Positions 1 to 44,371 of a DNA stretch of 44,371 bases are shown here, piece by piece. The stretch lies in IMG/VR virus record IMGVR_UViG_3300027852_000070, positions 1 through 44,371 of that record. One strand, written 5' to 3'. Each line of letters starts with the position of its first letter. The first letter of the stretch is position 1. The stretch comes from a virus. The notes under the pieces were generated by a model, which saw only the letters and a list, made by a program, of their open reading frames with translations, made no database searches and had not been told where the DNA came from. The position numbers and the translations under genes were made by a program.

Positions 1-101
1 CGACGGAATCAAAACAGCGACGCTCCGAGGCGGCTCCACAGTACCTTTTTTTTATTTATCAATGACTTGCCGAGCCCGCTACGAGCCCGCTACGAGGCGG
101 A
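1..101. other. Non-coding genome-end region, possible cos/pac
   Basis: No gene is visible here. The first 15 bases recur at 44357-44371. GC-rich near-repeats of the form CTMCGAGGCGG occur at about 22-33 and 70-101, the latter including a tandem GAGCCCGCTAC pair, and a related CTCCTACGCGG lies at about 44303-44313. Positions 43-56 hold a T-rich run. Lying just upstream of the terminase genes (across the junction), this is where a packaging site would be expected. That role is inference from position and repeats only. Confidence 0.4.
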
Positions 102-818
102 TCAACCTTTAAATAACTTGTTTCGCTTGAGTTGGAACACGAGAGATTTACGATAGAGTTCGGGCATTAACTTACTTACCTGATCGACTGCGGGCTTCAG
201 CATTGGATTAGCTGGGATGACGACTGACTTCTCAGATAGATCATATATCATCTTGATACGAGGACGACGCTTACCTCCGACGACTTTAAATATTCCCTTC
301 TTACGCCCTAGGTCCATGAAGATATACTTACGTCCTGACTGTGCGGCTTCACGTACTAAGATAAAGTTACGCTGTCGCTTCGTCTTACCTCTTGTACGGC
401 GTTTGGCTAACTGTATCGCTTTCATGCTATTAGGCTTACGAGGCAGCCGTGTACGGGGTTGAGAGCCTTCGCCTTGACCTGCAGAGTATGACGTCGCCAA
501 TGGGACACCCTTATCGCCATTCTTCGTAATGGTCGTGCCGAACTCCTGATCAATCATGTACGGCGCTATCGAACCCACGGTGGCAGCCTGACGCGATACA
601 TTCAACGTTCGGGCCATATCGACTCGAATCGATTGTTTCGTGAACTTATTACGATGGATCATTTGTGAATCGGCATTCTGCCTGTAGCGTTTTTGCGCTT
701 CGAATGCGGCACTATTAATCGTGTTTTTTGTGGCGAACGGATAGGCTCGTTTAGCGAACGTTTTTAAATCGCTCTCGAGTTGTTTGAGGTCATCATCATT
801 TATTTTAAGCATCGTCAT
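102..818 (-). CDS. Probable virion morphogenesis / minor tail protein (gpZ-like)
   Basis: A basic protein of about 238 residues with the look of phage tail-completion or virion morphogenesis proteins such as lambda gpZ or HK97 gp10. These typically have an N-terminal helix with an 'AAF.AQKR' pattern, a central Arg/Lys-rich stretch and a C-terminal amphipathic helix. The assignment rests on overall resemblance and I have no diagnostic motif. I prefer an ATG at 818 or 812; the open frame extends to a TTG at 836 with no good ribosome site. On the circular map it is transcribed towards the terminase genes, away from the Mu-like tail module. A small structural role is plausible but unproven. Confidence 0.4.
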   Translation of the reverse strand: MTMLKINDDDLKQLESDLKTFAKRAYPFATKNTINSAAFEAQKRYRQNADSQMIHRNKFTKQSIRVDMARTLNVSRQAATVGSIAPYMIDQEFGTTITKNGDKGVPLATSYSAGQGEGSQPRTRLPRKPNSMKAIQLAKRRTRGKTKRQRNFILVREAAQSGRKYIFMDLGRKKGIFKVVGGKRRPRIKMIYDLSEKSVVIPANPMLKPAVDQVSKLMPELYRKSLVFQLKRNKLFKG

Positions 819-1209
819 GGCCACAGAATACCACAATTTAGTGGTTTTTCCATACAGGGTGATTGGGGGTATTTTTGGGGTATATTGGGGGTACTCGTAA
901 GTTGTTGATATAAATGTACATATTTGTTCCTTTACCCTATACCCCTTACTTTCTTAATATTAGTAAAGTAATAGAACTACAGTAGTACATATACATTATA
1001 TATACATATATATACATATACATACATAACATATATAATATACGCTTATTGTACAAAATACATAGGGAGAGTTCAGCGGTATACGGGTTTGAGGTAAACG
1101 AAAAAAGACGAATAGAATCAATCGTTTATAATACCCCCTATTAACCCCTACTTCGGCACGTATACATAAATTATATATTCGTAGAGTATTTATCGAAAAA
1201 TATTGTAAT
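819..1209. other. AT-rich intergenic region with GGGGTA-type repeats
   Basis: About 390 bases without a credible gene between divergent genes. GGGGGTAT, GGGGTATA and GGGGGTAC lie at 865-894. The complementary forms TACCCTATACCCC (933-945) and ATACCCCCTATTAACCCC (1131-1148) follow. A run of alternating TA/CATA sequence fills about 983-1045. Repeats of a short motif in both orientations around a very AT-rich core resemble a phage replication origin or a protein-binding array. That function is inference. Confidence 0.45.
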
Positions 1210-1239
1210 TTGTGTATGTTTTATATCTTGTGTTATACT
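1210..1239 (+). promoter_or_regulatory. Candidate extended -10 promoter for the zinc-ribbon array gene
   Basis: TATACT at 1234-1239 is preceded by TG one base upstream (extended -10). A weak -35-like TTGTGT lies at 1210-1215 with an 18-base spacer. It would transcribe the gene starting at 1261, whose AAGGAGA ribosome site is at 1247-1253. Confidence 0.45.
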
Positions 1240-1260
1240 CCGAAAAAAGGAGAAACCACC

Positions 1261-2187
1261 ATGTCGAAAATATTTTATTATGATGACGGACGCCCTTCAT
1301 CGCTCCCAACGAGCAAAGACGAAGCGAAACGGCTACGACAAAACCGCTACAACGCCGAAGCGGTCTGTCCGAACTGTAAAGAGAGTAATTCTCGGTATAC
1401 TATTAATGATGAATGTTCGTTTTGTGCAATGTTGAAAGCGTTAGAATTTTATAATTATGCTGTTGGTGCGTCGTATTTTGCCGACATTAATGGTCCCAAT
1501 TTAATATACAGATCAACCAGTGAACCGACCCCATTCGGTGAAGAACTGAAGATCAAATTCGAACACGCGAAAGCATTATTCTACACAGATGAACGCGCCC
1601 CAGTTTCAACAACTGAAGCACGAGATCGAGGTCTTACATTATGGGTTCGGGATCGACAATGTTCGAAAGCTGGACATTTTGGAATACGTACTTTAAAAGG
1701 TGAATGTTATTTTTGCGTTCAAAAGCGTATCACCTTGTCACCTCGTAAATTGGCAATCGCAAAAGGTGATAAATGGTATACACCAATCGAACCTTGTAAA
1801 TATTGTAATCAATTAGCAGATAAACGAGTCGCCGATTCGAAATGTTCAGGATGTCACCCTCGTATTCGTAATGTGTCACCACGACAAGCGGCTATCGCGA
1901 ACGGTGAAAAATGGTATACACCATTAGAGTCGTGCGCGAAATGTGGTCAAACGGCTTTACGCAACGTCGCGAATGGACAATGTAAAGGGTGTATACAATC
2001 AGAAGGCGACGCGAGAGAAACGTCAGATACAATCATGATGCGAGAATGTCCCGATCTTGTGGTATCGAAAAAAGATGCTAAAGCGATGGAATTAAAAGTG
2101 TATCGGACGGGTAAAGAGTGTACGAATGGTCACAGTGGATATAGATATGTTTCGACGGGATCGTGTATTCAATGCTTGCGGGGGTAA
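1261..2187 (+). CDS. Multi-zinc-ribbon protein (HNH-associated zinc-finger repeats, no nuclease domain)
   Basis: A 308-residue protein built from repeated cysteine ribbons: C36/C39-C52/C55, C134-C149/C152, C179/C182-C195/C198, C225/C228-C241/C244 and C287-C302/C305. Two central units share SPR..AIA.G.KWYTP and the last ends in the GH..YRY...G.C..C pattern. I recognise this pattern from the zinc module that accompanies phage HNH endonucleases, but no HNH catalytic motif is present, so DNA binding is the likely activity. I chose ATG 1261 because AAGGAGA sits seven bases upstream; the frame opens earlier, at 1210. The gene stands alone on the plus strand and overlaps the next minus-strand gene by 19 bases. 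Confidence 0.75.
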   Translation: MSKIFYYDDGRPSSLPTSKDEAKRLRQNRYNAEAVCPNCKESNSRYTINDECSFCAMLKALEFYNYAVGASYFADINGPNLIYRSTSEPTPFGEELKIKFEHAKALFYTDERAPVSTTEARDRGLTLWVRDRQCSKAGHFGIRTLKGECYFCVQKRITLSPRKLAIAKGDKWYTPIEPCKYCNQLADKRVADSKCSGCHPRIRNVSPRQAAIANGEKWYTPLESCAKCGQTALRNVANGQCKGCIQSEGDARETSDTIMMRECPDLVVSKKDAKAMELKVYRTGKECTNGHSGYRYVSTGSCIQCLRG

Positions 2188-2354
2188 CGACGTTTACGTT
2201 CGAACCATCCCGCAGCGAACGAAACGACCGCTACGAGGACGCACGAAACAATAATATAAAAATCGTAGCGGATATCATTACCGAAATAGACAAGTATCGC
2301 GATACAATCCGCTACGAGGAAAGCTGTAATCGTGTTGATTAGGTTAATTTTCAT
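2169..2354 (-). CDS. Small membrane protein
   Basis: A 61-residue protein with two predicted hydrophobic helices, roughly residues 4-22 and 32-49, ending in a basic tail (ERKRRYPRKH) that would face the cytoplasm. I do not recognise a family. It is the last gene of the tightly packed minus-strand cluster that begins at 5299. Its ATG overlaps the previous stop by one base, so it is probably translationally coupled. Its 3' end overlaps the convergent zinc-ribbon gene by 19 bases. Confidence 0.6.
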   Translation of the reverse strand: MKINLINTITAFLVADCIAILVYFGNDIRYDFYIIVSCVLVAVVSFAAGWFERKRRYPRKH

Positions 2355-2569
2355 TATTTACCCTCTATCAAGTATCGCAACGACATTTCGCCCGCATGTT
2401 GCGGACAATACAACACTCCATCCAGCTTAAATCTAGCCACGCGCGAACATTGACCTTTACGCCCAGTAAAATAACCTGTACCGAATGATTTCACTTCTTT
2501 ACAGCATCGATCACTATGTTTGTACTGGATAGACCCTTGTTTAGGTAATGGTATTTCTTCAATTTTCAT
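2354..2569 (-). CDS. Small cysteine-containing hypothetical protein
   Basis: A 71-residue protein with C23, C24, C41 and C55 and an 'RFKLDGVLYCPQHAGE' ending that looks like half of a zinc site. The C...CPQH arrangement is common in small phage proteins of unknown function. It starts four bases after the stop of the upstream 52-residue gene and runs directly into the membrane protein downstream, so it belongs to the accessory operon. Function unknown. Confidence 0.6.
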   Translation of the reverse strand: MKIEEIPLPKQGSIQYKHSDRCCKEVKSFGTGYFTGRKGQCSRVARFKLDGVLYCPQHAGEMSLRYLIEGK

Positions 2570-2573
2570 AACA

Positions 2574-2732
2574 TTAATCCGCCTGTTTATTGAAAAAGAG
2601 TGATGATTTCATGAATTCGTCGATATCTTCGTCAATTTCCCATCGTCCAGACCACACCATAAATACAGCCCATATCGCGACGAGTGGTACGAACGCACAA
2701 AATGAATATATAAAGAATTCGAAAATGTTCAC
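2574..2732 (-). CDS. Short GTG-start membrane protein
   Basis: A 52-residue reading frame filling what otherwise looks like a gap. It starts with GTG at 2732, which overlaps the upstream TGA (GTGA overlap, a translational-coupling signature), and stops with TAA at 2574. The N-terminal half (residues 3-28) is one long hydrophobic helix, and the C-terminal half is acidic (EIDEDIDEF). The overlap and the clean transmembrane profile argue that it is real. Function unknown; a host-membrane-acting early protein is possible. Confidence 0.6.
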   Translation of the reverse strand: MNIFEFFIYSFCAFVPLVAIWAVFMVWSGRWEIDEDIDEFMKSSLFFNKQAD

Positions 2733-2920
2733 GCTTCGGGTCCCTCGCATAAAACATAATCATCATTAACGACAGTATGCCAAATAGGACAATCACCATT
2801 TAACCCATGATTTAATTTTTCCGCTATATCTTCGGCCTCTTTTTTTGTTAATCCTTCAAAACTGCACAATGTTTCGGGATAATCGTCGAGATTATAATTA
2901 CTCGTTTGTATTACTTTCAT
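2729..2920 (-). CDS. Small acidic hypothetical protein
   Basis: A 63-residue soluble acidic protein (YPETLCSFEGLTKKEAEDIAEKLN...) with no recognised domain. The segment around residues 22-35 looks like a short helix. Its ATG overlaps the upstream stop by four bases and its TGA overlaps the GTG of the next gene, so it is embedded in the coupled accessory operon. Function unknown. Confidence 0.6.
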   Translation of the reverse strand: MKVIQTSNYNLDDYPETLCSFEGLTKKEAEDIAEKLNHGLNGDCPIWHTVVNDDYVLCEGPEA

Positions 2921-3147
2921 ATTACCACCTTGAAAATTTTAACAATTACTTCAACGCATGTACCGAAAGCCCATAATAATGATAAAGTAATAGCCCCATA
3001 AAATACTCTCATTTCATCAATGGTTATACCTTCAGGTATCGGTTTATTTTCATCCACGAAAACCCATCCATATGTATAAGCGGCTAAAAGTACGACCATT
3101 ACGTAAATTATGGAAAATACACTCGCTATTGATATTCTTTCAATCAT
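2917..3147 (-). CDS. Small two-helix membrane protein
   Basis: A 76-residue protein with two hydrophobic helices, about residues 6-28 and 50-74, joined by an acidic loop (DENKPIPEGITIDEM). It overlaps its neighbours by four bases on both sides. No family is recognised. The two-helix topology recalls holins or superinfection-type membrane proteins, but a separate lysis cassette exists at 19150-20879, so I assign no function. Confidence 0.6.
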   Translation of the reverse strand: MIERISIASVFSIIYVMVVLLAAYTYGWVFVDENKPIPEGITIDEMRVFYGAITLSLLWAFGTCVEVIVKIFKVVI

Positions 3148-3440
3148 AATTCCCTATTCCTTCTTTTATGGTCCATGATGTCGCAGCTTCTACAATTGTG
3201 GTCGAGCGGTACACCATGGCGACAACGTTCAGGTTTTAATATCTCCCGCATTTTCGATACTTCCGTTTTCTCAATTTCTGGATCTGATTTACCATGGTCT
3301 ACGTGACCCGGTGTACCGACATTAAACACCGTCTGACAATCCGGCGGATCAAGGTCTGAAATATCCCATGCGAGCCCACACTTAGCGCAATGATACTCGT
3401 CACCGATGACGCGAGCCTGACAGTTCGGGCGACTATTCAT
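3144..3440 (-). CDS. Zinc-ribbon protein with EF-Tu-like GHVDHGK motif
   Basis: A 98-residue protein. The start at 3440 forms an ATGA overlap with the upstream gene; the frame extends further upstream but that part is not needed. Residues C7, C18, C21 and C35 form a zinc-ribbon pattern (YHCAKCGLAWD..DPPDC) that I recognise from small phage proteins. C73, C83 and C86 form a second, partial cluster. Between them residues 40-51 read NVGTPGHVDHGK, almost identical to the P-loop segment of EF-Tu. None of the other GTPase motifs (DxxG, NKxD) is present, so it is not a GTPase. Mimicry of EF-Tu is one speculative reading. Confidence 0.65.
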   Translation of the reverse strand: MNSRPNCQARVIGDEYHCAKCGLAWDISDLDPPDCQTVFNVGTPGHVDHGKSDPEIEKTEVSKMREILKPERCRHGVPLDHNCRSCDIMDHKRRNREL

Positions 3441-3619
3441 CCGAACGGATACCGTCTGATACCTTCGGAAAGGATGAAAATAATTATACAAATGATACCG
3501 ACACCGCACATTAACGCCTCGAGAATGTCATCATATTTATACTGATTACAATAATCACTCGCTGTTATGAGAATTATTCCAACTATTAAAAATAGTATAT
3601 TAATTATTATCCAGATCAT
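3437..3619 (-). CDS. Small two-helix membrane protein
   Basis: A 60-residue, very hydrophobic protein with helices at about residues 2-20 and 34-52 and a short polar loop containing CNQYKYDD. It is coupled to both neighbours by four-base overlaps (stop/start at 3437-3440 and 3616-3619). No family recognised. It is one of several tiny membrane proteins in this operon, which may act on the host envelope. Confidence 0.55.
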   Translation of the reverse strand: MIWIIINILFLIVGIILITASDYCNQYKYDDILEALMCGVGIICIIIFILSEGIRRYPFG

Positions 3620-3843
3620 GATTTATCCCTTTTTTCCCATAAATTACATTCGAGCGGTTCATTATCATAACTCGCAACGGTTCGCACTCGTTCGAGAATG
3701 CATAACGCTTCCCATGCCGACGCAGGTAAATTCGCGAGCGGTATTTCAATCGGTGCGGTACATTCCGCCCGATTACCAAAACGACGACGTCCCGATGGTG
3801 TTGTTTGCCATTTAGCATGTTTACACGTTCTACAATTTTTCAT
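3616..3843 (-). CDS. Small cysteine-rich hypothetical protein
   Basis: A 75-residue protein starting [12 protein letters not shown], with C4, C7, C28, C48 and C66. The N-terminal 'CRTCKHAKW' and the later 'ECNLWEKR' resemble the C..C...C layout of small phage zinc proteins. I chose ATG 3843 because it forms an ATGA overlap with the SEC-C gene's stop; a GTG lies three codons upstream. Function unknown, probably zinc binding. Confidence 0.6.
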
Positions 3844-4046
3844 AAATGACACTTTTTATATTTTAGACCACTACCACATGGACAAGGCTCATTACGACCG
3901 ATTTTTCGTTCGGAGTGCACGATCGGTGTATTTTGTTTATTAAGTTCTTCGCGACTTTTATTTAATAAATATCGATGTAAATCATCCGATGTTTTTTGAT
4001 AATCAATAAATTCTTGAATTTTCCCATTTATTAATATATTGCTCAT
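3840..4046 (-). CDS. SEC-C motif protein
   Basis: A 68-residue protein with a helical N-terminal half and a C-terminal SEC-C motif ([18 protein letters not shown], residues about 50-67). This is the zinc-binding tail found at the end of SecA and in many small proteins. The ligands C-x-C-x(8)-C-H are all present. In SecA the motif binds SecB and ribosomes. A phage version could tether to such partners, but that is inference. Its ATG overlaps the stop of the gene upstream (TAATG). Confidence 0.8.
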
Positions 4047-4183
4047 TAATACCGACCCCTTTTACCTTTTTTACGTTTGTCTTGTTGTTCGAGCAAATGG
4101 CAAAGCGTCGCTATATCGGGTAAATCATCCCCTATCACATCAATCCACGCTTGAAAATCTTCTCTACCATTTCCCATACTCAT
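4046..4183 (-). CDS. Short hypothetical protein (45 aa)
   Basis: A 45-residue frame between the SEC-C gene and the 146-series gene, starting at ATG 4183 with GAGG about eight bases upstream and ending in a TAATG overlap with the SEC-C gene. The sequence is acidic in the middle ([13 protein letters not shown]) and ends with a very basic tail ([11 protein letters not shown]). The ribosome site and coupling argue for a real gene. Function unknown. Confidence 0.55.
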
Positions 4184-4193
4184 ATCGCGATCC

Positions 4194-4601
4194 TCAATCT
4201 CCCGGACAAAACATATTATGTTTTGTTAACCATTTATTTTTTTGTTTATAGGCCGCACCTTTATTAGTAAAAATATCGCTTTCTAACGTGATATCGTACA
4301 TACCGACCTTAATTAAAAACGCTTTTTTCGATACTTTCGTTAATTCCCACCATTTACCGTCGCTACAATAATGTCGATTATCTACTTCAGCATCGACACG
4401 GGCTTCGATGGCGGATACGGTCGATTCGTATTCGGGCCAATCAGACTCGACGACAACGCATTTCAAGGGCTTGCGTCCTTCGTCATGGCGATGATGTTCG
4501 ATAGCTTGAGCAACATTCGCGAGGGTTAATTGAGTCTCGAGGCTGATATATTTTTCAATATCCGACCGCTTTAATACTAAATATCTATTTTCAATCTCCA
4601 T
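4194..4601 (-). CDS. Hypothetical phage protein starting MEIENRYLVLKRSD
   Basis: A 135-residue protein. I chose the ATG at 4601, which overlaps the upstream gene by 11 bases, because the residues before it are the upstream gene read in another frame. The N-terminus 'ENRYLVLKRSDIEKY' is a pattern I associate with conserved small phage proteins of unknown function. The remainder mixes beta-prone stretches and acidic residues with no visible catalytic motif. Confidence 0.6.
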   Translation of the reverse strand: MEIENRYLVLKRSDIEKYISLETQLTLANVAQAIEHHRHDEGRKPLKCVVVESDWPEYESTVSAIEARVDAEVDNRHYCSDGKWWELTKVSKKAFLIKVGMYDITLESDIFTNKGAAYKQKNKWLTKHNMFCPGD

Positions 4602-4806
4602 CGAGCGTACATCCCATCGAACAACGAGCCAAATCCGCAATACGTTTCAATTTACCGATTTTCGTTTCGGGATCTTTAACTAATTTAACGAACGCTTCTT
4701 TCGCCTCGACGACGTTGTAACTGTATCGATTCGTACATTCGAGACAAACGCCATCAATTAGACCACTATCCCAAATCCCGCAAATTTCGCAATTTCCCGT
4801 ACTCAT
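4591..4806 (-). CDS. Small zinc-binding-like protein
   Basis: A 71-residue protein with an N-terminal zinc-ribbon pattern, C6-x2-C9 ... C21-x2-C24 (NCEICG...VCLECTN), followed by a lysine-rich helix and a further pair of cysteines near the end. No named family. It overlaps the upstream stop by four bases and the downstream start by 11. It is another of the cysteine-rich proteins that dominate this operon. Confidence 0.6.
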   Translation of the reverse strand: MSTGNCEICGIWDSGLIDGVCLECTNRYSYNVVEAKEAFVKLVKDPETKIGKLKRIADLARCSMGCTLDGD

Positions 4807-5120
4807 GATTCCTCCGGCTCTAAATTAACATAACTTAACCATAGTATTTGATTCATAAAATCCCAGAATTCTTTACTAACTGAAATTTTAGGAGACATTT
4901 TACTAATGGTTCGATCTTCAAATATATAACCTTTAGAAATCCAATCGCCTAAAATTTCCCTTTCTTTAATTGTTGTTTTTCTAAAATCTATTTTTTGCTC
5001 ATTAGATAAAACATACACAATGTAAGGTATTAATCTTAGTTGTTTTTGATTTATTTCAAAACCTAAAAGTTCTTGAGATTTTTCTTTTATTTCTGTTGTT
5101 AATTGTCCGCGTTTTTTCAT
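4803..5120 (-). CDS. Hypothetical helical protein
   Basis: A 105-residue protein of mixed charge, probably mostly helical (TTEIKEKSQELLGFEINQKQLRLIPYIVY...). The region around residues 48-75 (TTIKEREILGDWISKGYI) has a winged-helix look but is too weak to assign. The local base composition is more AT-rich than its neighbours, which may mean it was acquired separately. It overlaps both neighbours by four bases. Confidence 0.55.
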   Translation of the reverse strand: MKKRGQLTTEIKEKSQELLGFEINQKQLRLIPYIVYVLSNEQKIDFRKTTIKEREILGDWISKGYIFEDRTISKMSPKISVSKEFWDFMNQILWLSYVNLEPEES

Positions 5121-5299
5121 AATTGTACATACTCCGTCGTTAATCTCTGATCGACTTCGCGGTAATGCTTTGTTAATGCTGCACTGGCAGCATCATGACC
5201 ATGCGTTTTATATAGTTTAACTAATTCAGGGTGGTTCATTGTTGGATTGCCACGGGTTTGTTTCATTTCCTCAAGCATAGGTTGTAAATTGATTTTCAT
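5117..5299 (-). CDS. First gene of the accessory operon, hypothetical
   Basis: A 60-residue helical protein (MNHPELVKLYKTHGHDAASAALTKHYREVDQRL). It is the promoter-proximal gene of the 5299-2169 operon, about 34 bases downstream of a consensus sigma-70 -10 box. The leader carries TTACTGAAACGAATTACGGG, whose ACTGAAACGAA part recurs after the two promoters at 39929 and 40749. No family recognised. Confidence 0.6.
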   Translation of the reverse strand: MKINLQPMLEEMKQTRGNPTMNHPELVKLYKTHGHDAASAALTKHYREVDQRLTTEYVQL

Positions 5300-5332
5300 T
5301 TTGTAATTCCCGTAATTCGTTTCAGTAAATTA

Positions 5333-5361
5333 ACTATACGCACTAATGACGGTCATGTCAA
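5333..5361 (-). promoter_or_regulatory. Strong sigma-70 promoter of the accessory operon
   Basis: On the minus strand TTGACA (5361-5356), a 17-base spacer and TATAGT (5338-5333). It shares the upstream TTTATG extension of the -35 box and a downstream ACTGAAACGAA with the promoters at 39929 and 40749. Only the left half of the TGTTGAC palindrome seen at those sites is conserved. Confidence 0.75.
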
Positions 5362-5374
5362 CATAAAATATTAA

Positions 5375-5569
5375 TTATTTTTGTTTTGTTGTCGTAGTAT
5401 GCCATTTACCACACCAGTGGCACTCGTAAGGCCACATTTTACGGTTGGATTTCTGGGTTAAATTGTTCTTTTTGCTGCGGTATTTCATTTGGATATGTAT
5501 GTGTTTGATGTCTTCGAGCGCATCGTGGCGGGTTTCGTAGGGCACTTTATTACATACACGAACGGTCAT
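5375..5569 (-). CDS. Small zinc-binding-like protein
   Basis: A 64-residue basic protein with a C-terminal CHWCGKWH motif (C50-x2-C53, H-rich) of the kind seen in small phage zinc proteins. The rest is helical and lysine-rich, which suggests nucleic-acid binding. Its ATG overlaps the TGA of the primase-helicase by four bases, so it is translated with that gene and may be an accessory replication factor. The operon then ends before the promoter at 5333-5361. Confidence 0.6.
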   Translation of the reverse strand: MTVRVCNKVPYETRHDALEDIKHIHIQMKYRSKKNNLTQKSNRKMWPYECHWCGKWHTTTTKQK

Positions 5570-7995
5570 GATTTGAACGCCTTTTCAGCGGGCGAAACAT
5601 ATGTCCCCGGCGCTAGTTGGGCTTTCTGGTAGGCTTCGACGATGTTTGCACAACCTTCGATATTAGATGCGAGGTGATCTTTTTTAAGGAACAAACGGGG
5701 TTTACCCGCATCAGGCGCAATAATCGAATTATTAACACGGCCTTCGTTTAGATGTGGATGCCAATCGTAGCCCAAATCGACGAGAACGTCCCGGCGTTTG
5801 TTTCTCGGTATGGCGCGGGTCATATGTAATTGTTGTAAAAGTCTGTCGAGCATAATCGACGAAATCCAACCACCCGCGAAACCGGGGCGACCTTCCTCGA
5901 TAGCTTCGATAATTTCCTGTTCGACCGTTCCGATCGACGCGTGAATCGCTTCGTCCGTGCTTGATGTAGCCGGTGCACGATGACACGACGTTGCCGGATT
6001 AAGTTCATTCGGGATCGGATATGTCTCGAGATATTCGGCGACCATGGCGTAACCATCTTTATTTTTAAGCCATCGATACAAATCGGGGAAATAATCACCA
6101 CTCATACCGTCACGGGTCAAATCGTCCACACTTTGTTGAGCGGTGAAAAATACAGCGAATCGACGATCATTACGTGTCTTACGAATACCGTTTTTATGAT
6201 TACTATTTAATATGAAATTACAGCAAACGCGGTGCATGATTTGCCCTGTTTGCATGGCTCTTTTAGCGAGACGATCATTTGTAATCATTGGCTTTAATGC
6301 TTCGATGACTTCGAGTTTATGATCAGGGACGTAAATATCTTCGACCCCGATAAAAATCTTATCGAATAACCATTCGTTAAACTTTTCGTCGATTTGATCG
6401 GCGCGTGGCTGGTGGGTATAACGTTCACCGATAGCGAACTCCACACAACGCGTAAAGAGCGTCTTACCGTTACCGGGTGCACCCTGCAGCAAAGGTGCCC
6501 ATTGAAATTTTACACCCTTATATTGGATACAGGCGGCCATATACGCGAGTAATATCTCTCTATCATGTGCATCGGGTAATATTTTGGCTAAATGTTCGAC
6601 GAAGGGTGTTATATCGCCTTTTTTGCGTGGGGTATTAATAGGGACATAAGTATTTACTAATGTTCGACCCTCTTCATTAATTAAATCACCTTGAGGAAGA
6701 TCCGGTCTAAACGTACTCGATTCGGATTTCGGATATCGTACCGCCTGTGATTCGGTGAACGCTTCCCATGCTTTACGGGTGATTTTACCACTTCCATCGC
6801 TATCGAGTTGAAATACATATCCGCCATATGTGGCGTTGAATTGTTCGGATTTAAGTTGAGAGCCTTTAGCGGTAAATACTTTGTGTACGTCTTGAATATA
6901 TACGCATCCTTTGAAATGTTCGATTTGTTGGGTCACACCTAGAAATTGATAACCGGTGAGAATTTCCGGCCCTTCCATGGTACCAATAACATCGGCGACA
7001 GGTTCGACCGGTATTCGAGGCGGTTCGTCTTTTTTATTACCGGTATAGACCATTTCTTGCAAACTGACGGCACGAATAATCGTATTACGTAAATAACTAT
7101 TATGGGATATCCATTTATCACGAGCAAGCGCCGATTGATCCATTAGTCGAAGAATACGTTCGCAATCATTACCCGTCCAGAATGCCAAATGTTGAGCGAG
7201 TGCGGCGTCCGCTTGTGATTCATCGAATTCGCCCGTATCGCTTGTATCCGGTGCGTACACATCACTTAGAACATCGATATTACGTTTCCACAGATCGGCG
7301 AATGTTGCTTTCGCTCCAAATGCTGAGGCGGCCGATTTCGACGCTAACGCTTTTTTAATGAGTTTTTCGTCATCGACGATCCCGTTCCATTTCTCGACGG
7401 GTTTATCGCTCCATTCGGTCGGATTAACTGCCACCGTCGGAGGGAAAAAACCCGTAACCAACGATGTGAGAGCCGTTGTACAGTCGAGATCAGATGATCC
7501 GATGGCATTGGTACCCGTCAACGCAACGAAGCGACGTTCGGTGTACAGTTCGAGCCCTAGTGGTATATTTTTACAGGCGTGATCCGGACATGCACCTTGC
7601 CCGAATATGTGAAGACCGTTTCCAGATTGAGACACTTCGACAGCCGCACCATCGAGGCGAGCCATTAGATCCAATGCAACCGGCGACCATGCAGCCCCAC
7701 CCGGTTCGAGACATTTATCAATATCAACAAAGAAAAAAGGATCGTTTTTAGTAAAGAAGAAACCGACGCCGAATTCGTCGCCACATAATGATACGAGGTT
7801 CGTTGCGTTTGCCGCACTCGTCCACGCGTTCGAATCATCTTGCCAATTTTGGTCCTTAACGAATACCGATAACGTACGATGATCAACGGGTAGTTTGTCC
7901 ATCTTGCCCGGTGTTGTCTTACTTGGTACCAATTTATAAAGGATAAATTGATCATACGCTGCCATTGGAGCGAGCGCGTCGGGTAGATTTTGCAT
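5566..7995 (-). CDS. Primase-helicase (AEP-type primase plus SF3-like helicase)
   Basis: An 809-residue replication protein. Residues 87-94 (FFFVDIDK) give the DxD metal site of archaeo-eukaryotic primases. SGNGLHIFG (124-132) with H129 and RRFVALTG (154-161) follow in the usual order. Residues about 255-312 match the helix-bundle domain seen after such primases in NrS-1-type polymerases (AFWTGNDCERI...KW). The C-terminal half has Walker A GAPGNGKT (505-512), a Walker B-like strand (546-554), a sensor FILNSNHK (594-601) and arginines at 608-612, as in DUF5906/SF3 helicases. It should synthesise primers and unwind DNA at the fork. Its leader contains two hairpins. Confidence 0.9.
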   Translation of the reverse strand: MQNLPDALAPMAAYDQFILYKLVPSKTTPGKMDKLPVDHRTLSVFVKDQNWQDDSNAWTSAANATNLVSLCGDEFGVGFFFTKNDPFFFVDIDKCLEPGGAAWSPVALDLMARLDGAAVEVSQSGNGLHIFGQGACPDHACKNIPLGLELYTERRFVALTGTNAIGSSDLDCTTALTSLVTGFFPPTVAVNPTEWSDKPVEKWNGIVDDEKLIKKALASKSAASAFGAKATFADLWKRNIDVLSDVYAPDTSDTGEFDESQADAALAQHLAFWTGNDCERILRLMDQSALARDKWISHNSYLRNTIIRAVSLQEMVYTGNKKDEPPRIPVEPVADVIGTMEGPEILTGYQFLGVTQQIEHFKGCVYIQDVHKVFTAKGSQLKSEQFNATYGGYVFQLDSDGSGKITRKAWEAFTESQAVRYPKSESSTFRPDLPQGDLINEEGRTLVNTYVPINTPRKKGDITPFVEHLAKILPDAHDREILLAYMAACIQYKGVKFQWAPLLQGAPGNGKTLFTRCVEFAIGERYTHQPRADQIDEKFNEWLFDKIFIGVEDIYVPDHKLEVIEALKPMITNDRLAKRAMQTGQIMHRVCCNFILNSNHKNGIRKTRNDRRFAVFFTAQQSVDDLTRDGMSGDYFPDLYRWLKNKDGYAMVAEYLETYPIPNELNPATSCHRAPATSSTDEAIHASIGTVEQEIIEAIEEGRPGFAGGWISSIMLDRLLQQLHMTRAIPRNKRRDVLVDLGYDWHPHLNEGRVNNSIIAPDAGKPRLFLKKDHLASNIEGCANIVEAYQKAQLAPGTYVSPAEKAFKS

Positions 7996-8026
7996 AAGTT
8001 GCCTTTCTTGTTGTATGGTTTGCCTT

Positions 8027-8072
8027 CCGAGCCCCTCCCTCGGTATGTTTTCGACGCTTGGATTTCTCCAAG
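8027..8072 (-). other. Two hairpins in the primase-helicase leader
   Basis: On the minus-strand transcript CTTGGA-GAAA-TCCAAG (8072-8057, six base pairs) is followed by CCGAG-N7-CTCGG (8043-8027, five base pairs). Neither is followed by a U-run, so they are not classic terminators. They could stabilise the mRNA or modulate primase-helicase expression. Confidence 0.4.
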
Positions 8073-8101
8073 GCTTACGCGCTATTCAGGCCATAAACTT
8101 T

Positions 8102-8602
8102 TTAATAATTAGCCATTAAATCAAGCGCCTGACGTTTTAATTCCGGCGACGCTTTTTTAGCGTGAACATCATTATTCCCGATACCCTGCGCGATAATTTC
8201 GGGTATTTCTTGATGAACAGCCACTCGCATAATTGATCTACGTAATTGAATCATCGTGTTAAAATAACGACTAATTAAACCGGCTGAAACGCCCGCTTTT
8301 TTACAAACACCATCACGAGTAATCTTGTGATACCCATCTTTTTTAGCCATTTCGACCGCGACTTTAAGAATTTGATCTTTTCGCAAGTCTGGATCGGTGC
8401 GTGTTTTATTCACTTCGGAGGTACTACCGTTGTCAAATTCTTTTAATTCTTCGACAAAATCCGAAAAAGTACACCCCATGACGTGCGGGAATGAACCGTT
8501 CGGAATACCTGCAGCCTCACAAAGTCCCGACCGCGACAGATTAATCAAACCATCTGATTTGATCATTTCGATCGCTTTTTCTTTTACTTGTTCTTTATCC
8601 AT
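8102..8602 (-). CDS. Regulator with two tandem TetR-like helix-turn-helix domains
   Basis: A 166-residue protein containing the same TetR N-terminal-type module twice, at residues about 6-52 and 74-125. Each has a helix ending in (S/K)DG, an (N/T)LSRSGLCEAAGI or KITRDGVCKKAGV recognition unit, and a following turn. The second copy has the classic SAGLISRYFNT recognition helix. No ligand-binding domain follows, unlike normal TetR repressors. A monomer with two reading heads could bind a palindrome such as TGTTGAC-N6-GTCAACA, although that pairing is inference. Its start overlaps the membrane gene upstream by eight bases and the likely promoter is at 8793-8821. Confidence 0.7.
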   Translation of the reverse strand: MDKEQVKEKAIEMIKSDGLINLSRSGLCEAAGIPNGSFPHVMGCTFSDFVEELKEFDNGSTSEVNKTRTDPDLRKDQILKVAVEMAKKDGYHKITRDGVCKKAGVSAGLISRYFNTMIQLRRSIMRVAVHQEIPEIIAQGIGNNDVHAKKASPELKRQALDLMANY

Positions 8603-8786
8603 GATAAACCTTTCCCGTATCGTTAACGAATTTTCTTACAATCGATTTACCTAATAATTGTAAAAAATATTGAGTTTGTTCAGTATTAGCCCATACAGCA
8701 ACACAAAAAAACGGCATAGCTAATATGCTGAATAAGAATAAGAACGAGAGTATAAAAAACCATTTAATATATTTAATTATTTTCAT
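8595..8786 (-). CDS. Small membrane protein, possibly from a leaderless transcript
   Basis: A 63-residue protein with one long hydrophobic segment (about residues 9-33, WFFILSFLFLFSILAMPFFC) and a basic N-terminus. It could be a membrane anchor or a signal-like peptide. The ATG at 8786 lies only six bases beyond the -10 box of the promoter at 8793-8821, so transcription should begin at about the start codon itself. No ribosome site is visible. It overlaps the regulator gene by eight bases and is probably co-translated with it. Confidence 0.5.
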   Translation of the reverse strand: MKIIKYIKWFFILSFLFLFSILAMPFFCVAVWANTEQTQYFLQLLGKSIVRKFVNDTGKVYHG

Positions 8787-8792
8787 GAGTTC

Positions 8793-8821
8793 ATATTATG
8801 CCTTAGTAACATCATTGTCAA
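8793..8821 (-). promoter_or_regulatory. Sigma-70 promoter driving the regulator unit
   Basis: Minus-strand TTGACA (8821-8816), a 17-base spacer and TAATAT (8798-8793), with the family extension TATG before the -35 box. It lies within the 3' end of the methyltransferase gene. The predicted start of transcription, about seven bases after the -10 box, falls on the A of ATG 8786. Confidence 0.7.
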
Positions 8822-9344
8822 CATAGAGTGTTCGAAAGTCGATATAAATATCACGAACGGGCATTTTAAGCCCCCACGGTGTAAATAATATTAAAACGAC
8901 GGGGAATTTCGGACCCTGTTTTCTACCTTCACTATCGAGAAATTCTTCACCGTCTGGACGTAGAAAATTCAATCTAAACGGCATATGGACGACAGTATCA
9001 GCCGCCGAACGCGCTAATCGTGTGTAACCGACTTCCGGTTTATCGGGGATCAATAGACAAGATACATTACCATTTTCGGCTTCTTTAGTCGCTTTTTCGA
9101 CCCATGGTGTGATGTCACTATATGGTGGATTACACCAATTAAACCGACCCCATGGAACAATTAAAGAATCGACATAGTGATCGACCAATGAATAAAACGC
9201 CTCGCATTTTGCCGTTTTTGCCAAGCAACAAACATCTAATTCGAATTTAAACCCGAAATATTTCTCGACAGTACGTACGAACCATGGCGGCGTTTGTGCG
9301 AGATCGCGTTCCGCTTCGGGTGTTGTTGAATTATTAAGATCCAT
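8796..9344 (-). CDS. Phage DNA N-6-adenine methyltransferase
   Basis: A 182-residue protein of the phage Dam-type family. The catalytic NPPY motif is at residues 72-75 (FNWCNPPYSD), preceded by the family's typical opening (TPPWFVRTVEKYFG, ELDVCC). It transfers a methyl group from S-adenosylmethionine to adenine N6. It may protect phage DNA from host restriction or mark it. It overlaps the VRR-NUC gene stop by one base, and its 3' end carries the promoter for the regulator. Confidence 0.9.
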   Translation of the reverse strand: MDLNNSTTPEAERDLAQTPPWFVRTVEKYFGFKFELDVCCLAKTAKCEAFYSLVDHYVDSLIVPWGRFNWCNPPYSDITPWVEKATKEAENGNVSCLLIPDKPEVGYTRLARSAADTVVHMPFRLNFLRPDGEEFLDSEGRKQGPKFPVVLILFTPWGLKMPVRDIYIDFRTLYVDNDVTKA

Positions 9345-9826
9345 TAAAGAGTACCCTCTTTATTAGCGAATGCCGCATCGCCTCCCAGCGACATGACGAT
9401 TTCTAAAAATTTTAATTGTGCCGTTTCATGCTCATTACCAACAAATGACCAATACCCCGGCTTAGTTTCACGGGCGACGAATTGCCCGATTAATTGCCCG
9501 ATGTGGTGTTCTGTGATTCGAATCGGACGTATACCAATCAAATCGGATGATTTAATTTTTTTATTCATTTGTTTCGATTCATTGGCTAAACCCCAACGCA
9601 TGAACCCGCCATCCATCAACGTGCCGGCACCCACATTATTTCGCCATAATCGTAAGCCTTTGTCGGTACCTTCGAGGCGTACATTCGTTTGAACCGCGGC
9701 TTCGCTTAGATCTGATTTAGGGTGTAACGGCGATGTCGGAAAATCCAACGAACCGAACTCGCGCCGTAAATCTTCGACCGCTTCGAAAGGTACACCCCAT
9801 TTAATCGCCCATTGGTTTAGGTTCAT
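9344..9826 (-). CDS. VRR-NUC-like nuclease
   Basis: A 160-residue protein matching the small phage VRR-NUC family of PD-(D/E)xK nucleases. It opens with SEAAVQTNVR (41-50), then LRLWRNNVGAG, the active-site Asp in KSSDLIGI (D95), the E-x-K pair in FVARETKPG (E120, K122) and a helix with Q137. Such proteins are structure-specific nucleases that act on branched or recombining DNA. It is coupled to neighbours by one-base and four-base overlaps. Confidence 0.8.
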   Translation of the reverse strand: MNLNQWAIKWGVPFEAVEDLRREFGSLDFPTSPLHPKSDLSEAAVQTNVRLEGTDKGLRLWRNNVGAGTLMDGGFMRWGLANESKQMNKKIKSSDLIGIRPIRITEHHIGQLIGQFVARETKPGYWSFVGNEHETAQLKFLEIVMSLGGDAAFANKEGTL

Positions 9827-10146
9827 ACTGGGTGATATTCGATGTCAATGTTTAATGTTTTAGCGAGTTCGATTTCGGCGTTTACACCTTTTGATTCGAC
9901 CCATCCGTCGAGTCGTAAAATAATAATTTTCGAACAATGACGTAGAATTCTAAAATCATGGTACAACCAAAAATCATGACTTTTCGGCATATCATGACGC
10001 ACCGCCATTGCATGACCATGAGTAATGGGGCTAAAAACCGTATTACCGGTGTTCATTAATTCCGCAGCTTTTTTCGTTAATGCTTCGAATCGTTCTTCTC
10101 GAACTTTCGGATCTTCGTGGGCGTATGGCCCTGCTAAATAAATCAT
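9823..10146 (-). CDS. DUF1937 family protein
   Basis: A 107-residue protein with the DUF1937 signature: an N-terminal IYLAGPYAH, a central VFSPITHGH, the DFWLYHDFRIL segment and a C-terminal LRLDGWVESKGVNAEIELAK. The fold is related to nucleoside 2-deoxyribosyltransferases, so a role in nucleotide salvage or modification is likely, though no activity is established for the family to my knowledge. Its ATG overlaps the TGA of the 43-residue gene upstream. Confidence 0.85.
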   Translation of the reverse strand: MIYLAGPYAHEDPKVREERFEALTKKAAELMNTGNTVFSPITHGHAMAVRHDMPKSHDFWLYHDFRILRHCSKIIILRLDGWVESKGVNAEIELAKTLNIDIEYHPV

Positions 10147-10274
10147 TTTTTTAATTCCCTCATTGATAACATTTCTTCTGTACCGTCAGAATATTTAAAC
10201 AACCAATATTTTACTATATATAAAAATGTTGAATATTCCCCGTGTATTTCTTTTATGCAATATCTATCCGACAT
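10143..10274 (-). CDS. Short hypothetical protein (43 aa)
   Basis: A 43-residue frame (MSDRYCIKEIHGEYSTFLY...) filling the space between the helicase and the DUF1937 gene. Its ATG at 10274 lies inside the last codons of the helicase gene, and its TGA overlaps the next ATG by four bases. Coupling on both sides argues that it is translated. It is rich in aromatic residues and ends in a short charged helix. Function unknown. Confidence 0.5.
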   Translation of the reverse strand: MSDRYCIKEIHGEYSTFLYIVKYWLFKYSDGTEEMLSMRELKK

Positions 10275-11910
10275 TTGCTAAATCTCCTAAATGATCATTA
10301 ATTCGGTGGGCAAGATCGAACGCGTCTTTTGTTTTCAATGCTTGCGCGGACATCATATCGACCCCAAATGCAAAATAGAATCGACGATATATTTCAGTAT
10401 CGGGACGATTACGTTTCCGTTGATAAGCTGCCCACCACCCAATTGATATACGTAACGATTCTTGTATTTCTTGTCGTTCGACATGACGTTTAACACCAGC
10501 ACGAACTCCGATTTCCGGTACAAATCGAGTTTGCATATCGGCTCGCGCTTCGGCTGGGGTCATATCAACTTTTGCAATTTCGCCCCGCATTTCTGCGAGT
10601 ATTTCCGGGGTAATTTCTGTCAAGTCACCATCGACCATATCAGGTCCCGATCGTGGTGCCGGGATCGGTTTATGCCCGCAATGTGGACACGCGTTATATA
10701 TTGCCTCATATATTGCCGTACATTCTGGACATGCTTTAACAGGGATAACGTCGGTCGGTTTCGCTTTACTACGTTTTTCACGACGGTCGAGTGTCCATTC
10801 ACGTTTACGATCCGGTAAACCATGACGCGTAACATTACCCACATGATCGATAATAATCGCTTCGGTTTTACCTTCTAATAAACGAAGTGCCCGTCCGAAT
10901 TGCTGTACGTAAAGTCCGTATGATTGGGTAGGTCGAGCCATGGAAACGACCTCGATAGCAGGGAGATCGAACCCCTCACCGAATAAATCCACATTGATGA
11001 GTTGTAATAATTCTCGATTTTTAAATCGTCGGAGAATGGCAACGCGATCGGCGTCTGACGTTTTGGCGCTAACAACTGCAGCCGGTACACCTTGCGCGTT
11101 AAATTGTGCCGCAATATCGGTCGCCGTTTCGACGTCGGTAGCGAACGTAATACCGAGTTTACCTTTTGCAATACGTAAATAATGGGTGACAACATCACCG
11201 ATGACATGCGATTTTCGAACCGCTGTTTTTAATTTGGCTTTATTGTAATCACCGTCCGCGCTTGTCGTTACTTGACTTAGATCAAGATCTGACGGTGGGG
11301 CAAATATTCGATAATCGGTTAAATAACCTTGATTGATTAAATCGCGCATGGTTGGACCTTCGACCATAACGTCCACTAATCCATCGGCATGACGTCCGAG
11401 CCCTTTACCATCGGCACGATCCGGGGTGGCTGTTACGAGCAACCCTTTAGCATTAGGGAACATTTGAAACGCTGTACCCCATTTATTACCTTTTAATACG
11501 TGATGACCTTCATCAATAACGCATAACGTGACAGATTTTCGCCAGTATTCCAACTCGTCAGATCGTTTAACCAATGTATCAACACCCGCGACCGCGACTT
11601 TCGAATTTGGATCTATAAATGAGTGTCCGAGTTCTAACATGTGGACATTAACGCAAAGTCTGACAACTTTTTTCGGTCCTATTATTTTATGATATACACC
11701 GTCTCGAGCGAGCGCGAGCGATATTTGACTGACTAATTCCTGACGATGGGCAATGGCACAAACCGGCCCGTCATGTTTCTTTATAATCTCGGAAAATATA
11801 ACAGTTTTACCACTACCCGTAGGATATACCGCCATGACAATACGATGACCGGCGTTCCATTCGAGATTTATATTCTGTTCGCCTTCGGCTTGATAGGGTC
11901 TTAACTGCAT
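10264..11910 (-). CDS. SF2 DEAD/DEAH-type helicase with zinc ribbon
   Basis: A 548-residue superfamily 2 helicase. It shows a Q-like RPYQ motif, Walker A TGSGKT (31-36), motif II DEGH (133-136), motif III TAT (160-162) and motif VI QQFGRALR (336-343). After the helicase core comes a zinc ribbon with C394, C397, C408 and C411. The C-terminus (about 430-548) has no recognised domain. It resembles the Res-subunit-like helicases of many phages, which unwind DNA during replication or recombination. It is the first gene of the leftward early operon, 40 bases from its promoter at 11950-11978. Confidence 0.9.
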   Translation of the reverse strand: MQLRPYQAEGEQNINLEWNAGHRIVMAVYPTGSGKTVIFSEIIKKHDGPVCAIAHRQELVSQISLALARDGVYHKIIGPKKVVRLCVNVHMLELGHSFIDPNSKVAVAGVDTLVKRSDELEYWRKSVTLCVIDEGHHVLKGNKWGTAFQMFPNAKGLLVTATPDRADGKGLGRHADGLVDVMVEGPTMRDLINQGYLTDYRIFAPPSDLDLSQVTTSADGDYNKAKLKTAVRKSHVIGDVVTHYLRIAKGKLGITFATDVETATDIAAQFNAQGVPAAVVSAKTSDADRVAILRRFKNRELLQLINVDLFGEGFDLPAIEVVSMARPTQSYGLYVQQFGRALRLLEGKTEAIIIDHVGNVTRHGLPDRKREWTLDRREKRSKAKPTDVIPVKACPECTAIYEAIYNACPHCGHKPIPAPRSGPDMVDGDLTEITPEILAEMRGEIAKVDMTPAEARADMQTRFVPEIGVRAGVKRHVERQEIQESLRISIGWWAAYQRKRNRPDTEIYRRFYFAFGVDMMSAQALKTKDAFDLAHRINDHLGDLANVG

Positions 11911-11937
11911 TTTTTTATTATTTCTCGTTATTTCATG

Positions 11938-11966
11938 TTGACAAGGGAGATACTACGGCATAAAAT
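11938..11966 (+). promoter_or_regulatory. Rightward early promoter
   Basis: TTGACA at 11938-11943, a 17-base spacer and TAAAAT at 11961-11966, with the family extension CGTTATTTCATG upstream. It drives the operon beginning at 12001 (ribosome site AAGGAAA just upstream). It overlaps the leftward promoter on the opposite strand. Confidence 0.75.
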
Positions 11967-11978
11967 CACTATCGTCAA
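11950..11978 (-). promoter_or_regulatory. Leftward early promoter
   Basis: On the minus strand TTGACG (11978-11973), a 17-base spacer and TAGTAT (11955-11950), preceded by CGTTA. It drives the helicase operon. It lies over the rightward promoter, so the two cannot be occupied by polymerase at the same time. Confidence 0.65.
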
Positions 11979-12000
11979 TAACGAAAAGGAAATTAAAACA

Positions 12001-12801
12001 ATGAACAAATCAATTAGTTTAACAGTCGATACCGACGACTATAACGCATTAACCCGCGCTTCGGATATGTTGCACGGCATGGCTCAAGATATAAAAAAAT
12101 CGGGCTGTAAAGGTTGTATCGATGAAGACAAAGAAAAAGAAGCCGACGAAATACTCGTTAAAGCTGGTGTCAAATCTGACAATGATAATAAATCATTAGA
12201 AGGTATCGAACACGTAGGGAATGAAGGAAGTGAAACTTCAGCCGCAGACGCATTCGCAACTAATGACGATAAACCGGAAAAAATCAACGTCGGTACCGAA
12301 ATCGGTGTTTCGGTTGGTATAGGTGGTGGTGTCGAACTCGATAGTCAGGGTTTACCATGGGACGTACGAATCCACAGTAAAAATAAGTCGAAATTGGCTA
12401 AAGATCAATCATGGAAGAAAAAACGCGGCGTCGATGCTGCATTAATCGTACAAGTCGAAGCCGAACTTCGCGCAGCAATGGCGACGGCACCGGCTCAAGT
12501 TGAAACGTCATCCCCCACGACCGAAACACCAGCGGCACCGGCTACCCTTGAGACACCAGCAAAACCAGCGGCACCGGCTACCCTTGAGACACCAGCAAAA
12601 CCAGCGGCACCGGCTCAAACTGAGACATTAACATTCCCCGACTTGATGGGTAAAATCACGACGGCAATGGGTGCGGGCACGTTGACTCAAGAAATGATCA
12701 TGGTTGTTATTAATCCTTTAGGATTAGCGTCGTTACCATTAGTCGCGGCACGTCCTGATCTTATTCCTGAAATCAATACGGCGTTGTTTCCGAATGGGTA
12801 G
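12001..12801 (+). CDS. GLPWD-motif protein with Ala/Pro/Thr-rich linker
   Basis: A 266-residue protein. I chose ATG 12001 because AAGGAAA lies upstream; the frame opens earlier with a TTG. An acidic N-terminal half leads to ELDSQGLPWDVRIHSKNKSK (112-131) and a WKKKRGVDAALIVQVEAELR segment, a combination I recognise from conserved phage proteins encoded beside replication genes. A linker of Ala/Pro/Thr repeats (36-base DNA repeats at about 12528-12615) leads to a small C-terminal helical domain. Nearly the same GLPWD motif ends the family B polymerase of this phage, which suggests a shared binding partner. The molecular function is unknown. Confidence 0.7.
   Translation: MNKSISLTVDTDDYNALTRASDMLHGMAQDIKKSGCKGCIDEDKEKEADEILVKAGVKSDNDNKSLEGIEHVGNEGSETSAADAFATNDDKPEKINVGTEIGVSVGIGGGVELDSQGLPWDVRIHSKNKSKLAKDQSWKKKRGVDAALIVQVEAELRAAMATAPAQVETSSPTTETPAAPATLETPAKPAAPATLETPAKPAAPAQTETLTFPDLMGKITTAMGAGTLTQEMIMVVINPLGLASLPLVAARPDLIPEINTALFPNG
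12528..12615 (+). repeat. 36-base tandem repeats within a gene
   Basis: About 2.4 copies of a 36-base unit (ACCAGCGGCACCGGCTACCC... plus CTTGAGACACCAGCAAAA). They encode a 12-residue Ala/Pro/Thr-rich linker unit in the GLPWD-motif protein. They keep the reading frame and probably vary in number between strains. Confidence 0.8.
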
Positions 12802-13972
12802 TCATTCAATCATTCCGCCGTCATCGGCGCATATCTGGGGTGCCCCTAACGGGTGCACCGGTTGGGTGTTAATGTCTCAACAATTCCCCGAACAGGAAGA
12901 AACACCAGAAGCGGCGGAAGGAACAGCATCGCACGAGATCGGATCAGAGTTGATAATGTGCCAAACAACCGGTCCAACGATACCCAAATCCGATCATTAT
13001 GTCGATAAAACAGCGTCGAACGGTGTTGTTTACACGGAAGAAATGTTCGAAGCGGCTGAAATCTACGCTAAAGATGTGGGCGAGGTTATGCGTTCGACGG
13101 CTGTTTTCGGTGGTCCTAATTTTGGTAATGAACAAAAAATCAAAATGCCAAAAATACACGAACTAAACGAAGGCACTCCCGATCAATTTATATTCGATGG
13201 TAAAACGGGCAATTTGTACGTGTGGGATTATAAATTCGGTTTCGAAATTGTCGAAGTGTTCGAAAACTGGCAATTAATCGATTATACCGAAGGTGTCCTC
13301 GAATTACTCGAAGTCAACGGGATAACCGATCAACATATCACCGTACATATGCGAGTCGTACAGCCTCGAGCACATCACCGCGACGGTATAATTCGTGAAT
13401 GGGTTGTTAAAGCGAGTGATCTACGTGCTCATTTCAACACTTTACATATGAACGCGGCTATTTCGTTGGGTAACGATGCGATATGTAACACGGGTCCGCA
13501 TTGTAAACATTGTGTCGCTCGTCATGCTTGCGGACCTGCGATACAGGCCGGAACGGGAATGTATGAGGTATTGGGAAAGCCGGTACCACTTATAATGTCA
13601 CCCGCAGCGAAAGGCGCTCAATTGACACTTATTAAAAAAGCTCGTAAATATCTTGAAAGTTTGGAATCCGGATTCGAAGAGGAAATTAAACACGAAATTC
13701 GAACGGGTACAGACATTCCGGGGTGGTTAGTTGCAATGGGTCAAGGTCATGAAAAATGGATTAAACCTGCAGAGGAAGTAGCCACAATGGGTGATTTAAT
13801 GGGTTTTGATGTACGAAAACCCCTCGCAGTTAAAACCCCCACACAAGTTCGTCAATTAGGTATTGACGATAGTGTCATTAAGGAATATAGTATCAAACCA
13901 AACACCGGACTAAAAATCGTACCGGATAACGGAAGTAAAGCAAAATTATTATTTGGAGAAATAGCATCATGA
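12794..13972 (+). CDS. DUF2800-type PD-(D/E)xK nuclease
   Basis: A 392-residue RecB/Cas4-like nuclease of the phage DUF2800 family. H47 (ASHEIG), D130 (GTPDQF) and D145-x-K147 (VWDYKFG) are the expected catalytic residues, followed by the conserved Gln-Tyr helix (ENWQLIDYTEG). Cysteines C231, C237, C240 and C246 form a cluster like the iron-sulfur or zinc site of Cas4-type nucleases. It would resect or process DNA ends during replication and recombination. It overlaps the upstream gene by eight bases and the ssDNA-binding gene by four. Confidence 0.85.
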   Translation: MGSHSIIPPSSAHIWGAPNGCTGWVLMSQQFPEQEETPEAAEGTASHEIGSELIMCQTTGPTIPKSDHYVDKTASNGVVYTEEMFEAAEIYAKDVGEVMRSTAVFGGPNFGNEQKIKMPKIHELNEGTPDQFIFDGKTGNLYVWDYKFGFEIVEVFENWQLIDYTEGVLELLEVNGITDQHITVHMRVVQPRAHHRDGIIREWVVKASDLRAHFNTLHMNAAISLGNDAICNTGPHCKHCVARHACGPAIQAGTGMYEVLGKPVPLIMSPAAKGAQLTLIKKARKYLESLESGFEEEIKHEIRTGTDIPGWLVAMGQGHEKWIKPAEEVATMGDLMGFDVRKPLAVKTPTQVRQLGIDDSVIKEYSIKPNTGLKIVPDNGSKAKLLFGEIAS

Positions 13973-14808
13973 TAGAAATTACATCACCAGTAGGTCGCCT
14001 CGTTTCGGGTCATCCGATGGTAGCGCGTCCCGTAATTGACGAAAAAACGAAACAACCGAAAATGCAACGTGACGGAGTAACGCCGCAAATCGATCACTAT
14101 GTTGGTCTTGCTATTCCTAAAGGTCAAGAAACTGACTGGAAGCTAACCGAATGGGGTCAACAAATGAACGCCGAAGCGTTAGCATCATTCCCGAATGGTG
14201 AGCATCAAATGCCCGCTTTTTCATGGAAAGTTACTGACGGCGATAGTCAGGCACCTAATAAAAACATGAAAAAACCATGTGATCGCGAAGGCTATCCGGG
14301 ACACTGGGTAATTAATATGTCGAACGGTTTCCCGATTAAATGTTATCACCGCGAAAAGTATGATCCGACTCAACAAATCCAACAAAAAGAAGCGATCAAA
14401 GCGGGTGATTATTGTCGTTTAGTATTTACCGTCAAAGGTAATGGAGCGGCACCACCGAACACACCGGGTATTTACGTTAATCCGTCAATGTTCGAACTTT
14501 ATCAAGCGGGTATCGAAATCATTAGCGAGAGCGCAGCCGATCCGAGTGCGACATTCGGTGCGGTAGCAGGTCAAATGCCAGCAAACGCGCAAGTCGATCC
14601 GAACATGGCTGCAGCGGCGAATACTCCGGCTACACCAGCAACACCAGCGACACCGGGCGGCGGACCTGCAGCACCAGCGATGGACGTTCTAACACCTGTC
14701 GAAGTCAAGTATATGTTGCCGGATGGTACGGGTCCATGGACCGCCGAACAATTGGCACCGGCTGGCTACACACCGGAATTAATCGCGGGCTTAGTAAAAG
14801 CACCGTAA
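13969..14808 (+). CDS. DUF2815-type ssDNA-binding protein
   Basis: A 279-residue protein of the DUF2815 family, which I take to be the phage ssDNA-binding protein related to T7 gp2.5. It has the N-terminal VGRLVSGHP, the HYVGLAIPKG strand and the DYCRLVFTVKG and PGIYVNPSMFELYQ segments. After about residue 195 comes an Ala/Pro/Thr linker and a separate C-terminal module (LTPVEVKYMLPDG...YTPELIAGL). The ATG overlaps the nuclease stop. It should coat single strands at the fork and recruit replication partners. Confidence 0.75.
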   Translation: MIEITSPVGRLVSGHPMVARPVIDEKTKQPKMQRDGVTPQIDHYVGLAIPKGQETDWKLTEWGQQMNAEALASFPNGEHQMPAFSWKVTDGDSQAPNKNMKKPCDREGYPGHWVINMSNGFPIKCYHREKYDPTQQIQQKEAIKAGDYCRLVFTVKGNGAAPPNTPGIYVNPSMFELYQAGIEIISESAADPSATFGAVAGQMPANAQVDPNMAAAANTPATPATPATPGGGPAAPAMDVLTPVEVKYMLPDGTGPWTAEQLAPAGYTPELIAGLVKAP

Positions 14809-14819
14809 TCACAATGATT

Positions 14820-14835
14820 CCGCCCTTCGGGGCGG
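14820..14835 (+). terminator. UUCG-tetraloop hairpin after the ssDNA-binding gene
   Basis: CCGCCC-TTCG-GGGCGG, a very stable hairpin, followed by TAATTTTGGAG. The U-run is short, so it is more likely a partial terminator or an mRNA-stabilising 3' end than a full stop. It separates the ssDNA-binding gene from the MazG-like gene. Confidence 0.6.
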
Positions 14836-14854
14836 TAATTTTGGAGTAATAATA

Positions 14855-15244
14855 ATGTCAGATATTAAAGACGATGTATTAATTTATGATGGTCTAGTTC
14901 GTTTAATACGAGTTTGTCATCAAGCAGCTTGCGATGGTGGATGGTGGACTGATTTACAAACCGGACAACCTCTATTACGTAATAAAGGTGAAATGCTTTG
15001 TTTAATTCATTCCGAAATATCCGAAGCGATGGAAGGTGCCCGTAAAAATTGTATGGACGATCATCTTCCACACCGGAACATGGAAGAGGTCGAACTCGCG
15101 GACGCATTAATTCGAATTTTTGATTATGCAGCCGGTCACGATCTCGATGTAGCGGGTGCTTTTGTTGAAAAACTCGCATATAACGCGAATCGTGCGGATC
15201 ATAAACCAGAAAATCGAGCCAAAGACGACGGTAAGAAATTTTAA
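14855..15244 (+). CDS. MazG-like nucleotide pyrophosphohydrolase
   Basis: A 129-residue all-alpha NTP pyrophosphatase-like protein. The signature helices are visible: EMLCLIHSEISEAMEG (about 46-61), with the E..E metal ligands, and EEVELADALIRIFDYAAG (about 77-94), with the E..D pair. The family hydrolyses NTPs or dNTPs to monophosphates. Phage members may clean nucleotide pools or lower host alarmone levels. A good ribosome site (TTGGAGTAATAATA) precedes ATG 14855. Confidence 0.85.
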   Translation: MSDIKDDVLIYDGLVRLIRVCHQAACDGGWWTDLQTGQPLLRNKGEMLCLIHSEISEAMEGARKNCMDDHLPHRNMEEVELADALIRIFDYAAGHDLDVAGAFVEKLAYNANRADHKPENRAKDDGKKF

Positions 15245-15257
15245 CTTTATGGGAATT

Positions 15258-15311
15258 CACCCGGTCGGATAAAACCTTCATCGTAGGGGGCTACGTGATG
15301 CGGATCGGGTG
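15258..15311 (+). ncRNA. Structured intergenic RNA element / terminator candidate
   Basis: The stem CACCCGGTC (15258-15266) pairs with GATCGGGTG (15303-15311) over nine positions including one G-U. It encloses a smaller hairpin of CATCG-TAG with CTA-CG-TGATG. It is followed by TTTACCCTCCTTTTTAAAT. It could be an imperfect terminator, a processed small RNA or a leader element for the gene at 15344. No known riboswitch is recognised. Confidence 0.4.
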
Positions 15312-15343
15312 TTTACCCTCCTTTTTAAATAGGGCGATAAATA

Positions 15344-15616
15344 ATGGCATATTTCTTTTTAAAACAAGGTAAACAATATCTCGATTTAACGGGTGATTTA
15401 ATCCTTTCTCATAACGATCGATTAGTGAAAGCACGTACAAAAAGTGCCGCCCCGGTCAAAGTGTTAAACGCTAAATTTGTGATTAATGCGGGTAAATTAA
15501 CTTTTATCGGTAAATTAAAAGCCACGAAATTAGCGCTCGGTTTCATATGGGGTAAACCGAACCCGTTAACCGCTGAAGATACGAATCTTAATAAACCGGT
15601 AGTTACTAATGAGTAA
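15344..15616 (+). CDS. Hypothetical protein
   Basis: A 90-residue basic protein, predicted mostly beta strands (YLDLTGDLILSHNDRLVKARTK...KFVINAGKLTFIGKLKATKLALGF). No recognised family. It sits between MazG and the polymerase in the rightward replication operon, 30 bases after the structured element. The next gene overlaps its stop region by eight bases. Function unknown. Confidence 0.6.
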   Translation: MAYFFLKQGKQYLDLTGDLILSHNDRLVKARTKSAAPVKVLNAKFVINAGKLTFIGKLKATKLALGFIWGKPNPLTAEDTNLNKPVVTNE

Positions 15617-15770
15617 ATACGATCCCGAAACACTGAAAATGATGTCATCGAGACTTTTAGCCGCTAAAGCTAACAATGACGACCGATATTTTCAATTTAT
15701 CATGACAATGTCGATTTATACGAATTTATCGACTCAACAAATCGCAGAGTTCGCCAATGCGGGGGCGTAA
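15609..15770 (+). CDS. Short hypothetical protein upstream of the polymerase
   Basis: A 53-residue helical frame (MSKYDPETLKMMSSRLLAAKANND...) starting at ATG 15609 inside the end of the previous gene and stopping at 15770 inside the start of the polymerase gene. Overlaps at both ends suggest translational coupling. It has no cysteines and no membrane segment. Function unknown; a small polymerase-associated protein is possible but unsupported. Confidence 0.5.
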   Translation: MSKYDPETLKMMSSRLLAAKANNDDRYFQFIMTMSIYTNLSTQQIAEFANAGA

Positions 15771-18144
15771 GCAATGCGACCCGGTCAGTGGATGCGGTAA
15801 GTTCTACAAGCAACAATTCAACGAATGCCCCTCGTGTGGGGCTTCTGAAGCGTTTAGTAACCTGATCCCATTCAATCCTCGTGATTGGTCCTACGATTTA
15901 GAATCATATCCGAATATATTTACCGCTGATTTTAAACATATGAATTCGGGCGCTACGGCGTTTTATGAAATAAGCGATCGACGTAATGATCTCGATGGTT
16001 TATTAGTGTTTTTATTTGCATTAAAGCAATCAAATTCCCGAATGATTGGATATAACAATATTGGATATGATTATCCGATGTTACATTTTATATTAGAAAA
16101 CGCGCATTTATCCCCCGATCAAACCGACTTATATAATAAATCCATGAGTATTATCAACACCCCATGGGAACGTCGATTCGATAATGTGATATGGGATAAT
16201 GATATTCATATCGTACAAATCGATCTCTATAAAATACATCACTTCGATAATGATGCGCGTCGTACTTCATTAAAAATGCTTGAATTCAATATGCGCTTAG
16301 ATAATATAAGTGATCTACCCTACCCACCCGGCACCGTATTAAACGATTTAGAAAAAAACGTATTAATTGAATATAATCATGACGATGTCGATGCGACCGA
16401 GAAATTCGCGATCGAATCAATCGAAATGATCGAATTCCGTGAACAATTAAGCGAAAAATACGGTCAAAATTTCCTTAATCATAGTGATAAAAAAATCGGT
16501 ACAGATATTTTCGTCAACAAACTCGAAGCGTTCGCACCGGGTACATGTTACGCCCGCGACCACAATAACAAGAAAATAAAACGACAAACGCCTCGAAGTT
16601 CTATCAATTTGGGTGAAATAATATTCCCATACATCGAATTTAAAGTACGCGAATTCGAACTCGTAAAACAATGGTTATCATCGAAAGTTATCACCCAAAC
16701 GAAGGGCGTCTTCGAATTCATAACGGTATCGGCTGAAATGGCCTTTATCATGCGTCATGACTTAGTAAAAGTGTATGGATTATCGTTAGACGACGTACCG
16801 AGCATATACGATGTTAAGAATATTAAAACATTATTAAATAAGGGTATTCCCCTCGATCAATGTTTTGATGATATAAAAAATCGAACCGATTTGCATAATT
16901 TTAAATTCGTAAGCGGTGTAAAAGATAAATCGGGTTTAAATTGTATTGTCGATGGGTTTCGATACGACTTCGGTACCGGTGGGATACATGGTTCGATTGA
17001 TTCGACGATTGTATGTTCCGACGACGATGGTGAGTTGTGGGATTGGGACGTGGGCGGTTATTACCCAACGTTAGGTAGTGTAAACAAATTATTCCCCGAA
17101 CATTTGAGCGAACAATTCGGTATTGTTGATAAAGAACTCGCGATCGAACGTAAGCAATACGACAAAGGGACCGCATTAAATAACTCGATAAAACTTGCCC
17201 GAAACGGTGCGTACGGTGATTCGAATAATAAATACAGCGTGTTTTTTGACCCACAATATACAATGTCAATAACTATTAACGGTCAGTTACTTTTATGTAT
17301 GCTTGCACAACATTTGATTGATATCCCCGGTTTAAAGATGATCCAGATCAATACGGATGGTTTAACCGTTAAATGTCCGAGGCAACATATCGACACCATG
17401 AAAAAAATATGTAAATGGTGGGAGAATTACACTTGTTTAGAATTGGAAAGCGTTATTTATAAACGTATGTTTATTCGCGATGTGAATAATTATATCGGTG
17501 AATATAAAGACGGAAAACTCAAATCAAAAGGCGCGTACGTACATAAATCGAAGGAATCGCAGGGTCCGAAATGGACACCTAGCGACATGGATTGGCACCA
17601 AAACCACAGCGCCCTTGTCGTCCCTAAAGCCGCTGAAGCCGCTCTCGTACACGGTAAAGATATTCGCGAATTCATCACCAATCATAACGATATATTCGAT
17701 TTCATGCTTCGTACGAAGGTGGGACGGTCCGATAATCTTATGATCTCCGATGCTGCAGGTAACGAACGAGAATTACAGAAAATAACGCGATATTATGTAA
17801 GCGTTGACGGTGGATCATTAACTAAAATCAGTCCCCCGACGAAAGGGTATCAAGTCGGACAATGGAAACGAGCGACGAAGTTATCCGATCAATATTACAA
17901 AAGTGTGATCGCTGAATTGAAAAGTACAACCGCTGAAGATATAGAACTCGACTCGCTCGGTTTACCGTGGGACGAACGTATCAACACGAAAAATCGTTCT
18001 AAATACGAAATACGTCGTACCGGTGTTAATGCTGGGCAATTAGTCGCACCCTGTAACGACATTAAAGACGCTGATCGGAATAATATCAATTTTGAATATT
18101 ACATCGCCGAAGCTGAAAAACTTGTTAAACCACTGAGGAATTAA
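15757..18144 (+). CDS. Family B DNA polymerase with N-terminal zinc ribbon
   Basis: A 795-residue replicative polymerase. C7, C13, C24 and C27 form an N-terminal zinc ribbon. The 3'-5' exonuclease motifs are SYDLES (D47, E49), GYNNIGYDYPML (D105) and YNHDD (206-210). The polymerase motifs are A DVGGYYP (431-437, catalytic D431), B KLARNGAYG (479-487) and C INTDG (531-535). Motif C carries NTDG in place of the usual DTDS, so a single Asp stands there. The conserved FGTGGIHGS segment is at 405-413. The C-terminus ends with ELDSLGLPWDERINTKNRSK (729-748), almost the same as a motif in the protein encoded at 12001. It overlaps the 53-residue gene by 14 bases. Confidence 0.85.
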   Translation: MRGRKQCDPVSGCGKFYKQQFNECPSCGASEAFSNLIPFNPRDWSYDLESYPNIFTADFKHMNSGATAFYEISDRRNDLDGLLVFLFALKQSNSRMIGYNNIGYDYPMLHFILENAHLSPDQTDLYNKSMSIINTPWERRFDNVIWDNDIHIVQIDLYKIHHFDNDARRTSLKMLEFNMRLDNISDLPYPPGTVLNDLEKNVLIEYNHDDVDATEKFAIESIEMIEFREQLSEKYGQNFLNHSDKKIGTDIFVNKLEAFAPGTCYARDHNNKKIKRQTPRSSINLGEIIFPYIEFKVREFELVKQWLSSKVITQTKGVFEFITVSAEMAFIMRHDLVKVYGLSLDDVPSIYDVKNIKTLLNKGIPLDQCFDDIKNRTDLHNFKFVSGVKDKSGLNCIVDGFRYDFGTGGIHGSIDSTIVCSDDDGELWDWDVGGYYPTLGSVNKLFPEHLSEQFGIVDKELAIERKQYDKGTALNNSIKLARNGAYGDSNNKYSVFFDPQYTMSITINGQLLLCMLAQHLIDIPGLKMIQINTDGLTVKCPRQHIDTMKKICKWWENYTCLELESVIYKRMFIRDVNNYIGEYKDGKLKSKGAYVHKSKESQGPKWTPSDMDWHQNHSALVVPKAAEAALVHGKDIREFITNHNDIFDFMLRTKVGRSDNLMISDAAGNERELQKITRYYVSVDGGSLTKISPPTKGYQVGQWKRATKLSDQYYKSVIAELKSTTAEDIELDSLGLPWDERINTKNRSKYEIRRTGVNAGQLVAPCNDIKDADRNNINFEYYIAEAEKLVKPLRN

Positions 18145-18149
18145 AAAAA

Positions 18150-18833
18150 ATGAATAAAATTAATGTATTAGATCATGGATTTGTAGGATTAGTAGATCAT
18201 ATGGGGTCGGATTTATCAATCTCCCGTAATGCTCGTGTTTCATACGATGCAGAATGGCGAGCGGGCGAAGATAGCGGAAGCGACACCCGATTAATTAATT
18301 ACTTATATTCTAATGGACATAACACACCGTTCGAAGCGGTAACATTTACATTTGATGTCAAGGCTCCGATCTTTGTGTTCCGCCAATGGCACCGCCATCG
18401 TACACAATCGTTCAATGAATTAAGCGCCCGTTATCGCGAATTACCTGAAGAATTCTATATTCCTGAACCAGAACATATCGGTACACAAAATAAAGATAAT
18501 AAACAGATGCGCGATATTGGTGGCGACATTGATTTCAATCATACAGATGTAGTCAGAAATTTAATGCATATCCAAAATTCAAACGCATTTAATACTTATC
18601 ATTTACTCATTGAAAAAGGTGTACCCCGCGAAATTGCCCGATCCGTTTTACCTGTGGCAACTTATAGCCATATGTTCGCGACGGTTAATTTACATAATTT
18701 ATTTAGATTTTTAGCTGAACGATTGCATCCACACGCTCAATATGAGATCCGCGTATATGCCGAAGCGATGCTCGAATTAATTCGTCCGATTGTACCCGTA
18801 GCGGTTGCAGCATTCGAAAAAGGTTTAAAATAA
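18150..18833 (+). CDS. thyX: FAD-dependent thymidylate synthase ThyX
   Basis: A 227-residue flavin-dependent thymidylate synthase. The signature RHRxxSxNExSxRY is complete at residues 82-95, with the substrate-binding arginines and Ser87/Ser92. It makes dTMP from dUMP using methylene-tetrahydrofolate and FAD. The last codons are GGT TTA AAA TAA. They contain the tandem slippery heptamer U UUA AAA immediately before the stop, and the -1 frame beyond encodes a ribonucleotide-reductase-type domain. The product may therefore be made both alone and as a C-terminal fusion. Confidence 0.92.
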   Translation: MNKINVLDHGFVGLVDHMGSDLSISRNARVSYDAEWRAGEDSGSDTRLINYLYSNGHNTPFEAVTFTFDVKAPIFVFRQWHRHRTQSFNELSARYRELPEEFYIPEPEHIGTQNKDNKQMRDIGGDIDFNHTDVVRNLMHIQNSNAFNTYHLLIEKGVPREIARSVLPVATYSHMFATVNLHNLFRFLAERLHPHAQYEIRVYAEAMLELIRPIVPVAVAAFEKGLK

Positions 18834-19177
18834 CGAACGATAACGAACGTCCGAGTAAAACTTATAAATTACGCGCACCGGGTATAAGTGATCACGCTTT
18901 ATATTTTACAGTTGTCGGAGAATCAATACCCGAGGCGTTTTTTATTAATAGTAAAGAACTTGAATCGTTTCAGTGGATTACATCACTTATGACGTCATAT
19001 CATCGACAGGTCAAGATCGGTACACCTATCGAATCAATAATTAATGATATGAAAGAGACATTCGACCCAAATGGTTCGTATATTATCCCCGATGGTACCG
19101 GGCGCGAAGTTCATAGCGTGGTACATCATTTAGGGTTAATATTAGAAAGTCATTGTAAGACAATCCCTACATTTTGA
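18830..19177 (+). CDS. TSCPD/NrdJ-C-like domain read by -1 frameshift from thyX or from an AUA start
   Basis: The -1 frame continues for 115 codons. It gives the C-terminal domain of coenzyme B12-type ribonucleotide reductase (NrdJ) and stand-alone TSCPD proteins: YKLRAPGISDHALYFTV, then EAFFINSKELESFQWITSL, then FDPNGSYIIPDG and a final helix. No ATG, GTG or TTG occurs between the preceding in-frame stop (18743) and the ATG at 18989, which is in mid-domain. Reading must start by slippage on U UUA AAA (18824-18830), giving a 342-residue fusion. The alternative is an AUA codon at 18830, which overlaps the thyX stop and has AAAAAGG six bases upstream. A catalytic RNR subunit is absent from the window. 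Confidence 0.7.
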   Translation: MTNDNERPSKTYKLRAPGISDHALYFTVVGESIPEAFFINSKELESFQWITSLMTSYHRQVKIGTPIESIINDMKETFDPNGSYIIPDGTGREVHSVVHHLGLILESHCKTIPTF

Positions 19178-19689
19178 TACCATTCACGTAACCCCGTTTT
19201 ATCAGCATTACACGACCTTACAGCCGTTTTTAATTCGTCGGCATATTTGTAAAGGTCTTCGTTTTGAACTTCAATTTCGGCTCGACCGTCGGCATTAATA
19301 GTGCCTTCGGCGGGTTTATATAGTCCATTTTTTGGCTTGTCACCGGAGAGGTCGAGCAACTTATAAGCGAGAAGGCTAGGCATAACATTAATAGACCATT
19401 TCTTAATATCGGCGTTTTCATTTTTTAATATCTCCAAATCTCGAGCGAGTTCCGCTGTTTTAATAATTAAATGATTTTTAGTCGCTGCAGATTTTGCGAC
19501 AGCATCGGCGCTGATATCCGCGACTTTTTTAATTTTATTATAATCCCGTTCCCAGTTTTTATTAGTTTCTGTCAATGTGGAATTGGCTTGTGTAAGTTCG
19601 CCATTTTCTTCAATTACTCCGAAAACATACCATCCAAATAATATGACCAGAATTAAAACAACACCCGCGATTATTAATTTAGTATTCAT
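19150..19689 (-). CDS. Inner-membrane spanin (Rz-like)
   Basis: A 179-residue protein with an N-terminal membrane anchor (about residues 5-24) and a long coiled-coil periplasmic domain rich in NxxL/KxxA heptads. It ends in a short soluble segment with two cysteines near the end. This is the layout of Rz-type i-spanins. A lipoprotein gene is nested entirely within it in another frame, which is the hallmark of Rz/Rz1 pairs. Together they fuse inner and outer membranes at lysis, so the host should be Gram-negative. It is the last gene of the lysis cassette and overlaps the convergent TSCPD frame by 28 bases. Confidence 0.85.
   Translation of the reverse strand: MNTKLIIAGVVLILVILFGWYVFGVIEENGELTQANSTLTETNKNWERDYNKIKKVADISADAVAKSAATKNHLIIKTAELARDLEILKNENADIKKWSINVMPSLLAYKLLDLSGDKPKNGLYKPAEGTINADGRAEIEVQNEDLYKYADELKTAVRSCNADKTGLREWYQNVGIVLQ
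19230..19421 (-). CDS. Outer-membrane spanin lipoprotein (Rz1-like), nested
   Basis: A 63-residue lipoprotein lying wholly inside the i-spanin gene in a different frame. It has a basic N-terminus (MKTPILRNG), a hydrophobic core and the lipobox LISC with Cys22 as the lipidated residue. The mature part is proline-rich (SPVT, NPPKA, MPTVEPK), as in Rz1 proteins. It would be anchored in the outer membrane and pair with the i-spanin. The length is typical for o-spanins. Confidence 0.85.
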   Translation of the reverse strand: MKTPILRNGLLMLCLAFSLISCSTSPVTSQKMDYINPPKALLMPTVEPKLKFKTKTFTNMPTN

Positions 19690-19697
19690 AAATCACC

Positions 19698-19907
19698 CTA
19701 TTTATTCATTAAATTATTATCGTCCCATACCGCACCGAAAACATAAGATCCGATCACGGCACCCGCTAAACCAAACGAACCATATAATGCAACTTGAGCC
19801 GTTGGAGTATCGGCACCACTCCATATAATTTTAATAATAACCACAGCGCAAAATAACAAAGTGATTATTATTATAGATCGTCTAATTTTCCAATTTGGTT
19901 GTATCAT
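19698..19907 (-). CDS. Holin candidate
   Basis: A 69-residue protein with a basic N-terminus and two hydrophobic helices, about residues 11-29 and 39-61, ending in a charged tail (WDDNNLMNK). Size and two-helix topology fit class II holins. It sits between the amidase and the spanins, the usual place for a holin. It would permeabilise the inner membrane and release the amidase. No family motif is visible. Confidence 0.7.
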   Translation of the reverse strand: MIQPNWKIRRSIIIITLLFCAVVIIKIIWSGADTPTAQVALYGSFGLAGAVIGSYVFGAVWDDNNLMNK

Positions 19908-19908
19908 T

Positions 19909-20457
19909 TTATGATTCTCTTTGTACCGCTTCAGAAACGCTGTATAACATATCGTTTAATACTTCCCACGGAAAATGAGGGCCGGGATCGACTTTTTTAG
20001 CCGCTTTTTTATCTGGATATTTCTTTTTCCAATCGGCGCGAACCTTATCATGACCTTGTATCCATTCGGTTGTAAATTTATGCTCTGTCATAAATTGAGC
20101 CGATAACGTACCTAAATTTAGAATTTGTTCATCTGTGTAGGGAAAATCGGTACCGCCTTCTAATTCAATACCTATTGTAAAACTATTGCATCCCTCGCGA
20201 CCATTCATTATAGATTTGCCCGCATGATGTGATCGAAACCCTTCGGGTACTAATTCGATAATCGTTCCATCACGTCTAATTAAATAATTCGCCGATACTC
20301 CGTACTGTTTAAAAATACCGATAATAGCTTTCAAATTAAAAGGATCATTCGGTAAAATATTTTTAGCACTTATAAAATGAATGACGATACCATCCATTGA
20401 TTTTATTTTATGTTTTGAATAACAATATGACGGTAAATGTTTTTTAATAATATTCAC
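19909..20457 (-). CDS. N-acetylmuramoyl-L-alanine amidase (endolysin)
   Basis: A 182-residue Amidase_2-type enzyme. The first zinc ligand is H27 in IVIHFIS. SHHAG (76-80) and IGIELEGG (95-102) follow, then GHDKVR (H136) and VDPGPHFPW (D157, H161), the usual C-terminal ligand region. It cleaves the bond between muramic acid and L-alanine in peptidoglycan. There is no signal peptide, so export would depend on the holin encoded just downstream. It overlaps the coiled-coil membrane gene by four bases. Confidence 0.88.
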   Translation of the reverse strand: MNIIKKHLPSYCYSKHKIKSMDGIVIHFISAKNILPNDPFNLKAIIGIFKQYGVSANYLIRRDGTIIELVPEGFRSHHAGKSIMNGREGCNSFTIGIELEGGTDFPYTDEQILNLGTLSAQFMTEHKFTTEWIQGHDKVRADWKKKYPDKKAAKKVDPGPHFPWEVLNDMLYSVSEAVQRES

Positions 20458-20879
20458 GGTTGTTTATCCATTTTTTTAACGATAGCTTCGGCGATTTTAT
20501 CAACAGAAATATCATTCGCTTTATTAGTGCTTTGAGTCCCTAACCATGTAATAAAGCCGGTTGTACAAGTTACGGCGAAAATAATTATAAAAGCATAATT
20601 TTTTAAATCTGTTTTTTTAACAAATTTTTCATGATGATCCGAATCCATAGCATGAAGTTCAGCTTTTAATTTAATTTCGCATTCCCGGCGTTCCTTACCA
20701 CTTTGCTCTATCGCTTTCATGACATTCTGCGTGTCATTTTTTTCATTGCTCATGTGATCCGCCATTTTACAATCGAGATCTTTAATCGTGGTTTCGATAC
20801 TATCCAATCGTATATTTGTTTTTTGATCACCTAGCATTTTATTAACTTCGGCTTCGGTATATATATGTTCATCTGTCAT
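20454..20879 (-). CDS. Coiled-coil protein with C-terminal membrane helix, lysis-associated
   Basis: A 141-residue protein with a long charged coiled coil (about residues 20-90) followed by one membrane helix (about 95-117) and a short soluble tail. This resembles XhlA/hemolysin-like lysis accessory proteins or antiholins, which sit beside endolysin genes. It could be a second holin component. It begins just after the tailspike gene and overlaps the amidase start by four bases. Confidence 0.6.
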   Translation of the reverse strand: MTDEHIYTEAEVNKMLGDQKTNIRLDSIETTIKDLDCKMADHMSNEKNDTQNVMKAIEQSGKERRECEIKLKAELHAMDSDHHEKFVKKTDLKNYAFIIIFAVTCTTGFITWLGTQSTNKANDISVDKIAEAIVKKMDKQP

Positions 20880-20884
20880 GATTA

Positions 20885-22666
20885 TTATTCCGAAGTGGTG
20901 TATTCAAGTTCTACAATAATTTTACCGGTTCCAGTTTTTCCACCGGGCGAAGTGATTAATATCGGCCCCGACCAACCCCCGACCCTTGCATCATTAATGG
21001 TCATATCTTCTGTGTCCCATATGGCTTGACTAACGCTTGTCGTGATGGACGCGAGAAAATTTGTGTCTCCCTCGTATCCGATCTCTATCAATATTCCTGC
21101 ATCCGAGCTCGTGGCTTCTGTATAAATAATTTTAGCGGAGATTAGGTGTCCACGACGATTAGGAACATTAGCAATCATTGATGTCACCGCCGCACCTGAT
21201 AAATCAACTTCTATCGACCGGACGTAATTAATACCACTCACTTGGTTTAATTGTGCGGTTGCGGGTGTACCTGCTGAGTCCATAGGTGAAAACCAATTAT
21301 TACTCCCATCGTGACTTACAACAGCGTTATCTTCTACAGTTATCGTATTTATATTGTTTAATGTGTCCGAATACTCAAAAGAGCCTTTCACATCTACTTT
21401 GGCGTTACCTAATGCTCTAATTAAATACCCCGTTCCTGTAGTTGGGCCAATTACAGATTGGAATACAGCACCATTTACTATTACAGTCGTATCGCTTTCA
21501 AAACGCATCAAACCTTCACCAGCTTTAATTTCCATATTCTCAAAATTAATAGTATTTATTACTGTTCCGCGAGCGTTTGTTAATCTGAATTGAGTTTCCG
21601 TACTAACCGTTGCACCAACCACACAATTGCTAAATAGTGTTCTGGTTAATGAATTTACAAAATAGAACGATACGCCACCAGCGGCAACATTGTTGACATA
21701 AACCGCATCGAAGATATTTCCTAATGCTGTTCCTCCCGTGCCACCACCATGAACACCAAAACCAATGGGGTTATCAATTCTTATATTGATAAACTGGCTA
21801 ATCCATGTGGAATCATGTATATCAATGCCGACATTAAACAGACTTGTCCTTATGTTTTCAGCTTTGAAATAGCCAAAAGCAAAAGACGGATCAAAATAGA
21901 TCGCGGCATTTGTTGTATCAGAAGCATGCCCGGTAAAAGCTAAGTCACTAATCCCACTATATTTTGAGCTTAACGCGGGGAAAGTTATACCGTGTATATT
22001 TGCCGCCGTATTTTTAAGTATTGATTTAAACTGCCCAGCACCTCTAAGGTAGACATATTCTTTCATGGCAATATCGGCACTTTTCATGTACGTTTTAGCG
22101 GCAAAATAAACATTACCACCACCGATTGATTCCATATAATCAACAGCGTCTTGAATTGATGTTATATCATCTGTTGATCCGTCACCTTTTGCTTCAAACC
22201 ATTCGACAGCCACGCCGCGAAAAGCAGATACTCCATTTCTCTTCCATCGACCACCATCAGCATCGACAATTATTGTACCTCTATTATCCGTTGAGATAAC
22301 ATCAGCTTCATCTAAAACAAATGGACCTCCAGTATCATCAGTAATAAAACATTGTGTTTTGTCTGATAGTTGACTACTTTCAACCAATCGAAGGGCTGCA
22401 TAATCATCTTTTACTAATCCAGACGATTTATTTAATGCTTGTAAATATTGTGATGCACCTACTTTATCAGCATTACCACTCGGAACAATTGCCGCCTCGA
22501 TTAAAAGTGCTTGTTGGAAACCGAAAATGTCATTCGCTCGCGCTTTTTCGTATGGCGAACCATCACCCGCACCCGGCGTACTTTCATTTTTAGAACTACC
22601 ATACGGATAGTCGGCATCCGGTGCGGTCATACGACCGGGATATTGAGTGTTAGGATTAATTGCCAT
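20885..22666 (-). CDS. Tailspike with pectate-lyase-like beta-helix
   Basis: A 593-residue receptor-binding protein. The N-terminal part (PYGSSKNESTPGAGDGSPYEKARANDIFGFQQALL) is a virion-attachment region I recognise from other phage tail fibres. A Pectate_lyase_3-type start follows (VEWFEAKGDGSTDDITSIQDAVDYM, about residues 150-177), then a long run of beta-helix strands to about residue 470. A C-terminal beta-rich segment probably mediates trimerisation or receptor binding. It may degrade or bind host surface polysaccharide. No separate fibre chaperone is seen. Confidence 0.85.
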   Translation of the reverse strand: MAINPNTQYPGRMTAPDADYPYGSSKNESTPGAGDGSPYEKARANDIFGFQQALLIEAAIVPSGNADKVGASQYLQALNKSSGLVKDDYAALRLVESSQLSDKTQCFITDDTGGPFVLDEADVISTDNRGTIIVDADGGRWKRNGVSAFRGVAVEWFEAKGDGSTDDITSIQDAVDYMESIGGGNVYFAAKTYMKSADIAMKEYVYLRGAGQFKSILKNTAANIHGITFPALSSKYSGISDLAFTGHASDTTNAAIYFDPSFAFGYFKAENIRTSLFNVGIDIHDSTWISQFINIRIDNPIGFGVHGGGTGGTALGNIFDAVYVNNVAAGGVSFYFVNSLTRTLFSNCVVGATVSTETQFRLTNARGTVINTINFENMEIKAGEGLMRFESDTTVIVNGAVFQSVIGPTTGTGYLIRALGNAKVDVKGSFEYSDTLNNINTITVEDNAVVSHDGSNNWFSPMDSAGTPATAQLNQVSGINYVRSIEVDLSGAAVTSMIANVPNRRGHLISAKIIYTEATSSDAGILIEIGYEGDTNFLASITTSVSQAIWDTEDMTINDARVGGWSGPILITSPGGKTGTGKIIVELEYTTSE

Positions 22667-22677
22667 TTTAAACTCTC

Positions 22678-23490
22678 CTACGAGTAATCAACTAATATCC
22701 CGATCCATTGTTGAGTCGGGCAAATCTTAAGACATAATGTTTCAAATTCGTTTTTTCGTGATGCGTCCACATTTGCATGATCGGGGAATGTAGCGCCTCC
22801 AATATATAAAAAATATGGATATTTTGTCACATCCGACGGTATTATATATTGTTTCAAAGCATACACTGTCAATAATCGACCGTCCATAGCGTCGGCACTT
22901 CCATCATTCATAATCGCCGAACCATCACCGATTATTGACGTGGAAGGTATATATATCTTATTAACTAATACATATCCGGGCGGCTGAAATGTTGCTCCAT
23001 CCATTGCGATGGCTATATCTCCGTCCTGCATATCCGCACCACCATCATTCGAAAAATATCGTAATGGTAGAATCCCGTCGTTCAAATATGTAAACGGGCT
23101 ACGCGCGGTTGCAGGTGTATCGACTCCGACCGGCGGTTCTGTACCGGGTACCCACCATTGATGAACATATACGTCGAATCCCGCCGCTTGCAGTGTATCT
23201 TGAATATATCGTGGTGATTGTCCCCCCAATGCTTTCCATGCTGCATCAAGTCGATCTCGACGTTCTTGTTCATTTGTAAGCGTGCTAGGAAGTGCGAATT
23301 GTTGCTCCCATTGTGGAATTTCTCTCGTAGTTTCTGGAAATATATCTAACCAGACACCATCTAAAAATGTTTTTATATTTGAACCTAAAGGCGTGGTTAA
23401 TCCTTCGAAAAATTGACGAAGTTTTTTATTAATAGTAATCCGCCACGATCTTGCATTCGGTAATAAATGCTGAAAAATTCGTAAAAACAT
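22678..23490 (-). CDS. Tail protein, Mu gp48-like (DUF2313)
   Basis: A 270-residue protein with the YmfQ/DUF2313 pattern: LLPNARSW near the start, then WLDIFPETTREIPQWEQQFALP, ERRDRLDAAWKALGGQSPRYIQ and AAGFDVYVHQWW. In Mu the equivalent is gp48, a baseplate-periphery protein that joins fibres to the baseplate. The middle contains an unusual Asp/Gly-rich stretch (SNDGGADMQDGDIAIAMDG). It is the last gene of the Mu-order tail module before the tailspike and touches the gp47-like gene by one base. Confidence 0.85.
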   Translation of the reverse strand: MFLRIFQHLLPNARSWRITINKKLRQFFEGLTTPLGSNIKTFLDGVWLDIFPETTREIPQWEQQFALPSTLTNEQERRDRLDAAWKALGGQSPRYIQDTLQAAGFDVYVHQWWVPGTEPPVGVDTPATARSPFTYLNDGILPLRYFSNDGGADMQDGDIAIAMDGATFQPPGYVLVNKIYIPSTSIIGDGSAIMNDGSADAMDGRLLTVYALKQYIIPSDVTKYPYFLYIGGATFPDHANVDASRKNEFETLCLKICPTQQWIGILVDYS

Positions 23491-24689
23491 TATATAAATA
23501 CTACCGAAGTTGATAGTTTGGCTTTTTCGCCTTGTTGTAAAATATATAATTCAAGACTACCACCTATACCAGTTTCACTAAAAAAAACAGTGGTAAAAGT
23601 TCCATTTGCTGCGGATACAATATCATCAATTAAACCAATCAAACTAGATCGTGTTATTCGATCCAATCGTGGCGGAATTGTTAAACCATCAATAAAAGGT
23701 TCAGCATCTAAAAAGAATTCAATAACCGCCGCGTCAATTTGTGCTTGTATAGTTGCCAAATTATCAACAATTAAACCCGATACAGTACAATCGAAACCGA
23801 CTCGAGTAATGGCAAATGTATTCGCTAATGCATTAGCAGGGCGACGACTTGCAAGTCCATTCTGATCGAAATTAATCGAATCTAGCACCGCTTCGAGTTG
23901 TGCTGTCGTTGGTATTCCGTCCGGATCGGTATCTGTATTGGCTTCGACATATACATCAACTTGACCGGGATTATCGCTTGTATAAGGATAAGCGTTGATG
24001 ATACCTGCGACCTCTTCGCCCCAAATTTCATAATCAACATACGCGCCGCCTTGTGGTCGTTTCTGAAAACGATCAATTACGCGTTGACGATATGCTTCGG
24101 TACTTTCCCCGTTTGCACCTGTCACGACTTGAGAATCGACAACAGTATCGCGAGCGACATTAGCTAAAGGATTAGCAAAAGAGACAATCGCACCGGGATC
24201 AAGATTACCAATCGCACCGGCACCGCCCCCACCTGATTGATCGGAAACCGCTCTAATATTCGCTTGCACCGTGGCTGCATTAAGTAATATAGCGCCAATT
24301 GTAATATATGTGACACCATTATCCACATTGACGAGTTGTGTACCTGAAGAAAGTGACCCGATTTGATTTTCGACGGTAATATCGACTAGTAATTCGGCTT
24401 GCGTGGCCGCCACTGGGTCGCCTATACCAATTAATCGACCCCATTCGGTTAATGGGACAATAGATTTACCGTTAACGATTGTTTCGTTTGCACTTGCAGT
24501 CTGTACGAATATTTGTAAAAACATGAATCCGCCATATTTATACAAAAGTATAAAAACACCGGCTAAAACTTTAGCTAACACCCTTAAAAATGATTTAGGT
24601 AATAATGGGATCGTCTGATTAAGTGACGCCTCGAGTTGTGCGATTATGTTATCGCTAATCTCTTTGGTAGTAGGTGTCGTTAAACTCAT
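23490..24689 (-). CDS. Baseplate J-like protein, Mu gp47-like
   Basis: A 399-residue baseplate wedge protein of the Baseplate_J family. It has the LTTPTTKEISDNIIAQLEA start, an early hydrophobic helix, and the conserved GxxGNLDPGAIVSF and ESTEAYRQRVIDRFQKRPQGGAYVDYEIWG segments. I chose ATG 24689, which gives an ATGA overlap and has GGAAGG upstream; the frame extends five codons more. It forms the wedge ring of the contractile-tail baseplate with the gp46- and gp48-like proteins. Confidence 0.88.
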   Translation of the reverse strand: MSLTTPTTKEISDNIIAQLEASLNQTIPLLPKSFLRVLAKVLAGVFILLYKYGGFMFLQIFVQTASANETIVNGKSIVPLTEWGRLIGIGDPVAATQAELLVDITVENQIGSLSSGTQLVNVDNGVTYITIGAILLNAATVQANIRAVSDQSGGGGAGAIGNLDPGAIVSFANPLANVARDTVVDSQVVTGANGESTEAYRQRVIDRFQKRPQGGAYVDYEIWGEEVAGIINAYPYTSDNPGQVDVYVEANTDTDPDGIPTTAQLEAVLDSINFDQNGLASRRPANALANTFAITRVGFDCTVSGLIVDNLATIQAQIDAAVIEFFLDAEPFIDGLTIPPRLDRITRSSLIGLIDDIVSAANGTFTTVFFSETGIGGSLELYILQQGEKAKLSTSVVFI

Positions 24690-25129
24690 GAGCTCGCCTT
24701 CCAATTTTGAACAAATTCGAAACTAGACTCTTCGCCCAGTGTGTCAATGTTAATGATTAATTTGATTTTATTCAATCCGGGAATACTTGCGACCACATTT
24801 ATCGAGGATGCGACTTTTTTATCGATAAACCATGCGAGGTCGCGTTTCGCGGCATCTTCTATGCGATGTAAATTACCTGTTGTCGCGGGAATTCCTTTAA
24901 GTAAATTTTGAGTTTCACTTCGATATTCTAATATTGGATCGGTTTCATCAAGATTACCCCAATATGTTAGACCATTTTTGGATAAACCGTCGTCGTCTTC
25001 ATTGCCGCCAAATAATGACAAATAAGCCGCAGTTTCTAAACCTCCCGACATTTCAACGATACCGCCTTCGACGTTAATGTCGCCTTCGTCATTCGTCTGG
25101 AATAATACTACATCGCCTTGTTGTGTCAT
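24686..25129 (-). CDS. Baseplate wedge protein, Mu gp46-like
   Basis: A 147-residue protein of the phage GP46 family. It has the opening GDVVLFQTNDEGDINVEGGIVEMSGGLETAAYLSLFGGNEDD, the YWGN segment, and the AKRDLAWFIDKK region (about 90-105). It corresponds to gp25-like sheath-initiating baseplate proteins of contractile tails. It overlaps the gp45-like gene by one base and the gp47-like gene by four. Confidence 0.87.
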   Translation of the reverse strand: MTQQGDVVLFQTNDEGDINVEGGIVEMSGGLETAAYLSLFGGNEDDDGLSKNGLTYWGNLDETDPILEYRSETQNLLKGIPATTGNLHRIEDAAKRDLAWFIDKKVASSINVVASIPGLNKIKLIINIDTLGEESSFEFVQNWKASS

Positions 25130-25767
25130 TAGTTATTAAGTCCTGTATTACCCGGCGGCGTACCCGCTGGATGATCATGATCTGCTACATCTTTACCATT
25201 TGCTAATATTGATGGTGCCGATACTACCGCGGCGGCCACGGTTGCCGGACTTGTTATATTCCCACTGGTATCTATAGTAACACCATTAACCAAAAAGTCA
25301 CCGCCCGACTGTAATTCGAATGAACCTGATCCGTTAACACCTTTTATCGATCCGTCTGATTTTGCATCAAATGTCGAATTTGGTGTCGTAATGATTGATC
25401 CACCATCAGTACGAAGCAATACCGAACCATTATTATTCGATATTAATACCGATCCATCATTTTTAAGCCATACTTCATTTACATTTGCACCACTATTAGC
25501 ATCACGAGCATAAATTCGCTTATCACCTTCGACAGCTTTTGGTGTATTAATAGGATCAACATATCCGATAATCGTTTCGCCGCCAGTACGAGGAATATCA
25601 TTAGTAACCACATAATCGGTCGTTAAAGGAAATGAATCATCCCCAGCGGGTGCGAAATGTTCAGCGGTAATATTAGGACCACCACCGGGATCGATTTTAA
25701 CATCTGATATTTTAGCCCCGTTACGTTCGACACGACTAAATGATAATAATTTCGCTATTCGTCCCAC
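25129..25767 (-). CDS. Baseplate spike, Mu gp45-like
   Basis: A 212-residue central spike protein. The N-terminal part is an OB-type fold region, followed by the repetitive NDGSVLISNNNGSVLLRTDGG beta-prism segment. It ends DHDHPAGTPPGNTG, the HxH tip that binds iron in Mu and P2 spikes. It pierces the outer membrane at infection. It overlaps the hub gene by 13 bases. Confidence 0.88.
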   Translation of the reverse strand: MGRIAKLLSFSRVERNGAKISDVKIDPGGGPNITAEHFAPAGDDSFPLTTDYVVTNDIPRTGGETIIGYVDPINTPKAVEGDKRIYARDANSGANVNEVWLKNDGSVLISNNNGSVLLRTDGGSIITTPNSTFDAKSDGSIKGVNGSGSFELQSGGDFLVNGVTIDTSGNITSPATVAAAVVSAPSILANGKDVADHDHPAGTPPGNTGLNN

Positions 25768-26993
25768 GGTAAAACCTCCGGTAATTCACCACTAAATGAG
25801 CCGGGAATAACAAGTTCTAAGGTTGCTAAATCAGCATTTTCGCGATCGAAATCAACGGAACGAATAATAAATTCGTACTCGTTATATATCATCGCGTCCG
25901 GTGCGGTTAATTTCAATGTCGTATTAGGTTGCCATAATACACCAACGGGATCGCGCCATGTATCGACCTGTATGGTGTATCCGGCCAAATTCCCGAACAT
26001 ACGACCCATTTTAGCCTGTACCGCCGCTTTTACATCAGCTTTAACCGTATCGGGTACCCCGAATATTAAAGGGCGAATCACACCTTCTAATCGTTCATTT
26101 TTAACAGTGTATTTTGATCCTGATAAACCTAATTCGACCGATTCTAGTCCTGTTATATGACTATGGTAATCTTGAGGATTAAAACGCGGTGTAACCGATA
26201 AAAGAGGTGATTCGCCTTGTCGTAATCGTGCGACAGGATTACCCACTGTCGTTGATTGTTGGAACAATAATTCGCCACGTTCGGTACTTGATATAATTAA
26301 ATTACGTTGTTTGGCTAATTCGATTAAAAATGATAATACTTTCTTTTCAGGTTTAGAGGCGACACGCTCAAAAATTGCGCCATCGTCTGCATCAAATTTA
26401 ATACCAATCCCGAAAGGCTCGACAAATTTCGCCGTTATTTCTGGTAATTTTTGATTATTAAATTCTAAAGGGAACGCACTTGCAGGGGGTGTGCAATCGT
26501 TTAATACGGCGGGTAATGAATAACCGCTAACCGATATTATCTTTCGATTATTTTCTAATACTGGATCGATAGTGATCATCGTACCATTGAAAAGTAAATC
26601 ACCACCCACAGTAACCACAATATTTTTATATGAAAACGGGCGAAATGTTTCTCGGAAATTAGGAGTATCCGCGTCGAAAGGTGCACTAAATTCGACAGTA
26701 TCCATCGCATCCATAGAACGAGATAATCGAATTCTATCCCAAAATCGGAACCGTTCGCCGTCAATTAATAAAGCGACCTCATTCGGATCATCGAATACCG
26801 CTTTTTGAGGTATGTTTTGTGGTGCGGTTGGTACGACGGGGATGATTAAAGAAATACCCGGCGTCAATGGTTCAAATACTCCGGGGTTCGCACTTTCAAT
26901 ACGTCCCGCTTCAAGTTCGGTACCGTATACTTTGCGAGAGATTAATTCGAATGTATCACCATCAAGAACATTATAAATAGTAGACAATTTCAC
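25755..26993 (-). CDS. Baseplate hub, Mu gp44-like, with N-terminal LysM-like module
   Basis: A baseplate hub of about 412 residues related to Mu gp44 (P) and P2 gpD. It has the LRQGESPLLSVTPRFNPQDYHSHITG and LIFGVPDTVKADVKAAVQAKMGRMFG segments and a C-terminal strand-rich end. The first 50 residues (YNVLDGDTFELISRKVYG...LTPGISLIIP) look like the LysM-type tail protein X, apparently fused to the hub. The start is uncertain: GTG 26993, TTG 26987 (eight bases after GAGG) or GTG 27026. All lie inside or near the end of the gp43-like gene. Confidence 0.8.
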   Translation of the reverse strand: MKLSTIYNVLDGDTFELISRKVYGTELEAGRIESANPGVFEPLTPGISLIIPVVPTAPQNIPQKAVFDDPNEVALLIDGERFRFWDRIRLSRSMDAMDTVEFSAPFDADTPNFRETFRPFSYKNIVVTVGGDLLFNGTMITIDPVLENNRKIISVSGYSLPAVLNDCTPPASAFPLEFNNQKLPEITAKFVEPFGIGIKFDADDGAIFERVASKPEKKVLSFLIELAKQRNLIISSTERGELLFQQSTTVGNPVARLRQGESPLLSVTPRFNPQDYHSHITGLESVELGLSGSKYTVKNERLEGVIRPLIFGVPDTVKADVKAAVQAKMGRMFGNLAGYTIQVDTWRDPVGVLWQPNTTLKLTAPDAMIYNEYEFIIRSVDFDRENADLATLELVIPGSFSGELPEVLPWDE

Positions 26994-28215
26994 GCCCTCG
27001 AGGTAATTCGAGTATTTCGGTACCACTCAAATCGTTTGAGTTAATGAAAAAATCAAGTTGATCATCAATACTTCCGTATAATTCAGCGATTAAATCAATA
27101 ATTGTACGATTACGATCCAACACGATACGACGTTCTTGTTTGAGTGAAAATGATATTTCAACTAAAAACCCTGCAGCAAGTGCGACAGCTTCTAATAATT
27201 GTTGATATGCCCCACCTGTATCGATTTCGGACAACGATTGAAAATTATTATCGCGCCATTCGACAAGATTAGCGAATTGAGTCAATACAAAATCCGCAGC
27301 CTGTAATGCTTCGGTTTTTGTCGTAAATTGATTATTAACAACCGAAACGATCGAACCTGTAACATATGTCGAAGCGTATAAATCATTGGTATGGAAATCG
27401 TTCGAATGGCGAGAATCGAGTCCGGGTACTGCGATATTATTGTTACCATTTATAATTAAATTAGCTAAATTAACATACCCGTCGAGACGGGCTTCGATAT
27501 TCGTCAATGCTCGCGCTGGGGATTGGATTAATTGCGTCGTTTGAAATGCTAATGTTAAAGGTTCTGAAACGAGAATATCAATACCGTTATTAATCGAATC
27601 ATTAATCGCATCAAATTGTTTTTTTACATCGTCTTGAGTATTTGCGACAGATTGTAGACCAGATTTAACAGCGTCTAACGATACTTGATATGTATTTTTA
27701 AAACTCGATTGTTCAACAGCACTATCAAGATCGGTAATTTCCTCAAATTCTGCAGCGGCGGCGTTATTATATTCATCAACAGCCGTCAAAACATCACTCG
27801 CGGGATCGTTTTGCGAAGTCGGATAAATAATTCCGATTGTTTCCCAGAATGCGACCTCGATTATCGCCTGATTAGCCGCTGTTTTAAGATCATCACGTCG
27901 AGTAATGGTACCGAATGGCACGACGTCCACAGTTCCATAAATCGGGTGTTCGAGTTTACCGGTGCCCCGTTCTAATAATGCGGCCTCGAATGTATCGGCT
28001 TCGATATCGTAATCATCACCCCAGAAAAAAACGCGTAACGGATAACGACGTCCCGTATGGCCTAGGTCCTGAATAAATGTTCCATCAGCGTCGGGAAATT
28101 CAAACGCGGTCGTTTTCTTATCAACAGATTTTCGAACATCTTCGTAATCAAACGTTAATCGTACGCTTGACGGCGATGTATAGGCCGCCTCACGTATTCT
28201 ATTTAACCATGACAT
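26971..28215 (-). CDS. Tail/DNA circularisation protein, Mu gp43 (N)-like
   Basis: A 414-residue protein with the DNA_circ_N domain at residues 1-90 (WLNRIREAAYTSPSS, FEFPDADGTFIQDLGHTGRRYPLRVFF, LERGTGKLEHPIYG). In Mu it is the N protein of the tail baseplate hub complex. The older 'DNA circularisation' name comes from a P22-related observation. The remainder is helical. It overlaps the tape-measure stop by one base and the hub gene by 23 or more. Confidence 0.85.
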   Translation of the reverse strand: MSWLNRIREAAYTSPSSVRLTFDYEDVRKSVDKKTTAFEFPDADGTFIQDLGHTGRRYPLRVFFWGDDYDIEADTFEAALLERGTGKLEHPIYGTVDVVPFGTITRRDDLKTAANQAIIEVAFWETIGIIYPTSQNDPASDVLTAVDEYNNAAAAEFEEITDLDSAVEQSSFKNTYQVSLDAVKSGLQSVANTQDDVKKQFDAINDSINNGIDILVSEPLTLAFQTTQLIQSPARALTNIEARLDGYVNLANLIINGNNNIAVPGLDSRHSNDFHTNDLYASTYVTGSIVSVVNNQFTTKTEALQAADFVLTQFANLVEWRDNNFQSLSEIDTGGAYQQLLEAVALAAGFLVEISFSLKQERRIVLDRNRTIIDLIAELYGSIDDQLDFFINSNDLSGTEILELPRGREIVYYL

Positions 28216-29636
28216 TAGAACGCCCCCGAAGGTTGTAATTTGATACCAGCGCCCAGATTACCGCCTGTTACAGCGGCACGACCTGACTCGTCACGAATCG
28301 TGACTTCGGCTGTACTTGTTTTACGTTGTTCTTCGATAGTTCGAGCGATTCGATCTTGTGGGCTTACCATTTGAGGATCGATACCATCCTGTTCTTTTTT
28401 ATCTTCGTCGTCATCGCCGAAACCGAGGAATCCGCTTACGGCGCTAGTTACTGTTTTTATTTTATCCCACATATCGGAGAAAAATTTCGATACAGGGTCC
28501 CACGCGAGCATTACGAGTCCCGCAGCTGCGACAATACCTATTAAAATTAATCCTAATGGATTAGCCGCAGCTATTAGATTGAATAACCCCATCGCGATTG
28601 TAACGACTTTAAGTGCGAGCGATAAAGCAACAACACCGGCAATCACTTTCGCGATCGTGGCACCATGTCTCGATAAAAACGCGAATCCATCAGCGAGACT
28701 CGATATACCTTCTTTCGCTGATTTCACGAATTCAATAAATTTAGTAGAAATTAACTCGCGATTATTTTTAACCCATTCGCGGAACTGTTGAGCCATCCCC
28801 GTAGCTCCGAGAATCATTTCTTTAATGGTTGGAGCTAATACGCCTCCGAGTTCGGCTGCAGTTAGAGAAATATTATCTTTTAAAGTTGAGAACATGCCAG
28901 ATGTTGTTTTACTTGAAATTTCCATCCCTTTAAAGAATACACCGCCTTTACTAGTCATTTTTTCAAACGCTTTAGTTAAATCACGAGTCGTAACTTTACC
29001 GGCGCTTATCATTTTGAAAAACGCTGCATTAACTTTTGTACCCATCGAATCGGCTAATTCAGTGAAAATAGGAACACCCGCTTCACCGATCATATTTAAT
29101 GATTCCATATCGACTTTACCTTTTAACATAGCTTTAGTGAAACCGCGGGTAATCGAATCGAGTTTTTGAGCATTACCGCCCGCAGTATCACCCATCATAC
29201 GCAATGTTTTAATCGTATTTTGAATATCCCCATTCATTACAGGGAGTAATTGACTAGCGGTACCGGCTAAGTTTTCAAATTGGAAAGGTGTCGAAGCGGC
29301 GGTTTTGTTCAATTCGTCCACAAGTTCTTTAGCTTTTTTCGCACCACCTAACAACGGAGTAAATGCGGCTTGAGCGTCTTCGACTTTGGAAAATTCCCGA
29401 ACTAATAATCCAACGGACGCGGTTAATGTACCGATACCAATTGTCGCGAATTTTAAGGCGGTACCAGCGCCACGCTTTAAACCACCTATCACATTGCTGA
29501 GGGCTCGATTTGCAGTACGTAAACCGCGTGTCATTGCTCGAGTGAACTTACCGACTCGATTTTGCATACGTGACACGGGGGCGGTCAAACGATCAACACC
29601 CCGAAAAACCGCTTCAATCGAGAACCGTCCCGCCAT
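28215..29636 (-). CDS. Tape measure protein
   Basis: A 473-residue protein. It opens with a basic helical region (FSIEAVFRGVDRLTAPVSRMQNRVGKF) and then has the TMP core, FSKVEDAQAAFTPLLGGAKKAKELVDELN, SLNMIGEAGVPIFTELADSMG and KGGVFFKGMEISSKTTSGMFSTLKDN. Hydrophobic helices at about 330-385 follow. It sets tail length and the hydrophobic part may insert into the host membrane. At 473 residues, with the usual 1.5 angstrom per residue, the tail would be short for a myovirus, roughly 70 nm. It lies immediately after the frameshifted chaperone extension. Confidence 0.88.
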   Translation of the reverse strand: MAGRFSIEAVFRGVDRLTAPVSRMQNRVGKFTRAMTRGLRTANRALSNVIGGLKRGAGTALKFATIGIGTLTASVGLLVREFSKVEDAQAAFTPLLGGAKKAKELVDELNKTAASTPFQFENLAGTASQLLPVMNGDIQNTIKTLRMMGDTAGGNAQKLDSITRGFTKAMLKGKVDMESLNMIGEAGVPIFTELADSMGTKVNAAFFKMISAGKVTTRDLTKAFEKMTSKGGVFFKGMEISSKTTSGMFSTLKDNISLTAAELGGVLAPTIKEMILGATGMAQQFREWVKNNRELISTKFIEFVKSAKEGISSLADGFAFLSRHGATIAKVIAGVVALSLALKVVTIAMGLFNLIAAANPLGLILIGIVAAAGLVMLAWDPVSKFFSDMWDKIKTVTSAVSGFLGFGDDDEDKKEQDGIDPQMVSPQDRIARTIEEQRKTSTAEVTIRDESGRAAVTGGNLGAGIKLQPSGAF

Positions 29637-29639
29637 GAT

Positions 29640-29885
29640 TTACCCCTTCGGTTTACTATGTTCTTTAAGTTCATTACGTAACCCGTCGTAAAAAAAACGG
29701 ATCTCATGTGCTTTTAATGTCCGAGCGTCCGGTAAACCCGGAAAATCGCGGCATATTTGGAGTAACATTTCCTTATATACCGCATGGTAAACGTGTCCGC
29801 CTTTTGGGATACTTTCATCAGCCCCGTTACGAACTAAAAGCGTCCGAACTAGTCCATTAAAAGCAAAAACAATGCCATACAGATT
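29640..29885 (-). CDS. Tail assembly chaperone C-terminal extension, -1 frame
   Basis: An open frame of 81 codons in the -1 frame relative to the chaperone gene, running past that gene's TAG (29851-29849) to TAA at 29640. It lacks a normal start codon until well inside, but its sequence (DFPGLPDARTLKAHEIRFFYDGLRNELKE) fits the T-part of tail assembly chaperones. These are normally made by ribosomal frameshifting between the chaperone and the tape measure. No textbook slippery heptamer is present; GUUUUUG or UUUUA just before the stop is the best candidate. Confidence 0.75.
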   Translation of the reverse strand, partial: NLYGIVFAFNGLVRTLLVRNGADESIPKGGHVYHAVYKEMLLQICRDFPGLPDARTLKAHEIRFFYDGLRNELKEHSKPKG

Positions 29886-30274
29886 TTAATATCTGGACCA
29901 ACTAAACTGGCAAATATATTCGGGTGTACTTTGCACATGTCACCCATCATGGCATATGTAGCAGCCACATTTTGATTTTTCTTTTTACCGTCCGTAGCCA
30001 TGCCCGACGCGCCCGAATATTCGTGGAATGTAATTGCGTCTTTATGTTTAGATCGGGAATGTTGGGGACAATAAACCGCTTCACCGTTGTCATTAATAAC
30101 TAATGAACCGGCCTGTAATGCTCGTAAAATTCGACGTTTTTGTTTTTCAAATCCGCTGACATCTTCTTCATTCATAACAGAAGTATCAACATCGAGATCC
30201 ATCATTTCAGCAAATCGATCGAATTCCGCTTCCGCGACTTCAAGTGCGACGATTGGTTCTTTTTTATCACTCAT
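29849..30274 (-). CDS. Tail assembly chaperone (Mu gp41-like, G part)
   Basis: A 141-residue acidic protein located between tail tube and tape measure, the fixed place of tail assembly chaperones. It has an N-terminal acidic helix (ALEVAEAEFDRFAEMM), a KQKRRILRALQAGSLVINDNGEAVY beta-hairpin region seen in Mu-like members, and a C-terminal segment ending ICMALFLLLMD just before the TAG. The -1 frame beyond the stop encodes the T-part. It is preceded by a probable terminator at 30292-30342. Confidence 0.8.
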   Translation of the reverse strand: MSDKKEPIVALEVAEAEFDRFAEMMDLDVDTSVMNEEDVSGFEKQKRRILRALQAGSLVINDNGEAVYCPQHSRSKHKDAITFHEYSGASGMATDGKKKNQNVAATYAMMGDMCKVHPNIFASLVGPDIKICMALFLLLMD

Positions 30275-30291
30275 AATATATGCCCTATTTT

Positions 30292-30342
30292 AAAAATGGT
30301 GTCACGCCCCGTGAAGGCAAGGGCATAGGGCTGCCGCGTGAC
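30292..30342 (-). terminator. Terminator/attenuator after the tail tube gene
   Basis: On the minus strand GTCACGC (30342-30336) pairs with GCGTGAC (30307-30301), enclosing an internal GGCA/TGCC hairpin, and is followed by ACCATTTTT. Direct repeats TGCCCTATTT flank it at 30281-30290 and 30348-30357. It would reduce transcription beyond the highly expressed tube and sheath genes. Confidence 0.65.
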
Positions 30343-30363
30343 TTTGTGCCCTATTTATCAAAA

Positions 30364-30747
30364 TTATTGCTTTGTTAATCTACCCGGTCCACCCAATGAT
30401 ACGGCGGCGGTCGCGTTTTGACTACTTGATTGTAATTCGCCTACGATTTGCGCTGTACCTTGATAAGTTAAACCCGACGCATATGTGATCGCGATTGGGA
30501 AAAATCCTTTACCGTCTGATAAATCCTGCAAGAACTCATGATCTCCGCGATCATCATCAGACTCAATAGTTAAACCATCAATTGATAATGGTACTCGCGT
30601 TTTAATTAATCGCGCACCACCATCACCGTTTGCTTGAACTTCGTTTTCCCATCCACCTAGTTTACGCTGTGATTCAGCATCAGCCGCAACGGGAAATTCC
30701 CGTCCGTCTAATATGATTGATTCAATTGATCCGCCTACTGCAGCCAT
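30364..30747 (-). CDS. Tail tube protein (Mu gp40/M-like)
   Basis: A 127-residue protein with the tail-tube pattern of Mu gpM: VGGSIESIILDGREFPVAADAESQRKLGGWENEVQANGDG, RVPLSIDGLTIESDD and GTAQIVGELQSSSQNATAAVSLGGPGRL. It polymerises as hexameric rings inside the sheath. It follows the sheath gene by 26 bases and is followed by a terminator hairpin, consistent with high expression. Confidence 0.88.
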   Translation of the reverse strand: MAAVGGSIESIILDGREFPVAADAESQRKLGGWENEVQANGDGGARLIKTRVPLSIDGLTIESDDDRGDHEFLQDLSDGKGFFPIAITYASGLTYQGTAQIVGELQSSSQNATAAVSLGGPGRLTKQ

Positions 30748-30773
30748 GATTATATACTCCTATAAATTAAAAG

Positions 30774-32267
30774 TTACGCCACGACCGTAGGTGTGCCGAA
30801 GAAGAAACCGAATTCCAAATCAATCGATTTGATATTAGTATTACCGCTCAATTGAACAGTGGTAACTAAATTCAATCGTTTAGGATTACCCGCGTCGATT
30901 TCTGCGATAGTGTTTAGTTTAGCCGTTTCCGGATCACTGATAATCGCATTTAAACCGAGACTATCAAGCATCGCAGCAACCGCGGCGACAGCCGTTTTCG
31001 GTTTCTTAGCGGCACGATTTACAGTTGGTTGATCGTCTGGAATTAATGGAGCGCCATCCCATTCGTCAGTTGCAAAAATCAAATCTAAATTAAATATAAT
31101 ATTTTGCAATTTAACAATATCAACAACAAAACGATAAGCCGGAGTAGGATCACCCGTTGGATGGTAGAAAGTAACCACATCGGATATATTTATCACGCCG
31201 TCTTTAACTTCAATTGTCGAACTACCTTTTTTAACCGCTACATCACGATCAGCGTATGTCCATTGTTCGCCATCAGTACCGGGAACAAGGCCGTCAGCGT
31301 CTTGACTACCGTAATCATGTGGAGGGTTATTATTTGCTAATTTAGCGATACGCGCTAATTGACGAGCCGCAGTAACGAAAGGTAAATCGTTCGAACCCGG
31401 TGCGACGAGTTGTGCATTTGTTTTGTCTGTTTTACGAGCATCAGAAACCGCAGTCGCAGCCGTCACCGTTGTAGCAGTATTACCAGTGAATACGACAAGT
31501 GGTTTACGTACTAACGCACCCCATCGACCGTCGCCAAATGTTGAATACTTACCGAGAGTCGTCGTATCAGCAACATCTAAACAATTTAAGACCATTGATT
31601 CCCAAATATTACCCACTTGAGCGAGTGCCGGATCGACATCAGGATTAACTAAACCGCCTACAGGTTGTGTAATTGCAAAAGAATTACCGACAGTCGTTAG
31701 ACCAATAACCTCGACGACGATATCGTTTGCGCTTGTACCTTCCCATTTCGATGTAAAATTAAGGACGGTGGTACCATCAACAGCGATAATCGGCATTTCT
31801 AAAACTGCATTAATAGCGGTTTCCATTTTAGCCGTAACGAGTGCGACTGTATCAGTCGTTTCGATAACAAATTCTTCAGAATCAATATTATTAACTCGAA
31901 TGATATACGATGCGGCTTCAGTAGGTGCGACAGTGGGTGTAATATCACCCGCCGAAGCGACACCGGAAGCGTCATCGTCAAGCGGATAAATAGTCACGGG
32001 GATTGTACCTACTCCGTCACCGTTCACGGGGAATAATTGACGTGCGGCATTATGAATCGGAGAACCGAAACCATAAATACTCGCCGCTTCCGGTGCACTA
32101 GTTACTTGTCGTTTCGTTGTCGCATATACTGACAAGCTATTACCTTGACCTACGACCGCGATTCGTTGTGGTAAAAATAAAATTCCACCGCGTAAATTTT
32201 TAAAAATTGTCTGAATGCCGAGGACCCGCGCTACCGCTGAAGCATCGACCGCTGTTGAAATGCCCAT
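30774..32267 (-). CDS. Tail sheath protein (Mu gpL-like)
   Basis: A 497-residue contractile sheath protein. The N-terminal handshake region (ARVLGIQTIFKNLRGGILFLPQRIAVVGQGNS) is followed by inserted beta domains around residues 95-190. A conserved C-terminal region follows (DVVTFYHPTGDPTPAYRFVVDIVKLQNIIFNLDLIF and the final VQLSGNTNIKSIDLEFGFFFG). The presence of a sheath shows that the phage has a contractile tail. A good ribosome site (TAGGAGATTATA) precedes ATG 32267. Confidence 0.9.
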   Translation of the reverse strand: MGISTAVDASAVARVLGIQTIFKNLRGGILFLPQRIAVVGQGNSLSVYATTKRQVTSAPEAASIYGFGSPIHNAARQLFPVNGDGVGTIPVTIYPLDDDASGVASAGDITPTVAPTEAASYIIRVNNIDSEEFVIETTDTVALVTAKMETAINAVLEMPIIAVDGTTVLNFTSKWEGTSANDIVVEVIGLTTVGNSFAITQPVGGLVNPDVDPALAQVGNIWESMVLNCLDVADTTTLGKYSTFGDGRWGALVRKPLVVFTGNTATTVTAATAVSDARKTDKTNAQLVAPGSNDLPFVTAARQLARIAKLANNNPPHDYGSQDADGLVPGTDGEQWTYADRDVAVKKGSSTIEVKDGVINISDVVTFYHPTGDPTPAYRFVVDIVKLQNIIFNLDLIFATDEWDGAPLIPDDQPTVNRAAKKPKTAVAAVAAMLDSLGLNAIISDPETAKLNTIAEIDAGNPKRLNLVTTVQLSGNTNIKSIDLEFGFFFGTPTVVA

Positions 32268-32278
32268 GTTATAATCTC

Positions 32279-32953
32279 CTATGGTGCCGTGTAATCGTAA
32301 TCAGCTTCGAGGACAATTTCGCCATCTTCAGCCCGTTTAACATCTACCGACAAGTATTCTAGCGTTTCCGCTACCACTTGTGGTGAGAATTCATTAAATA
32401 ATACCCTAAAAGCAATCCTCGCGCCTACTATTTGTTGAACTTGACGTCCATCTATTTGAGGTTGGAAAACTGTTATCGATTGCGGCCATCGTTGCCACAC
32501 TAAACCGCGTAATCCTAAATATGTATATTCGGCGGACATTAAAATATTACGTACGAGCCGTAATGCTTTTTGTACTTCGTAAGCCGCCTCACGATCTCCC
32601 GGTTTATGACCGGTACCGCCGTCGTCTTCGCTTACTCCATAACCGTAACAATCGATATTAAAAATACCGTCCGTTTTTTGTCGTTCGGATATATTACTTC
32701 CTGATTGATCAAAATTCGAATTATCATACCAGACATTAACGATAGGACTCGGATCGCTTGCTGAATCATTGAGATATTGTTCCCATGGATTCGAACGTTC
32801 CGCGAATATTCTTAATTTCCACTCGTCCGGATCTTTTGCCGCTGCGGTTGCTAATGATTGTTGACTCGCAATTTCAGTCACTAAAATAGTCACGATTTGA
32901 TCGCGAATAACTTCGAAATTATCTTGTTTATCGATTAATGCCGTTATAGTCAT
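32279..32953 (-). CDS. Probable tail terminator (Mu gp37-like)
   Basis: A 224-residue protein between the head-tail connector and the sheath, where Mu has gp37 (K). It has an early helix (NFEVIRDQIVTILVTEI), a strand region PIVNVWYDNSNFDQSGSN and GIFNIDCYGYG, then REAAYEVQKALRLVRNILM. This is the layout of tail terminator proteins such as lambda gpU. I infer the function from position and this layout. It overlaps the connector gene by four bases. Confidence 0.7.
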   Translation of the reverse strand: MTITALIDKQDNFEVIRDQIVTILVTEIASQQSLATAAAKDPDEWKLRIFAERSNPWEQYLNDSASDPSPIVNVWYDNSNFDQSGSNISERQKTDGIFNIDCYGYGVSEDDGGTGHKPGDREAAYEVQKALRLVRNILMSAEYTYLGLRGLVWQRWPQSITVFQPQIDGRQVQQIVGARIAFRVLFNEFSPQVVAETLEYLSVDVKRAEDGEIVLEADYDYTAP

Positions 32954-33330
32954 TTATAAAATTCCAATAAACAGACAACCAAACCCAATGCACGATCCGG
33001 GTTCGATTGTGAAACCTTAAATTTATAAGCATTACCATTAATATCGTCAAATTCGATTATCCATGGTTTTTTAGATGTGTCCGCGATGCCTTGTGGCAAC
33101 GTAAGTCCCGCCGCAGTCAATGACGAAATACGTATCGCCGCTGAAGCTAATCGACCGCTTACGGCTTGTCCGGTATCAGGATCAATAATCTGACTGATAT
33201 CGTTCGAATAACCCGTAAAAGGTTTAACCGTACCCGCAGGGTCAGTCACTGTGATTGGATAACCAAAACCATAGGCGCTATCTTCTAAAATAGCGCCTAG
33301 ATCCGATTCTGCTATTTCTCGTAAACCCAT
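32950..33330 (-). CDS. Head-tail joining protein (lambda FII / Mu gp36-like position)
   Basis: A 126-residue, mostly beta protein (LGAILEDSAYGFGYPITVTDPAG, AIRISSLTAAG, WIIEFDDINGNAYKFKVSQSNPDRALGLVVCLLEFYK). The Phage_attach-type end and its position between the gp35-like and gp37-like genes identify it as the head-tail stopper. It closes the capsid and joins it to the tail. Confidence 0.72.
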   Translation of the reverse strand: MGLREIAESDLGAILEDSAYGFGYPITVTDPAGTVKPFTGYSNDISQIIDPDTGQAVSGRLASAAIRISSLTAAGLTLPQGIADTSKKPWIIEFDDINGNAYKFKVSQSNPDRALGLVVCLLEFYK

Positions 33331-33332
33331 GA

Positions 33333-33788
33333 TTATTTTTTAAGTATGAAACCGCGATCTACATTATTATCGAGAGTTTCTTGACCGCCCGATAAATATT
33401 CGGCTTTAACTTCGTCGCCTTCAGCTAATATACCTTTTTTAGATGTAATTGATTTACCTTCAGCAACACGATACGGAGGAATTGTATCTTGTTTGGCTTT
33501 AGCTTCTTTTTTCGCTTTTTGTGCCTTCAATTTATCATCTTTGATTTTTTGTGCTTTTTCTTCGATTTCTTCCGATGAATCATCAGTCGATTCATCGGCA
33601 CCCGGAACCAATGCTTCGGATTCTTCAGTCGATTCATTCGATTCGGTTGGTTTAGCTTCTAAAGCGCGTAATTCTTTTAACGCTTTATTCAATTGATCAT
33701 TATTTAAACCGACAGTATTCGGTATTTCGACACCTTTTTCGACGGCGACCTTATTAATTGATTCGATTAAATTTTTATTACTTGGCAT
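33333..33788 (-). CDS. Mu gp35/HI1506-like structural protein
   Basis: A 151-residue protein with three parts: a helical N-terminus, an acidic linker (about 45-80) passing into a lysine/alanine-rich coiled coil (about 75-100), and a C-terminal fold (PPYRVAEGKSITSKKGILAEGDEVKAEYLSGGQETLDNNVDRGFI). The last matches the HI1506/Mu gp35 family. Its role is not established; it is probably a minor virion or assembly protein. It lies just after the capsid gene and its terminator hairpin. Confidence 0.7.
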   Translation of the reverse strand: MPSNKNLIESINKVAVEKGVEIPNTVGLNNDQLNKALKELRALEAKPTESNESTEESEALVPGADESTDDSSEEIEEKAQKIKDDKLKAQKAKKEAKAKQDTIPPYRVAEGKSITSKKGILAEGDEVKAEYLSGGQETLDNNVDRGFILKK

Positions 33789-33809
33789 GATTATTAACTC
33801 CCTAGTTAG

Positions 33810-33843
33810 AAGAAAGCCGAAGGCAAATTCCCCCGACTTTCTT
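33810..33843 (-). terminator. Hairpin after the major capsid gene
   Basis: On the minus strand AAGAAAGTCG pairs with CGGCTTTCTT over ten positions, with one G-U pair, immediately after the capsid stop codon. There is no long U-run beyond CTTTCTTCT. It is probably a partial terminator or an mRNA-stabilising 3' structure that boosts capsid expression over downstream genes. Confidence 0.6.
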
Positions 33844-33848
33844 AGTTA

Positions 33849-34928
33849 TTAAATACCAGTATTGATACAACCATACGTATCGATTGCAGTTGGTATCATA
33901 ATTGGACGTGTACCCGCTTCGACCATCATCGTTTCACCATTCGGGGTGATATAACCGTTCATTTGAATATCGAACGCTTTACCCGGAATACTAATACGAG
34001 ACAATAAAGATGGTGGTACGCGTGAATCACTAGTGATTCGTGGAATACCGCCGAATGCAGCGTCTAAACGACCCGAAGAGGCACGAACTACGACTTTATC
34101 ATCAGGGATGAATTTAGTTGATACGCCTGTTTGTGGATGCTTATAACGACCGCCATATGTCCAGATATCATAACTATAGTTACCGATTTCGATAACACCG
34201 CGGAAAATACCGCCGTTACCCATCAGTTCTAAAGGTACGATACCGTTACCATTGATACGACGATTATCCATACGAGCTAATACGTCGGAATCTTGAATAA
34301 ATAGTTCGTATGAACCTTCACCCATGATTAACATATCAGGATTCGACAAACCATCACCGCGGATAACATTCGCTAACGCTTCAATATCAGACAACATTAC
34401 AGCGGTAGTCTGATCCCATGCGACAGCGGCGTTCGGGAAATGAGTTGTTTTCGGTTTATAATCAATTGTATAAACTGCGACACCACTTTCGTCGATCAAA
34501 GTAACTGTACCAGTAGTCAACACCTGAGACGATTGATATTCAACGGCTCGAGCGATCTTACGCTGCAGTTTTTGACCTAAACGGACACCACGTTTCAATG
34601 CGTTAGCCATAAAGTCTACAGATTTAAACGGATCGTCACCCGGCATACGTTTAATTAATGTATGCGCGTTGATTGGTCCTGCTTCTTTATGGATTGGTGG
34701 TTTAAAGCCTTTATTCGTATATAAGTCTTCACTATTTAAGCGAGCACCCGTGCTCAAATCTTGAATAGCGATAGAGATATCTTCTTCAGTACGAACGATA
34801 TCGATTTCGACTTCTTCCGAATTATGAAAATTACGGCGTGGAGATTGAAACATACCCGATAAAAACATCGTCGGTTCTGCGTCTTGCTCATAGGCCGCGA
34901 GCATTACTTTAGTAGTTGTACCAGTCAT
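33849..34928 (-). CDS. Major capsid protein (lambda gpE family)
   Basis: A 359-residue HK97-fold capsid protein of the lambda gpE family (Phage_cap_E). Family segments include the LSGMFQSPRRNFHNSEEVEIDIV start, SEDLYTNKGFKPPIHKEAGPINA, FKSVDFMANALKRGVRLGQKLQRKIARAVEYQ, a long spine helix, and the C-terminal MNGYITPNGETMMVEAGTRPI. The preceding gene encodes the matching decoration protein. It should form the icosahedral shell with the decoration protein bound at threefold points. Confidence 0.92.
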   Translation of the reverse strand: MTGTTTKVMLAAYEQDAEPTMFLSGMFQSPRRNFHNSEEVEIDIVRTEEDISIAIQDLSTGARLNSEDLYTNKGFKPPIHKEAGPINAHTLIKRMPGDDPFKSVDFMANALKRGVRLGQKLQRKIARAVEYQSSQVLTTGTVTLIDESGVAVYTIDYKPKTTHFPNAAVAWDQTTAVMLSDIEALANVIRGDGLSNPDMLIMGEGSYELFIQDSDVLARMDNRRINGNGIVPLELMGNGGIFRGVIEIGNYSYDIWTYGGRYKHPQTGVSTKFIPDDKVVVRASSGRLDAAFGGIPRITSDSRVPPSLLSRISIPGKAFDIQMNGYITPNGETMMVEAGTRPIMIPTAIDTYGCINTGI

Positions 34929-34942
34929 GATAATACTACTCC

Positions 34943-35638
34943 TTATTGATTATCTAAAATATTGAGTTCGTCAACGCTTTCAGCGACGATCCCAAAATCA
35001 CGCAACGCATCGACGATACCATCTGTAACAGTACCACCCGCGTCAATTACTAGCTTCTCGCGACGAACGCGACCGCTAACCATTGCTCGTTGTGCTTGAT
35101 CTTCCGCACCCGTTGCCGACACATCATACGTCAACACCATGGAAGGAACTTGAGCACCACCGGCACCATCTACAGCAAAAATAACGACATCACCATCAGC
35201 GGCGACCGTTAATGTAGCAGTATCACCGACCACGAAATCAGCCGCACCGTCTGTAATAGTGAATTGTAAACCCGCAGCCTCGAAGACTGTAGCAGCACCA
35301 GCACCGACAGTAAGTGTCAAACCACTGGCAACTATTGCACCATTAGGATCGACAAGTTCAAACGTACCACCATTAGTTAGAGCGACCGTACAATTAAGTA
35401 CATAAGCGCCCACAATCGGTACAACTTGACCACCTACAACCGTCGCAAGTGTAACCGTACCATCACCGGTACCAGTAAACGCGGACGCTGTAACAGCATC
35501 GGCAACGGCTTTACGTGCCAGAATAGTACCTTCGACATAATCGTCAGCACCGGGAAAAGCTAAAGTAACATCGTTAAAAAGCGCATCAGCGATAATAACG
35601 GTACCCAGATCATTATTTGTAGTTGTTAAATTAGGCAT
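34943..35638 (-). CDS. Head decoration protein with inserted beta domain
   Basis: A 231-residue lambda gpD-like decoration protein. The gpD parts are the N-terminus (TILARKAVADAVTA) and the C-terminus (GDVVIFAVDGAGG, VLTYDVSATGAEDQAQRAMVSGRVRREKLVI). Between them, at about residues 52-150, is an inserted Thr/Val/Gly-rich beta domain (GTVTLATVVGGQ...DTATLTVAADG) of the Ig-like surface type. Such inserts protrude from capsids and may bind host surfaces or mucus. It is roughly twice the length of lambda gpD. Confidence 0.85.
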   Translation of the reverse strand: MPNLTTTNNDLGTVIIADALFNDVTLAFPGADDYVEGTILARKAVADAVTASAFTGTGDGTVTLATVVGGQVVPIVGAYVLNCTVALTNGGTFELVDPNGAIVASGLTLTVGAGAATVFEAAGLQFTITDGAADFVVGDTATLTVAADGDVVIFAVDGAGGAQVPSMVLTYDVSATGAEDQAQRAMVSGRVRREKLVIDAGGTVTDGIVDALRDFGIVAESVDELNILDNQ

Positions 35639-35984
35639 GATTATCTACTCCCAATTCGTCAGCTAATGCCGTCGCGAGAACTTTATCTTCAGATTCTTCG
35701 TCGTCGGACGCATCAGTATCTAAATCGTTTTCGCTTTCGCTTGCACGACTTTGGATTGACTGGTTATTCATACCAGCCGCGAAGTATTTAGCATTAACGG
35801 AAGCCGTCAATTCTGTACCTTCACTAATACACGACATAGCGAGATCCATATCTCCCGATGATTTACCCATCGTTAAATGTGCGTCTACGCGTTCGCGCTC
35901 CTGTGTAACACCTTTTTCCACGCCTTGCGCTTCAATCTGCGCGACTAGGGCGGGGTGTTCTGCTTTCAGTTGATTTAGGTCCAT
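35631..35984 (-). CDS. Nested scaffold protein (Nu3-like) from internal start
   Basis: Within the protease gene an in-frame ATG at 35984 is preceded by CAGGGGGCCGTA, a good ribosome site. It would produce a separate 117-residue scaffold (MDLNQLKAEHPALVAQ...). In lambda the scaffold Nu3 is made the same way from inside gene C. The predicted coiled, acidic C-terminal region (ASESENDLDTDASDDEESED) fits a scaffold. Confidence 0.65.
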   Translation of the reverse strand: MDLNQLKAEHPALVAQIEAQGVEKGVTQERERVDAHLTMGKSSGDMDLAMSCISEGTELTASVNAKYFAAGMNNQSIQSRASESENDLDTDASDDEESEDKVLATALADELGVDNHA

Positions 35985-36914
35985 TACGGCCCCCTGTTGT
36001 TGTCCACCGCCCTCGGCGGCACTGGTTTCGGAAATATCGCTATTTCCATTAATGGTATCACTATTGCTAGTAATACCGTTATTCTCTTCGTCATCATCTA
36101 ATGCAGGTTCTATCGCTACATTGGTGATGACTTTATCAATCATACCGACTTTTACCGCGTCGGGCTTGTCCGAATCAGGGTCTTGAGCGATAAGCATACC
36201 ACCTTGACCGAAATTATCTATAACATCTTGTTCGGTTGTGCCCCGACCTTCTGTAATTTTTTGAATAAACACCCTTTCCATGGCGTCTACTTCGTTTTGT
36301 AATACGCCCGCGCCATGTGGTGTCGATGGATCGGCTTGTTTATTGGGTGCATTTTTCGAAACGATTTTAATACGTTTTACACCATTACGCGCCATCGCGT
36401 CGGAAAAATCTAATCCGGCCATGATGACACCGATAGATCCGGTATTAGCAAGTGGAGACATCGCGACAATTTCATTCGCTGCAGTCGCTAAATAGTAACC
36501 AGCCGAAGCAATCATCCCATGATTTTCGGCAATAACTTTCTTTTTAGTCGATAAACTTTCGATCGCTTGTCGTGCTTGATCCATACCAGCAACCGTTCCG
36601 CCCGGTGTGTCCATTGCGAGTCGCACTGTATCCACGGTGGGATCGTCTTCGACGCTTTTAATCGCTGCGATAATATCGATATATCCTGTACCACCAAAAC
36701 CGAAGAAACGCGCAATCGGGCTCGGTCCCGCTGGGGATAATGGGCCGGAAATTTTAATCGTCGCTTCATTACCAGCATCATTCCGAGAAATAATACCGTC
36801 AAGAGGCTTTTCGCCGAATGCACTCAATGCCGTGGCACGTTCTTCGGTCGTCGCATTTTCTAATTTCTCAAGATATGAAATCGCGTAATCTTTTTGTAAT
36901 CCGTATAATTCCAT
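35631..36914 (-). CDS. Head maturation protease (S49/ClpP type) fused to scaffold
   Basis: A 427-residue lambda gpC-like protein. The S49 peptidase core spans about residues 60-250, with DTPGGTVAG, the Ser nucleophile in GMIASAGYYLATAANEIVA and the Lys region in GVKRIKIVSKNAPNK. The C-terminal part, after an acidic linker, is a scaffolding domain (MDLNQLKAEHPALVAQIEAQG...). It cleaves scaffold and portal during head maturation. I chose ATG 36914, two bases after the upstream stop; the frame opens ten codons earlier. Confidence 0.9.
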   Translation of the reverse strand: MELYGLQKDYAISYLEKLENATTEERATALSAFGEKPLDGIISRNDAGNEATIKISGPLSPAGPSPIARFFGFGGTGYIDIIAAIKSVEDDPTVDTVRLAMDTPGGTVAGMDQARQAIESLSTKKKVIAENHGMIASAGYYLATAANEIVAMSPLANTGSIGVIMAGLDFSDAMARNGVKRIKIVSKNAPNKQADPSTPHGAGVLQNEVDAMERVFIQKITEGRGTTEQDVIDNFGQGGMLIAQDPDSDKPDAVKVGMIDKVITNVAIEPALDDDEENNGITSNSDTINGNSDISETSAAEGGGQQQGAVMDLNQLKAEHPALVAQIEAQGVEKGVTQERERVDAHLTMGKSSGDMDLAMSCISEGTELTASVNAKYFAAGMNNQSIQSRASESENDLDTDASDDEESEDKVLATALADELGVDNHA

Positions 36915-36916
36915 GG

Positions 36917-37699
36917 TTATGCGTCCTCTATCCAGCCGAACCAATCTGCAGTTATAAGAGCGGCTTTGTCTGTAGTTTTTAAAAGCATCGCGATAACGGT
37001 ACCTTCTGTAAATGGTAACGGTACGGGTAAATTAAAACCTTCCGAGCTATCTTGTAAACCAATACTACCAAATGGAATAAATAATTCTTGATCGGTATAT
37101 TGATGATTATCTAATTCAGTCGCAACAATTTGAACCAATGCTCGAGCCGCAGCCGTTCCACTAATTGAGGAAGCAACTAAACCGGAGACCATCATGCGTT
37201 TTCCTTTTGGAACCATACGGGCACTTGATGAACAACGCACGTCATCTGCTTTAATTTCGCTATAAATTTGAGCGCCGACATAGGCTTTAATATCACCAAC
37301 CGCACCTTGTCCGGGTGTTCCGGTTGTTTGTATGTGCATGCAATTTATAAAACGTACGCCGGTTATGGCTCCAACTATCGGTGTTAATCCGTTTAATGGA
37401 ATAATAGCGGATTGTTCATCAAGATTAATATCGAGATAATGAACCTCAACACTGTTGACACCTATATCGCCGTCGGCATCGTCAGCATCGGAACTAACAA
37501 TATCAATATCAATACCCGCCGCGTCTGGAATTTTAAAAACACCATTCGGCCATATAATTCGATTCGCATCAGCACCCGTCGTCGTTAATTCGCCGAACGA
37601 TCCTTCGGGTTTCGCGCCTGATACTTTTCCGCGGGCAATTTGAACACCTAAATCCTGAACGGTTCGAAGTGGTCCACTATTACTAGTTATACCGCTCAT
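36917..37699 (-). CDS. Virion structural protein, beta-rich
   Basis: A 260-residue mostly beta protein between the portal region and the protease. The pattern VHYLDINLDEQSAIIPLNGLTP...VRFINCMHIQTTG and the later PKGKRMMVSGLVASSIS resembles a class of phage structural proteins that decorate heads or tails. I cannot name a family. Its position, next to the head genes, suggests a capsid-associated component. It is coupled to neighbouring genes. Confidence 0.6.
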   Translation of the reverse strand: MSGITSNSGPLRTVQDLGVQIARGKVSGAKPEGSFGELTTTGADANRIIWPNGVFKIPDAAGIDIDIVSSDADDADGDIGVNSVEVHYLDINLDEQSAIIPLNGLTPIVGAITGVRFINCMHIQTTGTPGQGAVGDIKAYVGAQIYSEIKADDVRCSSSARMVPKGKRMMVSGLVASSISGTAAARALVQIVATELDNHQYTDQELFIPFGSIGLQDSSEGFNLPVPLPFTEGTVIAMLLKTTDKAALITADWFGWIEDA

Positions 37700-37956
37700 G
37701 TATCGATCCTTACTTTACCGATACCACCTATAGCATAAACATAAACATCAGCTGCCGCACCAAATGATAAAGGAAGATCGCCATTGATCGGTACAGCCTC
37801 GGAAAAATCAGTCGGAACGGCACCCGTTGTCGCAATATACGTCCACATATATTTATCAGGTGAATTACTCATGATCCGAATCGCGGCCGTTGTCAAATTC
37901 GTAATAACTTTAGTCCATTGATCAGCGGGGCATGGTACGACTACAGGATTAGCCAT
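37696..37956 (-). CDS. Small virion structural protein
   Basis: An 86-residue beta-rich protein (MANPVVVPCPADQWTKVITNLTTAAIRIM...). I chose ATG 37956, nine bases after GGAG; a second in-frame ATG lies at 37971. Both overlap the end of the portal gene. Proteins with this opening are usually small head-associated structural proteins encoded after the portal. The function is inferred from position. Confidence 0.6.
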   Translation of the reverse strand: MANPVVVPCPADQWTKVITNLTTAAIRIMSNSPDKYMWTYIATTGAVPTDFSEAVPINGDLPLSFGAAADVYVYAIGGIGKVRIDT

Positions 37957-39577
37957 TTTCTTCGTCTCCATTTTCCTCGACAGTCATATCGAGATTTTCA
38001 TCTTTAATTAAACCACTCGCGATCAATGGTTGCAAGGCTTCTGCTAAATTTGTGTTTTCTTTTACTAATTGTTGTACGGTTTTTGAGTATTTCGACCCAG
38101 TTAGTTCGCGTGATGCACGATCACGGGTGATCCAACCATTCACGACAAGTAATTCGTACGCTTTAACCTCTTTGAGTAAATCCACGTTGGGTTTTATCGC
38201 GCCTGACCATTCGGCAAGCATCCACGCGCCGTATTTATCCCACTGTTCGGGGTTACGCCATGATTCGAGTAGACCCGGTGCGACAATATTCCCGTTTAAT
38301 GTCTCGGAAATTAACCAATCTTGATATATAGGGTTGTTAAATTCTTCACCGAAACTCGTACGTTTTAAATCTAGGTACATTTTCAATTCATTAACGGCAC
38401 CACGACTCGCGGAATAATTGTTCTGAAACGCGAGCGTCATTACTTCCGGTGGTATTTCGTTTGACCATGCAAACGCTTGAACGATAGCCGCTTCAAAGGC
38501 TCCGAAATTTACGTTCGGACGTTTTGTATCGTAACTTTGAATTTTTTCCCCATGTTGCATTTCCTGATAAATTGATCCGGGCATACTTTGAGAAAAATCA
38601 AGATCCTTTCGACCTTGAGAGTCATTTTGTGTGGTAATGGTATCTTTACGTAATGCACCACCAGTCAAAGGTAACGTACCCATTTTGTCCTCGGTTTTTT
38701 CGACCCATACAGCGATCATCGCATTAAGTACCGCAGCGCGTTGTTCTGCATCACGATAACGGTCAATCTCTTTTAATGATTGCATGACTAATGCGAGAAT
38801 AGATTGTCCGCGTACGTCATCGATTAGACGTTCGGTACCATATAGTAACCATGCTTGACGACGTCCAGTGCGAGGACCGAGAGCCGCAACGCGACGATGT
38901 ATACCGTTCTTTTGTTTAACAAAAAACGCAACATGTCGCCCCGATTTATCAATTTCGACACCGTTTGAAATTTCATTCCCGCGATTATTAACGGCACGAA
39001 TTAAAGTATCACTTTGAGGATCGGAAACGTGCTCGGCATCAATAAGATCAATCGTAGGTAATCCGGCCACGCCTTGCCGTAATAAAACGAGGACGTCCCC
39101 AGATACTAAAGCCATCATTCGGGCTTGACGTTGTAACGCACCTAACGTACGCGCATTACGATGATCACAAATTTCGGGATTTTTACCATAAATAGTGAAA
39201 CGACGCTCGGTATTTTCAGACCATGCGGCCAAATCATCGCGGTCGAGTCCTAAAATATCGGCATCGGGTGTCGCTTCGAGGGATAGACCCTTATTAATTT
39301 CATTCGTGATTAAACGACGAATTAAGCCGCGAGCGTATAGGTTTTCGGTAAATAATTGTTTTGAACGTTTACGTAACAGCCAATAATCGACAATTTCATA
39401 ATCTTTAGTGACGCCGAAACCGTTGTAAAACTTGTCGCCACTCCATGAACCGGTACCACCTACGAAATTATCGAGAGCATTGACATCGAGAATGGGAGAT
39501 ATATTAGATTCGGGCGCTTCATAACCAGCATTACCGGTCATAGCGAGCATTTTGTCGCGTAATTTATCATTTACCAT
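37949..39577 (-). CDS. Portal protein (lambda gpB family)
   Basis: A 542-residue portal of the phage_portal_2 family. It has the KDYEIVDYWLLRKRSKQLFTENLYARGLIRRLITNEINKGL start, the SGDVLVLLRQGVAGLPTIDLIDAEHVSDP segment and the C-terminal WSNEIPPEVMTLAFQNNYSASRGAVNELKMYLDLKR signature. Twelve copies form the vertex ring through which DNA enters and leaves. Its start overlaps the gpW-like gene by seven bases. Confidence 0.92.
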   Translation of the reverse strand: MVNDKLRDKMLAMTGNAGYEAPESNISPILDVNALDNFVGGTGSWSGDKFYNGFGVTKDYEIVDYWLLRKRSKQLFTENLYARGLIRRLITNEINKGLSLEATPDADILGLDRDDLAAWSENTERRFTIYGKNPEICDHRNARTLGALQRQARMMALVSGDVLVLLRQGVAGLPTIDLIDAEHVSDPQSDTLIRAVNNRGNEISNGVEIDKSGRHVAFFVKQKNGIHRRVAALGPRTGRRQAWLLYGTERLIDDVRGQSILALVMQSLKEIDRYRDAEQRAAVLNAMIAVWVEKTEDKMGTLPLTGGALRKDTITTQNDSQGRKDLDFSQSMPGSIYQEMQHGEKIQSYDTKRPNVNFGAFEAAIVQAFAWSNEIPPEVMTLAFQNNYSASRGAVNELKMYLDLKRTSFGEEFNNPIYQDWLISETLNGNIVAPGLLESWRNPEQWDKYGAWMLAEWSGAIKPNVDLLKEVKAYELLVVNGWITRDRASRELTGSKYSKTVQQLVKENTNLAEALQPLIASGLIKDENLDMTVEENGDEENG

Positions 39578-39825
39578 GAAGGTGCACCAATTATCGTACC
39601 GGAACCATTGAGTCGAGCTTCAAGCGTAGCACATCGATTATATAGACTGTCGATTGTTTTCTGAATCATAGTTAAATCGAGTTTAGTTACTGTCTGACGT
39701 GATTGTCCCGTATCAAACGTATATGACTGTACGCCACCGGTACCCAATGCGAGCGCGGCGTCCTCATATGCGACGATTTGCAGCTTCGTAGCCGTTATAC
39801 GAGCTTGTATAAATGTTGAGTCCAT
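39571..39825 (-). CDS. gpW-like head-tail joining protein
   Basis: An 84-residue protein with the pattern FIQARITATKLQIVAYEDAALALGTGGVQSYTFDTGQSRQTVTK...LYNRCATLEARLNGSG. I recognise this from small proteins encoded before lambda-type portals, in the place of lambda gpW. It probably joins head and tail after packaging. It is the first gene of the leftward structural operon, preceded by the promoter at 39884-39911. Confidence 0.7.
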   Translation of the reverse strand: MDSTFIQARITATKLQIVAYEDAALALGTGGVQSYTFDTGQSRQTVTKLDLTMIQKTIDSLYNRCATLEARLNGSGTIIGAPSW

Positions 39826-39883
39826 TACATGACCTTACACCATTTCGGGTTAGATTAAATATAAATATAAAATATCAGTCGTC

Positions 39884-39911
39884 AGTATACATAATAAAAA
39901 ATAAATGTAAA
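39884..39911 (-). promoter_or_regulatory. Candidate leftward promoter of the structural operon
   Basis: On the minus strand TTTACA (39911-39906), a 16-base spacer and TATACT (39889-39884). It would transcribe the gpW-like gene at 39825 and the head and tail genes behind it. It lacks the TGTTGAC extension of the early promoters, which fits a different class. Confidence 0.5.
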
Positions 39912-39926
39912 ATAATCGTTATTTTA

Positions 39927-39946
39927 TGTTGACGGCGGTGTCAACA
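39927..39946. promoter_or_regulatory. Palindromic operator over the -35 box
   Basis: TGTTGAC-GGCGGT-GTCAACA, a perfect seven-base inverted repeat with a six-base spacer, covering the -35 hexamer. Binding of a dimer or a two-headed repressor here would block polymerase. An identical copy lies at 40747-40766. The binding protein is not known. Confidence 0.65.
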
Positions 39947-39957
39947 TAGCATATTAT
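39929..39957 (+). promoter_or_regulatory. Sigma-70 promoter of the first cassette
   Basis: TTGACG (39929-39934), a 17-base spacer and TATTAT (39952-39957), with upstream ATTTTATG and downstream ACTGAAACGAA. It drives the genes at 39998 and 40281. A perfect palindrome overlaps the -35 box. Confidence 0.75.
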
Positions 39958-39997
39958 TACCTTACTGAAACGAACAACGACCCGGAGAAACACAAAA

Positions 39998-40246
39998 ATG
40001 AATACTTTTACTAAATGGCTAGAAACTTTCTTAGAAGAAAAGAACGCACCCGCTAAATCATGGGAAATCGACGCGAACGGTACTACTCACTTCATCGATT
40101 CGGATGTCGTTATCGAAGCAATCAAAACCACATCGGGCCAAGAACAAGCACAAATTAAAAATACTTTGGTAATGATTGATTTCAAAAATGGCGACATTAA
40201 TCATTTTTTCGAACATTTGGCACGCGGTTTAGTCGCTAACTACTAA
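39998..40246 (+). CDS. Small early protein of the first cassette
   Basis: An 82-residue acidic protein (MNTFTKWLETFLEEKNAPAKSWEI...FIDSDVVIEAIKTTSGQEQAQIKNTLVMIDFKNGDINHFFEHLARGL). I recognise the pattern from small conserved phage proteins of unknown function. It has a ribosome site (CCGGAG) and the cassette promoter directly upstream. It is followed by a GNRA-loop hairpin and a second gene. Strong promoters in front of tiny genes suggest host-takeover roles, which is inference. Confidence 0.7.
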   Translation: MNTFTKWLETFLEEKNAPAKSWEIDANGTTHFIDSDVVIEAIKTTSGQEQAQIKNTLVMIDFKNGDINHFFEHLARGLVANY

Positions 40247-40252
40247 TCGAAC

Positions 40253-40268
40253 CGGGGCGAAAGCCCCG
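40253..40268 (+). other. GNRA-loop hairpin between cassette genes, copy 1
   Basis: CGGGGC-GAAA-GCCCCG, followed at once by AAGGATCTTAAAATG, where AAGGA is the ribosome site of the next gene. The same 31-base unit recurs at 41029-41044 with a GAGA loop. There is no U-run, so it is more likely an mRNA-stability or translation-spacing element than a terminator. Confidence 0.65.
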
Positions 40269-40280
40269 AAGGATCTTAAA

Positions 40281-40730
40281 ATGAAGTATATCTTAGTAAC
40301 AGGCGGCCAAACTGGTAGAAAATTACATTCAGCACATAGCGGATCGAGTTGTTTGTCGTGCGGCCATTGGACGAAAACCGCCGTTACACGTTTTCAAGTT
40401 GCCGATAATATCGAACCGGAAACACTCGAAAAATTCAAAAATGACGGGTTTGAATTATGCGAAAAATGTTTTCCTCAATATGCCGATACACAAATTAAAA
40501 AATATACGGGACCGAAGTATCATTTAAAAAATTTACGTCCTGAACTAGTCGAAGGTAGAATCCTCGCTAAATTATTCAGGGGTTCGGCTTGTGGTCGTAA
40601 AGTCGATTATTTATCAAAATTTAATGATTTTAAAAAAGCATATAAGGAAGATCCGGACAAGTGTTGCAAAGGCTGTACGAAAAGAATGTTCGAAATAATG
40701 GTGCAAGTTCAGGAAATGAAAATAAATTGA
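40281..40730 (+). CDS. Cysteine-rich protein of the first cassette
   Basis: A 149-residue protein with several cysteine pairs: C24-x2-C27 (SSCLSCGHW), C60-x2-C63 (LCEKCFP), and C132, C133 and C136 (DKCCKGCTKR). It probably binds zinc. No named family. It opens with MKYILVTGGQTGRKLHSAHSGSSC and has basic patches that would suit nucleic-acid binding. It lies behind the duplicated hairpin and ribosome-site unit. Function unknown. Confidence 0.65.
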   Translation: MKYILVTGGQTGRKLHSAHSGSSCLSCGHWTKTAVTRFQVADNIEPETLEKFKNDGFELCEKCFPQYADTQIKKYTGPKYHLKNLRPELVEGRILAKLFRGSACGRKVDYLSKFNDFKKAYKEDPDKCCKGCTKRMFEIMVQVQEMKIN

Positions 40731-40746
40731 AAATATCGTTATTTCA

Positions 40747-40766
40747 TGTTGACGGCGGTGTCAACA
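40747..40766. promoter_or_regulatory. Palindromic operator over the -35 box, copy 2
   Basis: The same TGTTGAC-N6-GTCAACA palindrome as at 39927-39946, so the two cassettes are likely controlled together. Confidence 0.65.
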
Positions 40767-40777
40767 TAGCATATTAT
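40749..40777 (+). promoter_or_regulatory. Sigma-70 promoter of the second cassette
   Basis: TTGACG (40749-40754), a 17-base spacer and TATTAT (40772-40777), the same as the first cassette. It drives the genes at 40811 and 41057. Confidence 0.75.
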
Positions 40778-40810
40778 TACCTTACTGAAACGAATTAAGG
40801 AATAAACAAA

Positions 40811-41023
40811 ATGAATACTTTTACTGAAAACCAAGAATTATCGGCTCGCTCTATCTGTGACAATGATTGTATTTTTCGTGCGACGGTTGTTAAGCGTACA
40901 GCGAAGACCGTTACTATTAAGGACGACCGCGGCGAACGTCGCTGCAAAATCCATAATCGCGGTGACGGTGAGTTTATTTTCCCATATGGTCAATATTCAA
41001 TGGCCGCTACTTTCAACGCATAA
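40811..41023 (+). CDS. Small protein of the second cassette
   Basis: A 70-residue protein sharing only its first five residues (MNTFT) with the corresponding gene of the first cassette. The rest is a compact beta-rich fold (CIFRATVVKRTAKTVTIKDDRGERRCKIHNRGDGEFIFPYGQYSMAATF), possibly SH3-like. It looks like a different gene swapped into a duplicated expression cassette. Function unknown. Confidence 0.65.
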   Translation: MNTFTENQELSARSICDNDCIFRATVVKRTAKTVTIKDDRGERRCKIHNRGDGEFIFPYGQYSMAATFNA

Positions 41024-41028
41024 CGGAC

Positions 41029-41044
41029 CGGGGCGAGAGCCCCG
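41029..41044 (+). other. GNRA-loop hairpin between cassette genes, copy 2
   Basis: CGGGGC-GAGA-GCCCCG followed by AAGGATCTTAAAATG, matching 40253-40281 except for one loop base. It again lies between the first and second gene of the cassette. Confidence 0.65.
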
Positions 41045-41056
41045 AAGGATCTTAAA

Positions 41057-41461
41057 ATGGCAAAATTATTAAATGAAGAATTTCCGATTAATATCAGAAT
41101 GCACCGGGAAACTTTTAGCGAATTCAGAGCAAGCGAGGAAGGTAGTTACGAAGATATTCAAACAGGCGCTAATGATGAATATTCAGACCATACAAAACAT
41201 TTTTATTATTGGTCTGATAAACTCCCTTCTTCCCCTACAATATTAGTGATTCAAGATATTGATCAATTATTCGAAACATATCATCGATTATGTTCTGGTA
41301 CTTTTCAAATAGATCAAGAATTTGGAAAAAGTTATTTTAAACATGCTTGTCGAATCGCTGATAAATTGAAACCGATTGTCGATAAAGTAATCGAAGATAA
41401 TCGCGCCACCGATCAGCATCGAGAAATATATTTATTAACTACTTACCCGTCGGGATATTAA
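41057..41461 (+). CDS. Hypothetical protein of the second cassette
   Basis: A 134-residue, mostly helical acidic protein (FRASEEGSYEDIQTGANDEYSDHTKHFYYWSDKLPSSPTILVIQDIDQLFETYHRLCSG...). It has no cysteine cluster, membrane helix or recognised family, so it differs from the matching gene of the first cassette. It overlaps the convergent terminase gene by 23 bases. Function unknown. Confidence 0.6.
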   Translation: MAKLLNEEFPINIRMHRETFSEFRASEEGSYEDIQTGANDEYSDHTKHFYYWSDKLPSSPTILVIQDIDQLFETYHRLCSGTFQIDQEFGKSYFKHACRIADKLKPIVDKVIEDNRATDQHREIYLLTTYPSGY

Positions 41462-43436
41462 AATACAACGCCTCGGACTCGATATAATTCCAGAATTTTT
41501 CCCAATCAATCGTCTCGAGTTCGAAATGTTGTATACAAATCGACCACGCTAAGATCTCGACGGCTGCATATCCATAACCCAATAAATCGAATAATTCATT
41601 CGCAGCATTGCCGGGGCGATACCAGTAATAAACCGTATTTCCTTTATCGTCGATTTTCTCGCGGCGACTCTCGACCGTTAATTCCTTGAGTTGTTTATCG
41701 GTAATGTCCACGGGTGCGTTGAAATGGTGCGGTTTTTGAAGTCCTGAATCCTCGACCCACTCGCGACGAAGGACCGGCGCCATACGATCTTTATAATGAT
41801 CAACTAATATCCGATAACCAATGGTCCCGGCTTGTGTGGTAAATTCGGCGAATTCTTTTATCGTTTGATTCTTCGCGGGACGGTCACGACCTAAAATCGG
41901 ATAGACGCCCGACGCGTAATCCGCGCAAAAATTCGAAACCGTATCATTTGCGTAACCAGCATCGACGAGCGTTAATGCGATTTTATATTCTTTCCCGTCA
42001 TCGGCGGTATATGTGGTTTCTTCGATAAGTTCGCGAAGCCGTCCCCATACTGGACTTGATAATTCGCCGCATTCGTCCTCGTCGTTTTCAACTTCAAAAC
42101 GCCAATAATCAACAACGTAACAAATCGAATCACGGGTCCAACCCTTGACCGATACGGCTAAATTCTTTTTATGGACATCGACTTGACAAGTTAAAAACAG
42201 AATCGACGATCCGGAATGCTGCGCGGCGTACTCGTTAGGAACTTGACCCAATCGATAAACCGCTCGACGATGTGCTGATACAGACGTAAATCGAATTTTC
42301 GATCCCATGATTTCAAACGGTTCGGCTAAAATATTATTATAGAAAACTTGATATTTGCCGATGTCGCGGACCTTTTTTTCGACTGGGTCAAATCCGCGTA
42401 AATATGAACTAACGCATTTATACCATGGCTGCATACCGATCGGAGAATATAACGCGGGCAAGTGATACGAACGAATTCCCGGTTCGACAGGTCGTGCCGT
42501 GGGGTGCCAATGTGCACCATGATCCGAAGAGAATAATCGTTCCTTATCATGTTCGTAATGTTCGTGCCCGCAATTCTGACAACAATATCGAACCGATTCG
42601 AGTACGAGACTACCTTCGTCGAGGTCCCATTGAAAACCGCCAATCACGCCCGATTCTTTGTTCACGGTTTCCCATCGTAGCGACTGAGGGAATCCACAGG
42701 ATTTGCATAATATATTATAAACGCGTTGATCGCCTCGACGGTATGCCGCTTCGATTTTAGATTTACCCTTGATAAGTGGTGTCGAGCCTCGACCAATTTT
42801 CCGACGTTCCCAATAGCCCGAACAACGATCATCACTTAACGAATCGGGATCACCATCTTTACCAACCTTGTCGGGCCATGCGTCGATCTCGTCTTTGAGC
42901 ATGATGGCGATAGAGTACGAACGCATTTTATCAGCATTCTTCGCACCGAACGGGACCATATAGCCGCCGCCCTCCCATTGTAAATGATTCGCCGTTTTAC
43001 CTGTCTTACGGGTATTCCCTTCATCGCTCGATCGGATAATATGAGCGAACCCGGATTGATTAATCATCGGGATAACATTATTTTCGATACGTGCCGTCGC
43101 GAGTTCTTTATCTGCAGTCATGTACATTAGGGGTAACGTTTTCGCGTGGGCCATATAATACAACATGACCGATTCAAGTAATGTCGTATAAGTAATTTGT
43201 ACACCTTTTTTGACATTGACTTCGCGGACCGAACTATCAAGATCAAAACAATCAATAATCTCGCGCATGAATGGGTTAACATCGTAACGAATATATCCGG
43301 GTATTGAGGTTACGGATTCCGGGAGGTATCTATTCGCCTCGTTAAAATCCGACGGTTTCAAATGATCAACGACTTCGGTTAATCCTTCGATTTCATCGAT
43401 GACCCAGCCCGCGCCGATGTTAGTTAGTTTAGACAT
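41439..43436 (-). CDS. Terminase large subunit (GpA family)
   Basis: A 665-residue packaging motor of the lambda GpA type. A Walker A-like KKGVQITYT is at 76-84, where GpA proteins also deviate from the consensus. The Walker B is IMLKDEID (178-185). A zinc region CKSCG...YCCQNCGHEH (about 240-295) precedes the nuclease domain with D residues in CQVDVHKKNLAV and LTLVDAGYANDT. GpA terminases cut at cos sites in lambda. It overlaps the upstream small-subunit-position gene by eight bases. Confidence 0.92.
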   Translation of the reverse strand: MSKLTNIGAGWVIDEIEGLTEVVDHLKPSDFNEANRYLPESVTSIPGYIRYDVNPFMREIIDCFDLDSSVREVNVKKGVQITYTTLLESVMLYYMAHAKTLPLMYMTADKELATARIENNVIPMINQSGFAHIIRSSDEGNTRKTGKTANHLQWEGGGYMVPFGAKNADKMRSYSIAIMLKDEIDAWPDKVGKDGDPDSLSDDRCSGYWERRKIGRGSTPLIKGKSKIEAAYRRGDQRVYNILCKSCGFPQSLRWETVNKESGVIGGFQWDLDEGSLVLESVRYCCQNCGHEHYEHDKERLFSSDHGAHWHPTARPVEPGIRSYHLPALYSPIGMQPWYKCVSSYLRGFDPVEKKVRDIGKYQVFYNNILAEPFEIMGSKIRFTSVSAHRRAVYRLGQVPNEYAAQHSGSSILFLTCQVDVHKKNLAVSVKGWTRDSICYVVDYWRFEVENDEDECGELSSPVWGRLRELIEETTYTADDGKEYKIALTLVDAGYANDTVSNFCADYASGVYPILGRDRPAKNQTIKEFAEFTTQAGTIGYRILVDHYKDRMAPVLRREWVEDSGLQKPHHFNAPVDITDKQLKELTVESRREKIDDKGNTVYYWYRPGNAANELFDLLGYGYAAVEILAWSICIQHFELETIDWEKFWNYIESEALYFNIPTGK

Positions 43437-44283
43437 TATTTAATTGATTCAACGTTCGAGCGACTTTAGCTTTAATCGGTCGTATGAATGATGTGATCTG
43501 ATCCTTGACGAATTTCTCCACGTCATCGAGCGAGCGTTCCGCGGAGTGCATCGCCGTAGCGCGTCGGGCAATTGTTTTCGCACCGTCCGTCAATAATTTG
43601 ATATGTGCCGATTCAATCGGATCAATTATTCCCAACTTCACGAGGTCGCGACTTACGAGCTCACCTTTCGCGACGGCATTTTTCAAACGCTTCTCGTTAA
43701 TGTCTTCAATCATTTTGATCGACTTGAGCCAATCAAGGAAACGAATATCGGTACCGAACCGGGTCACGAGTTCACGGAGACTCATATCCGCGAAGGCTGT
43801 TATATCTTCAGGAATTTCGAGGAGCATCGCTTCGGGATCAATTGTTTCGGGTGTGGCTTTTTTTCGCTTGTCGTTTTTTGCTGCGACACCCCGTACGTGT
43901 GGTTTTTCTTCGGGTTGTTTTACGGCTGGTGATTCCGAATTAATCCCCGCGGCGGTCATCATAACCAAAATCGACGCGGCCCGGTTGTACCCGATTTTAA
44001 GTCCACGTTGGATATTCGAGGCGGTGAAGCGATTGTTCGTCTGACAATGTCGAATAGCATCTTCGTACAGGGGGTCGATTCCCGGTGCGGGCGATTCTTG
44101 CTGTTCTTCGGTTTTGTTTTTTACGTACGCTACGGCTAAATGATGGTTCGCGTTTATGCGTTTTCCTTCCATCGCGGCGCTAAGTCCGTTACGTATTGCC
44201 TTCGTGACAGCCCCAGCCGAAACCCCCGACATGCGTGAAAATTCAGCTTTACTGACTAATTTTTTTTCTGTTTTCTTTACCAT
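43429..44283 (-). CDS. Small-terminase-position protein with FtsK-gamma-like domain
   Basis: A 284-residue protein immediately upstream of the large terminase, the place of the small subunit. The first 30 residues are a winged-helix start (SKAEFSRMSGVSAGAVTKAIRNG), like lambda Nu1. Residues about 69-112 (DPLYEDAIRHCQTNNRFTASNIQRGLKIGYNRAASILVMMTAAGI) closely match the FtsK-gamma domain that reads KOPS sites on the chromosome. A basic linker and a helical C-terminus follow. It may recognise packaging-site DNA through two DNA-binding heads. No ribosome site is visible before ATG 44283. Confidence 0.75.
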   Translation of the reverse strand: MVKKTEKKLVSKAEFSRMSGVSAGAVTKAIRNGLSAAMEGKRINANHHLAVAYVKNKTEEQQESPAPGIDPLYEDAIRHCQTNNRFTASNIQRGLKIGYNRAASILVMMTAAGINSESPAVKQPEEKPHVRGVAAKNDKRKKATPETIDPEAMLLEIPEDITAFADMSLRELVTRFGTDIRFLDWLKSIKMIEDINEKRLKNAVAKGELVSRDLVKLGIIDPIESAHIKLLTDGAKTIARRATAMHSAERSLDDVEKFVKDQITSFIRPIKAKVARTLNQLNNV

Positions 44284-44371
44284 GGGAGGAGTGTAGCGCT
44301 CCGACTCCTACGCGGTCAAGTTTTGGTCAAACTTTGGAAAGTGTGCGAGGGGTGATCGACGGAATCAAAAC
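44284..44371. other. Genome-end non-coding region
   Basis: No gene is visible. It contains GCGCTCCGACTCCTACGCGG (44296-44315) and a direct repeat GGTCAA (44314-44319 and 44327-44332). The final 15 bases equal positions 1-15. Together with 1-101 it forms one continuous intergenic block upstream of the terminase genes. Confidence 0.5.

Follow-up and report, generated by a model that had tools for sequence, protein, structure and literature searches.

The window (the whole 44,371-nt stretch of viral DNA analysed, IMG/VR record IMGVR_UViG_3300027852_000070) encodes a genuine NrdJ C-terminal (TSCPD / IscU-like) domain, NrdJ-C, in the −1 frame directly behind thyX, and our reading of the sequence suggests that 18830–19177 is an independent cistron for this free-standing domain, most likely started at an AUA codon at 18830 in the stop overlap (Table 1). 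A preliminary description of this DNA had rightly framed two candidate mechanisms, slippage and an AUA start, and had headlined the first, a ThyX extended by −1 frameshifting. Our results disfavour the extension, given that relatives carry the domain as a separate gene, that the AUA falls in their initiator column, and that the heptamer is of a eukaryotic type and has no stimulator, while the initiator column, the Shine-Dalgarno (SD)-like site and the overlap geometry make the AUA start the better of the two mechanisms.

Table 1. Features at and around the junction of thyX and the NrdJ-C gene (window positions)
Feature	Position	Strand	Evidence
DNA polymerase gene, upstream	15757..18144	+	phrog_1252 1.9e-189
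thyX, flavin-dependent thymidylate synthase, 227 aa	18150..18833	+	PF02511 (Thy1) 1.5e-52, TIGR02170 3.7e-53; stop TAA 18831-18833
AAAAAGG, SD-like; last base 6 nt 5′ of AUA	18817..18823	+	sequence
U_UUA_AAA heptamer (TTTAAAA) closing thyX, without stimulatory structure 3′	18824..18830	+	sequence; folding; motif ranking of PMC4066793
AUA, proposed start codon; 4-nt ATAA overlap with thyX stop	18830..18832	+	initiator-Met alignment with L106, L107, L112, L114; overlap geometry
Perfect 10-bp tandem duplication (ATAACGAACG x2) across stop and start	18830..18849	+	sequence
Phage-type NrdJ-C (TSCPD / IscU-like) gene, 115 codons + stop	18830..19177	+	phrog_23565 2.3e-8; relatives; model

The 3′ end of thyX reads AAA GGT TTA AAA TAA. 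In the −1 frame, a TGA closes at 18745, and no further stop occurs from 18746 until the stop codon at 19175–19177. This frame contains no ATG, GTG or TTG until an ATG at 18989, midway through the domain. The layout reported previously, with the heptamer at the end of thyX and a start-less −1 frame of 115 codons, was confirmed from the sequence. In a scan of open frames lying mostly outside the gene calls, the NrdJ-C frame was among the few long ones in which even the longest reading from a standard start codon covers far less than the whole frame; the extension of the tail chaperone gene (29640–29885) was another.

The translation of 18830–19174 (P0001, 115 aa) matched phrog_23565, 'ribonucleotide reductase', in a profile search (2.3e-8), and by tblastn it retrieved only the C-termini of class II (B12-dependent) ribonucleotide reductases (RNRs) of named phages (roseophages) and bacterial plasmids, at 28–34% identity; Pfam labels the matched region of those phage RNRs as TSCPD. 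The search of the −1 frame with the Pfam TSCPD profile (PF12637), as proposed in the preliminary description, gave no score on P0001 itself but did score on nine of the 14 family members (best 6e-7), and phrog_23565 matched all 14. An AlphaFold2 model of the phage protein (pLDDT 87.7) resembled the C-terminus of the RD-1410W1-01 RNR with a TM-score of 0.76 (E 4.3e-7). On the profile, tblastn and model evidence, the NrdJ-C/TSCPD identity first assigned to the domain was right. A sequence search of solved structures returned none, and a fold search of the PDB returned IscU as its top match, which was not significant (E 0.43) and is in agreement with the 'IscU-like' fold published for class II RNR tails, a domain whose role is unreported (PMC9669993). 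Weak Pfam matches to S6PP_C and dATP-dGTP_PPHyd were below the cut-off and were discarded. Substitutions relative to the related sequences amounted to 0.57–0.71 at third codon positions versus 0.11–0.24 at second positions, a bias far beyond chance, indicating that selection has constrained the domain at the protein level.

Three scans of viral contigs yielded 18 distinct relatives of the phage-type domain (L106–L110, L112–L115, L117–L120 and L125–L129; L111 and L116 are near-duplicates), at 51–71% identity, except for the remote L129 at 40%. The phage-type sequences clustered apart from the NrdJ and NrdJb tails (support 99/98), with L129 grouping outside, and two scans of genome contigs found no family members in bacterial genomes. 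In 17 of the 18 relatives the domain is free-standing with its own ATG, GTG or TTG; in the exception, L118, a single frame (3986–4789) encodes NrdJ-C followed by a PRA-PH (MazG-like) pyrophosphohydrolase domain. Relatives with an ordinary start for the domain are what the preliminary description had itself named as evidence against its proposal. No thyX was found in the relatives' records that were searched, which may be fragments (for L125–L129 the search covered the flanks). In L110 and L112, which belong to the same lineage and have a polymerase 60–66% identical to that of the window, the order polymerase, small gene, NrdJ-C is kept with no thyX in the records, indicating that thyX is a variable neighbour. 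A comparison of about 80 ThyX loci, an approach that had been suggested for thyX ends, showed varied downstream genes, many of them in ATGA-type overlaps, and neither a fusion to NrdJ-C nor adjacency to it, which ruled out a fusion conserved among thyX relatives.

Other neighbours were seen in single relatives. In L115 (3989–5277) NrdJ-C shares 1 nt with the beginning of a downstream thyA (PF00303, E 1e-75), which places another, different thymidylate synthase beside the family, and a dUTPase lies near L127. Together with thyX in the window and the pyrophosphohydrolase in L118, this context fits nucleotide metabolism. The RNR barrel (PF02867) was not found in the window, as the preliminary description had correctly stated, nor in the relatives' records G002–G015, most of which may be incomplete; with the same profile, no NrdJa partner was found in the same genome across these sequences. 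In the large phage contig of L130 (190,918 bases), the end of an RNR barrel, preceded by an intein-like end, occurs with a separate NrdJb-like frame that has a zinc ribbon (3142–4510).

The relatives also bear on where the gene starts. They begin with ATG, except that L118 and L125 use GTG and L126 uses TTG, and the initiator Met of L106 (MDTDQPAPSKTYKL), L107 (MNTDTPSPSKTYKL), L112 (MTIEWIKPEKTYKL) and L114 (MNTDEPSDSATYKL) falls in the column of the window AUA (ITNDNERPSKTYKL). The start overlaps the upstream stop by 4 nt in six relatives, as ATGA in L108, L114, L120 and L129, GTGA in L125 and TTGA in L126; the upstream frames are unrelated, and none of the six has a tandem heptamer near the upstream stop. 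A 4-nt overlap of this kind, which is a common arrangement, places a gene in the −1 frame by itself, and the ATAA of the window is the same layout. An AAGG at SD distance precedes only 0.6% of the ATA triplets in window genes, and the AUA at 18830 has both the homologous initiator column (four relatives) and AAAAAGG 6 nt upstream. We infer that ribosomes would start at this AUA, one base ahead of the thyX stop, probably aided by AAAAAGG and by ribosomes terminating on thyX, to give a 115-aa protein, probably in low amounts; the ACG at 18833 could serve as an alternative start. Such a start within a stop–start overlap would be a rare gene layout, one that is missed by gene callers based on start codons.

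AUA start codons are very rare. In Staphylococcus aureus, ribosome profiling (Ribo-Ret) identified AUA starts in infC, ccpN and citZ, and reporters of the ccpN and citZ AUA gave about 10% of the AUG level, with ccpN reaching up to 30% in rich medium (PMC13009471). The S. aureus genes and the window site are alike in combining AUA with an SD sequence, whereas the former were demonstrated by Ribo-Ret and reporters and the latter is read from sequence and overlaps an upstream stop. The S. aureus sites have extended SD motifs (PMC13009471), stronger than AAAAAGG, and expression from the window AUA may thus be low. In an Escherichia coli frameshift reporter, a low-level signal was proposed to come from an SD-like sequence that directs initiation at an AUA lying 7 nt 3′ of it in the −1 frame (PMC4066793), which is a direct precedent for reading the window site as an AUA start rather than as slippage.

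The frameshift proposal holds that programmed −1 slippage on U_UUA_AAA yields, as the main product, a 342-residue ThyX–NrdJ-C fusion that joins dTMP synthesis to an RNR-interaction domain. The heptamer stands in the correct frame directly 5′ of the thyX stop, and the −1 frame is open over 115 codons without a standard start. Tandem heptamers whose second triplet is AAA or TTT occupy 61 of the 12,975 in-frame positions of window genes, so that the chance of finding one at a given gene end is about 0.5%, and its presence at exactly the start-less junction, a coincidence of that order, is a point against the AUA start. Nine of the 61 are TTTAAAA, however, showing that this heptamer is not avoided, and we found neither the heptamer site nor a fusion conserved in the relatives, which start the domain as a free-standing gene with no thyX adjacency. 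The RNA 3′ of the heptamer was less folded than its shuffles (z +1.19; 180 of 200 folded at least as well) and weaker than most local windows. Neither type of stimulator, a structure 5–8 nt downstream or an upstream SD-like element, could be assigned, as AAAAAGG abuts the heptamer directly. Moreover, the efficient E. coli motifs are V_VV.A_AA.R, H_HH.U_UU.Y, U_UU.A_AA.G, C_CCC_CCC and A_AA.G_GG.G, while U_UU.A_AA.A belongs only to the eukaryotic class D_DD.A_AA.H (PMC4066793). We consider the fusion unlikely as the main product, although slippage may be a minor route.

Elsewhere in the window, the tail assembly chaperone gene (29849–30274, minus strand) is continued by a start-less −1 frame (29640–29885, NLYGIVFAFNGLVRTLLV...), and this phage's classical G-GT programmed frameshift is likely located at 29640–30274. 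The tail-chaperone region of Shewanella phage SppYZU01, whose terminase (82%) makes it the closest named relative, has the same layout; this counterpart sets the tail-chaperone site apart from that at the thyX end, which has none. SppYZU01 has neither thyX nor NrdJ-C at the corresponding place. Its genome is 43.6 kb, and this size, together with a 15-bp direct repeat at both ends of the window (1–15 and 44357–44371), suggests that the window is a near-complete genome; the IMG/VR class of the record is linear. A repeat of about 119 bp with 87% identity (39898–40015 and 40719–40829) lies ahead of two small genes (40281 and 41057), which share a near-identical leader, GGCGARAGCCCCGAAGGATCTTAAA, and a 36-bp tandem repeat of 2.4 copies (100%) occupies 12528–12615, inside the gene at 11935–12801.

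The junction itself shows signs of change. Because the 10-bp unit of the duplication in Table 1 does not make a whole number of codons, a single copy would put the domain in another frame behind a stop, indicating that the junction was reworked. The simplest origin would be an ATGA or similar overlap that was altered at the junction, and one G-to-A change would convert AUG to AUA and UGA to UAA together, so that the AUA may be a decayed AUG. An AUA where AUG is expected, together with this duplication, could also mean that the gene start was lost, by the base change or via the duplication, leaving a recent and poorly expressed remnant. Against this, all 115 codons are intact and all invariant family residues are kept, the branch is not unusually long, and AUA is still able to initiate. 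The protein-level constraint seen in the codon positions would be compatible with a very recent loss of the start, but we regard a remnant as improbable. It is very improbable that the real phage has an ATG at 18830 and that the AUA reflects a mistake in sequencing or in the consensus, or else a minor variant, even though a single base (G/A at 18832) would restore an ordinary ATGA overlap: substitution errors are uncommon in assembly consensus, and the same base occurs in two records. The sole second copy (IMG/VR 3300002180_000039) has no differences over 33,886 bases and the same end, and this twin contig, identical over its whole length, was rejected as independent confirmation. An independent cistron started at the AUA remains the reading that we prefer.

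With regard to function, it is possible, and we propose it tentatively, that the phage protein docks on a host class II RNR, its likely target, where the NrdJ tail or NrdJb sits, and tunes the enzyme. NrdJb binds NrdJa tightly and relays electrons via its C-terminal cysteines (PMC4520616). The phage protein ends short of the zinc ribbon and the cysteine pair found in NrdJ and NrdJb; both the ribbon and the redox cysteine pair are absent from P0001 and A4, with no invariant cysteine, and the protein therefore cannot serve as a reductant. The IscU-like part alone could occupy the NrdJb site and would then alter the oligomer state, activity or reductant access of the RNR. A broader proposal, that the free RNR tail of RNR-less phages binds to and reprogrammes the host B12-dependent RNR and that slippage or AUA coupling here ties its dose, or the domain in a physical sense, to ThyX, seems doubtful. 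RNR-less phages that carry the domain alone, some of them beside thyX, thyA or dUTPase or with it joined to a pyrophosphohydrolase, offer a small, testable protein for finding the domain's binding partner.

The protein resembles several known proteins to different degrees. Two small 'ribonucleoside-diphosphate reductase' proteins of uncultured Caudovirales, A0A6J5KVY3 (136 aa) and A0A6J5L9T7 (184 aa), have a similar predicted fold (TM 0.79 and 0.65, respectively) but are distant (25% and 17% identity), RNR being their database name only. NrdJb, the small subunit of the split class II RNR of Pseudomonas and Aeromonas (L121, 230 aa), is likewise a separately encoded NrdJ tail, but it is produced together with NrdJa and bears redox cysteines as well as a zinc finger, whereas the phage protein lacks these features and the searches of its phages gave no RNR. 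In comparison with NrdJ, the phage domain is encoded alone, without the catalytic barrel, the zinc ribbon and the C-terminal cysteine pair, and it forms a separate clade on a long branch, with three inserted residues (PDG) and an HH motif. It is nevertheless 30–36% identical to the NrdJ tails (PF12637), with a predicted fold that is alike and with the YKL, FINSK, FQW and FDP.G motifs common to both.
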